From Alphaproteobacteria bacterium (GTDB taxonomy: Bacteria; Pseudomonadota; Alphaproteobacteria; UBA8366; Aestuariispiraceae), in contig JASJDC010000004.1 of NCBI GenBank assembly GCA_030065235.1, forward strand, positions 62,001-126,000: DNA of 64,000 nucleotides, given 5' to 3'. A program made the position numbers and the translations under genes. This document shows, piece by piece, positions 1-64,000 of this stretch. The notes below the pieces were generated by a model, which saw nothing but the letters and a program-made list of their open reading frames with translations, had not been told where the DNA came from and did not search any database. Every line of letters begins with the position of its first letter. Within the stretch, counting starts at the first letter, position 1.

Positions 1-759
1 GCGCTGGCGAAGCGCCTGCGCGCCGTGCCGGAATATGCGCTGCTGTTCGGCAAGGCCTATCCGGAGATCGAGCGGATTGAGGACATCACCTATGTCCACG
101 CGGCCAACGCGATCGGGGATTTCATCTCTTTCGAATGGCGCGCTGATGACAGCCCGTTCGACCGATATCTACGCGGCGACGGCGACGCGCTGACCGCAGA
201 ACAGAAACGCGGGATGGATCTGTTCTATGGCGAGGCCGGGTGCGCCGCGTGCCACAGCGGCAAGTTCCAGACCGATCATGGCTTCCACGCCATCGCCATG
301 CCGCAGCTCGGCGCGCCGCGCACGCGGCTTTTCGACCCGGTCATCCGGGATCGCGGCCGGATCAACGAGAGCGACCAGGTCGAGGACGCGTATAAATTCC
401 GCACCCCCAGCCTGCGCAATGTCGCCCAGACGGGTCCCTACGGGCATAGCGGAGCCTACCGCGATCTGGAGGCGATGGTGCGTCACGTTCTCGACCCGGT
501 CGCGGGCCACGCCAATTACGACCGGCGCCAGGCGGTGCTGCCGAAGCACCCCTATCTTAGCGCGATGGATTGGGCGGCGCAGGAGAACGCGCGGGAGACG
601 GCGGCGCTGGTGGCCGCGGTCACGCTGGAACCGGTCGACCTCGCGGATGCGGATGTCGCCGCCTTGGTGGCCTTTCTCAACGCCCTGACCGATCCCGCCT
701 CGCTGAAAGGCCGCCTGGGTCGGCCCGAAACCGTCCCCAGCGGCCTGCCGGTCGATTAG
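1..759 (+). CDS. Di-heme cytochrome c peroxidase family protein, C-terminal part (5' end outside window)
   Basis: The reading frame is open from the first base, so the N-terminal half, which should carry the first heme site, lies outside the window. The visible 252 residues contain one c-type heme motif, CAACH (about residues 80-84), followed by the conserved FRTPSLRNVAQTGPYGHSGA stretch typical of the C-terminal heme domain of bacterial di-heme peroxidases and MauG-like proteins. Such proteins act in the periplasm, reducing hydrogen peroxide with electrons from a small cytochrome or, in MauG relatives, oxidising a partner protein. It lies 24 bases upstream of the sugar kinase on the same strand, so co-transcription is possible, but no functional link is evident. 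The family call is firm; the substrate is unknown. Confidence 0.8.
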   Translation, partial: ALAKRLRAVPEYALLFGKAYPEIERIEDITYVHAANAIGDFISFEWRADDSPFDRYLRGDGDALTAEQKRGMDLFYGEAGCAACHSGKFQTDHGFHAIAMPQLGAPRTRLFDPVIRDRGRINESDQVEDAYKFRTPSLRNVAQTGPYGHSGAYRDLEAMVRHVLDPVAGHANYDRRQAVLPKHPYLSAMDWAAQENARETAALVAAVTLEPVDLADADVAALVAFLNALTDPASLKGRLGRPETVPSGLPVD

Positions 760-783
760 GTCCGGCGGGTCCTTCGAGCCCAG

Positions 784-1689
784 GTGACCCATCCCGCGCT
801 CAAGATCGTGTGCATCGGCCAGGCCGTAGTCGATGTCGTGATGACGGTCGAGACCATGCCAAGGCGGGCCGAGAAATACCGGGCCGAAGACACCGCCATC
901 GTCGGCGGCGGCTGCGCGGCGAATGCGGCGGTCGCCATCGCGCGGCTGGGCGGCCGGGCTATCTGGGGCGGCCGGCTGGGCCAGGACGAAATCGGCGACC
1001 TGATCCTGCGCGGCCTCGAAGCGGAACAGGTCGATTGCGCCCTGGCCAAACGATTTGAAACCGGCCGCAGTTCTTTCTCCACAATCCTGATCGACGGCGC
1101 CGGAGAACGGCAGATCGTGAATTTCCGCGATCCGGATCTGGCCGAAGACGCCGACTGGCTGGCCCAAGCGCTGCCGGAGGATGCATCGGCGATCCTGGCC
1201 GATACGCGCTGGGGACCGGGCGCGGCGGTCGCGATGGCGGCGGCGAAACGCCTCGGCGTTCCCGGTGTGATGGACGCGGAGGCGCCGGTTTCCGTCGCGA
1301 TGGAGGCGCTTGAGTTGGCCTCGCATGTTGTATTCTCGGCCCAGGGTCTGGCGGATTTGACCGGCGAAGACGCCCTGCTGGCGGGCCTGAAACAGGCGCG
1401 CGACCGGCTTCCCGGCTTTATCGCCGTGACAGACGGGCGGGCGGGCGTCTTTTGGCTCGAAGAAGACGGCCTTGCCAACGAACCGGGCTTTCCGGTCGAT
1501 GTAGTGGACACATTGGGGGCGGGCGATGTATGGCATGGCGCCTTCGCGCTGGCCTTGGGGGAAGGGCGAGACCTGCGGCCGGCCTTGCGCTTCGCTAACG
1601 CCGCCGCCTCTTTGAAATGCAGCCGCCCGGGCGGACGGGATGGCACGCCGGACCGGACCGCTGTGAACAGCTTTCTGGCCGAGCGGTAA
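784..1689 (+). CDS. PfkB-family sugar kinase, YihV (sulfofructose kinase)-like
   Basis: A 301-residue ribokinase-fold kinase starting with GTG. The N-terminal GGGCAANAA motif (41-49) and the C-terminal PfkB signature DTLGAGDVWHG (242-252), with D248 as the catalytic base, are intact. It resembles E. coli sulfofructose kinase YihV (sequence recalled from memory) across its length: EKYRAED, ERQIVNFRDPDL, ILADTRW and SLKCSRPGGRDGTPD have close counterparts. K31, N113 and R142 fall where YihV has K27, N109 and R138, which I recall as its sulfonate-binding residues. If so, it would phosphorylate 6-deoxy-6-sulfofructose at C1. The aldolase gene follows after 18 bases. An ordinary ketose or deoxy-gluconate kinase is the main alternative. 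PfkB family is certain; substrate is inferred. Confidence 0.88.
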   Translation: MTHPALKIVCIGQAVVDVVMTVETMPRRAEKYRAEDTAIVGGGCAANAAVAIARLGGRAIWGGRLGQDEIGDLILRGLEAEQVDCALAKRFETGRSSFSTILIDGAGERQIVNFRDPDLAEDADWLAQALPEDASAILADTRWGPGAAVAMAAAKRLGVPGVMDAEAPVSVAMEALELASHVVFSAQGLADLTGEDALLAGLKQARDRLPGFIAVTDGRAGVFWLEEDGLANEPGFPVDVVDTLGAGDVWHGAFALALGEGRDLRPALRFANAAASLKCSRPGGRDGTPDRTAVNSFLAER

Positions 1690-1707
1690 ATGCGGAAGTA
1701 GAGACGC

Positions 1708-2763
1708 ATGATGGAACTGACGCCTGGCAAATTATGGGGTCTACGGCGCATTGCGGATCGCGCCGGCCGGTTCAAGATGACCGCCGTCGATCAGCGCCCG
1801 CCGATCAAGAACCCAATCGCCGCCCATTACGGCATGGCGCATGCGCCCTATGACGATGTCGCAGGCTTCAAGGCGCTCTTGGTTGAGACCCTGCAACCGG
1901 CCTCGACGGCGATGCTGCTGGACCCGCATTTCGCGATCCCGCGCGCGCTCGACCTCTATGACCCGGCCAGAGGGCTGATCGTGACCCTGGAGGACTCGGT
2001 CTTTGAGGACACGCCGGTCGGGCGCAAATCCTCGGAAATCGATGCCTGGTCCGTCGAGAAGATCAAGCGCATGGGCGGCGACGCGGTGAAGGTCCTGACC
2101 TGGGACCGGCCTGACGCCGGCCCCGCCGTGGTCCAGCATCAACGCGACTTCACCAAGCGCATCGGCGAGGCCTGCGCCCGCTTCGATATTCCGTTCGTGC
2201 TGGAGATGCTGGTCTATCCGCTGGCCAAGGATGCCGATCAGACGCGCGATTATGTCGAGATGACCGGCAAGAACAGCGACCACGTGCTTGCGAGCGTCGC
2301 CGAATTCGCCAAGCCCGACTATGGGGTCGATCTGTTCAAGCTGGAAAGCCCCGTCGCGGCGGACTCCGTGACGGCCCCAGGCGCGGAAGGCTCCGACAAA
2401 GTGCAGGCCCTGTTCGACGAGATGGGGCGGCTGGCCGGGCGACCCTGGGTGATGCTTTCCGCCGGGGCCGACAAGGCGGCCTTCCGCAATATTCTCAGCC
2501 ACGCCTACCGCGCGGGCGCCAGCGGCTATCTTGCAGGGCGCGCGATCTGGCTCGACGCGTTCAAGCTGTTCCCCGATTGGGACGGCATGCGTGCGGCGCT
2601 GAGTAAAGACAGCCTGAGCTACATGGACTCGCTGAACGCGCTGACCGATGCAGAGGCGACGCCCTGGACCGCGCATCCGGTCTATCGCCCGCTCTATGGC
2701 GAGGCCGGACCGGCCATCCGCCCGAACGATGGCGGCTTTCGACACGACTATCCCGGTTTCTGA
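1708..2763 (+). CDS. Class I (Schiff-base) aldolase of the LacD/YihT type
   Basis: A 351-residue TIM-barrel aldolase. The N-terminal GRFKMTAVDQRPP (20-32) matches the AVDQR motif of tagatose-1,6-bisphosphate aldolase LacD and sulfofructose-1-phosphate aldolase YihT. K211, in VDLFKLESP, is the likely Schiff-base lysine. VMLSAG (248-253) and SGYLAGRAIW (272-281) form the phosphate-binding end and match the corresponding YihT segment as I recall it. The product would be dihydroxyacetone phosphate plus an aldehyde, sulfolactaldehyde if the pathway is sulfoglycolytic. The C-terminal tail of about 50 residues is longer than in YihT. It sits between the kinase (18 bases) and the isomerase (32 bases) in one apparent operon. 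LacD-type sugar specificity remains possible. Confidence 0.82.
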   Translation: MMELTPGKLWGLRRIADRAGRFKMTAVDQRPPIKNPIAAHYGMAHAPYDDVAGFKALLVETLQPASTAMLLDPHFAIPRALDLYDPARGLIVTLEDSVFEDTPVGRKSSEIDAWSVEKIKRMGGDAVKVLTWDRPDAGPAVVQHQRDFTKRIGEACARFDIPFVLEMLVYPLAKDADQTRDYVEMTGKNSDHVLASVAEFAKPDYGVDLFKLESPVAADSVTAPGAEGSDKVQALFDEMGRLAGRPWVMLSAGADKAAFRNILSHAYRAGASGYLAGRAIWLDAFKLFPDWDGMRAALSKDSLSYMDSLNALTDAEATPWTAHPVYRPLYGEAGPAIRPNDGGFRHDYPGF

Positions 2764-2795
2764 CCCGGCCGAAACGAAATGACGGAGACAGAGTG

Positions 2796-4211
2796 ATGAG
2801 TGACGGCAAAACGATTGGCGTGCTGGCGCTGGGCCGCCCGACCTTCGATGTGCCCTTCGCCGAGGAGATGGCGGCCAAGGCCTTCGCCACGCTCGACGCG
2901 ACGCCGCATCGGATCGTCGGGTCGCGCGGTCTGTTGTTCGACACCGAGGCGACGGAGGAAGCGCTGGAAGCGCTCGGAAATCAGAGCCTGGATATGGTGC
3001 TGATCCTGCAGGTCACTTTCACCGACGCCAGTATGACGGTCGCCATCGCCAACCGCTTCGACACGCCCCTCGCCATCTGGTCTTTCCCGGAACCGAGGGT
3101 CGGCGGGCGGCTCCGCCTGAACTCGTTCTGCGGCTTGAATTTGGCGGGACACGCACTTGGCCTGAACCAGCACCCGTTCTCCTATCTTTACGCCGCGCCG
3201 GGCCCGGACGCGGCCGAGGCGGTCGAAGAGTTGCTGGCGGGCGGCCGTCAGGCGGGGGACGCAGCGGTTACGCGCCCCAACGTCGCGCCGGACGCGCAGG
3301 CCAAGGCGGACGCCGTCGTCGCCACGCTGCGGGGCGCGAAGATCGGCCGGCTGGGCGATCATCCCGGCGGCTTCGACACGTGCGGCTATGACCCGGACGC
3401 CGTGCGGGACCTGGCCGGCGTCACGGTCGAGGCGATGCCGCTCGATACGTTGTTCGACAAGGCGCAAGCGGTTTCCGAGGACGCGGTGCAGCAGACCCGC
3501 ACCCTGGCGGAACGCGATGTCGGCGGCTTGGACTCGGTCGATCAGGATCAGTTGGATAAATCCCTGCGCCTGAAAAACGCTTTGGACGAAATTCGGTCGG
3601 AAGGCGGCTATGCGGCCTTCGCCATCCGCTGCTGGCCCGAGACCTTCACCGAATATGGCGGCGCGGTTTGCGGACCGGTCTCGATGATGGGCGAAAAACG
3701 CGTCCCTTGCGCCTGCGAGGCGGACATCTATGGCGCGATGACCAGCCTGATCCTGCAAGGAATCGCCGACGCCCCGACCTTCCAAGTCGATCTGGTCGAT
3801 ATCGACACCGAGGACGATAGCTGCATCGTCTGGCATTGCGGACAGGCGCCGATCAGCATGGCCGATCGCGAGGCGGAGGCCGAAGAGGCGACCGCCACGA
3901 TCCACACCAACCGGAAGATGCCGCTGCTCTATGAATTCGCCCTGAAGCCGGGGACCGTCACCTTCGCCCGGCTGAGCCAGTCTCGCGGCGAGCCGAAGCT
4001 GGTGATCGCGCGCGGCGAAATGCTGCGGCGTCCCAAAGCTTTCACCGGCACCTCCGGCGCCGTGCGGTTCGACGCCGGCGCCGATCGGGTTCTAAAGTCG
4101 CTCATGGATGGCGGGTTGGAGCATCATACCGGTCTGGTCTATGGCGATTTTGTCGAGGAGCTGAAAGGCGTCGCCAAGGCGCTCGGGGTCCCGGTTCTGG
4201 AGATCGCCTAG
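2796..4211 (+). CDS. L-fucose/L-arabinose isomerase-family protein, candidate sulfosugar isomerase
   Basis: A 471-residue protein of the FucI/AraA isomerase superfamily, which uses a divalent metal to interconvert aldoses and ketoses. The C-terminal domain shows RCWPETFTEYGGAVCGPVS followed by CACEADIYGA, where the Glu and Asp are the expected metal ligands, and IVWHCGQAP, which supplies a His. The N-terminal half has the Rossmann-like start GKTIGVLALGRPTFD. ATG at 2796 is preferred over the GTG just before it because a GGAG lies 8 bases upstream. Its place after a YihV-like kinase and a YihT-like aldolase makes it the aldose-ketose isomerase of the pathway. I recall that the sulfoquinovose isomerase of sulfo-EMP2 pathways (SqvD) belongs to this fold rather than to the YihS fold. 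Substrate unproven. Confidence 0.75.
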   Translation: MSDGKTIGVLALGRPTFDVPFAEEMAAKAFATLDATPHRIVGSRGLLFDTEATEEALEALGNQSLDMVLILQVTFTDASMTVAIANRFDTPLAIWSFPEPRVGGRLRLNSFCGLNLAGHALGLNQHPFSYLYAAPGPDAAEAVEELLAGGRQAGDAAVTRPNVAPDAQAKADAVVATLRGAKIGRLGDHPGGFDTCGYDPDAVRDLAGVTVEAMPLDTLFDKAQAVSEDAVQQTRTLAERDVGGLDSVDQDQLDKSLRLKNALDEIRSEGGYAAFAIRCWPETFTEYGGAVCGPVSMMGEKRVPCACEADIYGAMTSLILQGIADAPTFQVDLVDIDTEDDSCIVWHCGQAPISMADREAEAEEATATIHTNRKMPLLYEFALKPGTVTFARLSQSRGEPKLVIARGEMLRRPKAFTGTSGAVRFDAGADRVLKSLMDGGLEHHTGLVYGDFVEELKGVAKALGVPVLEIA

Positions 4212-4247
4212 CCGATCGACGCGAAGCGGGATTGGGGAAAGACCGCG

Positions 4248-5348
4248 ATGACAGAGATACGCTATGGCCTTATCGGCGCGGGCATGATGGGCCAAGAACA
4301 TATCCGCAACCTGGCCTTGCTGGAGGGCGCGACAGTCGCGGCTTTGGCCGATCCCGACGACGCCATGCGCCATCAATCGGCCGACCTGGCGGGCGCGGCA
4401 GCCCGGGCTTTCGGCGACTATCGCGACCTGTTGAGCTGGGCTTCGGCCGAGGACTCGCTGGATGCGCTGATCATCGCCAGCCCGAACCACACCCATGCCG
4501 GCGTGTTGGATGACGTGCTGGCCACGCCGTTGCCGGTCCTTGTGGAAAAGCCGCTTTGCACGACCAGCGCCGATTGCGTCCAAGTCCAGGAACGCAGCGC
4601 GGCGCGCATGGCCCCTGTCTGGGTGGCGATGGAGTACCGCTACATTCCCCCGGTCGCTGAAATCCTGCGTGCGATGCAAGCAGGCGAAATTGGGCAGCCG
4701 CACATGCTCACGATCCGCGAACATCGCTTCCCCTTCCTGGAAAAGGTTGGCGATTGGAACCGGTTCAACCGCTACACTGGCGGCACCTTGGTCGAGAAAT
4801 GCTGTCACTTCTTCGACCTGATGCGGCTGTTCGCCGGCGCCGACCCGACCCGGGTTTTCGCGGTCGGCGGTCAGGCGGTGAACCATCTCGACGAGTCGTA
4901 TCAGGGCGAACGGCCGGACATCCTCGACAATGCGATGGTGACTGTGGCGTTTGAGAACGGCATGAACGCATCGCTGGAGCTCTGCATGTTCGCCGACGGC
5001 GCCTATTTCCAGGAGGATATCAGCGTCATCGGCGATGCGGCGAAGATTGAGGCCAAAGTACCGGGCCCCGCCCGCTTCTGGCCCGGCGGGGAGGAGCGCG
5101 CCGCCGAGGTGACATTCTCGCCGCGCGATCCTAAAGGCCCGCAAGACCGCCCGGTCGCTGTCGACACCCATATTCTTGAAGCTGGCGATCACCATGGCAG
5201 CACCTATTACCAACACGAGCGGTTCCGAGACCTGATCCGCGCCGGATCGGGCCAGCCTGATGTAACGGTCGAGGATGGACTATGGTCTGTGCGCATGGGC
5301 GAAGCGGCCGAACGCTCGATCCAGACCGGCGAGGCGATCCGCTTCTAG
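4248..5348 (+). CDS. Gfo/Idh/MocA-family NAD-dependent protein (oxidoreductase or NAD-dependent glycosidase)
   Basis: A 366-residue two-domain protein. The N-terminal Rossmann fold has YGLIGAGMMGQEH (6-18), and the family lysine is in EKPLC (100-104), followed by EYRYIPP (129-135). TGGTLVEKCCHFFDLMR (177-193) supplies the conserved His187. Classical members oxidise sugars or inositols with NAD(P), but GH109 and the more recent GH188 family use bound NAD as a redox cofactor to cleave glycosides. GH188 members are sulfoquinovosidases found with sulfo-EMP2 genes (recalled). In this operon it could therefore release sulfoquinovose from glycosides such as sulfoquinovosyl glycerol. A sugar dehydrogenase is the conservative alternative. 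The gene starts 36 bases after the isomerase. No signal peptide, so it acts in the cytoplasm. Confidence 0.78.
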   Translation: MTEIRYGLIGAGMMGQEHIRNLALLEGATVAALADPDDAMRHQSADLAGAAARAFGDYRDLLSWASAEDSLDALIIASPNHTHAGVLDDVLATPLPVLVEKPLCTTSADCVQVQERSAARMAPVWVAMEYRYIPPVAEILRAMQAGEIGQPHMLTIREHRFPFLEKVGDWNRFNRYTGGTLVEKCCHFFDLMRLFAGADPTRVFAVGGQAVNHLDESYQGERPDILDNAMVTVAFENGMNASLELCMFADGAYFQEDISVIGDAAKIEAKVPGPARFWPGGEERAAEVTFSPRDPKGPQDRPVAVDTHILEAGDHHGSTYYQHERFRDLIRAGSGQPDVTVEDGLWSVRMGEAAERSIQTGEAIRF

Positions 5349-5389
5349 CGGCGGTTTGGCGAGGTTTTTGCGATAAGGAGGCGCGTCCG

Positions 5390-6439
5390 ATGGTTGATCC
5401 CAAGAAGCTGCAGCAGCTTCGCGAGCGCTACGCCGACGCCGCCGCCAGCGAGATTTATGACCCGACCCTGGCGAAGGCGGCGGACGCCCTGTTCAGCGAC
5501 GGCGACAAACGGACCAAACCCTATGCGGGGGTTTCGACGTTTCTTGACGCCCCCTACCGCGAGATCGACGAAGCGGCGCCGAACCTTGACGGGTTGGACA
5601 TCGCCCTGATTGGCGTGCCGATGGATCTGGGGGTCACCAATCGGCCCGGCGCCCGGTTCGGCCCGCGCGCCGTTCGGACGATCGAGCGGATCGGCCCTTT
5701 CCACCATGTCCATAAGATCGCGCCGCTGACCATGCGCCAGGTCGCCGACATCGGCGACGTCCGCTTTCGCAGCCGCTACAGCCTGGACGACTCGATCGCC
5801 GATATCGAACGCTTCTACACGGCCGTCACCGCACAAGGCGTCTTGCCATTAAGCGTCGGCGGCGATCATTCGGTCAGCTATCCGATCCTCAAGGCCCTGG
5901 GCCGCGAGCGCCCGGTCGGCCTGATCCATATCGACGCGCATTGCGATACGAGCGGCGTAACGGACGGCGCCAAATTCCATCATGGCGGCCCGTTCCGGCA
6001 TGCGGTCCTGGACGGCGCCCTCGATCCCGAACGCACGATCCAGATCGGCATTCGCGGCTCCGCCGAGTTCCTATGGGAATTCTCCTACGAGTCCGGGATG
6101 ACCGTGATCCATGCCGAGGAATTTCACCGCATGGGCGTCGATGCTGTGATCGACAAGGCGCGCGCCGTGGTCGGCGACGGGCCGGTCTATCTGTCGCTCG
6201 ATGTCGATGGGCTGGACCCGGCCTATGCACCCGGCACCGGCACGCCCGAGGCGGGCGGGCTCAGCCCGCGCGAGACGCTGATGCTGTTCCACGGACTGAC
6301 CGGCCTCGACGTGATCGGCGGAGACGTGGTTGAGGTGGCGCCGCAATATGACGCCAGCAGCAACACCGCCCAGGTCGGCGCGCAAATCCTGTTCGAAATG
6401 CTCTGCCTGGCCGTCCAGAACCCGCGTCGGCGGACCTAA
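5390..6439 (+). CDS. Ureohydrolase (agmatinase/guanidinobutyrase family)
   Basis: A 349-residue arginase-superfamily enzyme that hydrolyses a guanidino compound to urea and an amine. The binuclear manganese ligands are all visible: GGDHS (157-161), DAHCDT (182-187) and LDVDGLDPAYAPGTGTPE (270-287). ATG at 5390 has AAGGAG about 10 bases upstream, which decides against the longer upstream frame. About 65 residues precede the core, more than in short agmatinases and similar to guanidinobutyrase, guanidinopropionase or guanidine hydrolase relatives. Substrate cannot be told from sequence. The gene begins 41 bases after the Gfo/Idh/MocA gene, so it may be the last cistron of the sugar operon or an independent gene. 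Its stop codon overlaps the end of the convergent JmjC gene by 4 bases. Confidence 0.85.
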   Translation: MVDPKKLQQLRERYADAAASEIYDPTLAKAADALFSDGDKRTKPYAGVSTFLDAPYREIDEAAPNLDGLDIALIGVPMDLGVTNRPGARFGPRAVRTIERIGPFHHVHKIAPLTMRQVADIGDVRFRSRYSLDDSIADIERFYTAVTAQGVLPLSVGGDHSVSYPILKALGRERPVGLIHIDAHCDTSGVTDGAKFHHGGPFRHAVLDGALDPERTIQIGIRGSAEFLWEFSYESGMTVIHAEEFHRMGVDAVIDKARAVVGDGPVYLSLDVDGLDPAYAPGTGTPEAGGLSPRETLMLFHGLTGLDVIGGDVVEVAPQYDASSNTAQVGAQILFEMLCLAVQNPRRRT

Positions 6440-7647
6440 GCCGCCTTCGCCAGCACCTGCATCGACAAGAGGTCGGTCACAAGCTGGCCACGCGCTGCTT
6501 CCGGCATGTCCGGAAAGGCGGCGTCGAAATCGCTGGTGTAGAACACCTGGCGTTTGACGATCCAGCGCAGGGGCTCGGCCATGCCGGGCGGCACCGGCAC
6601 GCCCTTATTGCCGAACCGCAGCACCGGTTGCCCGTCGCGCGCGGTGACGCTGACATTCGGCGCCGCGAGGCCGTATTTCTCGCCTGCAGATGTACCGATG
6701 ATCTCACCCGGCAAGTCGTAGCCGCCGCGATGGATGGTGTCCGCCGGCTTCATCGCCGCCACCGCGTCCTTGAAACCGCGCGTCCGGCCAAGCGTGGTGA
6801 CGCGGTCCATCAAATCCTCAAGCCAAGCCTCGAACGCCGCTTCGCCCTCGTCCGGCAGCGGACGGTCGGTACGGAACGCGGCGTCCGCCAAGGCCTGTTC
6901 GAACAAGACCGTCAGAATGTCGCCGCCCAGGACATGGGTGATCCCGAAGGACAGGTGCACGCAGCCGTCGCTGGAGGCCAAAGCGTCGTGAAACAGGCCG
7001 CGTGGGATATATAGCACATCGCCCGGCCGCATCGTGACTTCATCCACCTGTTCGCCCCTCAACGCGTCCTTTTCCTCTTGCGGCATTTGCTGGAAGCGCG
7101 GACCCGCTGTCGGATTCTCGACCCGGCCTTCGAAGATGCGCCAGACTTTTTCGCCCTCGACATGCAGGGCGAAAACCTCATGCGTGTCGAAATGCGGCGG
7201 GAACGCCTTGCGCTGCGCCCATGAGCAATAAAGGTTGCTTTGCATCCGACCGCCCAGACGCCGCTCCAGCGCGTTCGCGGCAGAGCGGATGCCCGGCTGC
7301 AACGAATCGACGCCGTTGCAGACCAGCGAGGCGCCTTGCCGCAGCCAATCCTTCACCAGTTCGGAAATCGGCTGCTGGCTCATTCTCTTGTCGCGATCCT
7401 CAATCGGGCGGCAATAGCGCTGTGTCGGGATCGCCTCGGTATCGAGGAAGAGCTTGAGCGTGTTCGAGGACCAGACCCCGGACATATTCAGGATGTCCGA
7501 CAATTTGTCCCAACTCATCACATCGGAGAGTTTCTCCGAATCCGGGGCCGGAATATGCAGATAGTTCTTCTTGTGATAGTCGCGAAAGAACGTCTCCTCA
7601 TCGAAAGGGGCGATCAAATCGGCGAAAGTCTCTATGCGTTTCGACAT
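6436..7647 (-). CDS. JmjC/cupin_4 2-oxoglutarate-dependent hydroxylase (RoxA/YcfD-like)
   Basis: A 403-residue Fe(II)/2-oxoglutarate oxygenase. The facial triad is visible as FPPHFDTHEVF (H152, D154) and a distal His in IPRGLFHDALASSDGCVHLSFG (H220 or H231). The HxD motif with this spacing and the C-terminal winged region fit the bacterial RoxA/YcfD group, which hydroxylates an arginine of ribosomal protein L16. The start at MSKRIETF is chosen over an upstream GTG because family similarity begins there; no strong Shine-Dalgarno is visible. It is convergent with the ureohydrolase and divergent from the YeeE pair. The family is clear; whether the target is L16 or another protein is not. Confidence 0.8.
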   Translation of the reverse strand: MSKRIETFADLIAPFDEETFFRDYHKKNYLHIPAPDSEKLSDVMSWDKLSDILNMSGVWSSNTLKLFLDTEAIPTQRYCRPIEDRDKRMSQQPISELVKDWLRQGASLVCNGVDSLQPGIRSAANALERRLGGRMQSNLYCSWAQRKAFPPHFDTHEVFALHVEGEKVWRIFEGRVENPTAGPRFQQMPQEEKDALRGEQVDEVTMRPGDVLYIPRGLFHDALASSDGCVHLSFGITHVLGGDILTVLFEQALADAAFRTDRPLPDEGEAAFEAWLEDLMDRVTTLGRTRGFKDAVAAMKPADTIHRGGYDLPGEIIGTSAGEKYGLAAPNVSVTARDGQPVLRFGNKGVPVPPGMAEPLRWIVKRQVFYTSDFDAAFPDMPEAARGQLVTDLLSMQVLAKAA

Positions 7648-7793
7648 GGGTGCGGCTCGGCGTTGTGGTGAGTTCAAACGAAGATCGTCCAGCAGTTTAC
7701 AAGCGCGCGTCACGCCTTGGCGATGACCTAGATCAGGAAAACGCGCATCTGTGTCTTGAACTCAGGTCCGACCAACCTTAAAACTGACGATAT

Positions 7794-7809
7794 ATTCATT
7801 TCTTTGAAT
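7794..7809. promoter_or_regulatory. Inverted repeat upstream of the YeeE/YedE gene
   Basis: ATTCA-N6-TGAAT, a perfect 5-base inverted repeat in an AT-rich patch, ends 17 bases before the ATG of the YeeE/YedE permease gene. The size and AT-rich symmetry suit an ArsR/BigR-type repressor site, a common control of such sulfur transporters, but no regulator gene is nearby. Short palindromes also occur by chance. Confidence 0.35.
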
Positions 7810-7826
7810 TTGTTGGAGATCCGAAC

Positions 7827-8270
7827 ATGGCTTTCAGCCTCTTGGATGCGGCCTGGGGCGCGATCGGCGGCCTTCTGATCGGGCTGTCGGCGATGCTGTA
7901 TCTTCTGGCGAACGGCCGGATCGCCGGGATCAGCGGGATCGCGGGCCAAGCCCTGGCCGTGACGCCCGCCCCGGTCGGGGCGCGGATAGAGAGCGCCGCC
8001 TTCCTGGTCGGACTGGTCGGCGCGCCGGTCGCGCTGGCGCTGTTGACGCGTGCGCCGGAGATCGGCGTGACGACCCATGTCCCGATCCTGATCGCGGCGG
8101 GCCTGCTGGTCGGCTTCGGCACACGATTGGGGTCCGGTTGCACCAGCGGCCATGGCGTCTGCGGCATGTCCCGGTTTTCCATCCGCTCGATCGTCGCGAC
8201 CCTGAGCTTCATGGCGGTCGCCGGGATCACGGTCTTCCTTTCCCGGCATTTCCTAGGAGGCGCGGCATGA
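7827..8270 (+). CDS. YeeE/YedE family sulfur-species permease, subunit 1
   Basis: A 147-residue membrane protein with four predicted hydrophobic segments. It carries the signature RLGSGCTSGHGVCG (100-113), whose cysteines C105 and C112 are typical of the YeeE/YedE (sulf_transp) family that moves thiosulfate or other reduced sulfur species across the inner membrane. It is a half-size protein, so it pairs with the following gene to form the complete fold. The coding regions overlap by 4 bases (ATGA), implying translational coupling. The upstream region is AT-rich with an inverted repeat. Confidence 0.85.
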   Translation: MAFSLLDAAWGAIGGLLIGLSAMLYLLANGRIAGISGIAGQALAVTPAPVGARIESAAFLVGLVGAPVALALLTRAPEIGVTTHVPILIAAGLLVGFGTRLGSGCTSGHGVCGMSRFSIRSIVATLSFMAVAGITVFLSRHFLGGAA

Positions 8271-8719
8271 ACCATCCAGAACACCGCCTGCAGCGCATCG
8301 GCGTCGCCCTGGTCTCCGGTATTCTTTTCGGTCTGGGTCTGACCCTGTCCGATATGATCGATCCTGCGCGGGTCCTAGCCTTTCTCGATGTCGCCGGCGG
8401 GGCCTGGGATCCGACGCTCGCTTTCGTGATGGGCGGCGCGCTGGCGCCGATGGTGCTGGCTTGGCGGCTTTCGGCGCGGCTCGAACGGCCGCGCTTCAGC
8501 CTGGATTTTCCTTCGGCGCGACAAGAAATCGACAGCCGGCTACTCGGCGGGGCGGCCCTATTCGGCGCCGGCTGGGGCCTGGTCGGATTCTGTCCCGGCC
8601 CGGCGCTGGCGGCCTTGTTCCTCGGCGGAACCCCGACCCTGATTTTCCTGGCCGCGCTGGCCGTCGGCATGGGCGTGCACGGTCTCTTGAACAGCCGCGT
8701 CCTCGCCAGCCCGGCCTAG
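8267..8719 (+). CDS. YeeE/YedE-associated DUF6691 membrane protein, subunit 2
   Basis: A 150-residue membrane protein preceded by AGGAGG at 8255-8260 and starting inside the stop codon of the previous gene. The segments GILFGLGLTLSDMIDP and WGLVGFCPGPALAAL contain the conserved glycine-rich turn and single cysteine that characterise the second half of split YeeE/YedE transporters (PmpB-like). It probably forms one sulfur-compound channel with its partner. It may take up or export thiosulfate, sulfide equivalents or persulfide; the direction cannot be inferred. No sulfur-oxidation enzymes flank it. Confidence 0.82.
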   Translation: MNHPEHRLQRIGVALVSGILFGLGLTLSDMIDPARVLAFLDVAGGAWDPTLAFVMGGALAPMVLAWRLSARLERPRFSLDFPSARQEIDSRLLGGAALFGAGWGLVGFCPGPALAALFLGGTPTLIFLAALAVGMGVHGLLNSRVLASPA

Positions 8720-8772
8720 CGGATCCGACGCCGCATCTCCACCAGTGCGGTTCACCGACCAAAGACCAATTG

Positions 8773-8806
8773 GTTCGCTTAGCAAACATATCTTCGGATC
8801 GCGAAC
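8773..8806. promoter_or_regulatory. Candidate operator upstream of catI
   Basis: In the 248-base gap before catI, GTTCGCTTAGCAAAC (8773-8787) is a 15-base near-palindrome with one mismatch per arm. Its first arm GTTCGC is also exactly complementary to GCGAAC at 8801-8806. IclR-type regulators of beta-ketoadipate genes (PcaU, PcaR, CatR) bind short palindromes and repeats of this kind. No such regulator is encoded in the window, so this is only a candidate. Confidence 0.3.
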
Positions 8807-8967
8807 TTTTTGATGTCTCATCGCGATCGGTATGCTATCCACCGGTCAGTAGATCCTGCTCGAACGGCATAGGGCGGTCGCGGCGGCGACCTTGGCGACG
8901 GCGCCGGGCGCAAAGGCCGCTCTCGACCTGAGTCCGCCCCTGTTTGAGCGCTGATGAGAGAGTGACC

Positions 8968-9828
8968 ATGGCGCAATTTCAAGACCTGGCCCAAGCGATC
9001 GCGGAGAATATCCGACCCGGCGATACCGTGGCGTTGGAGGGATTCACCCATTTGATCCCGCACGCCGCCGCGCATGAACTGATCCGCCAGCAGATCGGCG
9101 ATCTGACGCTGATCCGGATGACGCCGGACCTGATCTACGATCAATTGATCGGCATGGGGTTGGTGAAAAAACTGATCTTCTCCTATGCCGGCAATCCCGG
9201 GGTCGGGCTGCTGCGTCGGATGCGCGACGCGGTCGAGAATGGCTGGCCGCGGCCGATCGAGCTGGAGGAGCATTCCCACAGCGCCATGGCCCAGGCCTAT
9301 GAGGCCGGCGCCGCCGGTCTGCCCTGCGCGATCTTCCGCGGCTACAAAGGCGCCGGCCTGAAAGCCGTAAACCCCAACATCCGCGAGGTCGCCTGCCCCT
9401 TCACCGGCGAGGCGCTGGCCGCCGTACCGGCGCTGCGCCCAGACGTGACGGTCATCCACGCCCAGCGCGCCAACAGGCGGGGCGATGTCCTGATCGAAGG
9501 CATCATCGGCGTCCAGAAGGAAGCGGTCCTGGCCGCCAAACGGGCGGTGGTGACCGTCGAAGAGGTGGTCGAGGATTTCGCCGACCTGCATCCCAACGCC
9601 TGCGTCCTGCCGCGTTGGACGGTGGCCGGCATCGCGACCGCGCCCGGCGGCGCGAACCCGTCTTACGCGCATGGCTATTACGACCGGGACAACGCCGCCT
9701 ATTTGGAATGGGACAAGATCGCCGCCGATCGGGATCGTTTTCTGGCTTGGATGGAGACCCATGTACTGAAAGCGCGGCCGGAGATCTTCCAGGATCGGGT
9801 CGCCGGCCTTCGGAGGGACGCCGCATGA
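8968..9828 (+). CDS. catI: 3-oxoadipate CoA-transferase, alpha subunit
   Basis: A 286-residue family I CoA-transferase subunit. GDTVALEGFTHLIPHAA, RMTPDLIYDQLIG, NPGVGLLRRMRDAVENGWP and PSYAHGYYDRDN agree with Pseudomonas CatI as I remember it, closer than to PcaI or glutaconate CoA-transferase. With CatJ it moves CoA from succinyl-CoA to 3-oxoadipate, giving 3-oxoadipyl-CoA in the beta-ketoadipate pathway for aromatic breakdown. The ATG at 8968 is chosen over an upstream TTG because family similarity begins there and GAGAGAG lies at 8956-8962. The catJ start overlaps its stop by 4 bases. The downstream pcaF confirms the pathway. Confidence 0.9.
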   Translation: MAQFQDLAQAIAENIRPGDTVALEGFTHLIPHAAAHELIRQQIGDLTLIRMTPDLIYDQLIGMGLVKKLIFSYAGNPGVGLLRRMRDAVENGWPRPIELEEHSHSAMAQAYEAGAAGLPCAIFRGYKGAGLKAVNPNIREVACPFTGEALAAVPALRPDVTVIHAQRANRRGDVLIEGIIGVQKEAVLAAKRAVVTVEEVVEDFADLHPNACVLPRWTVAGIATAPGGANPSYAHGYYDRDNAAYLEWDKIAADRDRFLAWMETHVLKARPEIFQDRVAGLRRDAA

Positions 9829-10613
9829 GCCCCGTAACCCCGACTGAATTCATGACCATCGCCGCGGCGCGCGCGCTCTCAAACGACGACGTTGTCTTCG
9901 TCGGCATCGGCGCGCCTTCCGCCGCCTGCAATCTGGCGCGGCTGACCCATGCGCCGGATATCACCTTGATCTATGAAAGCGGCACAATCGGCACGGCGCC
10001 CGAGGTGCTGCCGCTCTCGATCGGCGACGGCGAGCTCTGCGACACCGCCGTCACCACTGTCTCGGTGCCGGAGATGTTCCGCTATTGGCTGCAAGGCGGG
10101 CGGATCAGCGTCGGTTTCCTGGGCGCCGCCCAGATCGACCGGTTCGGCAATATCAACACGACCGTGATCGGCGACTATGACACGCCGAAGACCCGCCTGC
10201 CCGGCGGCGGCGGCGCGCCGGAGATCGCCACATCCTGCGGCAAGATTTTCATCACCATGAAACAGTCCCGGCGCGGTTTCGTCGAGAAGATCGACTTTTT
10301 CACCTCTTTCGGGCATGGGACCGGCGGCGACGACCGCGCCCGGCTTGGGATCACGACCGAAGGGCCGGTGTTGCTGGTCACCGATCTGGCGGTCTGGAAG
10401 CCCGATCCCGAGACCAAGGAATTCACCGTCGTCTCGCTGCATCCCGGCGTGACGCGCGATCAGGTGCAAGAGACGTGCGGCTGGACCGTACGCTATGCCG
10501 AGACGGTCGAAGAAACGCCGCCGCCGACCGACCTTGAACTGACGACTCTGCGCGACCTGCATGCCCGAACACACGCGGCCCATAGCGGCGCGCGGCCCAC
10601 GGCGGCGGCCTGA
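9825..10613 (+). CDS. catJ: 3-oxoadipate CoA-transferase, beta subunit
   Basis: A 262-residue CoA-transferase beta subunit beginning in the ATGA overlap with catI. LIYESGTIGTAPEVLPLSIG contains the ESG(T/A)xG signature with the catalytic glutamate that forms the enzyme-CoA thioester. GFLGAAQIDRFGNINTT and the LPGGGGAPEIA turn fit the family. It pairs with CatI in a heteromultimer in the cytoplasm. The coupled gene order catI-catJ-pcaF is the usual terminal beta-ketoadipate arrangement. The closely related glutaconate CoA-transferase is a less likely alternative because of the pcaF neighbour. Confidence 0.9.
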   Translation: MSPVTPTEFMTIAAARALSNDDVVFVGIGAPSAACNLARLTHAPDITLIYESGTIGTAPEVLPLSIGDGELCDTAVTTVSVPEMFRYWLQGGRISVGFLGAAQIDRFGNINTTVIGDYDTPKTRLPGGGGAPEIATSCGKIFITMKQSRRGFVEKIDFFTSFGHGTGGDDRARLGITTEGPVLLVTDLAVWKPDPETKEFTVVSLHPGVTRDQVQETCGWTVRYAETVEETPPPTDLELTTLRDLHARTHAAHSGARPTAAA

Positions 10614-10645
10614 GCGCGCGCCCTGTTTGTGAAGGACCAGATTCG

Positions 10646-11851
<1,206 letters not shown>

Positions 11852-11918
11852 GCGGAGTCGGATTCCAGCAGGTTGAACAGAACCCGACCCACTTACTCAC
11901 GGTAGCGCCTTCGCGTCC

Positions 11919-12518
11919 CTACTGCGTCAGTTTCTTCGCGATACCCGCGACATGGCGGCCTTGGTCGGCGGCGAGTTTTAACTCTGCGGCGCTAGGTTGG
12001 CGGGAGCCGTCGGCGGCGGCGATCGTGCCGGCCCCATAGGGCGACCCGCCGCGTACCTCATCGATGCTGGCCAGTTCCGGGCTCGCATAGGGCAGGCCGG
12101 CGATCAGCATGCCGTGATGGGCCAGCGTGTGCCAGAATGAGGTGATGGTGGTCTCGTTGCCGCCGCCGGTGCCGGTCGAGGTGAAGACGGAGCCGACCTT
12201 GCCGATCAGCTTGCCCCCAGCCCAGAGGCCGCCGGTCTGGTCCAGGAAGTTGCGCATCTGCGACGCCATATTGCCGAACCGGGTCGGGGTTCCGAACAGG
12301 ATGGCGTCATAGTCCGCCAGTTCCGCCGGTTCGGCGATGGGCGCCGCCTGGTCGAGTTTGAAGTTATTTCTCTTCGCGGCTTCCTCAGGCACGAGTTCCG
12401 GCACGCGCTTGACCGTGACCGACACGCCTTCGACATCGCGGGCGCCGTCGGCGACCGCGCCGGCCATCGTCTCGATATGGCCGTAAGTGGAATAGTAGAG
12501 AACAAGAATTTTGGTCAT
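11919..12518 (-). CDS. wrbA: NAD(P)H:quinone oxidoreductase, WrbA type
   Basis: A 199-residue flavodoxin-fold enzyme. The FMN phosphate loop is [12 protein letters not shown] (8-19). [26 protein letters not shown] and the [12 protein letters not shown] loop are diagnostic of WrbA, which makes two-electron reductions of quinones in oxidative stress defence. The start has AGGAGC 8 bases upstream. It is transcribed away from the dimethylglycine-dehydrogenase-like gene, and the 283-base divergent region between them holds a near-perfect inverted repeat that may control it. Confidence 0.93.
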
Positions 12519-12612
12519 GGAAATGCTCCTTTCAGGGTCGGAATTGTCGGCGCTGTCTCGCGCTGGCCTTGCGGCGTCTGCGCGTCAGAGAAGCATGTAA
12601 GCGTCGCCTTGC

Positions 12613-12649
12613 GTAAACAGTAGGGGTCAAATCGGGAAATACTGTTCAC
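12613..12649. promoter_or_regulatory. Long inverted repeat in the wrbA upstream region
   Basis: GTAAACAGTA (12613-12622) and TACTGTTCAC (12640-12649) are complementary at 9 of 10 positions across a 17-base spacer, with an uninterrupted 7-base core (AACAGTA/TACTGTT). It lies about 95-130 bases upstream of wrbA and about 150 bases upstream of the divergent flavoprotein gene, so it could serve either. Quinone-responsive HxlR/MarR-type regulators use AGTA/TACT half sites, which would suit wrbA. The regulator is not in the window. Confidence 0.4.
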
Positions 12650-12801
12650 TCTCGTGGATAATCGCCGGCGATCCGGTGCGCCTGGACCGGATCGGAAGGT
12701 GCTAGACACATCTGGCCTGTCTCAGTCACACTTCATCGAAGCCGCCGCCAGCCGGGCGAAAGGTCGCGTCTGGCTGATTTCCATCGGGGAGGCATGACGG
12801 C

Positions 12802-15225
12802 ATGAAATCGCAATACCGGGTCGTGGTGATCGGCGGCGGGGTCGTCGGGGCCTCGGTCCTCTATCATCTGGCGAAATTCGGCTGGTCCGACGTGGCGCTG
12901 GTCGAGCGGTCGGTCCTGACGGCGGGGTCGAGCTGGCACGCGGCGGGCGGGATCCATGCGCTCAACGCAGACCCGAACATGGCGGCCCTGCAGGCCTACA
13001 CGATCGACCTGTTGGGCGAGATCGGCGCGGAGAGCGGTCAGGATATCGGCCTCCACATGACCGGCGGCATCACCGTCGCCGCTGACCCGAACCGCTGGGA
13101 ATGGCTGCAATCGGCCTATCGCATTTTCCAGACCATCGGGATCGAGGATTGCTGGCTGATGACGCCGGAGCAGATCAAGGAACGCTGCCCCATCATGGAT
13201 ACGACGGGCGTGATCGGCGGGCTTTGGGCCGACCGCGAGGGCTATGTCGACACCACCGGCACGGTCCACGCCTACGCCAAGGCGGCGCGCAAACACGGGG
13301 CCGAGGTGATCGAACACAACCGCGTTCTCGATCTGAAACAGCGACCCGACGACAGTTGGGACGTGGTGACCGAGAAGGGAACCATCATCGCCGAGCATGT
13401 GATCAACGCCGGCGGACTTTGGGCCAAACAGGTCGGGCGGATGGTCGGGCTCGACCTGCCGCTGTCGCCGCTCGAGCATCACTATCTTATCACCGAGGAC
13501 ATCCCGGAAGTCGCGGCGATGGATTTCGAAGTGCCGATGACCGTCGATCTGGAAGGCTTCACCTATCTGCGCCAGGACCAGAAGGGCGTCCTACTGGGCA
13601 TCTATGAGCTGCAGCACAAACATTGGAACATGGACGGCGCGCCCTGGGACTATGGGTTCGAACTGATCCAAGAGGATTTCGACCGGATCGAAAAAGAGCT
13701 TGAGATGGGCTTCAACCGCTACCCCTGCCTGCAAGAGGTCGGGGTGAAGCGTTGGGTCAATGGGGCATTCACCTTCTCGCCGGACGGCAACCCGCTGGTC
13801 GGCCCGGTCGCGGGCGTGCGGAACTATTGGCTCGCCTGCGGGGTGATGGCCGGCTTCCTCCAAGGCGGCGGCGTGGGCAAAACGCTGGCCGAGTGGATGA
13901 TCAATGGCGAGCCGGAGGCCGACGCCTATTCCATGGATATCGCGCGCTATGGCGCTTTCGCCAGCAATCGAGAGTATATCAAACAGACGACCGGCCAGTT
14001 CTATTCCCGCCGATTTGTGATGACCTATCCGAACGAGCAACTGCCCGCCGGGCGGTCGTTGAAAAAGGCGCCGGCCCACGACGCCATGAATGCGGCGGGC
14101 GCGCTTTGGGGTTGCAGTTGGGGGCTCGAGGTTCCGCTGATGTTCGGCCCGCCCGGCTTCACCGAAACGCCAACCCTGAAACGCTCCAACGCCTTCGACA
14201 TCGTGGGGGAGGAATGCCGCGCGGTGCGCGACGCTGTCGGGCTGCTCGATATCACCGGCTTCTCGCGCTACGAAGTCACCGGCCCCGACGCGGAGGCCTG
14301 GCTGAACCAAGTGATGGCCAGCCGCCTACCCGCGCCCGGACGCGCGCGGCTGGCCCCGATGCTGGCGCACAGCGGCCGGTTGAAAGGCGACCTGACTGTC
14401 TTCAACTGGGGCGACGGGACCTGGTGGATCATGGGCAGCTACTATCTGCGGGCCTGGCACATGCGCTGGTTCGTAGACCGCCAGCGCGAGTTGGGTTTGG
14501 ATGTTGCGATCCGCGATATCTCCGACACGGTCTGCGGCTTCTCGCTCTCCGGCCCGAACAGCCGGAAAGTGGTGGAGAAGCTGACCAATAGCGATATCGG
14601 CCCCGAGGCCCTGCCCTTCATGGGCTGCCGGGAGATGGATGTCGGCCTGATCCGCACCAAGGTCGGCCGGCTCTCGGTCTGCGGCGAGCTGGGCTATGAG
14701 ATCAATTGTCAGGCGCTGGAACACGCGACCCTGCGGGAATTGCTGTTGGCCGCCGGCGCTGATCTGGGCCTGCGCGAATATGGCTACTACGCGCTCAACG
14801 CGCTGCGGCTCGAGAAAAGTTTCGGGATCTGGAACGCCGAGTTCATGCAGGCTTACACGCCGGGCATGACCGGGCTGGATCGCTGGATCGATTTCAGCAA
14901 GCCGGACTTCATCGGCCGCGCCGCGGCGCTGAAAGAGAAGGAATCGAACACCGCGCCGCACCGGCTTGTGACGCTGGAAGTCGATGCGGCGGATGCTGAC
15001 GCCTCGGGCTACGAGCCGGTCTGGAAGGACGGAAGGCGGGTCGGCTATGTCACCTCCGGCGGCTACGGCCACACGGTCGGCAAGAGCCTGGCCATGGCGC
15101 TGGTTGAGCCAGACTGCACCGAACCAGGCGCGGCGCTCAGCGCGCATGTTGTCGGCGTCGAACGCGCGGCCACTGTCATCCAAGCCGCGCCCTACGATCC
15201 GCAAGGGGTCGCGATGCGGCTTTAG
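12802..15225 (+). CDS. FAD-dependent dimethylglycine/sarcosine dehydrogenase-like protein with GcvT domain
   Basis: An 807-residue fusion. Residues 1-380 form a DAO-type FAD oxidoreductase: VVVIGGGVVGASV binds FAD and AGSSWHAAGG places H46 where the dimethylglycine and sarcosine dehydrogenases attach FAD covalently. Residues from about 430 to the end form the aminomethyltransferase (GcvT) fold with the C-terminal barrel, which captures the demethylated carbon on tetrahydrofolate. It probably oxidatively demethylates an N-methylated amino acid such as dimethylglycine. No betaine or sarcosine genes flank it, so the exact substrate is open. It is the only gene of its operon visible: rodA converges from the other side only 10 bases away. 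Confidence 0.85.
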   Translation: MKSQYRVVVIGGGVVGASVLYHLAKFGWSDVALVERSVLTAGSSWHAAGGIHALNADPNMAALQAYTIDLLGEIGAESGQDIGLHMTGGITVAADPNRWEWLQSAYRIFQTIGIEDCWLMTPEQIKERCPIMDTTGVIGGLWADREGYVDTTGTVHAYAKAARKHGAEVIEHNRVLDLKQRPDDSWDVVTEKGTIIAEHVINAGGLWAKQVGRMVGLDLPLSPLEHHYLITEDIPEVAAMDFEVPMTVDLEGFTYLRQDQKGVLLGIYELQHKHWNMDGAPWDYGFELIQEDFDRIEKELEMGFNRYPCLQEVGVKRWVNGAFTFSPDGNPLVGPVAGVRNYWLACGVMAGFLQGGGVGKTLAEWMINGEPEADAYSMDIARYGAFASNREYIKQTTGQFYSRRFVMTYPNEQLPAGRSLKKAPAHDAMNAAGALWGCSWGLEVPLMFGPPGFTETPTLKRSNAFDIVGEECRAVRDAVGLLDITGFSRYEVTGPDAEAWLNQVMASRLPAPGRARLAPMLAHSGRLKGDLTVFNWGDGTWWIMGSYYLRAWHMRWFVDRQRELGLDVAIRDISDTVCGFSLSGPNSRKVVEKLTNSDIGPEALPFMGCREMDVGLIRTKVGRLSVCGELGYEINCQALEHATLRELLLAAGADLGLREYGYYALNALRLEKSFGIWNAEFMQAYTPGMTGLDRWIDFSKPDFIGRAAALKEKESNTAPHRLVTLEVDAADADASGYEPVWKDGRRVGYVTSGGYGHTVGKSLAMALVEPDCTEPGAALSAHVVGVERAATVIQAAPYDPQGVAMRL

Positions 15226-15235
15226 GCCGGCGCGG

Positions 15236-16411
15236 CTAGGTCGGGGTCTCGTCCCAGCGGCGGCCGATCCTTGTGTCGCGGTGGATATGGACATTCATTA
15301 ACAGGCCGAACCCGATCATCACAGTCAGCATCGCCGTGCCGCCATAGGAGATCAGCGGAAGGGGCACGCCGACGACCGGGATCATACCGAGCACCATCGC
15401 GACATTGATGAAGACATAGAGTGAGAAGGTCGCTGTCACCCCCATCGCCAGCAACCGCCCAAATTGGCTGCGGGCGCGCAGGGCGATCACCAACCCGTAG
15501 ATCATCACCAGCCCATACAAAGCCAGCAGGATCAGACCGCCGATCAGACCGAATTCCTCCGCCAGCATTGTGAAGATAAAATCGGTCTGCTTCTCCGGCA
15601 GGAAGTTGAGGTGGCTCTGGGTGCCGTTCATGAAGCCCTTCCCGCTGAGGCCGCCCGAGCCGATGGCGATCTTGGACTGCATGATGTGATAGCCGCTGCC
15701 CAGCGGGTCCCGCTCCGGATCCAGGAAGGTCATGATGCGGTTCTTTTGATAGGTGTGCAGCATGCTCCAGGCGAAGGGCAAGGCGGCCAAGGCCGCGCCG
15801 AACACCAGCAGGAACTTCCAGATACGCACGCCGGCCAGGTAGAATAGGGCGACGGCGCCGGCGACCAGCATCACCGCCGTCCCCAGGTCCGGTTGCCGCA
15901 GGATCAGGAGAACCGGCGCGGCGACCATCAAAAGCGGAATGATCAGGATGGCGGGCCGGCCGATATCCTCCAGGCTGGCGCCGTGGAAATAGCGCGCCAG
16001 GGCCACGACCAAAGCGACCTTCATGATTTCGGATGGCTGCAGTTGAATGACCTTCAGGTCGATCCATCGCTGGGCGCCCATGCCGACGGTGCCGAACGCT
16101 TCAACCGCGGCCAGCAGGATCAACGCGCCGGCATAGCCGAGATAGGCGTAGCGCAGCAACAAGCGGATATCGAAAAGCGCGACGGCGATCACCACCACGA
16201 CGCCAGCGCCAAAACGGATGCTCTGGCGCTGCGCCCAAGGCGTCCAACTGCCGCCGGCGGCGGAATAGAGCATGCCGAATCCGATGGCCGCCAGAAGCGA
16301 CAGCAGCAACAAGAGCAGCAGGTTTATCTGAAAAACCTTCTGCCGGAAGGACAGTTCGACGACGCCGAATTCGCCGATAGAGGAGCGTTGCAGGCTGGGT
16401 CTCATCCTCAC
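15236..16411 (-). CDS. rodA: Rod-shape-determining glycosyltransferase RodA
   Basis: A 391-residue SEDS-family membrane protein with about ten hydrophobic segments. It polymerises glycan strands from lipid II in the inner membrane during cell elongation, partnered by PBP2. Diagnostic pieces are GMGAQRWIDL, LQPSEIMKVALVVALARYF, LRQPDLGTA (with the catalytic Asp), HLNFLPEKQTDFIFTMLAEEFG and PLISYGGTAMLT. It overlaps the upstream mrdA by 4 bases and closes the mreB-mreC-mreD-mrdA-rodA operon. Paralogue FtsW is excluded by the context and by the RodA-type SHLNFLPE motif. Confidence 0.95.
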   Translation of the reverse strand: MRMRPSLQRSSIGEFGVVELSFRQKVFQINLLLLLLLSLLAAIGFGMLYSAAGGSWTPWAQRQSIRFGAGVVVVIAVALFDIRLLLRYAYLGYAGALILLAAVEAFGTVGMGAQRWIDLKVIQLQPSEIMKVALVVALARYFHGASLEDIGRPAILIIPLLMVAAPVLLILRQPDLGTAVMLVAGAVALFYLAGVRIWKFLLVFGAALAALPFAWSMLHTYQKNRIMTFLDPERDPLGSGYHIMQSKIAIGSGGLSGKGFMNGTQSHLNFLPEKQTDFIFTMLAEEFGLIGGLILLALYGLVMIYGLVIALRARSQFGRLLAMGVTATFSLYVFINVAMVLGMIPVVGVPLPLISYGGTAMLTVMIGFGLLMNVHIHRDTRIGRRWDETPT

Positions 16412-18306
16412 CCCGCCTCGTCGGTTCGGGCGGCGGCCCTTTGCATCGCCGGGGCCGTTGCCCGGGCCGTGTCGTCGCCGCCGAACAGCCGCTGCGTCGC
16501 CAGCAAGACATCCTTGGCGATCGGGGCCGCCTTGCTGGAGCCGCCGCCGCCATGCTCGACCACGACCGAGACGGCGAACCGCGGGCTTTCCACCGGCGCA
16601 TAGCCGCAGAAGAGCGCGTGGTCACGCAGGCGCCACTCCAATTCTTCGGCCGAGCGCACCCCGACCTCGCGTTCGGCTAAGCTGATGCGCCTCACCTGCG
16701 CCGTCCCGGTCTTGCCCGCCATCGCCAAATGCTCGTCTTTGATCCGCGAGGCATAGGCGGTTCCGCGTTTATGATTGACCGAATCGTCGAGCGACTGTTG
16801 CAAGATCGCGAGAGTTTCGGGCCGAAAATCGAGAGTCTCGGGCTCTTGGGCGGGTTCACGCGCCGTCACCGCGCGGCCGTCGATCCTGTCCATGGCCAGA
16901 TAGGGCGTGACCATCTTGCCGCCATTCGCGATCCGCGCCGTCATAACCGCAAGTTGCAGCGGCGTCGTCAGGACATAGCCCTGGCCGATTCCCACCACAA
17001 GGGTTTCGCCCGTATGCCAAGGCTGGCCGCGATTCTCGCGCTTCCATTGCTTTGTCGGGATCAGGCCCGGTTTTTCCCCCTGCAGGTCGATGCCGGTGCG
17101 CGACCCCAGACCGAGCTTCCGCGCCGCTTCTGCAATGCGATCCACGCCAACACGGCGCGCGACGTCATAGTACCAGACATCGCAGGACTGACGCATCGCG
17201 TCGTTCAAAGCCATCCAGCCATGGCCGGGTCGCTTCCAGCAATGAAAACGGCGATCGCCAAGCTCCATGTGGCCGGGACAATACACCCGATGATCAGGCG
17301 TGATTCCGCTCTCCAAGGCGGCGGCCGCCACGGCGATCTTGAAGGTCGAACCTGGCGCATACTGCCCGGCGATGGCCTTGTTGGTCAGCGGCGCGTAAGG
17401 GTTGCGGACAAGATCGTTCCATTCAGCAGTGCTCAGCCCTTCGCTGAAAGCGTTGGGATCATACGAGGGCGTCGAGGTGATGGCGCGCACCTCGCCCGTA
17501 TGCACATCCAGCACCACGACCGAAGCGGCGCGTTCGTCCTTGATGCGATCGGCGATCTCTTGCTGCAGACGCATATCCAGCGTCAGGCGCACCTCTTGGC
17601 CAGTCTGGCCCTCGACCCGGCTGATTTCCTTGATCACCCGACCGAGCGCGTTGACTTCAATCTCGCTCGTGCCTTTGTCGCCGCGCAAGGCCAGGTCGTA
17701 TTTCCGCTCGATGCCGTTCTTGCCGATCCGGAAACCCGGCAGCTCCAACAGGGGATCGCCCGTCAGGTCTTCCTGGCTGACGCGCGAGACATAGCCGACC
17801 ACATGGGCCATCGCCGACCCGTAGGGGTAATGCCGGCTTTGTCCGACCTCGATGCTGACGCCGGGCAGATCCGGCGTGTTGATCGCGATCCGGCTGACCT
17901 CCTCCCAGCTCAAATTGTTTTGCACCGTGATCGGCACGAATCCGCGACGGCGGCGCGACTCGCGGATGACCCGCGTAAAATCATCCTCGTCGAGATTGAT
18001 GATTTGCGCCAAACGGCGCAGAACCGCCTCGACATCCTTGGCCTGCTCCCGCACCAGCGTGACCTGGTAGTTCTGGATATTGATCGCCAGATAGTCGCCG
18101 TTGCGATCGACGACGAAGCCGCGCGACGGGGCAATCAGTCGGAAATTGATGCGGTTCTCGTCGGCCAGCGTCCGATACCGGTCGGCCTCCACCACCTGAA
18201 GATAGTACATGCGGGCGCCGAGCCCGCCCAGCAACGCCATCTTGCCGCCGGTCAGCAAAGCCGCGCGGCGACTGAACAGTTTGGTGCGGGTGCGTTCCGG
18301 TTTCAT
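16408..18306 (-). CDS. mrdA: Penicillin-binding protein 2 (transpeptidase of the elongasome)
   Basis: A 632-residue class B PBP. A short cytoplasmic tail is followed by one membrane anchor (about residues 15-35), the PBP dimer domain (SRGFVVDRNGDYLA) and the transpeptidase domain. The catalytic motifs are all visible: SxxK as YAPGSTFKIA, SxN replaced by SCD (QSCDVWYYD) as is normal for PBP2, and KTG in AGKTGTAQ. The start MKPERTRT is chosen because upstream codons read through mreD sequence. It crosslinks peptidoglycan with RodA, overlapping rodA by 4 bases and lying 20 bases after mreD. Confidence 0.95.
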   Translation of the reverse strand: MKPERTRTKLFSRRAALLTGGKMALLGGLGARMYYLQVVEADRYRTLADENRINFRLIAPSRGFVVDRNGDYLAINIQNYQVTLVREQAKDVEAVLRRLAQIINLDEDDFTRVIRESRRRRGFVPITVQNNLSWEEVSRIAINTPDLPGVSIEVGQSRHYPYGSAMAHVVGYVSRVSQEDLTGDPLLELPGFRIGKNGIERKYDLALRGDKGTSEIEVNALGRVIKEISRVEGQTGQEVRLTLDMRLQQEIADRIKDERAASVVVLDVHTGEVRAITSTPSYDPNAFSEGLSTAEWNDLVRNPYAPLTNKAIAGQYAPGSTFKIAVAAAALESGITPDHRVYCPGHMELGDRRFHCWKRPGHGWMALNDAMRQSCDVWYYDVARRVGVDRIAEAARKLGLGSRTGIDLQGEKPGLIPTKQWKRENRGQPWHTGETLVVGIGQGYVLTTPLQLAVMTARIANGGKMVTPYLAMDRIDGRAVTAREPAQEPETLDFRPETLAILQQSLDDSVNHKRGTAYASRIKDEHLAMAGKTGTAQVRRISLAEREVGVRSAEELEWRLRDHALFCGYAPVESPRFAVSVVVEHGGGGSSKAAPIAKDVLLATQRLFGGDDTARATAPAMQRAAARTDEAG

Positions 18307-18326
18307 CGCGCGCCGTTCTAACCCGG

Positions 18327-18839
18327 TCAGGCGTATTCCGCCGGCTGCGGCAGAATCCGCTGAGTGAGCAGGAACAGCAGCGTCAGCACCGGATAGACCG
18401 CGACGGTCGAGCCATAGGCGAACAGGCCCGGCGTCGGGTCGATCACGGCGCCGGCGAAACCGGAGATCAGCAACCAACGGAGGCCTTCGACCGCGCCCGC
18501 GACCAAGGCGAATCCCCACCAGACCACCGCGAAATTCTTGCCGATGAAGAAACGGCGCTGGCCGGCGACAACCGCAAAGGACACGAGATAGGCGAAGGAG
18601 GACACGCCCAAGGGCGCGCCGGTCAGGATATCCTCGAACAGGCCGACGCCGAACACGGCGATCAGGGGCAGGACCTGCGGCCGGTAGATCGCCCAATAAT
18701 AGATCGATCCCAGCACCAGCATCGGACTGACCACCGCGAAGCCCGGAATCTGAAGCGGCACGATCGCGAGAATCGCCAGGAACGCCGACAACAGAAACGG
18801 CAGGGTCAATCGGGCCTGGGTCTCGACGCGGGCCAGCAT
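18327..18839 (-). CDS. mreD: Rod shape-determining membrane protein MreD
   Basis: A 170-residue integral membrane protein with about five hydrophobic helices. The segment GLFEDILTGAPLGVSSFAYL contains the (D/E)xxxGxPxG motif that marks MreD. It belongs to the MreBCD complex that organises the elongation machinery and is thought to modulate MreC-PBP2 interaction. It is 3 bases from mreC and 20 bases from mrdA, firmly inside the operon. The sequence is otherwise poorly conserved, as expected for this family. Confidence 0.9.
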   Translation of the reverse strand: MLARVETQARLTLPFLLSAFLAILAIVPLQIPGFAVVSPMLVLGSIYYWAIYRPQVLPLIAVFGVGLFEDILTGAPLGVSSFAYLVSFAVVAGQRRFFIGKNFAVVWWGFALVAGAVEGLRWLLISGFAGAVIDPTPGLFAYGSTVAVYPVLTLLFLLTQRILPQPAEYA

Positions 18840-18842
18840 CGA

Positions 18843-19739
18843 TCAGCGGCCCGCCGAGGCAGTCGTATTGGGCGCAGCGGGCGTCGCGGGCGCGTCCCCG
18901 ACGACGCCCTCTCTGCCGTAATCAACCAATTGCAGATACTCCATGCGATCGGCGGAGGCGAAGGGCGCCACCCGAACGCCGTCCTCCCCGACCGTCGCGA
19001 CAAGGCCGACCGGCAGACCGGGCGGAAAGACATCGCCATGCCCAGACGTAACGATGCGTTGGCCCGGCGCGAGAAGCGCGTTAGCGGACGTGAAGGTCAG
19101 TCTCGGCTGAGCCGAATTGTCGCCGGCCAGGACGCCGCGCACCCGCGTCGCCTCAATGACGACAGGAATTCGACTGTTGATATCGGTGATCAGCAACACC
19201 CGCGCCGAGCGGTCGCCGACCGACGCCACGCGCCCGATCAGCCCGTCTCCGGTGATCGCCGCCTGCCCGCGCCCGACCCCGGCGGCCGCGCCTTCATTGA
19301 TCAGAACGCTGTGCAGGAAGGCGCCGCCCTTGTCGCCGATGACGCGCGCGGTGCGATAGCGACGCGCGTTGGAAGGTTGATAATTGAGCAGGCCGCGCAA
19401 CTGACGGTTCTCAACATCGAGGCTGCGCGCCGCCGCCTGCCACTGCTTCAGCCGTTCATTCTCACGCCGCAGGCGATCGTTTTCGGCCCTGAGATCCATC
19501 ATCGACCGCGCATCGGCGGCCAGCCGCGACGCCGTGGCGACCGGCTGCGAGATCGCGCCTAGAATCGGCGCGACAAGATCGGTGACGACGATGCGGGCCT
19601 GTTCGAAGGACTCAGGCCGGGCCTTGCCGACCACCATGACGCCCAACGCGCCGACAAGCAGAAAGGCGAAGGCGGAGCGCTGCGCGAGGGTGCGCAGCGG
19701 CGCCGCGATCCGCATCACCGGTCCTTGTCGCGTGGCCAC
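18843..19739 (-). CDS. mreC: Rod shape-determining protein MreC
   Basis: A 298-residue periplasmic scaffold with an N-terminal membrane anchor (about residues 20-40), a coiled coil (DLRAENDRLRRENERLKQW, about 83-101) and two beta domains. SVLINEGAAAGVGRGQAAI, GLIGRV and VLLITDINSRIPV are the conserved MreC segments. The start is GTG, with GGAAGGAAG about 9 bases upstream. MreC links MreB to PBP2 and RodA. The C-terminal APATPAAPNTTASAGR tail is low-complexity and likely disordered. Confidence 0.94.
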   Translation of the reverse strand: MATRQGPVMRIAAPLRTLAQRSAFAFLLVGALGVMVVGKARPESFEQARIVVTDLVAPILGAISQPVATASRLAADARSMMDLRAENDRLRRENERLKQWQAAARSLDVENRQLRGLLNYQPSNARRYRTARVIGDKGGAFLHSVLINEGAAAGVGRGQAAITGDGLIGRVASVGDRSARVLLITDINSRIPVVIEATRVRGVLAGDNSAQPRLTFTSANALLAPGQRIVTSGHGDVFPPGLPVGLVATVGEDGVRVAPFASADRMEYLQLVDYGREGVVGDAPATPAAPNTTASAGR

Positions 19740-19808
19740 TCTATCGCTTCCTTCCCTTTACGCCGCCGGCGCGGGACCCGAAAGCCGCGTCCGGTCTTCG
19801 AACAGGGT

Positions 19809-21220
<1,412 letters not shown>

Positions 21221-21225
<5 letters not shown>

Positions 21226-21248
21226 CGCCCCGCCAAAGAGGCGGGGCG
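21221..21248 (-). terminator. Rho-independent terminator of the ilv operon
   Basis: A perfect 9-base stem, CGCCCCGCC (21226-21234) and GGCGGGGCG (21240-21248), with a 5-base loop is followed on the minus strand by TTTTG. It lies 27 bases past the ilvC stop codon, the expected place for the end of the ilvBNC transcript. Confidence 0.85.
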
Positions 21249-21274
21249 CAGCCAATTCCGTTTGTCAGCGCCGG

Positions 21275-22306
<1,032 letters not shown>

Positions 22307-22348
22307 CTAAAACTCAGTCTTAAATGTAAGAAATGGTCCGTAGGGCCG

Positions 22349-22368
22349 GTCCAGGCGGCGGCCTGGAC
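22349..22368 (-). other. Intercistronic hairpin between ilvN and ilvC
   Basis: GTCCAGGC-GGCG-GCCTGGAC forms a perfect 8-base stem with a 4-base loop in the 84-base ilvN-ilvC gap. No T-run follows on either strand, so it is unlikely to be an intrinsic terminator. It may stabilise or process the mRNA between the cistrons. Confidence 0.45.
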
Positions 22369-22378
22369 GGCGCATCTT

Positions 22379-22951
22379 CTATTCAGCGCTGATCACGCCG
22401 GCGCCGCGCGACATGGCGACGACGCCGGACCGCGCCACTTCGGTTTCGCCGAGCGCCCGCATCAACTCGACAAAGCTGTCGACCTTGCCCGGCGAGCCCT
22501 GGATCTGAAAGACGAAGGATTCGAGCGTCGTGTCGGCGACCGTGGCCTTGAAGATGTCGGCGATACGTAGGCTCTCGCGCCGCTGATGCTCTTTCGCCAC
22601 CACCTTGATCAGCGCCACCTCTTTCTCGATCACGTCGCCCTCGATCGTCAGATCATGAACGTCATGGACCGGGATCAGGCGCGCCAGTTGCGCTTTGATC
22701 TGCTCGATCACCATCTCGGTGCCGCTGGTCACGATGGTGATCCGGCTGACCGACTCGTCTTCAGTGACGGTCGAGACGGTGAGGCTTTCGATATTATAGC
22801 CGCGACCGGAAAACAGGCCGATCACACGAGCGAGGACGCCCGGCTCGTTATCGACGACCACGGCGAAGGCGTGCCGTCGTATATCCTCGGCCGCCTCTTG
22901 AAATGTATAGGCCGCGCCCGGTTGCTGGGCGCCGGTGGGTGTCGCCGACAT
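22379..22951 (-). CDS. ilvN: Acetolactate synthase small (regulatory) subunit
   Basis: A 190-residue ACT-domain protein. FAVVVDNEPGVLARVIGLFSGRGYNIESLTVS (about 29-60) is the valine-binding ACT domain, and RITIVTSGTEMVIEQIKAQLARLIPVHDV follows as expected. It activates the catalytic subunit IlvB and mediates feedback inhibition. The first 28 residues are an unconserved extension. It lies 104 bases after ilvB and before ilvC in the ilvB-ilvN-ilvC operon. Confidence 0.95.
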   Translation of the reverse strand: MSATPTGAQQPGAAYTFQEAAEDIRRHAFAVVVDNEPGVLARVIGLFSGRGYNIESLTVSTVTEDESVSRITIVTSGTEMVIEQIKAQLARLIPVHDVHDLTIEGDVIEKEVALIKVVAKEHQRRESLRIADIFKATVADTTLESFVFQIQGSPGKVDSFVELMRALGETEVARSGVVAMSRGAGVISAE

Positions 22952-23055
22952 GGCTGTGGTTCCTTAAGGTTCGGCCCGGACGGTCGCCCGGCCTGATGCA
23001 TCCAGTCCGCAAGGCGGCGCGGGCCGAGAGATATCCCGGACCCGCAGTGGCCTGG

Positions 23056-24807
23056 TTAGACCAGCACCTTGCCCTTTTCGTCAATCGCGTCGTCCGAAGC
23101 GGCCAGAATCATCTCGTTATGAGCCTGACCGGACGGGATCATCGGGAAACAGTTTTCCGCCGGGTCGACGGCGATATCGGCAATCACCGGCCCGTCATAA
23201 TCGATCATCCGGACGATCGTCTCATCGAGATCCGCCGGCGTCTCCGCCCGCAGGCCCAAGGCGCCATAGGCTTCGGCCAGTTTGACGAAGTCAGGCAGCG
23301 CCTCCGAATAACTCTCCGAATAGCGGCTGCCATGCAGCAATTCCTGCCACTGCCGCACCATGCCCATATAACGGTTGTTGGTGATGAAGATCTTGACCGG
23401 CAGGCGGTACTGAACCGCCGTCGAGATCTCTTGGATATTCATCAGGATTGAGGCTTCTCCGGCGATGTCGATGACCAACGCGTCCGGATGCGCCATCTGA
23501 ACGCCGATCGCCGCCGGCAAACCGTAACCCATGGTGCCGAGCCCGCCCGACGTCATCCACCGGTTGGGCGCGAAAAAGTCGAAATGCTGGGCCGCCCACA
23601 TTTGATGCTGCCCCACTTCAGTGGTGATATAGGGGTCGCGGTCGCGAGTCAGTTCGAACAAGCGCCGAATCGCCTGTTGCGGCTTGATGGTCTTGTCGTT
23701 GGTCTCGAAACTGAGGCATTTCACATCGCGCCAGGCGTCGATCTGCCGCCACCAAGCCGCCAGCGCATCGCCGTTCGGCTTGGCGCCGCGCTTTTTCCAA
23801 GCTGCGAGGATTTGCTCCAGCACCGTCTTGGCGTCGCCGATGATCGGCACATCGGCCCGGATATTCTTGTTGATCGAGCTCGGATCGATATCGACATGGA
23901 TCTTCTTGGAGTTCGGCGAGAAAGCGTCGACCCGCCCGGTGATCCGATCATCGAACCGCGCGCCCAAGGCCAGCATAACGTCGCAATCATGCATCGCCCA
24001 ATTGGCTTCATAGGTGCCGTGCATGCCCAACATGCCGAGGAATTGCGGCGCGTTGGCGGGCAGCGCGCCCAGCCCCATCAGGGTCAGCGTGGTCGGATAA
24101 TTCGTCAGTGTGACGAACTCCCGCAGCAAGTCGCTCGCCTCCGGGCCCGCGTTGATCACGCCGCCGCCCGCATAGATGATCGGCTTCTTGGCCGACATCA
24201 GCAGATCGACCGCGCGTTCAATCGCCGGTGCGTCGCCTTCCGTCTTCGGCTTGTAGGTCTTGTGGACGATATTCTCGGGCCCGGTATAAGGGCCGGCGGC
24301 GAACTGCACGTCTTTCGGAATGTCGATCACGACAGGGCCCGGCCGGCCGGTGCGCGCGACATAGAAGGCCTCATGCATGGTCTTAGCCAGCTTGTCGACT
24401 TCCTTCACCAGATAATTGTGCTTGGTGCAGGGCCGGGTAATGCCGGTCGTGTCGCATTCCTGAAAGGCGTCATTGCCGATCAGATGCGTCGGCACCTGGC
24501 CGGTCAGACAGACGACCGGGATGCTGTCCATCAAGGCGTCGGTGAGGCCGGTCACAGCGTTGGTTGCGCCGGGGCCGCTGGTCACCAGCACAACGCCGAC
24601 CTTGCCGGTCGAGCGCGCATAACCTTCCGCCGCATGCACAGCGCCTTGCTCATGCCGCACCAGGACATGGCGAATCTGGTTCTGCTTGAACAGCTCGTCA
24701 TAAATGGGAAGTACGGCGCCGCCCGGATAGCCGAAAATGACCTCGACGCCCTGATCCACCAAGGATTTGATGATCATTTGCGCGCCCGAGAGTGTCACCG
24801 TACTCAT
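23056..24807 (-). CDS. ilvB: Acetolactate synthase large (catalytic) subunit
   Basis: A 583-residue thiamine-diphosphate enzyme making acetolactate or acetohydroxybutyrate. IFGYPGGAVLPIYDEL places the catalytic Glu region (VRHEQGAVHAAEGYAR), and DIAGEASILMN-QEISTAVQ with TNNRYMGMVRQWQ is the cofactor and metal motif, with a GEAS variant I recall from other alphaproteobacteria. The start MSTVTLSG is chosen because AGAGGACA precedes it and family similarity begins there; an upstream in-frame ATG would add 37 arginine-rich residues. First gene of the ilv operon. Confidence 0.95.
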   Translation of the reverse strand: MSTVTLSGAQMIIKSLVDQGVEVIFGYPGGAVLPIYDELFKQNQIRHVLVRHEQGAVHAAEGYARSTGKVGVVLVTSGPGATNAVTGLTDALMDSIPVVCLTGQVPTHLIGNDAFQECDTTGITRPCTKHNYLVKEVDKLAKTMHEAFYVARTGRPGPVVIDIPKDVQFAAGPYTGPENIVHKTYKPKTEGDAPAIERAVDLLMSAKKPIIYAGGGVINAGPEASDLLREFVTLTNYPTTLTLMGLGALPANAPQFLGMLGMHGTYEANWAMHDCDVMLALGARFDDRITGRVDAFSPNSKKIHVDIDPSSINKNIRADVPIIGDAKTVLEQILAAWKKRGAKPNGDALAAWWRQIDAWRDVKCLSFETNDKTIKPQQAIRRLFELTRDRDPYITTEVGQHQMWAAQHFDFFAPNRWMTSGGLGTMGYGLPAAIGVQMAHPDALVIDIAGEASILMNIQEISTAVQYRLPVKIFITNNRYMGMVRQWQELLHGSRYSESYSEALPDFVKLAEAYGALGLRAETPADLDETIVRMIDYDGPVIADIAVDPAENCFPMIPSGQAHNEMILAASDDAIDEKGKVLV

Positions 24808-24973
24808 TATCTTGTCCTCTTGCCTTTTCCTCTGTTGATGCGGAGTCACCGCCGCCCGGATTGTTTTATGTCGCGAACCGACATCCAGTCGGGCCAAACC
24901 AAACCGCCGCCGGGACACCGGCCTAGATCAGGGCCGCGCAACCTGGATGAGACTTCCGCATGCCGCAACCGAA

Positions 24974-24993
24974 AACGGCGGAAATCCGCCGTT
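24974..24993 (-). terminator. Hairpin between miaA and ilvB, weak terminator candidate
   Basis: AACGGCGG-AAAT-CCGCCGTT is a perfect 8-base stem in the 223-base gap between miaA and ilvB. On the minus strand it is followed only by TTC, so as a terminator it is weak. It may end the miaA transcript; there is no branched-chain-rich leader peptide to make it an ilv attenuator. Confidence 0.4.
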
Positions 24994-25030
24994 CCCCGCC
25001 GATGCGGCGCTGCAACATATGGACGCGGCC

Positions 25031-25993
25031 CTAGGGCGTCAACAGCTTATCGCGAATAAATGAAAAAATCTTTTCGTTCATTCTTTCTGAATATGTCTCA
25101 TTTATTAACAAATGAGTCATAATCTGTCGCCGAAACCAGGTCGATTGGCGTTTTGCGTAACGCCGGCTCTTCATCGAAGCGGTTTCGATCGCGCTCTCAA
25201 GGAAAATCTCACCGGCCAAGGCCGCCGCCAATTCAGGCACGCCCAACGCCTTCATCACCGGCAGTTTCGGATCGAGGCCACGCGCGACCAAGGCGGCGAC
25301 TTCCTCCAGCGCGCCTTGCCCGACCATCGCCGCGAAACGCGCGTCGATCCCGGCATAGAGCGTTTCCCGCGACGGCAGGAACAACAGCGTCTGGAAGTCA
25401 TAGCGCGCATCGCCGCGTGACCCACGCTCGGCCGCCTCCCACGCCCGCCACTCGGTCAGCCCGACGCCTGTCGCACGCCAAACCTCGAGCGCGCGCGCGA
25501 CCCTTTGCGAGTCCGTCGCGTTCAGTGTCGCGGCGGTCGCCGGATCGACCTCCGCCAGCGCACGATGCTGCGCTTCCGGCCCGTCGCGCTCCTGCTCGGC
25601 GCGCACGGTTTGGCGGATGGCGTCTGGGATATCGGGGATCGGTGACAGGCCCTGCATCAAGGCCTTTAGATACAGGCCCGTCCCGCCGCACAGGATCGGC
25701 AACCGGCCTTGCGTCAAGGCATCCTCAATCTCGGCCGTCGCCAGATCCCGCCAAAGGGCGGCCGAACAGAGCTCGGCGCCGTCGATCACGCCATAAAGCC
25801 GATGCGGCGCCGCCGCCTCATCCTGAGGGCTCGGCCGGGCGGAGAGGATGCGCAAGTCGCGGTAGACCTGCATCGAGTCGGCGTTGATGATAACGCCATC
25901 GAAACGCCGGGCGACCGCCAGCGCCGCCGCCGATTTGCCCGAGGCGGTCGGCCCGACGATGTTCAGCACACGCGGTCGTTCGATGTCAGCCAA
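25031..25993 (-). CDS. miaA: tRNA dimethylallyltransferase
   Basis: A 320-residue enzyme that adds dimethylallyl to A37 of tRNAs reading UNN codons. The P-loop GPTASGKSAAAL (14-25), the substrate motif NADSMQVYRDLRILSARPS (38-56), GGTGLYLKALMQGL (102-115) and the C-terminal RRYAKRQSTWFRR are all present. The C-terminal tail after LLINETYSERMNEK is encoded by unusually AT-rich DNA (about 25060-25125) compared with the rest of the gene. It is 30 bases downstream of the YtoQ-family gene on the same strand. Confidence 0.95.
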   Translation of the reverse strand: MADIERPRVLNIVGPTASGKSAAALAVARRFDGVIINADSMQVYRDLRILSARPSPQDEAAAPHRLYGVIDGAELCSAALWRDLATAEIEDALTQGRLPILCGGTGLYLKALMQGLSPIPDIPDAIRQTVRAEQERDGPEAQHRALAEVDPATAATLNATDSQRVARALEVWRATGVGLTEWRAWEAAERGSRGDARYDFQTLLFLPSRETLYAGIDARFAAMVGQGALEEVAALVARGLDPKLPVMKALGVPELAAALAGEIFLESAIETASMKSRRYAKRQSTWFRRQIMTHLLINETYSERMNEKIFSFIRDKLLTP

Positions 25994-26023
25994 GAGCCTG
26001 TCGCGACCGGAATGGGCGAAAAG

Positions 26024-26506
26024 TCAGCCCGCCTTCCGGCGCAGGCGTCCGGCGATCACATACTCCAAGGTGCGCACGACCTGTTCCGGCGTGCGGGCGA
26101 TCGCTTGCGCCGCGCCGTCGACCTCCTTCAAGGCGTGATCGGTCGCCGCGTCATGCAAGGTGATATAGGGCGTGCCCAAAGCCGCGCAGAATCCGGCGTC
26201 GAAGGCGGCGTTCCATTGCCGGTATTTCTCGCCGAAGCGGATCACGGCGACGTCGGCGCGCTCGATCAGGGTGCGGGTGCGGATCGCGTTCATCCGGCTG
26301 CCCATCTGGTCTTTCCAGAAATCGCTCGGCGCGGCGCCCATGATCGCGACGCCGCAATCGTCGCTGTCTTCATGCACTGTCACCGGCGAGACGAACTCGA
26401 TCGGCAGGCCGGCGGATTCGGCGCCTTTCTGGATTTCCTCACGCCAGTCGCTGTGGATTTCACCGGACAAATAGACGGTCCATGGCATGTCGCTCATCTC
26501 GCGCAT
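26024..26506 (-). CDS. YtoQ-family protein (nucleoside 2-deoxyribosyltransferase-like fold)
   Basis: A 160-residue cytoplasmic protein. WTVYLSGEIHSDWREEI at the N-terminus and FWKDQMGSRMNAIRTRTLIERADVAVIRFGEKYRQWNAAFDAGFCAALG are the conserved parts of the YtoQ family, which I recall as related in fold to nucleoside 2-deoxyribosyltransferases. Its reaction is unknown. The start could be either ATG at 26506 or 26497; AGGAG is close to both. It is upstream of miaA and divergent from serB, with 54 bases between the starts. Confidence 0.75.
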   Translation of the reverse strand: MREMSDMPWTVYLSGEIHSDWREEIQKGAESAGLPIEFVSPVTVHEDSDDCGVAIMGAAPSDFWKDQMGSRMNAIRTRTLIERADVAVIRFGEKYRQWNAAFDAGFCAALGTPYITLHDAATDHALKEVDGAAQAIARTPEQVVRTLEYVIAGRLRRKAG

Positions 26507-26560
26507 CCTCTCCTACACGGGTTGGGATTTGGGACCCGGTCATAGCGCAGGAGACCGGCC

Positions 26561-27526
26561 ATGGCCACCGCCGCGCGGATTCGGTTGCCGACCGGATCGG
26601 CCAAGGGTACACCGCCGCTCATGGCGACAGATGCAGCATCCTACGTCGCGACCCTGGTCGCGCCGGTCGAACGACCCCTGACCGACGATGATATTGAGAG
26701 GGCGCGGACCTGGCTCACGGGGCTTGGCGCCAATCCGGGCGAGTGGCGCTGGTTGCGCGCGGGCGTCGCTTTGGACATCGCCTTCGCTGCGCGGGCCCAC
26801 CCGCCAAGCCCGGATCAGGGACCGCTCGACGGCGTCGATTTTTGTCTGCAGCCGGCGGAAGGGCGGCGGAAACAGGTCCTGGTCGCCGACATGGACTCGA
26901 CGATGATCGAGATCGAGACCCTCGACACGCTGGCGGCGGAGTTCGGGCTCGGCCCGAAAGTGGTCGAGATCACCGAACGAACGATGAAGGGCGAGTTGGA
27001 TTTCGTCGCGTCCCTGCGCGCGCGCGTGGCTTTGCTAGAAGGCTATCCAGCGCAAGACGCGATGGCGGCGGTCCTGGCGCAGGTGCGTTACAGCCTGGGC
27101 GGCCGGATTGCCGTCCGGACCATGGTCGAGCATGGCGCGCAATGCGCTTTGGTCTCCGGCGGTTTCACTTTCACGACCGAGATCGTGCATCAAGCGCTCG
27201 GCTTTCAAACACATCGCGCGAACAGTCTGGAAATCGGCGCGGATGGCGCGTTTACGGGACAGATCGGCCCTGCCGTCGTCGGCCCCGACACCAAGCTTGA
27301 GACTATGAAAGCGCTCTGCGCCAAGTTGGGCGTTCCGCTCTCGGCCGCCTGCGCGGTCGGCGATGGCGCCAACGATCTCGACATGCTCAGCCATGCCGGC
27401 TTGGGCGTCGCCTATTATGGCAAGCCGATCGTGCACGAAAAGGCGCGATTCCGGATCGACCATACCGACCTGACCAGCCTGCTCTATTTTCAAGGCTATG
27501 GTTGGGACGCGTTCGTCCGCGACTGA
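26561..27526 (+). CDS. serB: Phosphoserine phosphatase
   Basis: A 321-residue HAD-superfamily enzyme for the last step of serine synthesis. VLVADMDSTMIEIETLD (motif I, with the nucleophile Asp), ALVSGGFTFTTEIVH (motif II), the conserved Lys region in GPDTKLETMKALC and VGDGANDLDML (motif IV) are complete. The N-terminal part before about residue 105 is the ACT-like regulatory region. AGGAGA 7 bases upstream supports ATG at 26561, although an ATG at 26621 is possible. pcaD follows after 23 bases on the same strand. Confidence 0.94.
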   Translation: MATAARIRLPTGSAKGTPPLMATDAASYVATLVAPVERPLTDDDIERARTWLTGLGANPGEWRWLRAGVALDIAFAARAHPPSPDQGPLDGVDFCLQPAEGRRKQVLVADMDSTMIEIETLDTLAAEFGLGPKVVEITERTMKGELDFVASLRARVALLEGYPAQDAMAAVLAQVRYSLGGRIAVRTMVEHGAQCALVSGGFTFTTEIVHQALGFQTHRANSLEIGADGAFTGQIGPAVVGPDTKLETMKALCAKLGVPLSAACAVGDGANDLDMLSHAGLGVAYYGKPIVHEKARFRIDHTDLTSLLYFQGYGWDAFVRD

Positions 27527-27549
27527 CCCGAGACATAACGGAGGCCATC

Positions 27550-28353
27550 ATGACCGGCGTTTTCACCGCCAACGGCGTCGCCCTGAATTACCGGCTCGAC
27601 GGGCCGGAAGACTCGCCGAAATTGGTCTTCAGCAATTCGCTGGGCACGAACTTGCATATGTGGGACCCGCAGGTCGCGGCTTTGCAGGACGCTTTCCACA
27701 TCCTGCGCTATGACAAACGCGGCCACGGGAAGAGCCAGCGTATTAGCGACCCGTTTCCGATGGAGACTCTGGCGGAGGATGTTGTCGCGCTGTGCAAAGG
27801 ATTGGGATTCGAAGGCGCGCATTTTTGCGGCCTGTCGATCGGCGGCATGACGGGCCAGGCGCTTGGGTTGTTCCATCCTGGCTTTTTCCAGTCGCTGGCG
27901 CTGTGTGCGACCAGCAGCCAGATCCCGGAGGACCAACATCCGTTTTGGCGCGACCGCATCGCCACGGTGAAGGCGCACGGCATGGCGCCGGTGGTCGAGC
28001 CGGTGATCCAACGCTGGTTCAGCGAGGATTTCATCACGGCCCAGCCCGAGCGGGTCGATGAAATCGCCGACATGCTGCGCACGACATCGCCCGAAGGCTA
28101 CTACCGATGCTCCGAGGCGGTCATGGGGATGCGCTATACCGACCGCCTATCCGCGATCGAGACGCCGACCCTGCTGATCCCGGGCGAGCTTGACCCGGCC
28201 CTGCCGGTCGAGATGTCGGAGATCATCGCCGAACGGATTCCCGGCGCACGGATGCAAATCATCCCCAAAGCCGCGCATCTCTGCAATTTGGAACAGCCGG
28301 AGGCCTTCTCGGCGATACTGCGCGACTGGTTGGCGTCGCAGACGGCGCCGTAG
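27550..28353 (+). CDS. pcaD: 3-oxoadipate enol-lactonase
   Basis: A 267-residue alpha/beta hydrolase that opens the enol-lactone to 3-oxoadipate, the substrate of CatI-CatJ encoded at 8968-10613. FSNSLGTNLHMWDPQV, YDKRGHGKS, the nucleophile elbow FCGLSIGGMTGQ and PKAAHLCNLEQPE (catalytic His) match PcaD/CatD. ATG at 27550 has GGAGG upstream. It stands apart from the other beta-ketoadipate genes, coupled to serB by a 23-base gap, and is followed by a bidirectional terminator. Confidence 0.88.
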   Translation: MTGVFTANGVALNYRLDGPEDSPKLVFSNSLGTNLHMWDPQVAALQDAFHILRYDKRGHGKSQRISDPFPMETLAEDVVALCKGLGFEGAHFCGLSIGGMTGQALGLFHPGFFQSLALCATSSQIPEDQHPFWRDRIATVKAHGMAPVVEPVIQRWFSEDFITAQPERVDEIADMLRTTSPEGYYRCSEAVMGMRYTDRLSAIETPTLLIPGELDPALPVEMSEIIAERIPGARMQIIPKAAHLCNLEQPEAFSAILRDWLASQTAP

Positions 28354-28364
28354 CGGCGAAAAAA

Positions 28365-28394
28365 GAAAGGCGGTCCCGCTCGAGACCGCCTTTC
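28365..28394. terminator. Bidirectional rho-independent terminator between pcaD and degP
   Basis: GAAAGGCGGTC (28365-28375) and GACCGCCTTTC (28384-28394) form a perfect 11-base stem with an 8-base loop. A-rich sequence precedes it and T-rich sequence lies in the stem base, so it can terminate both pcaD (+) and degP (-), which converge here. Confidence 0.85.
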
Positions 28395-28424
28395 TCACTG
28401 AGTTCTTTTCGGGCTGTTCAGTTG

Positions 28425-29930
28425 TCAACCCTGTTCGAACTTGACCACGACGAAACGCAGCGACCCGCCTTGGCTGATCAGCATCAGCACTGACTTACGG
28501 CCTTCTTCCCGCGCCTTCTGAACGCGATCGGCAACGTCGTCCGGCGTCGCGACCTTCTGCTGGTTGACCTCGACAATCACGTCGCCGGGCGCCAGTTCCT
28601 TGGCCTCCGCATCGCTGCCGCGATCGACGCCGGCGATCACCACGCCTTCGACTTCGTCGTCCAGATTGAAACGCTCACGCGCTTCGCCGTCCAGCGGCGC
28701 CAACGCCAGGCCCAGTTGATCGACGGTGGCCGGACCGGACCGGTCGCGCGGCGCGGACCGAAGCGAGGCCAGATCAACCTTCTCAAGCTGTCCCAGCGTG
28801 ACCTCGACCCGAACGATCTCGCCATCGCGCCAGACCTCGACAGGGACGGTCTGCCCGACCGCGGTGTCGGCGACCATACGCGGCAGTCGCCGGCTGTTCG
28901 GCACTTTGCGGCCGTCGAAGGTCAGGATGACATCGCCGGTTTCGACGCCCGCGACGCGCGCCGGGCTGTCCTGATGCACAGTCGAGACCAGCGCTCCGGC
29001 GGCTTCCGGCAGGTCGAGGCTGTCGGCGATCTCGTCGGTGACTTGCTGGATCGTGACGCCCAGCCAACCGCGCCGGGTCGAGCCGAATTCGCGCAACTGC
29101 CCAACGACCCGACTGGCCAGATTGGACGGCACAGCGAAGCCGATCCCGATCGAGCCGCCATTCGGCGAGAAGATCGCGGTGTTGATGCCGATCACTTCGC
29201 CATCCATGTTGAACAGCGGTCCGCCCGAATTGCCTTTGTTAATCGAGGCGTCGGTCTGAATGTAATTGTCATACGGTCCTGAATTGATGTCGCGGCCGCG
29301 CGCGGAAATGATCCCGGCCGTGACGGTGCCGCCGAAGCCCAAGGGATTGCCGATCGCGACAACCCAGTCGCCGACCCGCGCCGCGTCCGATTTGCCCCAG
29401 GGCACCGCCGGCAAAGCCGTGTCGGACTCGACCTTGAGCAACGCCAGATCGGTCTTGTCGTCTGCGCCGATTAGTTCCGCCGCCAGTTCGGTATTGTCCT
29501 GCAGCAGGACATAGATTTCCTCGGCGTCCTTGATGACATGGTTGTTGGTGACGATGTAGCCCTCGGAATCGATGATGAAGCCCGATCCCAGGGAGGTCGC
29601 GCGCCGCTGACGCTCAGGCATATTATCCCGGAAGCGGTCGAAGAACTCTTCGAAGCCCGGCGGCAGATTGAATTGTTCGTTTGGACCTCCAGCGCCGGAA
29701 ACGGTCGTTGCAGTGCGGATATTCACGACCGACGGCAGAAGCTCCTCCGCCAGATCGGCGAAACTGTCCGGCGCGCCCCGCGCGAAAGCCTGACCGGCGA
29801 AAGCCGCCAGCAGGATCGAGAACGCGACGAGCGCCGCCCACAGCCTTATGACAGCGCCATCCACGGCGCGCGCCCGAACGCGGGTCCTTTGACGATAGGG
29901 GCTCGTTCCATCTTGAAGAGACACGATCAT
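28425..29930 (-). CDS. degP: DegP/HtrA-family periplasmic serine protease
   Basis: A 501-residue protease-chaperone. An N-terminal signal segment (LWAALVAFSILLAAFAGQAFA) exports it. The catalytic triad is visible: His in VTNNHVIKD, Asp in DDKTDLALLK and Ser in NKGNSGGPLF. Two PDZ domains follow, the first around GWLGVTIQQVT and the second ending in KFEQG. It degrades misfolded periplasmic proteins. MIVSLQDG is the chosen start, but a GGAGG directly abutting it makes this uncertain. It lies downstream of hflK-hflC-DUF2065, a common quality-control cluster. Confidence 0.93.
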   Translation of the reverse strand: MIVSLQDGTSPYRQRTRVRARAVDGAVIRLWAALVAFSILLAAFAGQAFARGAPDSFADLAEELLPSVVNIRTATTVSGAGGPNEQFNLPPGFEEFFDRFRDNMPERQRRATSLGSGFIIDSEGYIVTNNHVIKDAEEIYVLLQDNTELAAELIGADDKTDLALLKVESDTALPAVPWGKSDAARVGDWVVAIGNPLGFGGTVTAGIISARGRDINSGPYDNYIQTDASINKGNSGGPLFNMDGEVIGINTAIFSPNGGSIGIGFAVPSNLASRVVGQLREFGSTRRGWLGVTIQQVTDEIADSLDLPEAAGALVSTVHQDSPARVAGVETGDVILTFDGRKVPNSRRLPRMVADTAVGQTVPVEVWRDGEIVRVEVTLGQLEKVDLASLRSAPRDRSGPATVDQLGLALAPLDGEARERFNLDDEVEGVVIAGVDRGSDAEAKELAPGDVIVEVNQQKVATPDDVADRVQKAREEGRKSVLMLISQGGSLRFVVVKFEQG

Positions 29931-30175
29931 CCTCCATTCAACTCTATGGCGCCGGTGACGGCGCTGCAGTCTGCTCATCCGAATATGTGGCCCCGGCGCG
30001 CGCCGATAGCACCCTGATCCGGTTCACATCACGGTATCTTTATGGTTTTACGCAGCGAGGCGCTCGTCCGATTTGGGCGTTTCGCCGCATTCCGCAAGGC
30101 AGCGCCGCGACAATACCAAATTATCGCCCCAATTGCGGCCATTCCAAGGCGGCGACACCGCTCGAACCGATCCAA

Positions 30176-30373
30176 TCAGCCGCGAATCAGCCAGATAATC
30201 GCCAAACCAACCACGGCGGCGATCAGGCCGCCGACGCGCAGGATTTGGCTGGGCGCCTGAAGAATTTGCGCCATGGCGCGTTTCATCGCCTCCGGCGCGG
30301 CGGCGTAGAGCAGCCCCTCAATAAAAAGGACGAGCCCCGCCGCAACAGCGAGACTCGTCCAGAGATCGTCCAT
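30176..30373 (-). CDS. DUF2065 family small membrane protein
   Basis: A 65-residue protein with two hydrophobic helices (about residues 8-24 and 45-62) joined by PEAMKRAMAQILQAPSQILRVGG. This is the DUF2065 (YjeT) pattern, and members are regularly found next to hflC. It lies 45 bases after hflC and before degP. Its function is unknown; the position suggests an accessory of the HflKC complex or of membrane protein turnover. The short length is normal for the family. Confidence 0.85.
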   Translation of the reverse strand: MDDLWTSLAVAAGLVLFIEGLLYAAAPEAMKRAMAQILQAPSQILRVGGLIAAVVGLAIIWLIRG

Positions 30374-30418
30374 GGCGGCGCTCTCTCGCCCAAAACGGAT
30401 TTGAGAGGCCGGCGGTGT

Positions 30419-31318
30419 TTAGTTCGCCGAAATCGGCCGGGCGGTTGGCCCGCCCTCTTCCGCAAAGAAGCGGAAGAAATCGCCCGCCGGCGGTCCGACA
30501 TAGGTCGTGGTCTGCGAGGTCAGACCCCGCTCCATCGCCTGCATCGAGCGCCAGAAATCGAAGAATTCGGGGTCGCGAGAGTAGGCGGAGTTGTAGATGG
30601 CCTGCGCCTGAGCGTCCCCCTCGCCGCGCAGGATCTCGGCGTCCTTACGCGCATCGGCGATGATGATCCGCTGTTGGCGGTCGGCGTCCGCGCGAATGGT
30701 CCGCGATTCCTTGTCACCCTCAGCGCGGAACTTCCGGGCCTCCTGCTCCCGCTGCGTCTGCATGCGGCGGAACACGGCGTTACTATTCTGCTCCGGCAGA
30801 TCGACCCGCTTCATCCGCACATCGGTGATTTTGATGCCGAATTCCTGGGCGTTCCGATTGGCCAAGGCGGTGCTTTGCGCCATCAGCGCCTCACGCTCCG
30901 CCGTCAAAACCCGCGACAGCGGCACGTCGCCCAAGACCTGACGCAGCGCCGAGTTGATGATGTTCGGCAGCCGCGCCCGCATCCCGGCGTCCGACCCGAC
31001 GGTCTGGAAGAACCGCAACGCATCGACGATCTGATATTTGGCGTAGGAATCGACCACCAACTGTTTCTGGTCGACAGTCGGGATTTCCTGCGGCTCGCCG
31101 TCAAAGCTCAAAAGCCGCTTCTCAAACACTTCGATCGTGTCCATGAACGGGATCTTGAAGTTTAAGCCAGGCGTTGTGATCACCCGGTTCGGCTCGCCGA
31201 ACCGCAGGACCAGAACCTGACGGTTTTCCCGCACGGTGAAGAAAGACGCAGAGGCGGCCAAGAGGATCACCCCAAGAAGAACCAAGCTGATCAGCAAACG
31301 AGGACTGGTCATCGTCAT
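30419..31318 (-). CDS. hflC: HflC, SPFH/band 7 regulator of FtsH protease
   Basis: A 299-residue SPFH protein with one N-terminal membrane anchor (LLISLVLLGVILLAASASF). QVLVLRFGEPNRVITTPGLNFKIPF begins the band 7 domain. REALMAQSTALANRNAQEFGIKITDVRMKRVDLPEQ and the following charged coiled coil (RTQREQEARKFRAEGDKE-like) are typical of HflC. With HflK it encloses FtsH in the membrane and limits its access to substrates. GGGAG lies close before the start, and hflK ends 8 bases upstream. Confidence 0.95.
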   Translation of the reverse strand: MTMTSPRLLISLVLLGVILLAASASFFTVRENRQVLVLRFGEPNRVITTPGLNFKIPFMDTIEVFEKRLLSFDGEPQEIPTVDQKQLVVDSYAKYQIVDALRFFQTVGSDAGMRARLPNIINSALRQVLGDVPLSRVLTAEREALMAQSTALANRNAQEFGIKITDVRMKRVDLPEQNSNAVFRRMQTQREQEARKFRAEGDKESRTIRADADRQQRIIIADARKDAEILRGEGDAQAQAIYNSAYSRDPEFFDFWRSMQAMERGLTSQTTTYVGPPAGDFFRFFAEEGGPTARPISAN

Positions 31319-31326
31319 TCTCCCTT

Positions 31327-32499
31327 CTACTGGCTCTCGATGCCGCCGGCGGCGCGTCCGGCCGGCGCGACCGGATCGGACCGGCGTTCCGTCAATCGAT
31401 CGAGGGGCAGATAGGGCACGACGCCCGACCCAGCGCCCTGACCGCTATCGTCAATCAGCACCTTGTCCATGTTCGACAGGATTTCCTCCATGGTCTGCAG
31501 ATAGATGCGGCGTTTGGTGATCTCTTTCTCATTTACATATTCGTTGTAAATCGAGATAAAGCGCTCGGCGTCACCGGTCGCCGCCGCGATCCGCTCTTGC
31601 TTATAGGCTTCGGACGCTTGGATAATTTGTTGCGCCTGACCTTCCGCGCGCTGCGTCACCTCGTTCAAATAGGCGGTCGCCTCGTTGATCGCGCGTTCGG
31701 CGTCGGCCCGCGCGGCTTGCACGTCGCGGAAAGCGTCGATCACCTGAGAAGGTGGATCGACCTTCTGAATCTGCACGTTTGTGACGGCGATTCCCGACTC
31801 GTAGTCGTCCAGGATCGATTGCACCAACTCTTGCGTCTCGCCGGCGATCTGACCGCGGCCGACGGTTCGCGCGAATTCGAAATCGCGCTGGCCGATGATC
31901 TCGCGGATCGCCGCCTCCGCGGCGTTGCGGACCGTTTCCTCGGGATCGACGACGTTGAAGAGATAATCGCCCGCGTCCGAAATCTGCCAGAACACAACCG
32001 CCTGGATGTCGATGATATTCTCGTCGCCGGTCAGCATCAGGCTGTCTTGCCCGCGATTGCTCCGCGCGCCGGTGCGCACGCCAAGCTGCTCCTGGTTCAC
32101 ATCGGTGACCCGAGGCTTGATCACTTCGCCGATCGGGGCCGGCACATTATATTGCAGGCCCGGGCTGGTCGTCTCGTTCAGTTTGCCAAAGACCAGCTCG
32201 ACACCCTGTTCGTTCGGCTCGACCTGATAGAAACCGGTCGCCAGCCAGCCGGCGACCAACAAAACGCCGATAATCAGAATGCCCTTGGGACCGCCGACGC
32301 CGCCGGGGAGCATTTTCTTGAGACTCTCCTGGCCGCGCCGCACCGCTTCTTCGATATCGGGCGGCTGACGATTGCCGCCGCCGCCGCCACCGCCAGAGGG
32401 ACGACCCCAAGGGCTCTGACCGCCCCCGCCGCCGGACCCTTTTCCGCCGCCGCCGCCCCAAGGACCGCCGCCGCCCCCTGTATTATTCTGCCAAGGCAT
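31327..32499 (-). CDS. hflK: HflK, SPFH/band 7 regulator of FtsH protease
   Basis: A 390-residue partner of HflC. A glycine-rich N-terminal cytoplasmic tail (about residues 5-50, runs of up to seven Gly) precedes a membrane anchor (GILIIGVLLVAGWLATGFY) and the SPFH domain (VEPNEQGVELVFGKLNETTSPGL). AYLNEVTQRAEGQAQQIIQASEAYKQERI forms the coiled coil. It is first in the hflK-hflC operon and divergent from mrp across a 277-base gap. The glycine-rich tail is a known feature of HflK. Confidence 0.95.
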   Translation of the reverse strand: MPWQNNTGGGGGPWGGGGGKGSGGGGGQSPWGRPSGGGGGGGNRQPPDIEEAVRRGQESLKKMLPGGVGGPKGILIIGVLLVAGWLATGFYQVEPNEQGVELVFGKLNETTSPGLQYNVPAPIGEVIKPRVTDVNQEQLGVRTGARSNRGQDSLMLTGDENIIDIQAVVFWQISDAGDYLFNVVDPEETVRNAAEAAIREIIGQRDFEFARTVGRGQIAGETQELVQSILDDYESGIAVTNVQIQKVDPPSQVIDAFRDVQAARADAERAINEATAYLNEVTQRAEGQAQQIIQASEAYKQERIAAATGDAERFISIYNEYVNEKEITKRRIYLQTMEEILSNMDKVLIDDSGQGAGSGVVPYLPLDRLTERRSDPVAPAGRAAGGIESQ

Positions 32500-32776
32500 A
32501 TGCTCAACCCGTTGTCATGAAATGGACCTGTGCGCGTTCGTGCGCGCTAGACTGCAAATGATGTCGCGCAGCCCCATTGCAAGGAAAGAACGCGTGTTCT
32601 CTCGCAGCAAAAGGCCGCAGCGTGTTTCTCTTTTGCGTCCGGCGCGCGAGACATATATGTCCAGCGGTCCGGAATGGCAAAGCCCGATCGCCGCAAATGG
32701 GCGCACGGCGGGCGCGGCGCCGCGCCGGAGAGCATCCGCTGTCCTTGTTCTGTCCCTCAATCGCCCGGATGAACCG

Positions 32777-33907
32777 ATGTCGGAAGTTACCGAAACGCTT
32801 GTGATGGAAGTGCTGGCCACGGTCGTCGGACCGGACGGAAGAAGAACGCTGACGGAAGCCGGCATGATTTCCGGCGTCGCGATCAAAGAGCGGAACGTCC
32901 AGTTCTCGATCGAGATCGACCCGAAAGACGCCGACCGGATGGAGCCGATCCGCAAAGCGGCGGAAGCGGCGGTGGATGGGCTCGACGGCGTATTATCGGT
33001 CACCGCCATCCTGACGGCCGAGCGCGCCGCGCCGTCGGCGCCGAGCGGCGACGGCGCAAAAGCCGCTGATGCGCCGCCGCGTCCGGGACGAAAATCAGGA
33101 CCGACCGGCGTCGCCAACATCGTTGCGGTCGCCAGCGGCAAAGGCGGCGTCGGCAAATCGACGACGGCGGTGAATCTGGCCCTGGCGCTGAAAGACCTGG
33201 GACTGCGCATCGGCCTGTTGGACGCCGACGTCTTCGGACCGAGCCAGCCGCGCATGCTGGGCATCTCCGGCCGGCCGAACAGCCCCGACGGCAAAGTGTT
33301 GGAGCCGATGGAGAATTTCGGCGTCAAGGCGATGTCGATCGGATTCCTGATCTCAGAGGATCAGCCGGTCGTCTGGCGCGGACCGATGGTGATGGGCGCG
33401 CTGCAGCAGATGCTGGCCGACGTCGCCTGGGGCGAGCTGGATGTCTTGATCGTCGACATGCCGCCGGGCACCGGCGACGCACAACTGACCATGGCGCAGA
33501 ACACGCCGCTGGCGGGCGCCGTCATCGTCTCGACGCCGCAGGACATCGCCCTGATCGATGCGCGCAAAGGCCTGAATATGTTCCGCAAGGTCGATGTCCC
33601 TGTTCTCGGGATCATCGAGAATATGAGCGTTTATGTGTGCCCGAGCTGCGGCCACGAGGCGCATATCTTCGGCCATGGCGGGGCGCGCCGGGAAGCCGAA
33701 TCTCTGGCGGTCGATTTCCTCGGCGAGATTCCATTGGATATCGACATTCGGACCCATGCGGATGACGGCGACCCGATCGTCATCGCCAAACCCGACAGCC
33801 CGCATACCAAAGCCTACCGCGATATCGCGACGACGATCTGGTCGAAACTGTCCGGCGAGGCGGCCGAAAGCGTCCGCCGTGCGGCGCCCTCGATCGTGGT
33901 CGAATAG
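32777..33907 (+). CDS. mrp: Mrp/ApbC iron-sulfur cluster carrier ATPase
   Basis: A 376-residue P-loop ATPase that carries [4Fe-4S] clusters. An N-terminal MIP18-like domain (about residues 5-80) is joined by an Ala/Pro-rich linker to the ATPase domain with VASGKGGVGKSTTAVNLA (deviant Walker A), LLDADVFGPSQPRMLG and VDMPPGTGDAQLTMAQ. The CPSCG motif binds the cluster. ATG at 32777 is chosen because the MIP18 domain begins there; upstream in-frame codons have no family similarity. Divergent from hflK. Confidence 0.93.
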   Translation: MSEVTETLVMEVLATVVGPDGRRTLTEAGMISGVAIKERNVQFSIEIDPKDADRMEPIRKAAEAAVDGLDGVLSVTAILTAERAAPSAPSGDGAKAADAPPRPGRKSGPTGVANIVAVASGKGGVGKSTTAVNLALALKDLGLRIGLLDADVFGPSQPRMLGISGRPNSPDGKVLEPMENFGVKAMSIGFLISEDQPVVWRGPMVMGALQQMLADVAWGELDVLIVDMPPGTGDAQLTMAQNTPLAGAVIVSTPQDIALIDARKGLNMFRKVDVPVLGIIENMSVYVCPSCGHEAHIFGHGGARREAESLAVDFLGEIPLDIDIRTHADDGDPIVIAKPDSPHTKAYRDIATTIWSKLSGEAAESVRRAAPSIVVE

Positions 33908-33980
33908 GCCCGCGCCTTGTTGGCGGCGGTGTGATAAAGGTGAAGGATCGCGCTGAGAACAAGGAGCGCCGCGTACAGCC

Positions 33981-34892
33981 ATGATCCGGATCGCGCAGAT
34001 AGACCGGCTGTCCCAATTCGTCCGCCTTGTCCGACGGGGCGCCGCGATCGCAGCCCTTGCGCTTTGGCCGATTGTCGGCGCGACCGCCGCGTTCGCCCAG
34101 CCGGACTCACGCGATCTTCTGCGCGCCTTCAATAAAGAGCGGGAGTCGCGGCGGCTGCCGCAACTGACCCAAGACCCGCGCCTGGCCCGCGCCGCCGACC
34201 GGATCGCCCGCGCCATCGGTCAGGGCCAGGGCGTCGAACGCGGCGATAACGCCGAATGCGCGGCGATAGACGACGCCGGATTTCCCTGTCCCGGGGTCAT
34301 TCGCCTCTACGCCTTGAATGGCGGCGAAGCGGATCAGGCCGCCCGCTTCCTGTTCGAAAGCCGCAAGACAGGCCCCAGCGCGCTGACCGTCGAGCATCGG
34401 CATATCGGGGTCGGCGGCGTGTCGACGCCAGGCGGCGGCGTCTCTTGGGTGGTGCTGATCGGTCAACCGCCGGCCCCGGCGCCGCGATCCTGGCGCCGCG
34501 ACGTCTTGGCGGAGATCAACGCTTTCCGACGCCAATACGGCCTCATTCCGCTGACGCTCGCCCCGCTCTTGAACGAGGCGGCGCAGCGGCATGCGGACGA
34601 TATGGCCTATAACGATTATGTCGCCCATCTGACGCCGGACGGGCGCGACCCCGGCGCGCGCGCCTCGGCGACCGGCTATCAATGGGCCCTAATCGTCGAG
34701 AATCTGGCGAACGGACAGCCGACCCCGGCGGAAGCGGTCGACGCCTGGAAGAAATCCGACAGCCACCGCCGGGCCATGCTGAACCGCCAGGTCACGGAAG
34801 CCGGGATCGGCTACCGCTTCATCCAGAATGACCGCGGCGCCGTCCGCAGCTTCCACTATTGGGCGCTGAGCATGGGCCTGCCGCAATCGTAA
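33981..34892 (+). CDS. Secreted CAP-domain protein with a degenerate second CAP copy
   Basis: A 303-residue exported protein. The signal peptide is about residues 1-40 (GAAIAALALWPIVGATAAFA before QPDSRD). The C-terminal half is a good CAP/SCP domain: LAEINAFRRQYGLIPLTLAPLLNEAAQRHADDMAYNDYVAH, ENLANGQPTPAEAVDAWKKSDSHRRAMLN and YWALSMG. The N-terminal half begins similarly (LLRAFNKERESRRLPQLTQDPRLARAADRIARAIG) but lacks the HxxxM and SxxHR core, so it looks like an eroded tandem copy. Function unknown; CAP proteins are extracellular and varied. It follows mrp by 73 bases. Confidence 0.78.
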   Translation: MIRIAQIDRLSQFVRLVRRGAAIAALALWPIVGATAAFAQPDSRDLLRAFNKERESRRLPQLTQDPRLARAADRIARAIGQGQGVERGDNAECAAIDDAGFPCPGVIRLYALNGGEADQAARFLFESRKTGPSALTVEHRHIGVGGVSTPGGGVSWVVLIGQPPAPAPRSWRRDVLAEINAFRRQYGLIPLTLAPLLNEAAQRHADDMAYNDYVAHLTPDGRDPGARASATGYQWALIVENLANGQPTPAEAVDAWKKSDSHRRAMLNRQVTEAGIGYRFIQNDRGAVRSFHYWALSMGLPQS

Positions 34893-34922
34893 CGCCGAGC
34901 CACGGGCCCGCCGGGGCGCGGC

Positions 34923-35603
34923 TTATGCAGTTGTATCGATCGGCTTGTGATCTTCGGGCGGCGCGGCCCCCGGTTTCGGCCCGCCCTTCGCCACCACGAC
35001 CATCGCCGCACGCAACAGCCGGTCATGCATCATATAGCCCGGCTGCAGCGTCTGAACGATGGCCCCGGCCGGCTGATCGGGCATTTCCAGCTCCGACATC
35101 GCCTGATGCACTTCATAGGAGAAGCGCTCGCCCGCTTCCGGGTCGATCTGTTTGACGCCAAATCGGGCGAAGGCGTCCAAGAATTGCTTCGCGACCATCT
35201 CGACGCCCGTGGAGATGTTGTTTAGAGCCTCGTTTTCCTCACGCTGGTCCGGGGTCACCGACTGAACGGCGCGGCCAAGATTGTCCAGGACCGGTAATAA
35301 CTCCTTCGCCAGCCCGCTGGGCCCATATTTGGCGGCGTCTTGGCGGTCTTTTTCCGCGCGGCGGCGCGTGTTCTCGACCTCCGCCAGCGCCCGCATCAAC
35401 CGGTCCTTTAGCTGGGCGTTTTCGGCCTGCAAAGCATCAAGGGGATCATCGACCGCGTCATCAGCCGGATGGGCGGCCGGATCGGCGGCCTGATCCTGGG
35501 TCGCTTCCGCTTGGTCTTCCGGCTCTGTCGTTTCCTCCGCAGCGCCCGCGGCCGTCGCGTCTTCCGCGCCCGTTTCCGGATTTTTCTCGTCTTCGCTCAT
35601 CAT
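34923..35603 (-). CDS. grpE: GrpE nucleotide exchange factor for DnaK
   Basis: A 226-residue protein. An acidic, Ala/Glu-rich N-terminal tail of about 55 residues is followed by a long coiled coil (ALQAENAQLKDRLMRALAEVENTRRRAEKD) and the conserved beta domain GVKQIDPEAGERFSYEVHQAMSE-PGYMMHDRLLRAAMVVVAKG. It releases ADP from DnaK. hrcA is not adjacent as in many alphaproteobacteria; the divergent neighbour is an HpcH/HpaI aldolase, and no CIRCE element is visible. The start may be either of the two adjacent Met codons. Confidence 0.95.
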   Translation of the reverse strand: MMSEDEKNPETGAEDATAAGAAEETTEPEDQAEATQDQAADPAAHPADDAVDDPLDALQAENAQLKDRLMRALAEVENTRRRAEKDRQDAAKYGPSGLAKELLPVLDNLGRAVQSVTPDQREENEALNNISTGVEMVAKQFLDAFARFGVKQIDPEAGERFSYEVHQAMSELEMPDQPAGAIVQTLQPGYMMHDRLLRAAMVVVAKGGPKPGAAPPEDHKPIDTTA

Positions 35604-35781
35604 ATTCCAAGCCTAATTGTCATACTGTCCGGCGCGCGGTTGTCGCCGGACCGCTCGCGGACGGTTATGTGGGCGATCCCGGCCCGAACTGCAAGCGCAA
35701 CGGCGCAGGCCTTGGGTCGGCTTACGGCTTGCCAGCATGACCGGCGCTTGCAACAGTCGCTCGCGATCACGGGAGAAACAG

Positions 35782-36540
35782 ATGCGTAAGAATCCCCTGA
35801 AAGAAATTTGGGCCTCGGGCGGCGTGGTGAGGAACACCTTTCTCGCCCTGGACAGCACCATGTCGGCGGAAGGGGCCGCCAGCCTGGGCTGGGACGCGGT
35901 CACCGTCGATCTGCAACACGGCTTCGCCGACGAACGCACAGCCCGCCAGATGTTTCAGGCCATTTCCGCCCAGAAAGCGACGCCGCTGGCGCGGGTCGCT
36001 TGGAACGATCCGGCGAAGATCATGCGGCTGTTGGATGATGGCTGCTACGGCTTGATCTGTCCGATGGTCAACACCGCGGAAGAAGCGGCGGCTTTTGTGA
36101 AAAGCAGCAAGTATCCGCCGCTCGGCGCACGCAGCTACGGGCCGCAGCGCGGCTTCCTCTATGGCGGGCCCGATTATGCGGCCAAGGCGAATGAGACAGT
36201 GATCAATCTGGCGATGATCGAAACCGCCGAGGCGCTGAGCAATCTGCCGGCGATCGCCGCGACGCCGGGGATCGACGGGGTCTATATCGGCCCGTCAGAC
36301 CTCGCGATCAGCCTGGGAGAGCCGCCCGCCGGCGTCCCGACGATCCCGCGCGTAGTGGAGGCGATCGAAGCCATCCTGCGCGGCGCGAAACAAGCGGGCG
36401 TCGTCACCGGGCTGCATTGCGGCACGGCGGAGATGGCGGCGGAATGGGCTGCGAAAGGCTTTGATATGGTCACGGTCGGCTCAGACTACACAGCCATGAT
36501 GGCGCATATGGCGCAGAGCCTGAGGACGCTCGACGGGTAG
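35782..36540 (+). CDS. HpcH/HpaI-family class II aldolase
   Basis: A 252-residue TIM-barrel aldolase/citrate lyase. GWDAVTVDLQHGFADE, ICPMVNTAEEAAAFV, SYGPQRG, MIETAEALSNLPAIAATPGIDGVYIGPSDLAISLG carry the metal-binding Glu and Asp of the HpcH/HpaI family. Such enzymes cleave 4-hydroxy-2-oxo acids, for example in homoprotocatechuate or sugar-acid breakdown. Nothing around it fixes the substrate. GGGAG precedes the ATG at 35782. It is a stand-alone gene between grpE and a small lipoprotein gene. Confidence 0.85.
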   Translation: MRKNPLKEIWASGGVVRNTFLALDSTMSAEGAASLGWDAVTVDLQHGFADERTARQMFQAISAQKATPLARVAWNDPAKIMRLLDDGCYGLICPMVNTAEEAAAFVKSSKYPPLGARSYGPQRGFLYGGPDYAAKANETVINLAMIETAEALSNLPAIAATPGIDGVYIGPSDLAISLGEPPAGVPTIPRVVEAIEAILRGAKQAGVVTGLHCGTAEMAAEWAAKGFDMVTVGSDYTAMMAHMAQSLRTLDG

Positions 36541-36594
36541 ACGGCGCCGGGAACGCCAGCGCCGACCCCGATCACCCGAAATCGGCGACCGCCG

Positions 36595-36759
36595 TCAATC
36601 GGGCAGGGTAATCTTGAAGACGCCGTCCTCGCCGGTCAGCAAGCCCCGCTCGCCCTCTTTCAAGCCGCGCGGATCGGTATCTTCGGCGATCGGCTCGAAC
36701 TTGCCGAGACATCCGGCCGCGCCCATCAGCACGATGACGAAGACCAGCGCGCGCGTCAT
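36595..36759 (-). CDS. Small putative lipoprotein
   Basis: A 54-residue peptide with a short signal sequence and lipobox MGAAGC (about residues 12-17), placing a lipidated Cys at residue 17. The 37-residue remainder (KFEPIAEDTDPRGLKEGERGLLTGEDGVFKITLPD) is acidic and matches no family I know. GGAGG lies 5 bases before ATG 36759, which makes translation plausible. It is downstream of the porin on the opposite side of a 93-base gap. Function unknown. Confidence 0.6.
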   Translation of the reverse strand: MTRALVFVIVLMGAAGCLGKFEPIAEDTDPRGLKEGERGLLTGEDGVFKITLPD

Positions 36760-36852
36760 CCCATTCCTCCGATCCTGCAGCACCTTCACCACTAAGTTAG
36801 GCAAAGCGGCCGCGTCTCACCAGACCCGGCCTGCTCTGTCCGCTTTTCCCGG

Positions 36853-38088
36853 TTAGAACTTCACCCGTGCGCCGCCCATGACAGCGAACACGTCATCCGG
36901 GTCCGATACACCGCTGCGTTCCAGCTCAAAGTTGCGCAGTCCGAGATAGAGATCGGCAGCCGCTGCGTCGACCTGCTGGACATAGTAAGCGCCATAGGCC
37001 GTCGCTTCGTCGCCCGCCGTATCGACATCCTCGTTATAAGCATAATCCACGGCGACGGCCGAATCGCCGAAATCAAACACGCTGAACTTATAACCGACCT
37101 TGCCGTAATAGAAGGTCGCATCGAGATCGGACCGGATCGCATCGTCCCGCTCCGCATAGGCGCCGGTCAGGGTGAAGCCGCTGATATCGGCAGAAACCGA
37201 CCCGCCGTAAGAATCGTCATTATTGGACTTCTCGGCATAGAAGACCGCCGCGCGCAGCGTCGTGTTGTCGAACTTCCCGCTGAACCGGACCGCTCCGTCA
37301 TATTGATCGTTTCGGCCATAGGATCCCGACACCGTGAACCCTGCGAACTGAGGCGAGTCGTATCGCAGCCGGTCGTCCCGGCCGAGTCCGTCCAAATTGT
37401 CGAAGGCGTCGTTCACCGTCGTGGTTGTTCCGCCGAAATTGATCCCGCCGGCGATCGATGCGGTGTCGCTGTAGCCGACAATATCCGTGCCGGAGAGATC
37501 GACTTCGGTGGATCCATCCGACGCGGTCGAGCCCTGCCCAAGCCAGACCTTCCCCCATTTTTTGCTTGATGCGAACAGATCCAAATGCCGTTCATTCAGA
37601 TCGAAGCCGCCGCTATCGTCGTCGAAGCCGGTATTGGCGGACGAATCGGATTCGACCTCGAGCTCGATCCGCGTTCCGACCGTGACGTCTTCATTGATGT
37701 CCGCCTCGCCCTCAAACCGAAAACGGGTCGATGAGGCGTCATTATCGACCGGCATCAGATCGGATTCATCGCTGTTATCGGCATATTGCAACGCACGGTT
37801 GACTTGGCCGCTGATCTTCAGACGCACCCGGTCTGTACCGGAACTCACCACCGCTTCGCCGTCGCCGCCGCCAGAGCTCTGCGCAGCGGCCTTGGCGGCC
37901 TCGGCCTTGGCCGCTGCGACCTCGGCCGCCTGTTCCGCCTGCTTCGCCTCCAATTCTTGAAGCCGCTGCGTCAGCGCCTCCAACTGCGCCTTCAGCGCTT
38001 CGATATCCGAATCCTGCGCCAGCGCCGGACCCGACACGCCCAAAAGCGCCGCCGCGCTGACTCCAACCATGAATGACTTAAACGTCAT
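36853..38088 (-). CDS. Outer-membrane porin
   Basis: A 411-residue porin with a signal peptide (MTFKSFMVGVSAAALLGVSGPALA), then a coiled coil (IEALKAQLEALTQRLQELEAKQ, about 28-50) followed by an Ala-rich stretch, and a beta-barrel. VRLKISGQVNRAL opens the barrel, STRFRFEGEADINEDVTVGTRIELE follows, and the C-terminal VKF ends in Phe as BAM substrates do. GGGAGGG lies 7 bases before the ATG. It allows diffusion of small solutes; selectivity is unknown. The upstream region holds two long palindromes and is shared with the divergent frmA. Confidence 0.88.
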   Translation of the reverse strand: MTFKSFMVGVSAAALLGVSGPALAQDSDIEALKAQLEALTQRLQELEAKQAEQAAEVAAAKAEAAKAAAQSSGGGDGEAVVSSGTDRVRLKISGQVNRALQYADNSDESDLMPVDNDASSTRFRFEGEADINEDVTVGTRIELEVESDSSANTGFDDDSGGFDLNERHLDLFASSKKWGKVWLGQGSTASDGSTEVDLSGTDIVGYSDTASIAGGINFGGTTTTVNDAFDNLDGLGRDDRLRYDSPQFAGFTVSGSYGRNDQYDGAVRFSGKFDNTTLRAAVFYAEKSNNDDSYGGSVSADISGFTLTGAYAERDDAIRSDLDATFYYGKVGYKFSVFDFGDSAVAVDYAYNEDVDTAGDEATAYGAYYVQQVDAAAADLYLGLRNFELERSGVSDPDDVFAVMGGARVKF

Positions 38089-38137
38089 ACAACCCTCCCT
38101 CTCGTGCATCGCAGACACGCAAACCTACAGAAATCAA

Positions 38138-38153
38138 TCTATCGAACGATAGA
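38138..38153. promoter_or_regulatory. Perfect palindrome upstream of the porin gene
   Basis: TCTATCG-AA-CGATAGA is a perfect 7-base inverted repeat with a 2-base centre, about 50 bases upstream of the porin start. Its compact dyad is typical of a dimeric repressor operator. No regulator is nearby to pair with it. Confidence 0.4.
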
Positions 38154-38209
38154 ATGAACCCTGTCCAAACAATCAGGAGAATCGCGTTGCACTCGCACAG
38201 TTTCATAAC

Positions 38210-38233
38210 GACTGTGACGAATAGGTCACAGTC
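38210..38233. promoter_or_regulatory. Perfect 9-base inverted repeat in the porin-frmA region
   Basis: GACTGTGAC-GAATAG-GTCACAGTC is a perfect 9-base inverted repeat with a 6-base spacer. It contains TGTGA and TCACA, the CRP half sites, but separated by 8 rather than 6 bases, so a CRP site is doubtful. It is a strong operator candidate midway between the porin and frmA. Confidence 0.45.
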
Positions 38234-38403
38234 CGGGACCAGCGCGAAGGATTTCAGCACTTTCAGCGATTCCTGCGCCGCGTCGAGGCCGGGAGCGCCC
38301 AACGACGCCGATTGAAGCCTTGCCGCCGAAATCGGAGCCTGTCACGGTTGGCCGATAAACCGCTGCGGGCCCCAAGCCATGCGGCGTTACAGGGAGAGGC
38401 ATC

Positions 38404-39513
38404 ATGGACGTCAAAGCCGCCGTCGCCTTCAAGGCGGGCGAACCGCTTTCCATCGAAACCGTTCAGCTCGAGGGACCGCGCGCGGGCGAGGTCCTGGTCG
38501 AGATCAAGGCGACCGGGATCTGCCACACCGACGAATTCACCCTGTCCGGCGCCGATCCGGAAGGGCTTTTCCCGGCCATTCTCGGACATGAGGGAGCAGG
38601 GGTCGTGGTCGATGTCGGGCCCGGCGTCACATCGCTAAAAAAGGGCGATCATGTCATCCCGCTCTACACGCCCGAATGCCGGGAATGCGACTATTGCCTG
38701 AACCCAAAGACCAATCTGTGTCAGGCGATCCGCGCGACCCAGGGCCAAGGCCTGATGCCAGACGGCAGTTCACGCTTTTCGATCGGCGGCGAGAAGCTGT
38801 TCCACTATATGGGCACCTCGACCTTCGCCAATTACACGGTCGCGCCGGAGATTGCGCTGGCCAAGGTTCGCGAGGACGCGCCTTTCGACAAGATCTGCTA
38901 TATCGGCTGCGGCGTCACCACCGGGATCGGCGCCGTGATCAACACGGCCAAGGTCGAGCCGGGATCGAATGTCGTCGTCTTCGGCCTCGGCGGGATCGGT
39001 CTGAATGTAATCCAGGGCGCCCGGCTGGTCGGCGCGAACATGATTGTCGGCGTCGATCTGAACCCGGCCAAACAGGCGATGGGCGAGCGCTTTGGCATGA
39101 CCCATTTCGTCAATCCGAAAGAAGTCGCGGACGATCTGGTCGCCCATCTGGTGGACCTCACCGGCGGCGGCGCCGACTACAGTTTCGAATGTATCGGCAA
39201 TGTCACGACCATGCGCCAGGCCCTGGAATGCGCGCACAAGGGCTGGGGCGAGAGCATCATCATCGGGGTCGCCGGGGCCGGTCAGGAAATCTCGACCCGG
39301 CCGTTCCAGCTTGTCACTGGCCGGTCCTGGCGCGGCACGGCCTTTGGCGGCGCGCGCGGCCGCACCGATGTGCCGAAAATCGTCGATTGGTATATGGACG
39401 GCAAAATCGAGATCGACCCGATGATCACCCACACGATGCCGTTGGAAGAGATCAACACCGGCTTCGACCTGATGCATAAGGGCGAGAGCATCCGCTCGGT
39501 CGTGGTCTACTAG
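38404..39513 (+). CDS. frmA: S-(hydroxymethyl)glutathione dehydrogenase (class III alcohol dehydrogenase)
   Basis: A 369-residue zinc enzyme that oxidises S-hydroxymethylglutathione to S-formylglutathione with NAD. The catalytic zinc site shows CHTDEFTLSG and GHEGAG, the structural zinc site has CRECDYCLNPKTNLC, and the NAD fold is VFGLGGIGLNVIQGAR. The class III pattern GICHTDE and the adjacent formylglutathione hydrolase fix the function as formaldehyde detoxification. frmB starts 3 bases after its stop. Confidence 0.95.
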   Translation: MDVKAAVAFKAGEPLSIETVQLEGPRAGEVLVEIKATGICHTDEFTLSGADPEGLFPAILGHEGAGVVVDVGPGVTSLKKGDHVIPLYTPECRECDYCLNPKTNLCQAIRATQGQGLMPDGSSRFSIGGEKLFHYMGTSTFANYTVAPEIALAKVREDAPFDKICYIGCGVTTGIGAVINTAKVEPGSNVVVFGLGGIGLNVIQGARLVGANMIVGVDLNPAKQAMGERFGMTHFVNPKEVADDLVAHLVDLTGGGADYSFECIGNVTTMRQALECAHKGWGESIIIGVAGAGQEISTRPFQLVTGRSWRGTAFGGARGRTDVPKIVDWYMDGKIEIDPMITHTMPLEEINTGFDLMHKGESIRSVVVY

Positions 39514-39516
39514 CGG

Positions 39517-40368
39517 ATGGGACTTCAGATCGAGCAGCAATGGGCCAGCTTCGGCGGCGTCCAGCGGGTCTATAGCCACGACAGCGACCAGACGCATTGC
39601 CGGATGGAATTCGCCGTCTACACCCCGCCGCAAGTCGGGGACGGGGCCGGGGCCGGGCCGGCGCCGGTCTTGTACTACCTCTCCGGCCTGACCTGCACCT
39701 GGGAGAACGCGACGACCAAGGCGGGCTGGCAGCGCGCGGCGGCGGAGCATGGCGTGATCATTGTCGCGCCTGACACCTCGCCGCGCGGCGAGAACGTACC
39801 CGATGCAGACCGCTACGACTTCGGATCAGGGGCCGGTTTCTATGTCGATGCGACCCGCCAACCATGGTCGAAACACTACCGCATGTATTCCTATATCACG
39901 CAGGAATTGACCGGCATCGTGGCGCGCGAGATCGTCGGCGCCGACCCGGCGCGGCAGGGAATACTTGGACATTCTATGGGCGGGCACGGCGCCCTGACCA
40001 TCGCCCTGAAGAATCCCGACCTGTTCAGATCGGTCTCGGCCTTTGCGCCGATCTCGTCGCCGATGCGCTGCCCCTGGGGCCAGGGCGCTCTCGGCGGCTA
40101 TTTGGGACAGGATGAGGCGGCTTGGGCGGAGTATGACGCCTGCGCCCTGATCGCGGCGCGCGGCTGGTCCGGCGACATCTTGGTCGATCAGGGCGCGGCT
40201 GACCAGTTCCTCGAGGAACAGCTCAAGCCAGAACTGCTGGAACAGGCCTGCGCCGAAGCCGGCGTCTCCCTGACCCTGCGCCGACAGCCCGGCTACGACC
40301 ACAGCTACTATTTCATCGCCAGCTTTATTGACGACCATATGCGCTGGCATATGGAGCGGCTGGTGTAA
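39517..40368 (+). CDS. frmB: S-formylglutathione hydrolase
   Basis: A 283-residue esterase-D type alpha/beta hydrolase, completing conversion of formaldehyde to formate. YYLSGLTCTWENATTKAG, APDTSPRGENVPDADRYDFGSGAGFYVDAT and the nucleophile elbow LGHSMGGHGALTIAL are diagnostic. The catalytic His is in PGYDHSYYFIASFI. It begins 3 bases after frmA, and its stop overlaps the start of the GST gene by one base, making a tight three-gene operon. Confidence 0.95.
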   Translation: MGLQIEQQWASFGGVQRVYSHDSDQTHCRMEFAVYTPPQVGDGAGAGPAPVLYYLSGLTCTWENATTKAGWQRAAAEHGVIIVAPDTSPRGENVPDADRYDFGSGAGFYVDATRQPWSKHYRMYSYITQELTGIVAREIVGADPARQGILGHSMGGHGALTIALKNPDLFRSVSAFAPISSPMRCPWGQGALGGYLGQDEAAWAEYDACALIAARGWSGDILVDQGAADQFLEEQLKPELLEQACAEAGVSLTLRRQPGYDHSYYFIASFIDDHMRWHMERLV

Positions 40369-41036
40369 TGACCGCCCCGACGGCGGCATGCACCCTCTAT
40401 GGCATGAGCCGCAGCGTCTATGTCCGCATCGCGCGGATGGCGCTGTTGGCGAAAGGCGTCGGATACGCGCTAGTCGAGATCGATCCATTCCGCGACCCGC
40501 CGGCCCCTGGCGCGGCGATGCTGCCGATGGGCAAGGTCCCGCTCTTCGAGCATCACGGCCGCCAAATCATCGAGACCCAGGCGATCGTGCGCTATATCGA
40601 CCGCGCCTTTGACGGGCCCGACCTTCAGCCCGCCGACCCGATCCTCGCCGCGCATCAGGACCAGATCATCGGCCTGTGCGACAGCGCGCTTTATCGCGCC
40701 TTGGTCTGGGATGTCTTCGTCGAGACGCAAGAAAACAATGACCCGCGCGTGATCAGCATAGGCGCGGCACAGACTATGCGCGCTCTGAAAGCCATTGATA
40801 CGCGCTGCATCCCGGACGCCGAGGGCGCGATTGGGGAGTCGCTGCTTGGCCGCCTCTGCCTGGCGGATTTCTTTCTGGCCGCGATGCTCGATTACGGGGC
40901 GCGCTGCGCTCCGGGCGCCGAGGCGATTGGGAAAGCCCCGCAGCTGGCGGATTGGTGGCGCCAGGCGCGAGAGCTGGGTTATGTTACCGCGACCCGACCG
41001 GAAGGCGGGTCATGGCCACCCGATCTCATTCCATGA
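40368..41036 (+). CDS. Glutathione S-transferase family protein
   Basis: A 222-residue protein whose ATG overlaps the frmB stop by one base. The thioredoxin-like N-terminal domain has TLYGMSRSVYVRIARMAL, the cis-proline MGKVPLFEHHG and ETQAIVRYIDRAF, which bind glutathione. The C-terminal helical domain includes LCLADFFLAAML. Coupling to frmA and frmB suggests it works with glutathione adducts in formaldehyde metabolism, perhaps like a glutathione-formaldehyde adduct enzyme, but this is inferred from position only. The usual N-terminal catalytic Ser/Cys/Tyr is not obvious. Confidence 0.83.
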   Translation: MTAPTAACTLYGMSRSVYVRIARMALLAKGVGYALVEIDPFRDPPAPGAAMLPMGKVPLFEHHGRQIIETQAIVRYIDRAFDGPDLQPADPILAAHQDQIIGLCDSALYRALVWDVFVETQENNDPRVISIGAAQTMRALKAIDTRCIPDAEGAIGESLLGRLCLADFFLAAMLDYGARCAPGAEAIGKAPQLADWWRQARELGYVTATRPEGGSWPPDLIP

Positions 41037-41157
41037 GAAGGAGTTGGTGCTTCGCTGCAACGCCGGGCGCGATTGAACCGCGCGCCGCCAATCCTTACGT
41101 TCCGATCATCCATCCCCTCCTTCGCCGTCCCGAGACGGCGCCGCACGGAAAGACGCC

Positions 41158-43812
41158 ATGAAGACCGATCAGCCGAAGACCATCCGCTTGGCCGACTATG
41201 CGCCGACGCCCTACGCCATCAACGCCGCGGCGCTGACCTTCGACCTCGATTTCCAGCGCACAGAGGTGACGTCGGTGCTGGAGATTGCGCGTCGGACCGG
41301 CGCGGAAGCGGAGCCGCTGATCCTCAATGGCGAGGCGCTGGAACTGCTTTCAATCGAGATTGATGGCGAAGCGCTTACGGCCGACGCGTATGAGATCGAC
41401 GAGGCGGCGCTGACCCTCTTCAATCCGCCAGGGTCTTTCCAACTGACCACCCGCGTCGCCATCGATCCGAGCGCCAATACGCGGCTGGAAGGGCTCTATC
41501 AGTCCAAGGACATGCTGTGTACGCAATGCGAGGCGGAGGGGTTTCGCCGGATCACCTACTATCTCGACCGACCGGATGTGATGGCGCCGTTCAGCGTGAC
41601 CCTAAGGGCCGATCCCGAGCGCTTCCCGGTCCTCTTGTCGAACGGCAATCCGGGGCCGACGCGGATGCTCGAGGATGGAAGGCGCGAGGCGATCTGGATC
41701 GATCCCTTCCCCAAGCCCGCCTATTTGTTCGCGCTCGTGGCCGGGGACCTGGCTGCGGTCGAAGACCATTTCACGACGCGATCCGGCCGCGATGTGGCGC
41801 TGACGATCTTCGTCGAGCATGGCGCGGAGCCGAAAGCCTGCTACGCCATGGACGCGCTGAAACGTTCGATGATCTGGGACGAGGAACGGTTCGGCCTGGA
41901 ATACGATCTCGACGTCTTCAACATCGTCGCCATCTCGCATTTCAATATGGGGGCGATGGAGAATAAGGGGTTGAACGTCTTCAACGCCAAATATGTGCTG
42001 GCGGACGCTGAGTCGGCGTCGGACATGGATTTCACCTTCATCGAATCCATCGTCGCGCATGAGTATTTTCACAACTGGACCGGGAACCGCGTGACTTGCC
42101 GCGACTGGTTCCAGCTGAGCCTGAAGGAAGGGCTGACGGTCTTCCGCGATCAGGAATTCACCTCTGACCAACGCTCGCGGCCGGTCAAGCGCATCCAGGA
42201 CGTGCGCTCTCTGCGCGCCCGGCAGTTCCCCGAGGACGCAGGGCCGCTGGCCCATCCCGTGCGGCCCGAAAGCTATATAGAGATCAACAATTTCTACACC
42301 GCGACCGTCTATGACAAAGGCGCCGAGGTGATCCGGATGATGCACACACTGCTGGGCGAGGACGGGTTCCAGAAGGGCATGAAACTGTATTTCGAGCGCC
42401 ATGACGGCGAGGCCGCGACCTGCGATCAATTCGCCGCCGCCATGGCCGACGCCAACAACCGCGATCTCGATCAATTCAAACGCTGGTATTCCCAAGCCGG
42501 CACCCCGGTGTTGCGCGTGGCGGCGGAGTATGACGAACCGACGCACCGCTTGCGTCTGCGTTTCTCGCAGCAGACGCCGGCCACGCCGAACCAGCCGGAG
42601 AAGGCGCCCTTCTACATCCCCTTCCGCGTCGGGCTGATCGGCCAAGACGGGGCCGAGATACCGTTAAACAGCCCATCCAACGCCATCGACGCAGACGGGT
42701 TGGCGCATCTGACCGAGGCGGAGCAGGAGATTATCTTCACCGGCGTGACCTCGCGGCCGGTTCTTTCCTTGAACCGGGGATTCAGCGCGCCGGTCCTGGT
42801 CGAATCCGATCAGAGCGACGCCGATCTCGCCTTCGCCATGACCCACGATATGGACGCGTTCGCCCGATGGGAGGCGGGGCAAACCTTGGCGCTACGTTTG
42901 ATCTCAGCCGTTGTTGACCGGCTGCTTGGCGGCGAGACGGATGCGGAGGCGATGATCGCCGAGACCGCCGGCGGTTTCATCACGGCGATGGGCGCCATCC
43001 TGACGGACCCCGAGGCCGATCCGGCCTTCAAATCCGCTGCGATGGCATTGCCGACCGAGGACTATATCGGCGAACGCGCGCCGGTCGTTCAGGTAGACGC
43101 AATTCACCAGGCAAGGCTTGCGCTGCGTCGGGCCATCGGCGCGGCGCTGGCGGAAGACTTGGCGCGGACCTATGCGGAAAACGCAGTCGAAGGGGCCTTC
43201 GCCCCGACAGCGGAGCAGGCGGGCAAGCGCGCGCTGAGGAACGCCGCCCTGTCCTATCTCTGCGCGGCCGGCGATGGCGACGCCAAGCGGCGCGCCCTCG
43301 ACGCCTATCGCGCGTCGGATAACATGACCGAGACCCTGATGGCGCTGAATCTGCTCTGCGAGACCGAAGGCGCCGAACGCGATGAGGCCTTGGCTCATTT
43401 TGAGGAAAGATGGCGCGACGATGAGCAGGTGATCGATAAATGGTTCGGAGTCCAGGCCATGGCGGCCGCGCCGAACACGCTGGCGCGCGTGCTCGAGTTG
43501 ATGAAGCACCCGGCCTTCGACATGAAGAATCCGAACAAGGTGCGGGCGCTGATCGGCGCCTTCGCCCATGGTGCGCCGGTGAACTTCCACGCCGCCAACG
43601 GCTCCGGCTATGAATTCCTGGCGGACCGGGTCATCGAGCTGGATTCGATCAATCCCCAGAACGCCGCGCGTATGCTGGGGCCGTTGGGCGCCTGGCGGCG
43701 CTACGACGCGGGGCGGCAAGCCAAGATGAAGGCGGCGCTGGAGCGCATCCTCGCCGTGCCGGTCTTGAGCCCGGACAGTTATGAGATCGCCAGCAAGAGC
43801 CTGAAAGCCTGA
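41158..43812 (+). CDS. pepN: Aminopeptidase N
   Basis: An 884-residue M1 zinc metallopeptidase of the gammaproteobacterial/alphaproteobacterial PepN type. The substrate-binding GAMEN is in FNMGAMENKGLNVFN, and the zinc motif HEXXH(X18)E is HEYFHNWTGNRVTCRDWFQ followed by LKEGLTVFRDQEF. The C-terminal helical domain (from about residue 545) matches in length. It removes N-terminal residues from peptides in the cytoplasm. It lies 121 bases after the GST gene, with its own likely promoter. Confidence 0.95.
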   Translation: MKTDQPKTIRLADYAPTPYAINAAALTFDLDFQRTEVTSVLEIARRTGAEAEPLILNGEALELLSIEIDGEALTADAYEIDEAALTLFNPPGSFQLTTRVAIDPSANTRLEGLYQSKDMLCTQCEAEGFRRITYYLDRPDVMAPFSVTLRADPERFPVLLSNGNPGPTRMLEDGRREAIWIDPFPKPAYLFALVAGDLAAVEDHFTTRSGRDVALTIFVEHGAEPKACYAMDALKRSMIWDEERFGLEYDLDVFNIVAISHFNMGAMENKGLNVFNAKYVLADAESASDMDFTFIESIVAHEYFHNWTGNRVTCRDWFQLSLKEGLTVFRDQEFTSDQRSRPVKRIQDVRSLRARQFPEDAGPLAHPVRPESYIEINNFYTATVYDKGAEVIRMMHTLLGEDGFQKGMKLYFERHDGEAATCDQFAAAMADANNRDLDQFKRWYSQAGTPVLRVAAEYDEPTHRLRLRFSQQTPATPNQPEKAPFYIPFRVGLIGQDGAEIPLNSPSNAIDADGLAHLTEAEQEIIFTGVTSRPVLSLNRGFSAPVLVESDQSDADLAFAMTHDMDAFARWEAGQTLALRLISAVVDRLLGGETDAEAMIAETAGGFITAMGAILTDPEADPAFKSAAMALPTEDYIGERAPVVQVDAIHQARLALRRAIGAALAEDLARTYAENAVEGAFAPTAEQAGKRALRNAALSYLCAAGDGDAKRRALDAYRASDNMTETLMALNLLCETEGAERDEALAHFEERWRDDEQVIDKWFGVQAMAAAPNTLARVLELMKHPAFDMKNPNKVRALIGAFAHGAPVNFHAANGSGYEFLADRVIELDSINPQNAARMLGPLGAWRRYDAGRQAKMKAALERILAVPVLSPDSYEIASKSLKA

Positions 43813-43919
43813 GCCAATATCCGATTTCTCGGCTTTGTGACTAGAACGGCCGGCGCCGCCGCCATAGATCAGGTCGCGAAGTCCCGATCCGGGACGAGGG
43901 TTCGAAAGGCGACTAGGCG

Positions 43920-45353
43920 ATGGCTGAGACAATCACGGCGGATATCTGCATCATCGGCGCGGGATCAGGCGGCCTGTCGGTCGCCGCGGGCGCCTCCCAG
44001 ATGGGCGCCAAAACGGTCCTGATCGAACGCGGCGCGATGGGCGGCGACTGCCTGAACACGGGCTGCGTGCCGTCGAAGGCCCTGATCGCCGCGGCGCATG
44101 CGGCGCACACATTCCGCGAGGCCGCCAAGTTCGGCGTCGCCGCCGCCGAGCCTGAAATCGACATGGCGAAAGTGCGCGATCATGTAAAAGGCGTGATCGA
44201 CGCCATCGCGCCGACGGATTCGGTCGAACGGTTCGAAGGGTTCGGCGTTCAGGTGCTTCAATCTTCTGCGCGCTTCATCTCCAACACCGAAGTCGCGACT
44301 GACGCCGGCGATCGCGTGAAGGCGAAAAATTTCGTTATCGCCACCGGCTCCAGTCCGATGGTCCCGCCGATCCCCGGACTCGCCGAAACGCCCTTCATGA
44401 CCAACGAGACGGTCTTCGATCTCGGCGAGAAGGTCGATCACCTGATCGTGGTCGGCGGCGGTCCGATCGGGACCGAACTGGCGCACGCCCATCGCCGTTT
44501 GGGCGCCAAGGTCACCGTGGTTGAGATGTTCGACATTCTCGGCCGCGACGACCCGGAATGTTCGGCGATCGTCAAGGAGCGTCTGCTCGAGGAAGGCTTG
44601 ATTTTCAAGGAACGGACCAAGGTTGTCTCGGTGGCTAAGACGGATCAGGGCGTCCAGGTCGAAGTCGACTCCGAACAAGGGCCGGAGACCCTGAACGGCA
44701 GTCACCTGCTGATCGCCGCCGGACGAACGCCCAATATCCAAGACCTTGATCTGGAGAAAGCGGGCGTCGCCTACACCAATCGCGGCGTCACCGTCGACCC
44801 ATCCCTGCGCACCAGCGCCAAGCGGATCTACGCCATCGGCGATGTCGCGGGCGGTCTGCAATTCACCCATATGGCGAACTATCACGCCGGCATTCTGATC
44901 CGGCAGATTCTGTTCAAGATGGGCTGGACGAAGGTCGATACGTCGGCCTTTCCCTGGGTGACCTACACCGACCCGGAACTCGCGCATGTCGGCATGAGTG
45001 AGGCGGACGCTTTGAAGGCCTATGGCAAGGGTGGATTCAAACTGCTGCGCTGGTCCTTTGACGAGAATGACCGGGCGCAGGCGGAACGCAGCACACATGG
45101 ACTGATCAAGGTCGTCACCGACGCTAAACGCCGGGTCAAGGGTGCGACCATCGCCGGACCGCATGCGGGCGAGTTGATCATGCCCTGGGTCATGGCGATC
45201 GGACTGAAGAAGAAGATCGGCGCCGTCGCCGGTCTGACCTTCCCCTACCCGACCCTCTCGGAAGTGTCGAAACGCGCCGCCGGCAGTTACTACACGCCGT
45301 CTCTGTTTTCGGAGAAAACCCGAAAGATCGTTCGGTTTCTAATGCGATTCTAG
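43920..45353 (+). CDS. FAD/NAD(P) disulfide oxidoreductase, dihydrolipoamide dehydrogenase-like, lacking the catalytic His
   Basis: A 477-residue class I pyridine nucleotide-disulfide oxidoreductase. CIIGAGSGGLSVAAGA binds FAD, GGDCLNTGCVPSKAL carries the redox-active cysteine pair, VVGGGPIGTELAHAHRRLGA binds NAD(P), and YAIGDVAGG is present. The C-terminal interface reads TFPYPTLSEVSKRA where lipoamide dehydrogenase has HxHPTLSE, so the base His is a Tyr. There is also no terminal vicinal Cys pair of mercuric reductase. It is thus one of the uncharacterised mercuric-reductase-like flavoproteins. The C-terminal extension (SLFSEKTRKIVRFLMRF) is basic and hydrophobic. Confidence 0.82.
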   Translation: MAETITADICIIGAGSGGLSVAAGASQMGAKTVLIERGAMGGDCLNTGCVPSKALIAAAHAAHTFREAAKFGVAAAEPEIDMAKVRDHVKGVIDAIAPTDSVERFEGFGVQVLQSSARFISNTEVATDAGDRVKAKNFVIATGSSPMVPPIPGLAETPFMTNETVFDLGEKVDHLIVVGGGPIGTELAHAHRRLGAKVTVVEMFDILGRDDPECSAIVKERLLEEGLIFKERTKVVSVAKTDQGVQVEVDSEQGPETLNGSHLLIAAGRTPNIQDLDLEKAGVAYTNRGVTVDPSLRTSAKRIYAIGDVAGGLQFTHMANYHAGILIRQILFKMGWTKVDTSAFPWVTYTDPELAHVGMSEADALKAYGKGGFKLLRWSFDENDRAQAERSTHGLIKVVTDAKRRVKGATIAGPHAGELIMPWVMAIGLKKKIGAVAGLTFPYPTLSEVSKRAAGSYYTPSLFSEKTRKIVRFLMRF

Positions 45354-45442
45354 CTGGTTTCCGCAGTTTCCGTGAAGATATACTCCCTCTAACGCCGACG
45401 AACCGGTCGGCGATCCAATCCTTGAGAATATGGGAGTTCATT

Positions 45443-46957
45443 ATGAGTACGGCATTTGCCCCACGTCGGCTGTTGGCGGCGACGGCGATCGCGTTCGGCG
45501 CGTTCGCTGCGATGGCGCCCTCGGCCTGGGCCGAAGCGCTTAATCTGCGCATCGTCCATGTCAACGATATCGACCGGATGAGCGACAGCAAGGGCCGCGG
45601 CGGCCTCGCCAAGCTCGCCACGGTCGTCAAGGAGGCCAAATCGGGCGCTGAGAATGTCCTGGTCACGCACGGCGGCGACACGATCGCGCCGAGCATCCTG
45701 TCCTCCATCGACCAGGGCGCGCATTTCATCGATCTTTTGAACCAGCTTGGGATCGACGTATTGGTCCTGGGCAACCACGAATATGATTTCGGCCCGGCCG
45801 TCATGTCCCAGCGTGTCAGCGAGGCCCAGTTCCCCGTCCTGTCCGCGAACTCGATCGCGCCGGGCGGCGGTTTGCCGGAGGGCGTTCTGGCCAACACGAC
45901 CTGGAGCTTCGGCGACTGGACCATCGGCATGTTCGGCCTGACGACGCCCACCACCGTCGAACGGGCCAGCCCGGCGCCGGTGACCTTCGGCGATGTGACC
46001 GAGGTCGCCGCCGCGCAAGCCGAGGCCTTGACCGAGGCCGGCGCCGATTTCGTCATCGCTCTGTCGCACACCACGGTCTCCGAAGACGAACGCTTGATCG
46101 AGCAAGCCGCCGCGCCGTTGATCCTGGGCGGGGACGACCACGATCTGCGGGTGAAATGGTTCGGCAAGACCGCCTTCGTCGAATCCGCCAGCCAGGCCGA
46201 TTTCGTCACCGTGATCGATCTGACCATGGAGAAGGACGAGGACGGTGAAGTCTCTTGGTACGCCGCCTACGATCTGATCAACACGCTCGGCGTCGAGCCC
46301 GACCCCGAAATGACCGCTGCGATCGCGGTCTATGAGGGCCGCCTGGACGCCGAGTTGAATGTCGAGATCGGCGCCACCGCGACCGCCTTGGACACGCGCC
46401 GGCCCAGCGTGCGCGGCGGTGAAAACGCGTTCGGCAGCTTGGTCGCCGACGCGATGCGCATGGCCGTCGAGGCCGATATCGGCATCACCAATGGCGGCGG
46501 CATCCGGGCCGACCGCGAATACGCCCCGGGCACGGTCCTGACCCGCAAGGACATTCTGGCCGAACTGCCTTTCGGCAATCGCACCGTCCTTTTGGAAATG
46601 ACCGGCGCCCAGGTGCTGGCGGCGCTGGAAAACGGCTTCAGCAAGATCGAAGACGTCGCCGGCCGATTCCCGCATGTCTCGGGCATGACGGTGGTCTACA
46701 ACCCGGCCGCGCCGGCCGGCGCGCGCGTCGTGTCGGCCGAGGTCGGCGGGGCGGCGCTGGATCCGGCCAAGACCTATCGCCTGGCGACCAACGACTATAT
46801 GGCCAAAGGCGGCGACGGTTACGCGTCCTTCCTGGAAGCCAAGGTCATCATTGATTCGACCTCCGGCGAGTATATGGCCAGTCAAGTGATGGACTTCATC
46901 GCCGACGCCGGCGAGGTGTCGCCTGCGGTCGAAGGCCGGTTGACGATCGCTCAATAG
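45443..46957 (+). CDS. Periplasmic metallophosphatase/5'-nucleotidase family protein with substituted metal ligands
   Basis: A 504-residue protein with a signal peptide (about residues 1-30, ending PSAWA). The N-terminal domain is a calcineurin-like phosphoesterase: GGDT (78-81) and GNHEYDFG (110-117) are intact, but the DxH motif reads HVNDIDRM, with Asp44 in place of the His, and the later GHxH motif reads GGDDHDL. The C-terminal 5_nucleotid_C domain is recognisable from ITNGGGIRAD and YRLATNDYMAKGGDGY. It would hydrolyse nucleotides or other phosphoesters in the periplasm, unless the substitutions alter metal binding. GGGAG lies before the ATG. A good terminator follows. Confidence 0.85.
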   Translation: MSTAFAPRRLLAATAIAFGAFAAMAPSAWAEALNLRIVHVNDIDRMSDSKGRGGLAKLATVVKEAKSGAENVLVTHGGDTIAPSILSSIDQGAHFIDLLNQLGIDVLVLGNHEYDFGPAVMSQRVSEAQFPVLSANSIAPGGGLPEGVLANTTWSFGDWTIGMFGLTTPTTVERASPAPVTFGDVTEVAAAQAEALTEAGADFVIALSHTTVSEDERLIEQAAAPLILGGDDHDLRVKWFGKTAFVESASQADFVTVIDLTMEKDEDGEVSWYAAYDLINTLGVEPDPEMTAAIAVYEGRLDAELNVEIGATATALDTRRPSVRGGENAFGSLVADAMRMAVEADIGITNGGGIRADREYAPGTVLTRKDILAELPFGNRTVLLEMTGAQVLAALENGFSKIEDVAGRFPHVSGMTVVYNPAAPAGARVVSAEVGGAALDPAKTYRLATNDYMAKGGDGYASFLEAKVIIDSTSGEYMASQVMDFIADAGEVSPAVEGRLTIAQ

Positions 46958-47003
46958 GGGCGCGTTCGACGCGCGTCCTTATCGGATGGCGGTGATATCT
47001 GTG

Positions 47004-47038
47004 GGGCCGTCGGCGTCGCGCCGGCGGCCCTTTCCTTT
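47004..47038 (+). terminator. Rho-independent terminator after the metallophosphatase gene
   Basis: GGGCCGTCGGCG (47004-47015) pairs with CGCCGGCGGCCC (47019-47030) at 11 of 12 positions around a TCG loop and is followed by TTTCCTTT. It lies 46 bases beyond the stop codon. Confidence 0.75.
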
Positions 47039-47212
47039 AAGCCTGCAAGAATTGACCGGCGCCGCGCAGGCTCTGGGAAAGCTTTTCCCGACGAACCGGC
47101 CGAGCCGCTTTGGCGGCGGTCTAACCGCTTGAAACAAGGGGCTGCGTCCGCCGTCCCCCTTGGCACGCCGCATGCTTTGACCCTCAGACGCATTCTGTTT
47201 GGTCAAGCGCAG

Positions 47213-47710
47213 ATGACTTTGGACAGTCTTTTTTCGATCTTCAAACGCCGGCCGGAGGGCGAGCCCGCTCTGGCCGACGCGCGGGCGCGTGTGCCTCAGA
47301 TCGCCAAACTTGGCGGCCCGGCGCGCCAAATCGCGGCGCCGCCGGAGACAGCCGCGCGGCAGCCCGCCGGTCCGGTCGATCAGGTACAGATCAGCGCCCA
47401 GGCCGCCTTCGTCCTGGCCGCCTCTCAGTATAATCCCAGCGCTATCACAGAGACCGAAACCCAGCGCATGAGCGACGGCCTCTATCAAGGTAAGGCGATC
47501 TCAGCCCGCGATCGGGCGATCCTGGTCAAAGGCCCGCAATCGGGCGCCGAGCGATTCGGGTCGCAGAACGCGCCGCGCAACCTGTTGGCGGCGTTCCAGA
47601 CCGACATCAGCGACGCGTTGGGCCGCAGCGATTTCGTCACCGTCGAAACAAGTTCGCGCGCCGTCTCGATCCTCGGACGCGTCGCGAGCCTTCGGGAAGT
47701 CATTCTATAA
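47213..47710 (+). CDS. Hypothetical protein
   Basis: A 165-residue protein, not recognised. It has no signal peptide or membrane segment. The N-terminus (MTLDSLFSIFKRRPEGE) is basic and amphipathic, then come a Pro/Ala-rich region and a helical C-terminal part with FQTDISDALGRSDFVTVETSSRAVSILG. ATG 47213 is preferred to an upstream TTG; the Shine-Dalgarno is weak. It sits between a terminator and ctaA and appears to be a single gene. Codon use resembles its neighbours, which supports its being coding. Confidence 0.55.
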   Translation: MTLDSLFSIFKRRPEGEPALADARARVPQIAKLGGPARQIAAPPETAARQPAGPVDQVQISAQAAFVLAASQYNPSAITETETQRMSDGLYQGKAISARDRAILVKGPQSGAERFGSQNAPRNLLAAFQTDISDALGRSDFVTVETSSRAVSILGRVASLREVIL

Positions 47711-47796
47711 GCGCGGCTTCGCGTGCGCAGGACCGGCCCGGCGCGACGCCGTGTCAGACTTGTTGAGACGCCTGCGAAGGCTGTATAGCGCTGCCT

Positions 47797-48882
47797 ATGA
47801 GTGAGCTTTCCAGCGAATCCCGTCTGTCTTTGGCGCCGGCGGCCGATATGGCGTCCAGGACCCGCGCGGTCGGCCTTTGGCTGGCCGCCTCGGCCGCTAT
47901 GGTCTTTATCATGATGCTGATCGGGGCGATCACCCGGCTCACAGAATCCGGCTTGAGCATGGTTGAATGGCGCCCGTTGATCGGGGCCTTGCCGCCGCTC
48001 TCCGAGGCTGAATGGGTCCGGGTGTTCGAACTTTATCGCCAGACCTCGGAATATCAGCTCGCCAACGCCGGTATGACTCTGGCCGAGTTCAAAGCGATCT
48101 TCTGGTGGGAGTATATCCACCGCCTGTGGGGCCGGTTAATCGGCGTCGTCTACGCCGTGCCGTTTTTCTTCTTTCTCTGGCGCGGCTGGATCCCGGCAGC
48201 CGCAAAGCCGCATCTCTGGATTCTCCTGGCGCTGGGCGGCCTGCAGGGCGTGATCGGCTGGTGGATGGTGAAGAGCGGCTTTGTCGACCGCACCGATGTC
48301 AGCCAATACCGTCTGGCGCTGCATCTCGGCATGGCCTTCTTCATCCTCGGCTATTTGTTCTGGATGACGCTCAGTTTTCTCTGGCCGGTCGAGCGGGGCC
48401 GCGCCGCCGCGCCGCGCGGGTTCCGCCGGCTGAGCGCCTGGACGCACGCGGTGGTGTTCGTCACCGTGGTCAGCGGCGCCTTTGTCGCCGGCTCAAACGC
48501 TGGGTTCATCTATAATGACTGGCCGCTGATGAATGGCGCGCTGACGCCGGACGATTTCTGGACCTTGACCCCTTGGTGGGCGAGCGCTTTTGAGGAGCAC
48601 GGCGTCATCCAATTCAACCACCGCCTGCTGGCTTACGCGACGGTCGGCGTCGGAACGGCGGTCTGGATCGCTGCGCGAAGGATCGACTTGGCGCCGCGCG
48701 CGCGCCTGGCGGTCACCGCGCTGGTCTGCGGCGTCTGGCTTCAGGCGGCGTTGGGCGTGGCCACCCTTGTCCTGGTCGTGCCGATCACGCTCGCCACCCT
48801 GCATCAGGCGGGGGCGGCGACGGTCTTTTGCCTCACTCTTTGGCTGTTGAAAGAAGTCCGCGGGCGAACCGGTAAAGCTTGA
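47797..48882 (+). CDS. ctaA: Heme A synthase
   Basis: A 361-residue COX15/CtaA membrane enzyme with eight hydrophobic helices, oxidising the C8 methyl of heme O to heme A for cytochrome c oxidase. GAITRLTESGLSMVEWRP (type 2 CtaA signature), FWWEYIHRLWGRLIG, LALHLGMAFFI, IQFNHRLLAY and TLHQAGA supply the conserved heme-ligand histidines. No cta neighbours are present. Upstream GGCTGT contains no strong Shine-Dalgarno; the ATG at 47797 fits the family length. Confidence 0.93.
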   Translation: MSELSSESRLSLAPAADMASRTRAVGLWLAASAAMVFIMMLIGAITRLTESGLSMVEWRPLIGALPPLSEAEWVRVFELYRQTSEYQLANAGMTLAEFKAIFWWEYIHRLWGRLIGVVYAVPFFFFLWRGWIPAAAKPHLWILLALGGLQGVIGWWMVKSGFVDRTDVSQYRLALHLGMAFFILGYLFWMTLSFLWPVERGRAAAPRGFRRLSAWTHAVVFVTVVSGAFVAGSNAGFIYNDWPLMNGALTPDDFWTLTPWWASAFEEHGVIQFNHRLLAYATVGVGTAVWIAARRIDLAPRARLAVTALVCGVWLQAALGVATLVLVVPITLATLHQAGAATVFCLTLWLLKEVRGRTGKA

Positions 48883-49116
48883 CCGGCGATCTTAAGATTT
48901 CCGCCAGAGAGCACGATCTCGGACCGATAACGCGCGGGGAGGGGCGCGCCTCACTCTATCGTCTCACGCCTTTTACAATTTGTTCATAACTGATCGTGTA
49001 AACGGATTGTGGGGGGAATGAATCGGTCGTCGGAGCAACAACGCCGTTTCGCCGCACTGTTGGTCGGGCGGTGAGCATCGAGCGTTTTGGGCTGCAACTG
49101 CTCGGACTGTGTATTC

Positions 49117-50895
49117 ATGGCGCGGGACTTTATGACTTTCAAAGCGACACAGCAAACAACCGTATTCAACGCGTCGGGCGACGATTCCGCGCGCCTGGCG
49201 CAGATCGCCGGGTCGGTGTGCGCGGGGGCGAACGCTTCGGGGCCGGCGCTGCCTGTCGACATGGCGCTTGATGCATTGTCCCAGTCCGGCGACCTCGCCT
49301 ATGTCTGGGACTTCACCAGCGACGAAATCCGCTGGTTCGGCGATCTCAGCATCGCGTTGGGCGTCGATGGCCCCGAAAGCCTGAGCAATGGCGAGCGTTT
49401 TCATGAACGCGTCAATGTCGAAGACCTGACGCAACGTCTGCAAAGCCTCGGTCTGCATATGCAGGATAACGGCATCTTCGACTGCGAATATCGCCTGCGT
49501 CAGGATTCGGGCGATTTCGTCTGGGTTCACGAAAAAGGCAAGATCGCCTCCGACCGGGACGGCGAACCCTCATCCCTCGCCGGCGTCATCCGTCCAATCA
49601 CCCGTCGCAAGCACCAGGAACGGCTGCTCGAGCACAAGGCGACCTATGACGAACTGACGGGGCATTTCAACAAGGCGCGGCTGAGCGAAACACTGCATAC
49701 GACCTTGGCCTACAACAAACGCTACGCTGTCAAAGGCGGCTATCTGGCCGTCGGCATCGACAAACTGGCGATGGTCAATGACGCCTACGGCTACACAGTC
49801 GCCGATCTGGTGATCCTGGGCGTCAGCCATCGTATTGAACGCTGTCTGCGCGTGACCGACCGAATCGGCCGGCTCGGCGGAGACAGGTTTGGGATCGTCT
49901 TGCCGGAAGCCAGTGATGAAGGTCTGGCTCAGGCCGCCGAGAAAATCCTGGCCGCGGTGAGCAGTGAGCCGATCGATACGCCGGAAGGGCCGATCCATGT
50001 GACGATTTCGATCGGCGGCGTCGAGGTGCCCGGCCAGATCGGCGATACGCAGGAGGCCATGACCGCGGCGGAAAGCGCCCTGCAGCTCGCCAAGGAGCGC
50101 GGCCGGAACTGCTATGTCGACTACCGGCTGTCCGACGAACAGCGCCAACATAACCGCGTGTCTCTCGATATCGGCGAACAGGTGCTGAAGGCGCTCGATG
50201 AGGATCGCGTCGTTTTCGCCTATCAACCGGTGGTGAACACGGTGACGAAAGAGACGGCCTATTACGAAACGCTGTTGCGTCTGCGGGAGCCGAACGGCGA
50301 TGTCATACCCGCCGGCGACTTCGTGCCCGTGGCGGAAAAGATGGGCCTGATGCGCATGCTGGATCGGCGGGCGCTGGAAATCGCCGTCGCCGATCTGATC
50401 GCCTATCCGGATGTCACCCTGGCTTTGAACATTTCCAGCCTTACCGTCACCGACCCGTCCTGGCTGCGCCACTTGATCGGTCTGACCAAAGGCCGCGAGG
50501 ACCTCGCCCGGCGTCTGATCGTGGAAATCACCGAAACGGCCGCCCTGGAAGATTTCGAACTCTCCGAACGGTTCGTGAGCGCGGTGCGCAAATTGGGCTG
50601 CAAGGTCGCGCTGGACGATTTCGGCTCCGGCTATACCTCTTTCCGCCATATGAAAGTGCTGACGGTCGATATCGTTAAGATCGACGGCGCGTTCATCAAG
50701 GACGTGGCGAACAGCCCGGACAACAAGCTGTTCGTCCGAACGCTTCTCGGCCTGGCCGAAGGGTTCGGCCTGACGACCGTCGCCGAATGCGTCGAGACCG
50801 AAGCGGAAGTCGCGATCCTGGAAGATGAAGGGGCGGACTATCTGCAGGGCTGGTATTACGGACGTCCTGACACCGACCCGGCCTGGCGGATCTAA
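49117..50895 (+). CDS. PAS-GGDEF-EAL c-di-GMP signalling protein with degenerate GGDEF
   Basis: A 592-residue cytoplasmic protein without membrane segments. A PAS domain spans about residues 45-165 (WDFTSDEIRWFGDLS, FDCEYRLRQDSGDFVWVHEKGK). The GGDEF domain (about 170-330) has GGDRF at 254-258 in place of GGDEF, so it probably cannot make c-di-GMP. The EAL domain (about 345-590) keeps ETLLRL, NISSLT, EITETA, DDFGSGYTSF, VKIDGAFIK and ECVETE, so phosphodiesterase activity is plausible. ATG 49117 and 49132 are both possible starts. Located beside phaR but transcribed in the opposite direction. Confidence 0.88.
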   Translation: MARDFMTFKATQQTTVFNASGDDSARLAQIAGSVCAGANASGPALPVDMALDALSQSGDLAYVWDFTSDEIRWFGDLSIALGVDGPESLSNGERFHERVNVEDLTQRLQSLGLHMQDNGIFDCEYRLRQDSGDFVWVHEKGKIASDRDGEPSSLAGVIRPITRRKHQERLLEHKATYDELTGHFNKARLSETLHTTLAYNKRYAVKGGYLAVGIDKLAMVNDAYGYTVADLVILGVSHRIERCLRVTDRIGRLGGDRFGIVLPEASDEGLAQAAEKILAAVSSEPIDTPEGPIHVTISIGGVEVPGQIGDTQEAMTAAESALQLAKERGRNCYVDYRLSDEQRQHNRVSLDIGEQVLKALDEDRVVFAYQPVVNTVTKETAYYETLLRLREPNGDVIPAGDFVPVAEKMGLMRMLDRRALEIAVADLIAYPDVTLALNISSLTVTDPSWLRHLIGLTKGREDLARRLIVEITETAALEDFELSERFVSAVRKLGCKVALDDFGSGYTSFRHMKVLTVDIVKIDGAFIKDVANSPDNKLFVRTLLGLAEGFGLTTVAECVETEAEVAILEDEGADYLQGWYYGRPDTDPAWRI

Positions 50896-50917
50896 TCGGC
50901 CCCGCCGTCGGCCGCTC

Positions 50918-51556
50918 TCAACCCTTTTGAATCGTCTTCAATTGGCGTTGCATTTCGTCGATCTGCTTTTGCAGCGCGTCGATTTGCGCATCGCCTTCGG
51001 GGGGCTTTACAGCGCCCGGCCCCGGCCCCGACGCTGCGCCCTGATCGCCCTGTGACAGCGTGTCGGGCGCGTCGGCCCCGGCGGCGGCCGGATTGAAGAA
51101 CTGCATCGCCTGTTCGAACATCGCGAGATTTTGTTTCGCGACATCGTCGAACTGCCCAAACGGAAACACTGATCCGAACGTATCCTCGAAATAGCCGCGC
51201 ATCTTGTCCTGGTTCTCGGCGAAAGAGCGCATCGTGAAATCGAGATATTTGGGCACCAGCATTTGCTGCATGTTGTCGCCGTAGAAGCTGATCAACTGGC
51301 GCAGGAACCCGATTGGCAGCAGGTTCTGGCCCTTGGCCTCCTCCTCGACGATGATTTGCGTCAGAACGGAACGGGTGATGTCATCGCCGCTCTTCGCGTC
51401 ATGAACGGCGAAATCGACGCCGTCTTTCACCATCTGGCATAAATGATCGAGGGTCACATAGCTGCTGGTCGCCGTATTATAGAGCCGGCGGTTGGCGTAT
51501 TTCTTGATCGTGATCGGCTCGGAATTCTCGCTATCCGTCGATTTTTTGGCCGCCAT
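50918..51556 (-). CDS. phaR: Polyhydroxyalkanoate synthesis repressor
   Basis: A 212-residue DNA- and PHB-binding repressor. ITIKKYANRRLYNTATSSYVTLDHLCQMVKDG (about residues 15-46) is the PHB/PHA accumulation DNA-binding domain, followed by the granule-associated region RQLISFYGDNMQQMLVPKYLDFTMRSF. The C-terminal tail ends in a short coiled coil (QIDALQKQIDEMQRQLKTI). MAAKKS is chosen as start because upstream residues have no family similarity. It is divergent from the phaC cluster, as is typical, and probably represses phasin and other PHB genes. Confidence 0.93.
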   Translation of the reverse strand: MAAKKSTDSENSEPITIKKYANRRLYNTATSSYVTLDHLCQMVKDGVDFAVHDAKSGDDITRSVLTQIIVEEEAKGQNLLPIGFLRQLISFYGDNMQQMLVPKYLDFTMRSFAENQDKMRGYFEDTFGSVFPFGQFDDVAKQNLAMFEQAMQFFNPAAAGADAPDTLSQGDQGAASGPGPGAVKPPEGDAQIDALQKQIDEMQRQLKTIQKG

Positions 51557-51744
51557 CGCTCTCCGTCCGCCGAAGGTTTCGCCAGTCCGGGCGCATGGAG
51601 CCGCATTTGGCCGCAAACGCCTTGTTAGTCTGTTATCATGGTCGATCTTGCGCGCCAAGCGCTGCGCTGCACCAAGACCTTTGGCGCCGGATCAATTGGC
51701 GAACCGGAATTGGCGCGACGCGGCGCGCGCCTTATAGTCCCCCG

Positions 51745-52191
51745 ATGACAGAGCCCCCGAACTACGACGAGCTCGCCAAACGGTACCTGACTTTATGGCA
51801 GGACTATATTGCTGGCGCCGCGGCCGATCCGGACGCCGCGAAGGCCATGACGGCGATGATGGCGGGCTGGCAGAATTTCGCAAACGCCGCCGGCGCCGCC
51901 TTCACCTCGGGCGGCCCGACAGAAGAGCAATCGGACAACAGGACGGACGCGGAATACCGCGCACAGGAAGAGTCGACATCAGCGCATGACGGTCCAGCAG
52001 AAGAGCCCCGGACGCGCCCGCCCCAAGGCGGCGCCACAGACGCGGCGCGGCCTCTATCCGCGGCCGATACCGCTGCATCTCGCCGGACCGATGATGGTCT
52101 ACGCGGCCTCCATCGGCGCCTTGCCGAGCTTGAACGCCGCGTTGAGCGGCTTGAAGCCGAAAGCCGCGCCGACCGGGCCCTGGAGCCCTGA
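51745..52191 (+). CDS. Small PHA-synthase-associated coiled-coil protein (PhaE/PhaM-like), overlapping phaC
   Basis: A 148-residue protein. The N-terminal helical part (NYDELAKRYLTLWQDYIAG and AMTAMMAGWQNFANAAG) resembles the start of PHA synthase accessory proteins such as PhaE or PhaM, and the C-terminus has a clear heptad pattern (LHRRLAELERRVERLEAES) that suits a coiled coil. The middle is Glu/Thr-rich and probably disordered. It overlaps the start of phaC by 206 bases in a different frame. It probably helps form or activate the synthase on PHB granules. The name is tentative, based on motif and context. Confidence 0.65.
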   Translation: MTEPPNYDELAKRYLTLWQDYIAGAAADPDAAKAMTAMMAGWQNFANAAGAAFTSGGPTEEQSDNRTDAEYRAQEESTSAHDGPAEEPRTRPPQGGATDAARPLSAADTAASRRTDDGLRGLHRRLAELERRVERLEAESRADRALEP

Positions 52192-53485
52192 TCCGGCTGA
52201 ATTCTGGCGCGCCTGGGCCAACGGCGCCGCCGCCGCTTTCGATGGGTCCGGTCTTGCAGCGAACGCCGCGCCTTTCGCCGGAACGGCCGAGTCGGCGCCG
52301 TTTCCCACGCCCGTTTGGGCGGCGTTCGGCCTGGCTCTCCAGTGCGGTGCGACAGCGGAGCTGCTGAACAGTCTCGGCGATCTTTTCGGGACCGGGCCTA
52401 CGCCGATCGAAGCGCTCGATCTGTCAGAGCTTCTCATGGCGATCGATTCCCGATTTCGGAACGATCTGACCGCGATGCTGGACGGGATCGAGACCTATCG
52501 CCGACACCCCTATGCGCGCGCGGTCCCGGAGCCGGCCATCGTCTGGCGAGAGGGCGCGTCCTGCCTGCAATACTTTAACGACGGGGCGCATCAGGGCCAC
52601 GGCGTTTCCGCGCGCCCGATCGCTTTGGTCACGCCGTCCCTGATCAATCGCGCCTATATTCTCGATTTGGACAGCGACACGAGCTTCTGCCGCAGTCTCC
52701 AGGCGATGGGCCTCGACGTCTTCCTGCTGGATTGGGGCGCGCCGGGGGCGGAGGAAAAACGGTTCGGACTGGACGAATATATCGCGCGCCTGGTGCGCGC
52801 CATCGACGCGATTGCGGCGTTTAGGGCCGATGAGTCGCGGACCCCCGCGACGATGGCGTTGGTCGGCTATTGCATGGGAGGGTTGCTGACCCTGCCGGCC
52901 GCCCTACAACGGCCGAAGACGGTTCGGAAACTCGCGCTCCTGGCCACCCCGTGGGACTTTCACGCCGAGGCGTCGCCCGATCCGCAGGCGATGCTGGCGC
53001 TGACCGACGCTCTGGAGCCGGTGCTGCGGACGTTGGATCATTTGCCGGTGGATATCATTCAGACCCTGTTCGCCGCCCTCGACCCGCTAACCGCCTTCCG
53101 CAAGTTCTCGCGCTTCGCCAAGGTCGACGCCGACACGCCGGAAGCGCGCCTGTTTGTCGCCCTGGAGGACTGGCTGAATGACGGCGTGTCGATGACCGCG
53201 CCGGTGGCGCGCGAAACGCTGGGCGGCTGGTACGGTCGGAACGAGACGGCGGCCGGCGCCTGGCGGATCGCCGGCCGGGTCGTCGATCCGGGCGACTTCT
53301 CAGGTCAGGCGATGGCGGTGATCCCGGCCGCCGATAAGATCGTGCCGCCGGCCTCGGCGCTGGCGATCACCGAACGTTTGGGGGACACGCGGCTGATCCG
53401 GCCCGCTTTGGGTCATATCGGCATGATGTCGAGCGAGCGCGCGCGCGATCTCTGGACCCGGATCGGGTCCTTCATCGCTGATTGA
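51986..53485 (+). CDS. phaC: Poly(3-hydroxyalkanoate) synthase
   Basis: A 499-residue alpha/beta-hydrolase polymerase of the class I/III type. VTPSLINRAYILDL, FLLDWGAPG, the lipase-like box GYCMGGLL with the catalytic Cys, LALLATPWDFHAE, PADKIVPP (catalytic Asp region) and PALGHIGMMS (catalytic His) are all present. It polymerises hydroxyacyl-CoA into granules. ATG 51986 is chosen because PRPIPLHLAG following it is typical of the subfamily, but an ATG at 52091 would also leave an overlap with the preceding gene. phaA follows. Confidence 0.88.
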   Translation: MTVQQKSPGRARPKAAPQTRRGLYPRPIPLHLAGPMMVYAASIGALPSLNAALSGLKPKAAPTGPWSPDPAEFWRAWANGAAAAFDGSGLAANAAPFAGTAESAPFPTPVWAAFGLALQCGATAELLNSLGDLFGTGPTPIEALDLSELLMAIDSRFRNDLTAMLDGIETYRRHPYARAVPEPAIVWREGASCLQYFNDGAHQGHGVSARPIALVTPSLINRAYILDLDSDTSFCRSLQAMGLDVFLLDWGAPGAEEKRFGLDEYIARLVRAIDAIAAFRADESRTPATMALVGYCMGGLLTLPAALQRPKTVRKLALLATPWDFHAEASPDPQAMLALTDALEPVLRTLDHLPVDIIQTLFAALDPLTAFRKFSRFAKVDADTPEARLFVALEDWLNDGVSMTAPVARETLGGWYGRNETAAGAWRIAGRVVDPGDFSGQAMAVIPAADKIVPPASALAITERLGDTRLIRPALGHIGMMSSERARDLWTRIGSFIAD

Positions 53486-53533
53486 CTGGGCCGATTGATT
53501 TGGCGGCCCAACTCGGCGGCCTGATTCGGCGGA

Positions 53534-53562
53534 TTGAGACCAAAGATTGGGTTCGATATAGT
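53534..53562 (+). promoter_or_regulatory. Candidate sigma-70 promoter of phaA
   Basis: TTGAGA (53534-53539) and TATAGT (53557-53562) are separated by 17 bases in the phaC-phaA gap, about 80 bases before the phaA start. Five of six bases match the sigma-70 -10 hexamer and four of six the -35. This suggests phaA can be transcribed independently of phaC. Confidence 0.5.
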
Positions 53563-53643
53563 CCGCGCCAGTGACGAACAGCCGCGACCCTGCGCCGTCA
53601 GCCGCCGGCCCGGGGCGCAACACCCGAAAAGGAGTTTCCCCTT

Positions 53644-54819
53644 ATGACCGATGTTGTTATCGCCAGCGCCGCCAGAACGCCGGTCGGCGCGTTCAACGGC
53701 GCCTTGAGCACCGTTTCCGCCTCCGACCTGGGCGCGATCGCCGTCAAGGAAGCGCTCTCCCGCGCCGGTGTGGATGGGGCCGATGTGGATGAAGCGATTC
53801 TCGGTCAGGTCCTGACCGGCGCCGTCGGTCAAAACCCGGCGCGCCAGGCCGCGATGGACGCCGGGATCCCGCAGGAGCGCACGGCCGTGACCATCAACCA
53901 GGTCTGCGGCTCTGGCCTGCGGGCGGTCGCCTTGGGCCGTCAGGCGATCATGTCGGGCGACAGCGCCATCGTCGTCGCCGGCGGTCAGGAAAGCATGAGC
54001 CTGGCGCCGCACGCCGCTCATCTGCGCACCGGCAAGAAGATGGGCGATTTCGAGTTCACCGACACGATGATCAAGGACGGGTTGTGGTGCGCTTTCAACG
54101 GCTATCACATGGGCACGACGGCCGAGAATGTCGCTGAAAAGTGGCAGTTGACACGCGATCAGCAGGACGAATTCGCCGCAGCCTCGCAACAGAAGGCGGA
54201 AGCGGCGCAGAAGTCCAACCGGTTCGCGGACGAAATCGCCCCGGTCACGATCAAGACCCGCAAAGGGGAAACCGTGGTCGACGCCGATGAGTATCCGCGC
54301 CACGGCACGACGGTCGAGACCTTGGGCAAGCTCCGCCCGGCCTTCGCTAAGGACGGCACGGTCACGGCCGGCAACGCGTCGGGCATCAATGACGGGGCCG
54401 CGGCGACGGTCCTGATGTCAGCCGAGGAGGCCGCGAAACGCGGCATCGAGCCTTTGGCGCGCATCGCCTCCTTCGCCACCGTCGGCGTTGATCCGGCGAT
54501 CATGGGCACCGGGCCGATTCCGGCCTCACGTCTGGCGCTCGAGCGCGCTGGCTGGACGATCAACGACCTTGATCTGATCGAATCGAACGAGGCCTTCGCG
54601 GCGCAATCGCTGGCCGTCGCCAAGGATCTCGGCTTCGACATGGAGAAGGTGAACGTCAATGGCGGGGCGATCGCGATCGGCCATCCGATCGGCGCCAGCG
54701 GCGCGCGCATCCTGAACACCCTGCTGCACGAGATGAAGCGCCGGGACGCCAAAAAAGGTCTGGCGACCCTCTGCATCGGCGGCGGCATGGGCGTCGCCAT
54801 GTGTCTCGCCCGCGACTAG
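53644..54819 (+). CDS. phaA: Acetyl-CoA acetyltransferase (PHB beta-ketothiolase)
   Basis: A 391-residue biosynthetic thiolase condensing two acetyl-CoA into acetoacetyl-CoA. The nucleophile is C88 in [50 protein letters not shown] (catalytic His) and the second Cys in [12 protein letters not shown] are present. It lies 158 bases after phaC with a promoter-like sequence, and is followed by a terminator. phaB, the reductase needed between PhaA and PhaC, is not in the window. AAAGGAG precedes the ATG. Confidence 0.95.
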
Positions 54820-54890
54820 TGGCCTCCGATCGGCCGGGCGCGGGCGGTTCAAGACGCCGCGCTCCTCCGAATCGGCCCATCGCACAAAGG

Positions 54891-54931
54891 ACCCGGCGTC
54901 GCCGTAGATCGGCGGCCCGGGTTCTTTTTTT
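54891..54931 (+). terminator. Rho-independent terminator of phaA
   Basis: An imperfect GC-rich hairpin (ACCCGG-CGTCGCCG with CGGCGGCCCGGGT) is followed by a run of eight T on the plus strand. It lies about 70 bases after the phaA stop. It separates phaA from the sRNA candidate downstream. Confidence 0.7.
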
Positions 54932-55064
54932 CCGGACGCCGTAGCCTCGGGAGCTGGAAAGCTCGGCTTTTCCAAACGCGCTGAAACCGGTCGGTTTTGC
55001 GCTGCATCATTTCAGCCGGGCGGGGTGAACTCGCAAAAAAGCGGCATACGCGCCTTCTTTATCC

Positions 55065-55093
55065 TTGCGTCGAGTCGAAACCTGCCCCATATT
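55065..55093 (+). promoter_or_regulatory. Candidate promoter of the sRNA
   Basis: TTGCGT (55065-55070) and CATATT (55088-55093) are separated by 17 bases; a start about 7 bases further would fall at 55099-55101, exactly where the first hairpin of the RNA begins. Confidence 0.45.
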
Positions 55094-55098
55094 GTGCA

Positions 55099-55211
55099 TC
55101 GCAACATGTTCGGCCCTGACATGTTGCGGCGCATCAAGCCAACCGGCTTGCGCCTCTTTTGGGCGTTTCCTCCCTGAACTTGGGCCGCGATTTCTTCGCG
55201 GCCTTTTTTTT
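55099..55211 (+). ncRNA. Candidate trans-acting sRNA, alpha-r8/MmgR-like
   Basis: A transcript of about 113 bases is predicted from three consecutive hairpins ending in an intrinsic terminator. Hairpin 1 is GCAACATGT/ACATGTTGC (55101-55127, 9 perfect pairs). Hairpin 2 abuts it, GGCGC-(ATC)-AAGCC with GGCTT-GCGCC (55128-55154). Hairpin 3 is GGCCGCGA/TCGCGGCC followed by eight T (55183-55211). Between hairpins 2 and 3 the linker contains TTTCCTCCCT (55166-55175), an anti-Shine-Dalgarno-like sequence that I recall as the conserved core of alpha-r8/MmgR sRNAs, Hfq-bound regulators of PHB accumulation in Sinorhizobium. No plus-strand gene precedes the terminator after the phaA terminator. Position next to phaA fits a PHB role. 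Confidence 0.75.
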
Positions 55212-55261
55212 GGCGCTGGGCGGCAAAGCGTCCGGCCGGACCGCCGCCTGGCTCGTGACGC

Positions 55262-57577
55262 TCAATCGCAGCGCGACCAGCCGCAGGCGGCGCAGGCGTC
55301 ACAGCCTTCGGCGGAGACCAGGGCGCCCCCACAGCTTGGGCATTGCCGGGCTCGGAGCGACGGCGGCGTCGCGGAACCCACGGCGCGCGCCTCTCTGTCC
55401 GGCGGCGGCGCCGACCGGGTCGGTCCCGGCTCGACGAAACCGATATGGCGCAGATGCCCCTCGATCACCTCGCCGATCGCGGCCAGCAGGGACGGCACAT
55501 AACGGCCCTCCATCCAATAGCCGCCGCGCGGATCGAACACCGCCTTCAACTCCTCATGCACGAAAGAGACATCGCCGCCGCGCCGGAACACCGCGCTCAC
55601 CATACGGGTCAAAGCGACCGTCCAGGCGTAATGCTCCATATTCTTCGAGTTGATGAAGATCTCGAAGGGCCGCCGGCGGCCGTCCTGATCGAGATCGTTG
55701 ATCGTGATATAGATCGCGTGATCGGATTCCGGCCATTTGATCTTGTAGGTGGCGCCGGTCAGTGCGCCCGGCCGGTCCAAAGGTTCGGTCATATAGACGA
55801 CGCCGTCCGTCTCGCGCGGCGCGGCGCTGACCGCCGCCGCGGCGGCTTTTACTTGTTCGGTTTCGCTGTTTTCCGCATCGGCGGGCGCCGCCTCGAGCAC
55901 CGAGCCGCGCACCGCCGACGGCCGGTAGGTCGTACAGCCTTTGCACCCCATCTCATAAGCCTTGCGATAGACCGATTTGAAATCCTCGAAGCTGATATCG
56001 GCGGGCAAGTTGATGGTTTTTGAAATCGAACTGTCGATATAGCGCTGCGCCGCCGCCTGGATCGCCAAATGCGCGTCCGGCGAGAGCGCGGAGGCTGGCG
56101 CGAAAGCATCCGGCAAGTCCGCCTGTTCGCCATGCATGGCGCGGAACAAGCGATAGGCGTTGTTGCGCAACCGTTCCGTCCGGTGCGAGCCGTCGGCGTT
56201 GAGCACCTTTCGCGCCTGCTCCATCGCGAAAATCGGCTCTAGGCCGCTGGAGCAATTGTTCGCCAGCATCGAGATCGTCCCGGTCGGCGCAATTGAGGTC
56301 AGAAGCGCGTTGCGGATCCCATGTTCCTTGATGCCTTTCCGGATCGCGGCCGGCAGGTCCTGGATCGTCGGGCTTTCCAGGAACCGGGCGCGGTCCAGCG
56401 CCGGGAACGCGCCCTTCTCGCGGGCGAGATCGACCGAGGCGGCGTAGGCGCTGTCCCGCAGGGCCGCGAGCCATTGCTCGACCAACGCGACCGAGTCCGG
56501 CGATCCATAGCGGACGCCGACCATGGCGAACGCATCCGCCAGCCCGGTGACGCCCAACCCGATGCGCCGTTTCGCCTGCGCCTCTTTCCATTGCTCCGTC
56601 AGGGGAAAGCGGGACACATCGACGACATTGTCCAGCATCCGCACCGCCGTGCGGGTCAGCGACCGCAACGCCTCCAGATCCAGCGCGGCGGCCTCGCTGA
56701 AGGGCTCCGACACCAGAGCGGACAGATTGATCGACCCTAACAGACACGCGCCATAAGGCGGCAGCGGCTGCTCGCCGCAGGGATTGGTGGCGTGGATCGT
56801 CTCGCAATAGGCCAGATTGTTCCGCGCGTTGATCCGGTCGATGAAGATCACGCCGGGCTCGGCGTATTCGTAGGTCGCGCGGGCGATGCGCTCCCACAGA
56901 TCGGCCGCGCGCACGGTCTTGTGGACCCGGCCGTCGAAGACCAGCGGCCATTCGTCATCCGCCTCGACCGCCTGCATGAAAGCGTCGGTCGCCAGGACGG
57001 ACAGGTTGAAATTGGTCAACCGCCCGGCTTCCTGTTTGGCGGTGACGAACTCCTCGATATCAGGATGGTCGCAGCGCAGGGTCGCCATCATCGCGCCGCG
57101 CCGAGCGCCCGCGCTCATGATCGTGCGGCACATGGAATCCCAGACTTCCATGAACGAGACCGGCCCGGACGCATCGGCGCCGACGCCCTTTACCGCCGCG
57201 CCGCGCGGCCGCAGGGTCGAGAAATCGTAACCGATGCCGCCGCCCTGCTGCAGGGTCAGCGCGGCCTCGCGCAGATGCTGGAAGATGCCGCCGATATCGT
57301 CCGGGATCCGGCCCATGACGAAGCAATTGAACAGCGTGACAGTTCGGTCGGCCCCTGCGCCGGCCAAAATCCGGCCCGCCGGCATGAACTTGAACCCGTC
57401 GAGCGCATCTTCGAAACGGGCCTTCCAGCCAGGGTCCGCCTCGCCCGCCGCCAGCGCGCTTGCGACCCTAGACCAAGTAGATTGTAGGGTTTTATCCACA
57501 GGCGCGCCGTCAGGGTCGCACAGACGGTACTTTGTCTCCCAAATACGGCGCGACGGCTCGATCCATGCGGTGCTCAA
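55262..57577 (-). CDS. nrdJ: Adenosylcobalamin-dependent (class II) ribonucleotide reductase
   Basis: A 771-residue enzyme making deoxyribonucleotides with a B12 radical. FNCFVMG holds the first active-site Cys, LQQGGGIGYDFSTLRPRGA the loop, ATNPCGEQPLPPYGACLLGSINLS the central catalytic Cys and acid, and SIAPTGTISMLANNCSSGLEPIF the substrate-binding region. The C-terminal tail ends with CPSCGGALVSAEGCDACAACGWSRC, a zinc-ribbon-like swinging Cys region. Complete for the family. Two consensus DnaA boxes flank its start, one inside the first 30 codons. Divergent from nothing; MCP lies upstream on the same strand. Confidence 0.96.
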   Translation of the reverse strand: MSTAWIEPSRRIWETKYRLCDPDGAPVDKTLQSTWSRVASALAAGEADPGWKARFEDALDGFKFMPAGRILAGAGADRTVTLFNCFVMGRIPDDIGGIFQHLREAALTLQQGGGIGYDFSTLRPRGAAVKGVGADASGPVSFMEVWDSMCRTIMSAGARRGAMMATLRCDHPDIEEFVTAKQEAGRLTNFNLSVLATDAFMQAVEADDEWPLVFDGRVHKTVRAADLWERIARATYEYAEPGVIFIDRINARNNLAYCETIHATNPCGEQPLPPYGACLLGSINLSALVSEPFSEAAALDLEALRSLTRTAVRMLDNVVDVSRFPLTEQWKEAQAKRRIGLGVTGLADAFAMVGVRYGSPDSVALVEQWLAALRDSAYAASVDLAREKGAFPALDRARFLESPTIQDLPAAIRKGIKEHGIRNALLTSIAPTGTISMLANNCSSGLEPIFAMEQARKVLNADGSHRTERLRNNAYRLFRAMHGEQADLPDAFAPASALSPDAHLAIQAAAQRYIDSSISKTINLPADISFEDFKSVYRKAYEMGCKGCTTYRPSAVRGSVLEAAPADAENSETEQVKAAAAAVSAAPRETDGVVYMTEPLDRPGALTGATYKIKWPESDHAIYITINDLDQDGRRRPFEIFINSKNMEHYAWTVALTRMVSAVFRRGGDVSFVHEELKAVFDPRGGYWMEGRYVPSLLAAIGEVIEGHLRHIGFVEPGPTRSAPPPDREARAVGSATPPSLRARQCPSCGGALVSAEGCDACAACGWSRCD
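57492..57500 (+). promoter_or_regulatory. DnaA box inside the 5' end of nrdJ
   Basis: TTATCCACA, an exact match to the high-affinity DnaA box, lies in the coding region of nrdJ around codons 26-29. The flanking base makes TTTATCCACA, identical to the upstream box. Confidence 0.55.
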
Positions 57578-57869
57578 GACGCTTTCCTTTCCAAACGGCG
57601 TCCATGGACAGGGCCGACCGCCCGTCGAAAGACCCGGTTTGTACAGTCTAGCGGAGGGCGCGTATAAATACTATAATGTTCTTGCTTTGTTTTATCTTGG
57701 TCAATCGAGAAGGAGAACCGGCTCGCCGCCGCGCCGCCGCCCTTTGCGCCGACCCCAAAATTCGTGAGTCCTTCGGGGGATCGCACACAGCTTTATCCAC
57801 ACAGAGTGCGTGGGTATTATAGGCCGTTTCTCCGCCGCAGGCGAGGTATTCGAGAGAGGCCTCGCCGCC
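57578..57869 (-). other. nrdJ upstream region
   Basis: This 292-base gap between nrdJ and the chemoreceptor gene has no credible coding region. It contains an AT-rich patch near 57660-57710, a TATAAT on the minus strand at 57821-57816 without a good -35, and a perfect DnaA box. I found no convincing NrdR box and no cobalamin riboswitch B12 box. Confidence 0.5.
57793..57801 (+). promoter_or_regulatory. DnaA box upstream of nrdJ
   Basis: TTATCCACA matches the high-affinity DnaA box exactly. It is 216 bases upstream of the nrdJ start and in the same orientation as the box at 57492, 301 bases away. It is next to the minus-strand TATAAT at 57816-57821. Confidence 0.6.
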
Positions 57870-59411
57870 TTAAGCGATGACCTGCGATGCTTGCTTCAAT
57901 TGCCGTGCGGCGTCCTCGATCTCCGCTACGGCGACGGAGACATTCTGGGCGTTGGCGGCGATCTCGTTGACCCGGCTGGAGGCGGTCTGCATCGCGGATG
58001 ACATTTCCGTGGTGACGGTCGACTGCTCCTCGATCGCGGACGCGATCACCGACGTGGTCGAGTCCATCCGCTCGATGGTCTGGCCTACCGACTCGATGGC
58101 TTCGACCGAGGCGGCGGTCAATTCCTGGATGCTGGCGATTTGTGATGAAATCTCCTTGGTCGCCTGCGTCGTTTGACCGGCGAGGCTCTTCACCTCCGAC
58201 GCCACGACCGAGAAGCCCTTGCCGGCGTCCCCCGCCCGGGCCGCCTCGATCGTCGCATTCAAAGCCAGTAGATTCGTTTGATCGGCGATGTCGCGGATCA
58301 ATCCCATAACGCTGTGAATGCTCTCCGCCGCCTCCGAGAGCCGACGGATCGCCTGACCGGCCGTAGTTGATTTCGACACGGCCTCCGCCGCCACCTCGTT
58401 GGACCGCGCGACCTGCATTGTCGTCTCGCCGATCGAACTCGCCATCTGCTCAAGCGCCGAGGCTACTGTCTGCACATTCTCGGACGTTTCCTGCGCCGCT
58501 TTCGACGTGTCGGAGATCGATGAACTGACGTTGCTGAGGCCGGCGTTCACGCTGGTCAAATCTTGATCGATCTGGCTGACCGCGCGATCCCGGCCTTGTT
58601 TGTCCAGGACTTCCTGGGTGATGTCGGTTGCGAATTTGACGATCTTGAAAGGCTTTCCCTGCGCATCAAAAATCGGATTGTAGGACGCGCGGATCCAAAT
58701 CTCCTTGCCGCCCTTTCCAATGCGTTTGTATTCGGCGCTGAAATACTCGCCGCCGCGCAGGCGCTCCCAGAACTCGGCATAATCACGGCTCGCCGCATAG
58801 CTCGGCTCAGCGAATATGCGATGATGCTCGCCCTGTATCTCCTCCAGCGTGTAGCCCATCGTCGCCAGGAACAAATCGTTGGCGTCTTGAATGACGCCGT
58901 CCAGATCGAACGCGATCACGGCTTGCGCGCGGTTGATCGCCGTAATCTGCCCGTGCGCGTCCGCCGCCGATAGTTTCTGGGCGGTAATGTCGGTGGCGAA
59001 CTTGATGACCTTATGGACCTGGCCCGACCGGTCGAAGATCGGATTGTAGGAGGCCTGAATCCAGATCTCAGACCCGTCTTTCCTCAGCCGCGGATACTCA
59101 GCGGCGAACGTCTCTCCCGCGGCCAGCCGTTTCCAGAAATCGGCGTATTCCGCACCTTCAGAGTAGGTCTTTTCCACGAACATGCTGTGGTGGCGCCCCT
59201 TGATTTCATCCAGGCGATAGCCGACCGCCGCCAGAAACGCGTCGTTCGCCCAAAGAATGACGCCGCCGGGCTCGAACTGAATCACCGCGTGGGAGCGATT
59301 GATCGCGTCCCATATGGCCTGCGCCTCGCCCAGAGTCGGTTTATGCTTGGATTCTGTCGAGGCCGGGCGGGCGCCTTCGCGCGCGCGCCCAATGGGAAAG
59401 ACGTTGATCAT
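57870..59411 (-). CDS. Soluble PAS-PAS methyl-accepting chemotaxis protein
   Basis: A 513-residue chemoreceptor without membrane segments. Two PAS domains with PAC motifs (about residues 35-145 and 155-268) are tandem copies: [28 protein letters not shown] and [28 protein letters not shown] recur 122 residues apart. The MCP signalling domain has [37 protein letters not shown], the CheA/CheW hairpin. There is no C-terminal CheR pentapeptide. The receptor probably senses redox or a small ligand through heme- or flavin-binding PAS domains, which is inferred. An AT-rich promoter lies upstream. Confidence 0.93.
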
Positions 59412-59501
59412 ACGGTCCTGCCGAAAAGGGTTTGGATTTCTACCAACCCGACCGCGTCCGTCGGATCGGTTCCATAGAAACGAGCAATTATTAATAAAAC
59501 A

Positions 59502-59529
59502 ATAATATTTTAATATAATGAGAGTTCAA
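59502..59529 (-). promoter_or_regulatory. Candidate promoter of the chemoreceptor gene
   Basis: On the minus strand TTGAAC (59529-59524) and TATTAT (59507-59502) are 16 bases apart in a strongly AT-rich stretch, about 90 bases before the start codon. Confidence 0.4.
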
Positions 59530-59575
59530 GGATCGGCTGGCGGCGTCTTCTGCGATTACGCCCTTGGCGCCGGCG

Positions 59576-60280
59576 CTAAGCCTGATTCAGCGCGGCGCTT
59601 TCCGTCTCAATGGCGGTTTCCAGCCGTGTCATGAACTCACGGCGCGTCAAACCGGGCGGAATCGCCGGCAGATAGCTGAACACGATCCGGCCGGGCCGGA
59701 CGCGCCAGATCGATTTCGGCCAGCACAATCCGGAATTCAGCGCCGCCGGTACTACCGGCGCGGCCGAGTCGCTGTAGATCGCCGCGACGCCGGGATGATA
59801 TCTCAGCCCTTGGCCGGGTGCGGTCCGCGTGCCTTCGGGAAAGATCACCACAATCCGGCCCTGTTCGAGCGCAGCGCGCGTCTGTTGGATGAGCATCTTC
59901 AAGGCTGACGCGCCGGCGTCGCGATCGATGGCGATCTCGCCGATCGCCTTCAAGTACCGGCCGAACAGCGGAATCTCGGACAGTTCCTTCTTCAGCACAA
60001 AGGCTGGAAAATCCAGCGGCGCGTTCAGCGCCAGGGTCTCCCAGGTCGATTGGTGCTTGCAGGCGAGGATAAACGGCCGCGGCGGCAGGCTCTCGACGCC
60101 GCGCCATTCCCAACGCACACCGCCGAAGACCCGCAACCCGACCATGACCCCATTCAGCCAGAAACGACAGGCCGCCAGAAACAAGGGCCGCGGCAATAGG
60201 ATCGAGGGAATGATCACGATCACCGTGGCGACGGTGAAAGCATAGAAATAGACGCCGAAAAACAAACCTCTGACGGTCAT
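59576..60280 (-). CDS. plsC: 1-acyl-sn-glycerol-3-phosphate acyltransferase
   Basis: A 234-residue membrane-associated acyltransferase with N-terminal hydrophobic segments (FFGVYFYAFTVATVIVIIPSIL). Motif I is KHQSTWETLAL, where the usual HX4D has Glu in the last position, and motif III is VIFPEGTRTAPGQ. It makes phosphatidic acid for phospholipid synthesis. The D-to-E variant occurs in related alphaproteobacterial proteins as I remember. It is the last gene of the ftsE-ftsX-DUF218-plsC run on this strand, 46 bases after the DUF218 gene. Confidence 0.88.
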   Translation of the reverse strand: MTVRGLFFGVYFYAFTVATVIVIIPSILLPRPLFLAACRFWLNGVMVGLRVFGGVRWEWRGVESLPPRPFILACKHQSTWETLALNAPLDFPAFVLKKELSEIPLFGRYLKAIGEIAIDRDAGASALKMLIQQTRAALEQGRIVVIFPEGTRTAPGQGLRYHPGVAAIYSDSAAPVVPAALNSGLCWPKSIWRVRPGRIVFSYLPAIPPGLTRREFMTRLETAIETESAALNQA

Positions 60281-60326
60281 GGACTCCTCACCAGATAGGC
60301 CCGTTCGGTGACCGGCGCGGGCCTGT

Positions 60327-60992
60327 TCACAGGCTCTGAACCAGGCGCACGACGCCCAAGCGCGCCACGCTGAGCAGGGTTTTGGTATACTCGCCGGCGA
60401 TAAACAACGCCGTCCCCGGGAATTTATACCATTCCCGCGAGCGCACGTTCCCCGGAAAGACCGGATGCGGCGTGACTGTCAGCTCCGGCGCCAGGATGCG
60501 GAACTCCAACAGGCTACGCGGCATGTGATAGTCGGCGGTGACCAGCCGGATCGACTGAAAACCGGATCGGCGCGCCCATTCGGCGGACTCGGCCGCGTTG
60601 CCGCGCGTGTTGCCGGCGAGATAGCCGAGTTCAATACAGCAGGCCACCCGCGCGGGATCCTGTTGCGAGACGCGCAGCAACTCCGCGACATCAACGCCTC
60701 GATGCACGCCGGACACGAAGAGCTTGCGCCCGGCCCCGCGCTCAAGCAGGGCGAGGCCGGTCTTCAGCCGCTGCGCGCCGCCGGTCAGCACGACCAGGCC
60801 GTCCGATTTCTCAGCCTGTTCGATCATCGCCTCGGCGGTTTGCGATTCTTCCGGCAGCGCGTCGACGAACATCAGAAATCCGACGGCCCAGAGCGCCGCG
60901 ATCAGGCCAACCGCCGCGCCGGCGATGCGCAGATAGCGCCGCCGGCGCGTATGCCGCGGGCGTAGAGCGCCTGATGGCCGGAACGCACCCAT
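60327..60992 (-). CDS. YdcF/DUF218 family membrane protein
   Basis: A 221-residue protein with one N-terminal membrane anchor (about residues 25-45). The DUF218 domain includes DGLVVLTGGAQRLKTGLALL, FVSGVHRG and GNAAESAEWARRSGFQSIRLVTADYHMPRSLLEFRILAPE. Members (ElyC, SanA, YdcF) are linked to envelope integrity and undecaprenyl phosphate or cell-wall metabolism in other bacteria. ATG 60992 is chosen; an upstream TTG would overlap ftsX. It lies 32 bases after ftsX, suggesting co-transcription with envelope genes. Confidence 0.8.
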   Translation of the reverse strand: MGAFRPSGALRPRHTRRRRYLRIAGAAVGLIAALWAVGFLMFVDALPEESQTAEAMIEQAEKSDGLVVLTGGAQRLKTGLALLERGAGRKLFVSGVHRGVDVAELLRVSQQDPARVACCIELGYLAGNTRGNAAESAEWARRSGFQSIRLVTADYHMPRSLLEFRILAPELTVTPHPVFPGNVRSREWYKFPGTALFIAGEYTKTLLSVARLGVVRLVQSL

Positions 60993-61024
60993 CTCGCCGC
61001 TACCCGATCCCGCCCGCCATACGC

Positions 61025-61942
61025 TCAATCCATGCGCCTGAGGCGCGCGAAGACGGTGATCCGGGTCGCGATCATGCTAACCGCCGCGATGGCCGCCGGG
61101 GCGACCGCCGTCAACCCGATCAGCGCGCCGATCAAAAACGGCGAGGCCGCGCTCGGCCCTGCCGCGGTCAAGGCCGCCATGTCGCCGCGCAACATCTCGC
61201 CGGAGCGGAGCACCAGAACGGTCAGGCCGGTCGCGCAAAGCGCCCCGGGCGCGGCGCCCAGCAACGCCAGGATGAAAACCCGCTTCTGAAACTGGCCGGC
61301 GATATAGCCGTCTTTGGCGCCGATCAAATGCAAGAGCTCCACCGTCGGGGCATGGGCGGCCAGACTGCCCCGTGTGGCGAAGGCGATCATCGCCACCGCC
61401 GCGCCGACAACGACCCCCGCCACCGTCAACGCGACCCATTGCAAGACCGCGATGAACCCGGTGACCCGGGCGCGCCAGACGCCGTGATCGTCGGCCCGGC
61501 CGCCCACCGCCTCCGCCAGACGCAGATTCAGCGCGTCAAGGTCGATCGACGCGCCTGGCGCCAAGGTCACATCGATCAGTTTCGGAAAGGGCAGGGTCGG
61601 CAGGCTGGATTGCGCCCCAAGCCAGGGCTCGATCAAGGCGTCGAGCTCCGCGTCGCTGACCGGCGCGGCGGAGACGACGCCCGGCGTCTCCTTCAGCACC
61701 CGGATCGCCGCCTTGACCCGATCCTGCAACGCCGCGTCGCCTTCTCGTTCGCGCGCCGGCAATTCGACCGTCAAGGCGGTCTCCAGCGCGCCGGTCCATT
61801 GCCTGGACAGGTCGCTCAGAACGATCAGCCCGGCCAAGGCCAGGGTCGCGACGAAGGTTAGAAAACCGACGATCCAGGGCAGGAAACGCGTCGATTCATC
61901 CGACGACAGCGGCAGATCCGAACGGAAAGAAGACAGACTCAT
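61025..61942 (-). CDS. ftsX: FtsX, ABC-type cell-division permease
   Basis: A 305-residue membrane protein with four transmembrane segments: one near the N-terminus (PWIVGFLTFVATLALAGLIVL), then ALTVAGVVVGAAVAMIAFA, ILALLGAAPGALCATGLTV and IGALIGLTAVAPAAIAAVSMI. A periplasmic domain lies between the first and second. With FtsE it controls cell-wall hydrolase activation at the septum. The start MSLSSFRSD is chosen because the upstream in-frame extension overlaps ftsE. It begins 14 bases after ftsE. Confidence 0.88.
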   Translation of the reverse strand: MSLSSFRSDLPLSSDESTRFLPWIVGFLTFVATLALAGLIVLSDLSRQWTGALETALTVELPAREREGDAALQDRVKAAIRVLKETPGVVSAAPVSDAELDALIEPWLGAQSSLPTLPFPKLIDVTLAPGASIDLDALNLRLAEAVGGRADDHGVWRARVTGFIAVLQWVALTVAGVVVGAAVAMIAFATRGSLAAHAPTVELLHLIGAKDGYIAGQFQKRVFILALLGAAPGALCATGLTVLVLRSGEMLRGDMAALTAAGPSAASPFLIGALIGLTAVAPAAIAAVSMIATRITVFARLRRMD

Positions 61943-61956
61943 GCGCCCGGAAAGCC

Positions 61957-62763
61957 CTAGCGCGATTGGCCGAGCGCGTCTTCGATCGAGCGTCGGAACG
62001 TCCTTGCCTGACCGCCCGCATCTGCCTGTCGCGCCTTCTGTTGCGTCCCGGGACGAGCCGCAGGACCGGTCTCGGAGTCGGGCCAATCCGGTCGATCCTC
62101 CACCGTCAGCCCGCCGTCGCGCAGCCGCATCACCGGATGGCCGAACCGCTCGACAAGGCTGCGGTTGTGGGTCGCGATCACCACGGTGGCGCCCATCCGG
62201 TGCAATTCCTCGAACAGATAGAGCAGTCGGACCGCGATCGCATCATCGACATTGCCGGTCGGCTCATCCGCCAGCAACAGGTCCGGCCGGCCGATCACCG
62301 CCCGGGCGATCGCCGCCCGCTGTTTCTGCCCGCCGGACAGGGTCGGCGGCGCGGCGTTCTGCTGATCCTCAAGGCCGACCCAGTTCAACAGTTCCGACAC
62401 ATGCCGTTTGACCAGAGTCTCTTCGACATGGTTCACCCGCAACGGCAAGGCCACATTGTCGAACGTCGAGAGGTGATCAAGCAGGCGGAATTCCTGAAAC
62501 ACCACGCCGACCCGGCGTCGCACTTCCGGCAGTTCGTCACGGTCGAGCGCGGCGGCGTTCCGATCGAACAACGTGATCACGCCGCGCGTCGGGCGGTGCG
62601 CCAGATACATCAGTTTCAAAAGGGTCGATTTACCTGCGCCGCTGGCCCCGGTCAGGAAATGGAACGAGCCGGGCTTCAGCTCAAACGATAGATTGCGCAG
62701 AACCTCCGGCCCGGCGCCATAGCGCATTCCGACATTCTCAAATCGAATCACTGGCGACTCCAA
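61957..62763 (-). CDS. ftsE: FtsE, ABC-type cell-division ATPase
   Basis: A 268-residue ABC ATPase. Walker A TGASGAGKST, Q-loop VFQEFRLLDHLS, signature LSGGQKQRAAIARA, Walker B LLLADEPTGNVD and the H-loop VIATHN are complete and FtsE-like (FRLLDHLSTFDNVALPL). The C-terminal 35-40 residues after VMRLRDGGLTVED form an Arg/Ala/Gln-rich tail beyond the usual FtsE length. It partners FtsX in divisome regulation. It is first in its operon and divergent from the zinc-ribbon gene. Confidence 0.94.
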   Translation of the reverse strand: MESPVIRFENVGMRYGAGPEVLRNLSFELKPGSFHFLTGASGAGKSTLLKLMYLAHRPTRGVITLFDRNAAALDRDELPEVRRRVGVVFQEFRLLDHLSTFDNVALPLRVNHVEETLVKRHVSELLNWVGLEDQQNAAPPTLSGGQKQRAAIARAVIGRPDLLLADEPTGNVDDAIAVRLLYLFEELHRMGATVVIATHNRSLVERFGHPVMRLRDGGLTVEDRPDWPDSETGPAARPGTQQKARQADAGGQARTFRRSIEDALGQSR

Positions 62764-63058
62764 GCCGCGGCGGCGCGCGCGGCGATTGTCGCGGGACGCC
62801 GATCCGTCCTATGGCGACGACCGTAATCAGGGCCCGGCGCGTCCGCAAGACAAGCCGGCGCGAAAGATCGGTTTTCGCGGCGTTATCATGGGCTTAGAAC
62901 TCGCGCCGGCGGCGAGGGCAAGGCCGGCGGCGAGGCCGTGGCCACCGTGCCTGCGCGCCCGAGTCGCCGGCCCAGGGGGCCGCCTTGCGCCGAATAGACC
63001 CGACGCCTATAAGATTCTTCTGTTATCGAGCCCTCAGACCGACCGAGTCGCCACGCCG

Positions 63059-63964
63059 ATGATCCTCGCTTGTCCGAATTGCGGTTCGCGCTTCAGGGTT
63101 AAACCGGAGGCGCTGGGCGAGGCTGGACGAGCCGTGCGATGCGCCAAATGCGGCCACGAATGGCGCGCCCATCGCGCGGATCTGACCGAACCGCCGACTG
63201 CGAAGAAAGCGGAGGCGACCCAAGCTCCGGCGCAGGAAAGCGCCGCGCCGGGGCCTACGGCGCTATCGGATTCGCCGAGACCAACCCCGACCCCGACCGA
63301 GGATGAACCGCCGCCCACGGAGGCGTTCGCACGCACGCTGGAGGAGGCGGAGGCGCCCGCCGCTGCGGAGGACGAAGAGGAGGCCCCGCCGCCCCCGCCG
63401 CCGCCAATGTTGGATGAAGAATTCCCGCCGCCGATCCGGCCGTCGGAGATGACGTTCAAACCGCGCAGCACCGTACCGACGACGCGAAAGTCGCCGGCTA
63501 AAGCGTGGGCTGTGTTGGCTGTGTTCCTGACGCTTTCGCTCGGCGGATTCATGGTCTTCCAAGGACCGATCGTCGACTCCTATCCGCCATCGACGAAGCT
63601 TTACAAAATGTTGGGCTTTAACATCGACGATCTTGGATATGGCTTGAAAATCCCGGAACCGACGGCGGAGGCCATCATCGACGGCGATCAGCGCACCCTG
63701 CAAATATCGGGCGTGATCGAGAACACCACGGATCAGCCCATCGACATCCCGCTGTTGCGCGGCGCGCTGGTCGATACAGGCGGAGCGGAAATCTATAGCT
63801 GGGCCTTTCTCCCCTCGGAATCGCAAGCCTTCCCGGGCGAGACCATCGACTACAGCACCAGGATCGCCTATCGCAGCGGCGCGACCCGTATTCTGATCAC
63901 CTTCGTCAGCGAACAAGAGGTTATTGATAAGGGGCTGGAGTTGATCGGCGCGTCCGCTAATTGA
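63059..63964 (+). CDS. MJ0042-type zinc-ribbon membrane protein
   Basis: A 301-residue protein. The N-terminus MILACPNCGSRFRVKPEAL-VRCAKCGHEW is a four-cysteine MJ0042 zinc ribbon. A long Ala/Glu/Pro-rich linker with seven prolines in a row follows, then a single membrane helix (AWAVLAVFLTLSLGGFMVFQG) and a beta-rich DUF3426-like domain (LQISGVIENTTDQPIDIPLLRGALVDTGG). The ATG at 63059 starts directly at the zinc ribbon and is preferred to an upstream extension. Function unknown; its position beside ftsE in several alphaproteobacteria, as I recall, suggests an envelope role. Confidence 0.78.
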   Translation: MILACPNCGSRFRVKPEALGEAGRAVRCAKCGHEWRAHRADLTEPPTAKKAEATQAPAQESAAPGPTALSDSPRPTPTPTEDEPPPTEAFARTLEEAEAPAAAEDEEEAPPPPPPPMLDEEFPPPIRPSEMTFKPRSTVPTTRKSPAKAWAVLAVFLTLSLGGFMVFQGPIVDSYPPSTKLYKMLGFNIDDLGYGLKIPEPTAEAIIDGDQRTLQISGVIENTTDQPIDIPLLRGALVDTGGAEIYSWAFLPSESQAFPGETIDYSTRIAYRSGATRILITFVSEQEVIDKGLELIGASAN

Positions 63965-64000
63965 ACTGTTTCAACAGCCGATCGATATAATCCAGTTCTT
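63957..64000 (-). CDS. C-terminal end of an unidentified gene
   Basis: On the minus strand, the frame reads ELDYIDRLLKQFN then stop, overlapping the zinc-ribbon gene end by 8 bases and running off the window. It looks like a helical protein terminus, but nothing identifies the family. It would be a convergent neighbour. Confidence 0.4.
   Translation of the reverse strand, partial: ELDYIDRLLKQFN

Follow-up and report, generated by a model that had tools for sequence, protein, structure and literature searches.

Plant and algal membranes contain the sulfur sugar sulfoquinovose (SQ), whose consumers include marine alphaproteobacteria. Its yearly production runs to about 10 billion tons (PMC10755693). 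The 64,000-nucleotide stretch analysed here (the window), DNA of a marine-type alphaproteobacterium, contains at 784-5348 four tandem genes that encode, in this order, a kinase resembling YihV, an aldolase of class I, an isomerase with the FucI/AraA fold and a Gfo/Idh/MocA protein of GH188 type. The question is which sugar these enzymes degrade and by which route. A previous, sequence-only reading had assigned them to the sulfo-EMP2 pathway. We conclude, from sequence relationships and conserved residues, that the locus is very probably a hybrid sulfo-EMP operon for sulfoquinovose.

The four enzyme classes stand, as had been described, in close succession on the same strand (Table 1), with intergenic gaps of 18-36 bp, and the coding of the first three open reading frames (kinase, aldolase and isomerase) is backed by third-position GC. 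The beginning of the operon lies 5' of base 1 in the window, the di-haem gene in front of the kinase ending at 759. A scan for promoters and terminators gave no signal above chance; neither a mutarotase nor a regulator was seen adjoining it, and aldose-1-epimerase had no match anywhere in the genome. Among 80 related loci all four genes are present in 56, and in 55 they keep the same kinase-aldolase-isomerase-GH188 order and strand within 6 kb. The negative-control neighbours (agmatinase, TPR, JmjC and HIBADH-family genes) recur in 0-1 of the 80, and the first three of these, the agmatinase lying downstream at 5390-6439, were rejected as members of the system. The cluster was found in dozens of alphaproteobacterial genomes, cultured Shimia and Stappia species among its carriers, and is widespread in marine relatives; the anticipated extension of the known range is nonetheless modest, because hybrid EMP1/2 combinations have already been noted in Proteobacteria (PMC12890257).

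Table 1. The operon and the genes upstream of it (window positions unless given on contig C6)
Feature	Position	Strand	Details
TRAP DctQ	C6:55885-56505	+	upstream, outside window
TRAP DctM	C6:56453-57799	+	upstream, outside window
TRAP DctP	C6:57936-59021	+	upstream, outside window
Sel1-repeat protein	C6:60778-61314	-	upstream, outside window
MauG-like di-haem c-type protein, 3' part	1..759	+	whole gene C6:61326-62759
PfkB-family kinase, proposed sulfofructose kinase	784..1689	+	301 aa; PfkB PF00294, 2e-50
Aldolase, proposed sulfofructose-1-phosphate aldolase	1708..2763	+	351 aa; DeoC/LacD PF01791, 2e-22; NCBIfam PRK12858 above cut-off
FucI/AraA-fold ketol-isomerase, proposed sulfoquinovose-sulfofructose isomerase	2793..4211	+	472 aa; Fucose_iso_C PF02952
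GH188-type NAD-dependent sulfoquinovosidase (SqgA-like), predicted	4248..5348	+	366 aa; GFO_IDH_MocA

The best PDB matches of the last protein are the GH188 sulfoquinovosidases 8qc2 and 8qc3, over the full length and with E about 1e-124 (phmmer); 8zn9, annotated only as a putative oxidoreductase, also matches at E about 1e-124, and the top match outside this group reaches 1e-18. With a constant offset of 6 in residue numbering, the sulfonate triad R166/L170/K172 of ArSqgA corresponds to R160/L164/K166 here, and its catalytic and contact residues K107, Y136, E189, H193 and H321 to K101, Y130, E183, H187 and H315; all eight residues reported to contact SQ or its sulfonate are kept, and are invariant in 64 relatives. 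The Glu that contacts the C4-OH is intact. We infer GH188 membership from this relationship and these residues, and predict sulfoquinovoside hydrolysis. The family had been read as a mark of sulfo-EMP2, which it is not, since GH188 occurs with several SQ pathways.

The kinase is closest to E. coli YihV (43% identity), and its best PDB match is the sulfofructose kinase 7ag6 (1e-71), 72 bits above the next. Its K31, N113 and R142 align with K27, N109 and R138 of YihV, which we take to be sulfonate-pocket residues; K31 and R142 are invariant among relatives and N113 is present in 63 of 72. Matches and residues together thus support the broader proposal of an SQ catabolic operon with a YihV-type kinase, an SqvD/SftI-type isomerase and a GH188-type glycosidase.

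The aldolase had been described as a LacD/YihT-like Schiff-base enzyme, and only part of that description stands. It is of class I, its Schiff-base lysine K211, aligned with K193 of YihT, being invariant in 69 relatives, and it falls in the LacD/PRK12858 clade; its identity to YihT, however, is 30%, i.e. no close relationship, and it scores 314 bits with 8tnf, 122 with LacD and 70 with YihT. The closest solved chain, 8tnf, is an entry without stated function, and no assays of any enzyme of the aldolase clade or of the isomerase clade were found in the literature searched. The LacD group is that of tagatose-bisphosphate aldolase, which would suit an operon for another sulfosugar, above all sulfofucose (6-deoxy-6-sulfogalactose), degraded via sulfotagatose and sulfotagatose-1-phosphate; but LacD aldolases are lax at C4, so membership of their clade is no guide to substrate. 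Paracoccus wurundjeri, too, has a PfkB kinase and PF01791 aldolase pair in its sulfofucose cluster, and an EMP-like route through sulfotagatose was weighed for it; the strain did not induce the pair, however, and was shown to use an ED route instead (PMC12421959). With the SQ-contact residues of the GH188 protein intact, the C4-OH contact included, and with an upstream TRAP block that is common to GH188 plus SMO-type clusters, we consider a sulfofucose operon improbable.

Sister clusters often have sulfolactate dehydrogenase, sulfopyruvate decarboxylase (above the curated cut-off of TIGR03845) or SuyAB-like genes, and also SlcC-like and ComC-like genes; the decarboxylase and the SlcC-, ComC- and SuyAB-like genes indicate that these clusters serve sulfonate metabolism. 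The linkage to the decarboxylase and SuyAB-like genes, the sulfonate-contact residues kept in the GH188 protein and the YihV-equivalent K/N/R of the kinase make it very unlikely that the operon serves a non-sulfonated sugar of the fucose, arabinose or tagatose type, even though its enzyme classes are generic and most curated family matches fall below their cut-offs. A related isomerase-kinase-aldolase set in G345 also speaks for such a sugar: there an alpha-xylosidase-like GH31, rejected as a classical YihQ, replaces GH188, and the set might therefore serve other sugars in some lineages.

The sole NCBIfam match of the isomerase is SftI 'sulfoquinovose isomerase' (NF048012), at 302 bits against a curated cut-off of 700 for this equivalog, so that we regard it as related to SftI but do not file it as SftI; FucI/AraA-like proteins of other contexts that were scanned reach 87-105 bits with the same model. 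Its predicted structure (model pLDDT 92) was compared with AraA/FucI by VIA alignment of the catalytic part (residues about 165-472), which gave Z 31-35 and rmsd 2.3-2.8 over about 300 residues, in place of the full-length Foldseek match (TM about 0.57, rmsd 24), whose values probably reflect a different domain arrangement. E283, E309, H444 and H445, candidate metal ligands, are invariant, with a spacing like that of the AraA/FucI ligands.

This SqvD/SftI-type isomerase is all that the operon has in common with sulfo-EMP2 of Bacillus urumqiensis and Megamonas rupellensis, which consists of SqvD, SqiK (PfkA family, PF00365) and SqiA (class II, PF01116) (PMC9594981), and because the kinase is instead PfkB (PF00294) and the aldolase a class I Schiff-base enzyme (PF01791), we reject the sulfo-EMP2 label and give a true sulfo-EMP2 operon hardly any credence. 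SqiK, SqiA, YihQ and SqvB are absent from the cluster. The preferred hybrid sulfo-EMP operon shares with the E. coli yih cluster a PfkB sulfofructose kinase, a class I aldolase and the same inferred intermediates, and with the sulfo-EMP system of Arthrobacter sp. AK01 (SqgA) the GH188 enzyme; it differs from sulfo-EMP in having a FucI/AraA-fold isomerase for YihS, a LacD/PRK12858-clade aldolase for YihT and a TRAP transporter, and in lacking YihR, YihU and YihQ in the cluster. The GH188 'Y160' cluster of actinobacterium IMCC26103 likewise combines a fucose isomerase, SF kinase, SFP aldolase and GH188, with sulfolactate genes in addition; its GH188, however, has Tyr for Leu170 and its transporters are ABC (Backlund and Higgins 2024, PMC11465081), whereas the present locus retains Leu and has a TRAP transporter. 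A Vibrio hybrid sulfo-EMP/EMP2 system also mixes the two enzyme sets, joining E. coli-like sulfo-EMP proteins to a class II SqiA aldolase (PMC13372026); ours is the reverse mix, an EMP2-type isomerase with a class I aldolase. Surveys with criteria such as 30% identity and E<=1e-50 for reference SQ enzymes (PMC13372026) could fail to detect this combination where it is not represented among their reference sequences.

In the route that we propose, SQ or SQ-glycerol would be taken up by the TRAP transporter, and the GH188-type enzyme would cleave the glycoside with transient C3 oxidation on bound NAD, as its family and residues suggest. The presumably metal-dependent isomerase would convert open-chain SQ to sulfofructose, the kinase would form sulfofructose-1-phosphate, and the aldolase would yield DHAP, destined for central metabolism, and sulfolactaldehyde (SLA). 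Many sister clusters probably oxidise SLA to sulfolactate and then convert this further, either to sulfopyruvate/sulfoacetaldehyde or to pyruvate plus sulfite. The lack of an SLA enzyme noted previously holds for the source cluster, with no reductase or dehydrogenase in the window or the conserved upstream block, but 31 of the 80 sister loci carry one. In the source genome we tentatively propose a GabD-like dehydrogenase outside the cluster (candidate at C7:85038-86462, 49%, unlinked), together with sulfolactate export. The HIBADH-family gene at C6:54823-55839, divergent from the TRAP genes and 32% identical to YihU, was rejected as a YihU-type SLA reductase and as part of the system because it has retained the general SGG motif, in place of which YihU carries GRT, and recurs in 1 of 80 relatives. 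Also rejected were an aldehyde dehydrogenase (C6:36945-38342; 30% to the cluster-associated one, 25 kb away) and, as SuyAB, a single altronate-dehydratase-like ORF (C6:24201-25574; 31%); ComDE had no match in the genome.

A transporter, not seen in the window and, in the sequence-only reading, either absent or located upstream, is not missing: inspection of the upstream DNA revealed the TRAP system 3-6 kb upstream of the window, but not the regulator or SLA enzyme also sought there. The Sel1 gene and the MauG-like di-haem gene follow, the latter 24 bp upstream of the kinase and encoding about 458-477 aa with a start resembling a signal peptide; it is present in 44 of 80 related loci, and in 35 of 39 it directly precedes the kinase. 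No description of this TRAP-Sel1-MauG block was found in the literature searched. The same block (DctP 75-82%) adjoins GH188 and SmoABC-like genes in isomerase-less genomes: Roseobacter-type alphaproteobacterial sulfo-SMO clusters thus share GH188 and, as we find here, the block, but they cut the C-S bond with a SmoC-type monooxygenase and have no isomerase, kinase or aldolase. Because it also accompanies these clusters, the block is tied to SQ independently.

The MauG-like and Sel1 proteins probably assist uptake as periplasmic accessories. We give somewhat less than even chances to the conjecture that TRAP, a small periplasmic Sel1 protein and the MauG-like enzyme together make up a module devoted to SQ uptake, common to SQ pathways as unlike in their chemistry as hybrid sulfo-EMP and sulfo-SMO, in which the di-haem enzyme carries out periplasmic redox chemistry. 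Like MauG and MbnH, which modify partner proteins of their own, the di-haem enzyme of such a module would most likely modify a partner, Sel1 or DctP, oxidatively; removing peroxide, or acting on the sulfosugar directly, would be less likely. The conserved block supplies a candidate importer of SQ and, for SQ use, a haem component open to testing; it could also serve as a metagenome marker. Its specific members are Sel1 and DctP, not MauG; the MauG family was rejected as SQ-specific, since it also occurs where TRAP and Sel1 are absent, in neighbourhoods such as those of sugar ABC transporters and VCBS-like proteins.

Four tandem open reading frames lie on the forward strand of this 4.18 Mb genome exactly where the sequence-only reading had placed them; the window's relatives mark it as alphaproteobacterial. 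That reading had also called the set a sulfo-EMP2 operon, a label that has to be given up: sulfo-EMP2 is by definition built on a PfkA-family SqiK and a class II SqiA (PMC9594981), whereas here the kinase is a PfkB protein and the aldolase is of class I. The cluster is instead a hybrid sulfo-EMP. Hybrid clusters in Proteobacteria and Actinobacteria are mentioned in a review (PMC12890257); the GH188 cluster of an actinobacterium likewise includes a fucose isomerase, an SF kinase and an SFP aldolase (PMC11465081), a Vibrio mixes EMP and EMP2 parts in the opposite manner (PMC13372026), and PMC10755693 figures GH188 neighbourhoods, the roseobacter Jannaschia faecimaris among them.

Features of the operon, of the block upstream and of a distant set (positions are those of the window, G000:C6:62001-126000, unless a contig is named)
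Feature	Position	Strand	Family or remark
Kinase ORF	784-1689	+	PfkB (Pfam, NCBIfam)
Aldolase ORF	1708-2763	+	DeoC/LacD; PRK12858 exceeds cut-off
Isomerase ORF	2793-4211	+	Fucose-isomerase C-terminal domain; sole NCBIfam match SftI
Gfo/Idh/MocA ORF	4248-5348	+	GFO/IDH/MocA (Pfam, NCBIfam)
TPR-like gene and Sel1-repeat gene	within C6:44001-64000	-	Locus L004
MauG-like di-haem gene	ends at 759		Locus L004; 24 bp before kinase
G345 set	4107-14375 of L154 (G345:C17:3000-20000)		Isomerase-aldolase-kinase-TRAP; alpha-xylosidase-like GH31 and SDR replace GH188

The closest solved relative of the kinase is the E. coli sulfofructose kinase (7ag6, 1e-71; runner-up 1e-49). Its identity to YihV is 43%, and in the alignment K31, N113 and R142 are the equivalents of YihV K27, N109 and R138, which we take to be the sulfonate pocket of that enzyme; K31 and R142 are invariant, and 63 of 72 relatives retain N113. 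The aldolase, whose K211 aligns with K193 of YihT, is only 30% identical to YihT and is nearer to LacD and to the solved chain 8tnf, the record of which gives no function. On the SftI model the isomerase scores 302 bits against a cut-off of 700; proteins of its group reach 234-343 bits, and FucI/AraA-like proteins of other contexts 87-105. Its predicted structure (pLDDT 92) has the AraA/FucI fold (Z 31-35). The Gfo/Idh/MocA protein matches GH188 sulfoquinovosidases across the full length (about 1e-124). All eight contact residues of ArSqgA (K107, Y136, R166, L170, K172, E189, H193 and H321; PMC10755693) are found in it at a constant offset of six, and these are invariant among 64 relatives; the Tyr-for-Leu170 variant of GH188 (PMC11465081) is inapplicable here, the Leu position being kept.

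A search of genome contigs with the isomerase yielded 80 loci (53-68% identity), nearly all from Alphaproteobacteria and mostly from marine or saline genera (Afifella, Stappia, Shimia, Hoeflea, Roseibium, Nitratireductor and others), the nearest being that of a Rhodospirillales MAG (68%). In the flanks that could be read, 73 loci have the kinase, 69 the aldolase and 65 GH188, and gene order is the same in 55 of the 56 loci that have all four genes. The other neighbours are DctP (58 loci), Sel1 (48), an SlcC-like 2-hydroxyacid dehydrogenase (46), MauG-like (44), DeoR (38), aldose-1-epimerase (37), a GabD-like aldehyde dehydrogenase (31), ComD and ComE (12 each), SuyA-like (10), SuyB-like (8) and ComC-like (7); as negative controls, agmatinase and HIBADH occur once each, and TPR and JmjC in none of the 80. 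The ComD of these sister clusters exceeds the curated cut-off for sulfopyruvate decarboxylase (TIGR03845), and the top NCBIfam match of their ComC-like protein is L-sulfolactate dehydrogenase, under its cut-off. Because the sister loci link it to ComD, ComC-like and other sulfonate genes, the operon can be placed in sulfonate metabolism independently of its four enzymes. In the class survey, any isomerase match was found in 11 of 385 sampled genomes and one of at least 48% in only six, this genome counted both times; it is absent from each of 13 other genomes of the window's own family. Such a patchy spread would fit horizontal transfer.

Silicimonas/Boseongicola-type loci (L041, L051, L054, L064, L067, L080, L096) keep kinase, isomerase, aldehyde dehydrogenase and SlcC, and within their flanks aldolase, GH188 and TRAP are absent. 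An agmatinase/ureohydrolase-family gene (5390-6439, same strand) lies about 40 bp 3' of the GH188 gene and is not a conserved companion of the operon (one of the 80 loci).

The transporter that the sequence-only reading did not find in the window lies upstream of it: C6:44001-64000 holds a complete TRAP transporter (DctQ, DctM, DctP). By eye, both the Sel1 and the di-haem proteins have signal-peptide-like starts. MauG and Sel1 occur together with a DctP of >60% identity in 43 of the 80 loci. Where both MauG and the kinase were found (39 loci), MauG precedes the kinase by at most 300 bp in 35. We found no description of this TRAP-Sel1-MauG block in the literature searched; an earlier mention is possible. 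Seven surveyed genomes (G166, G205, G224, G263, G283, G320, G341) are without the isomerase, yet have DctP (75-82%) and the di-haem protein, and six of them were read for neighbours. GH188, a GntR regulator, an SsuD-like monooxygenase and an aldo-keto reductase adjoin the block in G166, G224, G263, G283 and G341, with a flavin reductase in four of these five, a gene set that matches the SQ monooxygenase (SmoABC) pathway; the two monooxygenases scanned score 246-256 bits on TIGR03565, under its cut-off. In G320 the block is present, and GH188 or SMO-type neighbours were not found beside it. Sel1 was found in all eight block-bearing loci tested. Since the block is common to isomerase clusters and to GH188 plus SMO-type clusters, it tracks SQ, not the isomerase route, which also speaks against an operon for sulfofucose instead of SQ. 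Gene content and order with their conservation, the conserved residues, the fold and the association with sulfonate genes and SMO-type clusters are computed results; we infer all enzymatic activities, the substrate carried by the TRAP transporter, the roles of the di-haem and Sel1 proteins and what becomes of sulfolactaldehyde. Some paralogous MauG-like genes adjoin a ROK-like regulator and a VCBS-like secreted protein together with genes of a sugar ABC transporter, others another small secreted protein (L160, L161, L162; L159, L164). The partner families were assigned by eye; the di-haem family seems to have more than one kind of secreted partner.

The cluster indeed has no enzyme for sulfolactaldehyde, as first reported; the best GabD-like candidate of this genome lies elsewhere (C7:85038-86462), is 49% identical to the cluster-associated enzyme of the sister loci, and has no recognisable SQ genes within 1.5 kb. 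Matches to comDE, proper SuyAB or aldose-1-epimerase were not found in the genome. Our guess is that this dehydrogenase would oxidise sulfolactaldehyde, and that sulfolactate would then be exported.

The G345 set is more distant (isomerase 48%, aldolase 54%, DctP 51%; kinase 48% to YihV). Its GH31 is alpha-xylosidase-like and has Phe at the equivalents of both W304 and Y508 of YihQ; distant relatives of the operon may therefore act on another sugar.

The Zymomonas mobilis plasmid pZZM402 (L118, 128-11361) carries a class II aldolase, an aldose epimerase, an SqvD/SftI-type isomerase (288 bits), a Gfo/Idh/MocA protein, MFS transporters, a TonB receptor and a GabD-like dehydrogenase; the set resembles an SQ cluster of the EMP2 type, here on a plasmid of an alphaproteobacterium that is a laboratory classic. 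A plasmid of Candidatus Chlorohelix allophototropha (L119, 1419-15981) has an SQ-isomerase-like gene (343 bits) amid genes for a PPi-dependent phosphofructokinase, sulfite reductase, PGDH and proteins of the Gfo/Idh/MocA and GabD-like kinds, and so may hold an SQ cluster of a phototrophic member of the Chloroflexota. Within the window itself, two adjacent small membrane proteins (7827-8719) resemble, by eye, a split YeeE/YedE-type sulfur transporter.
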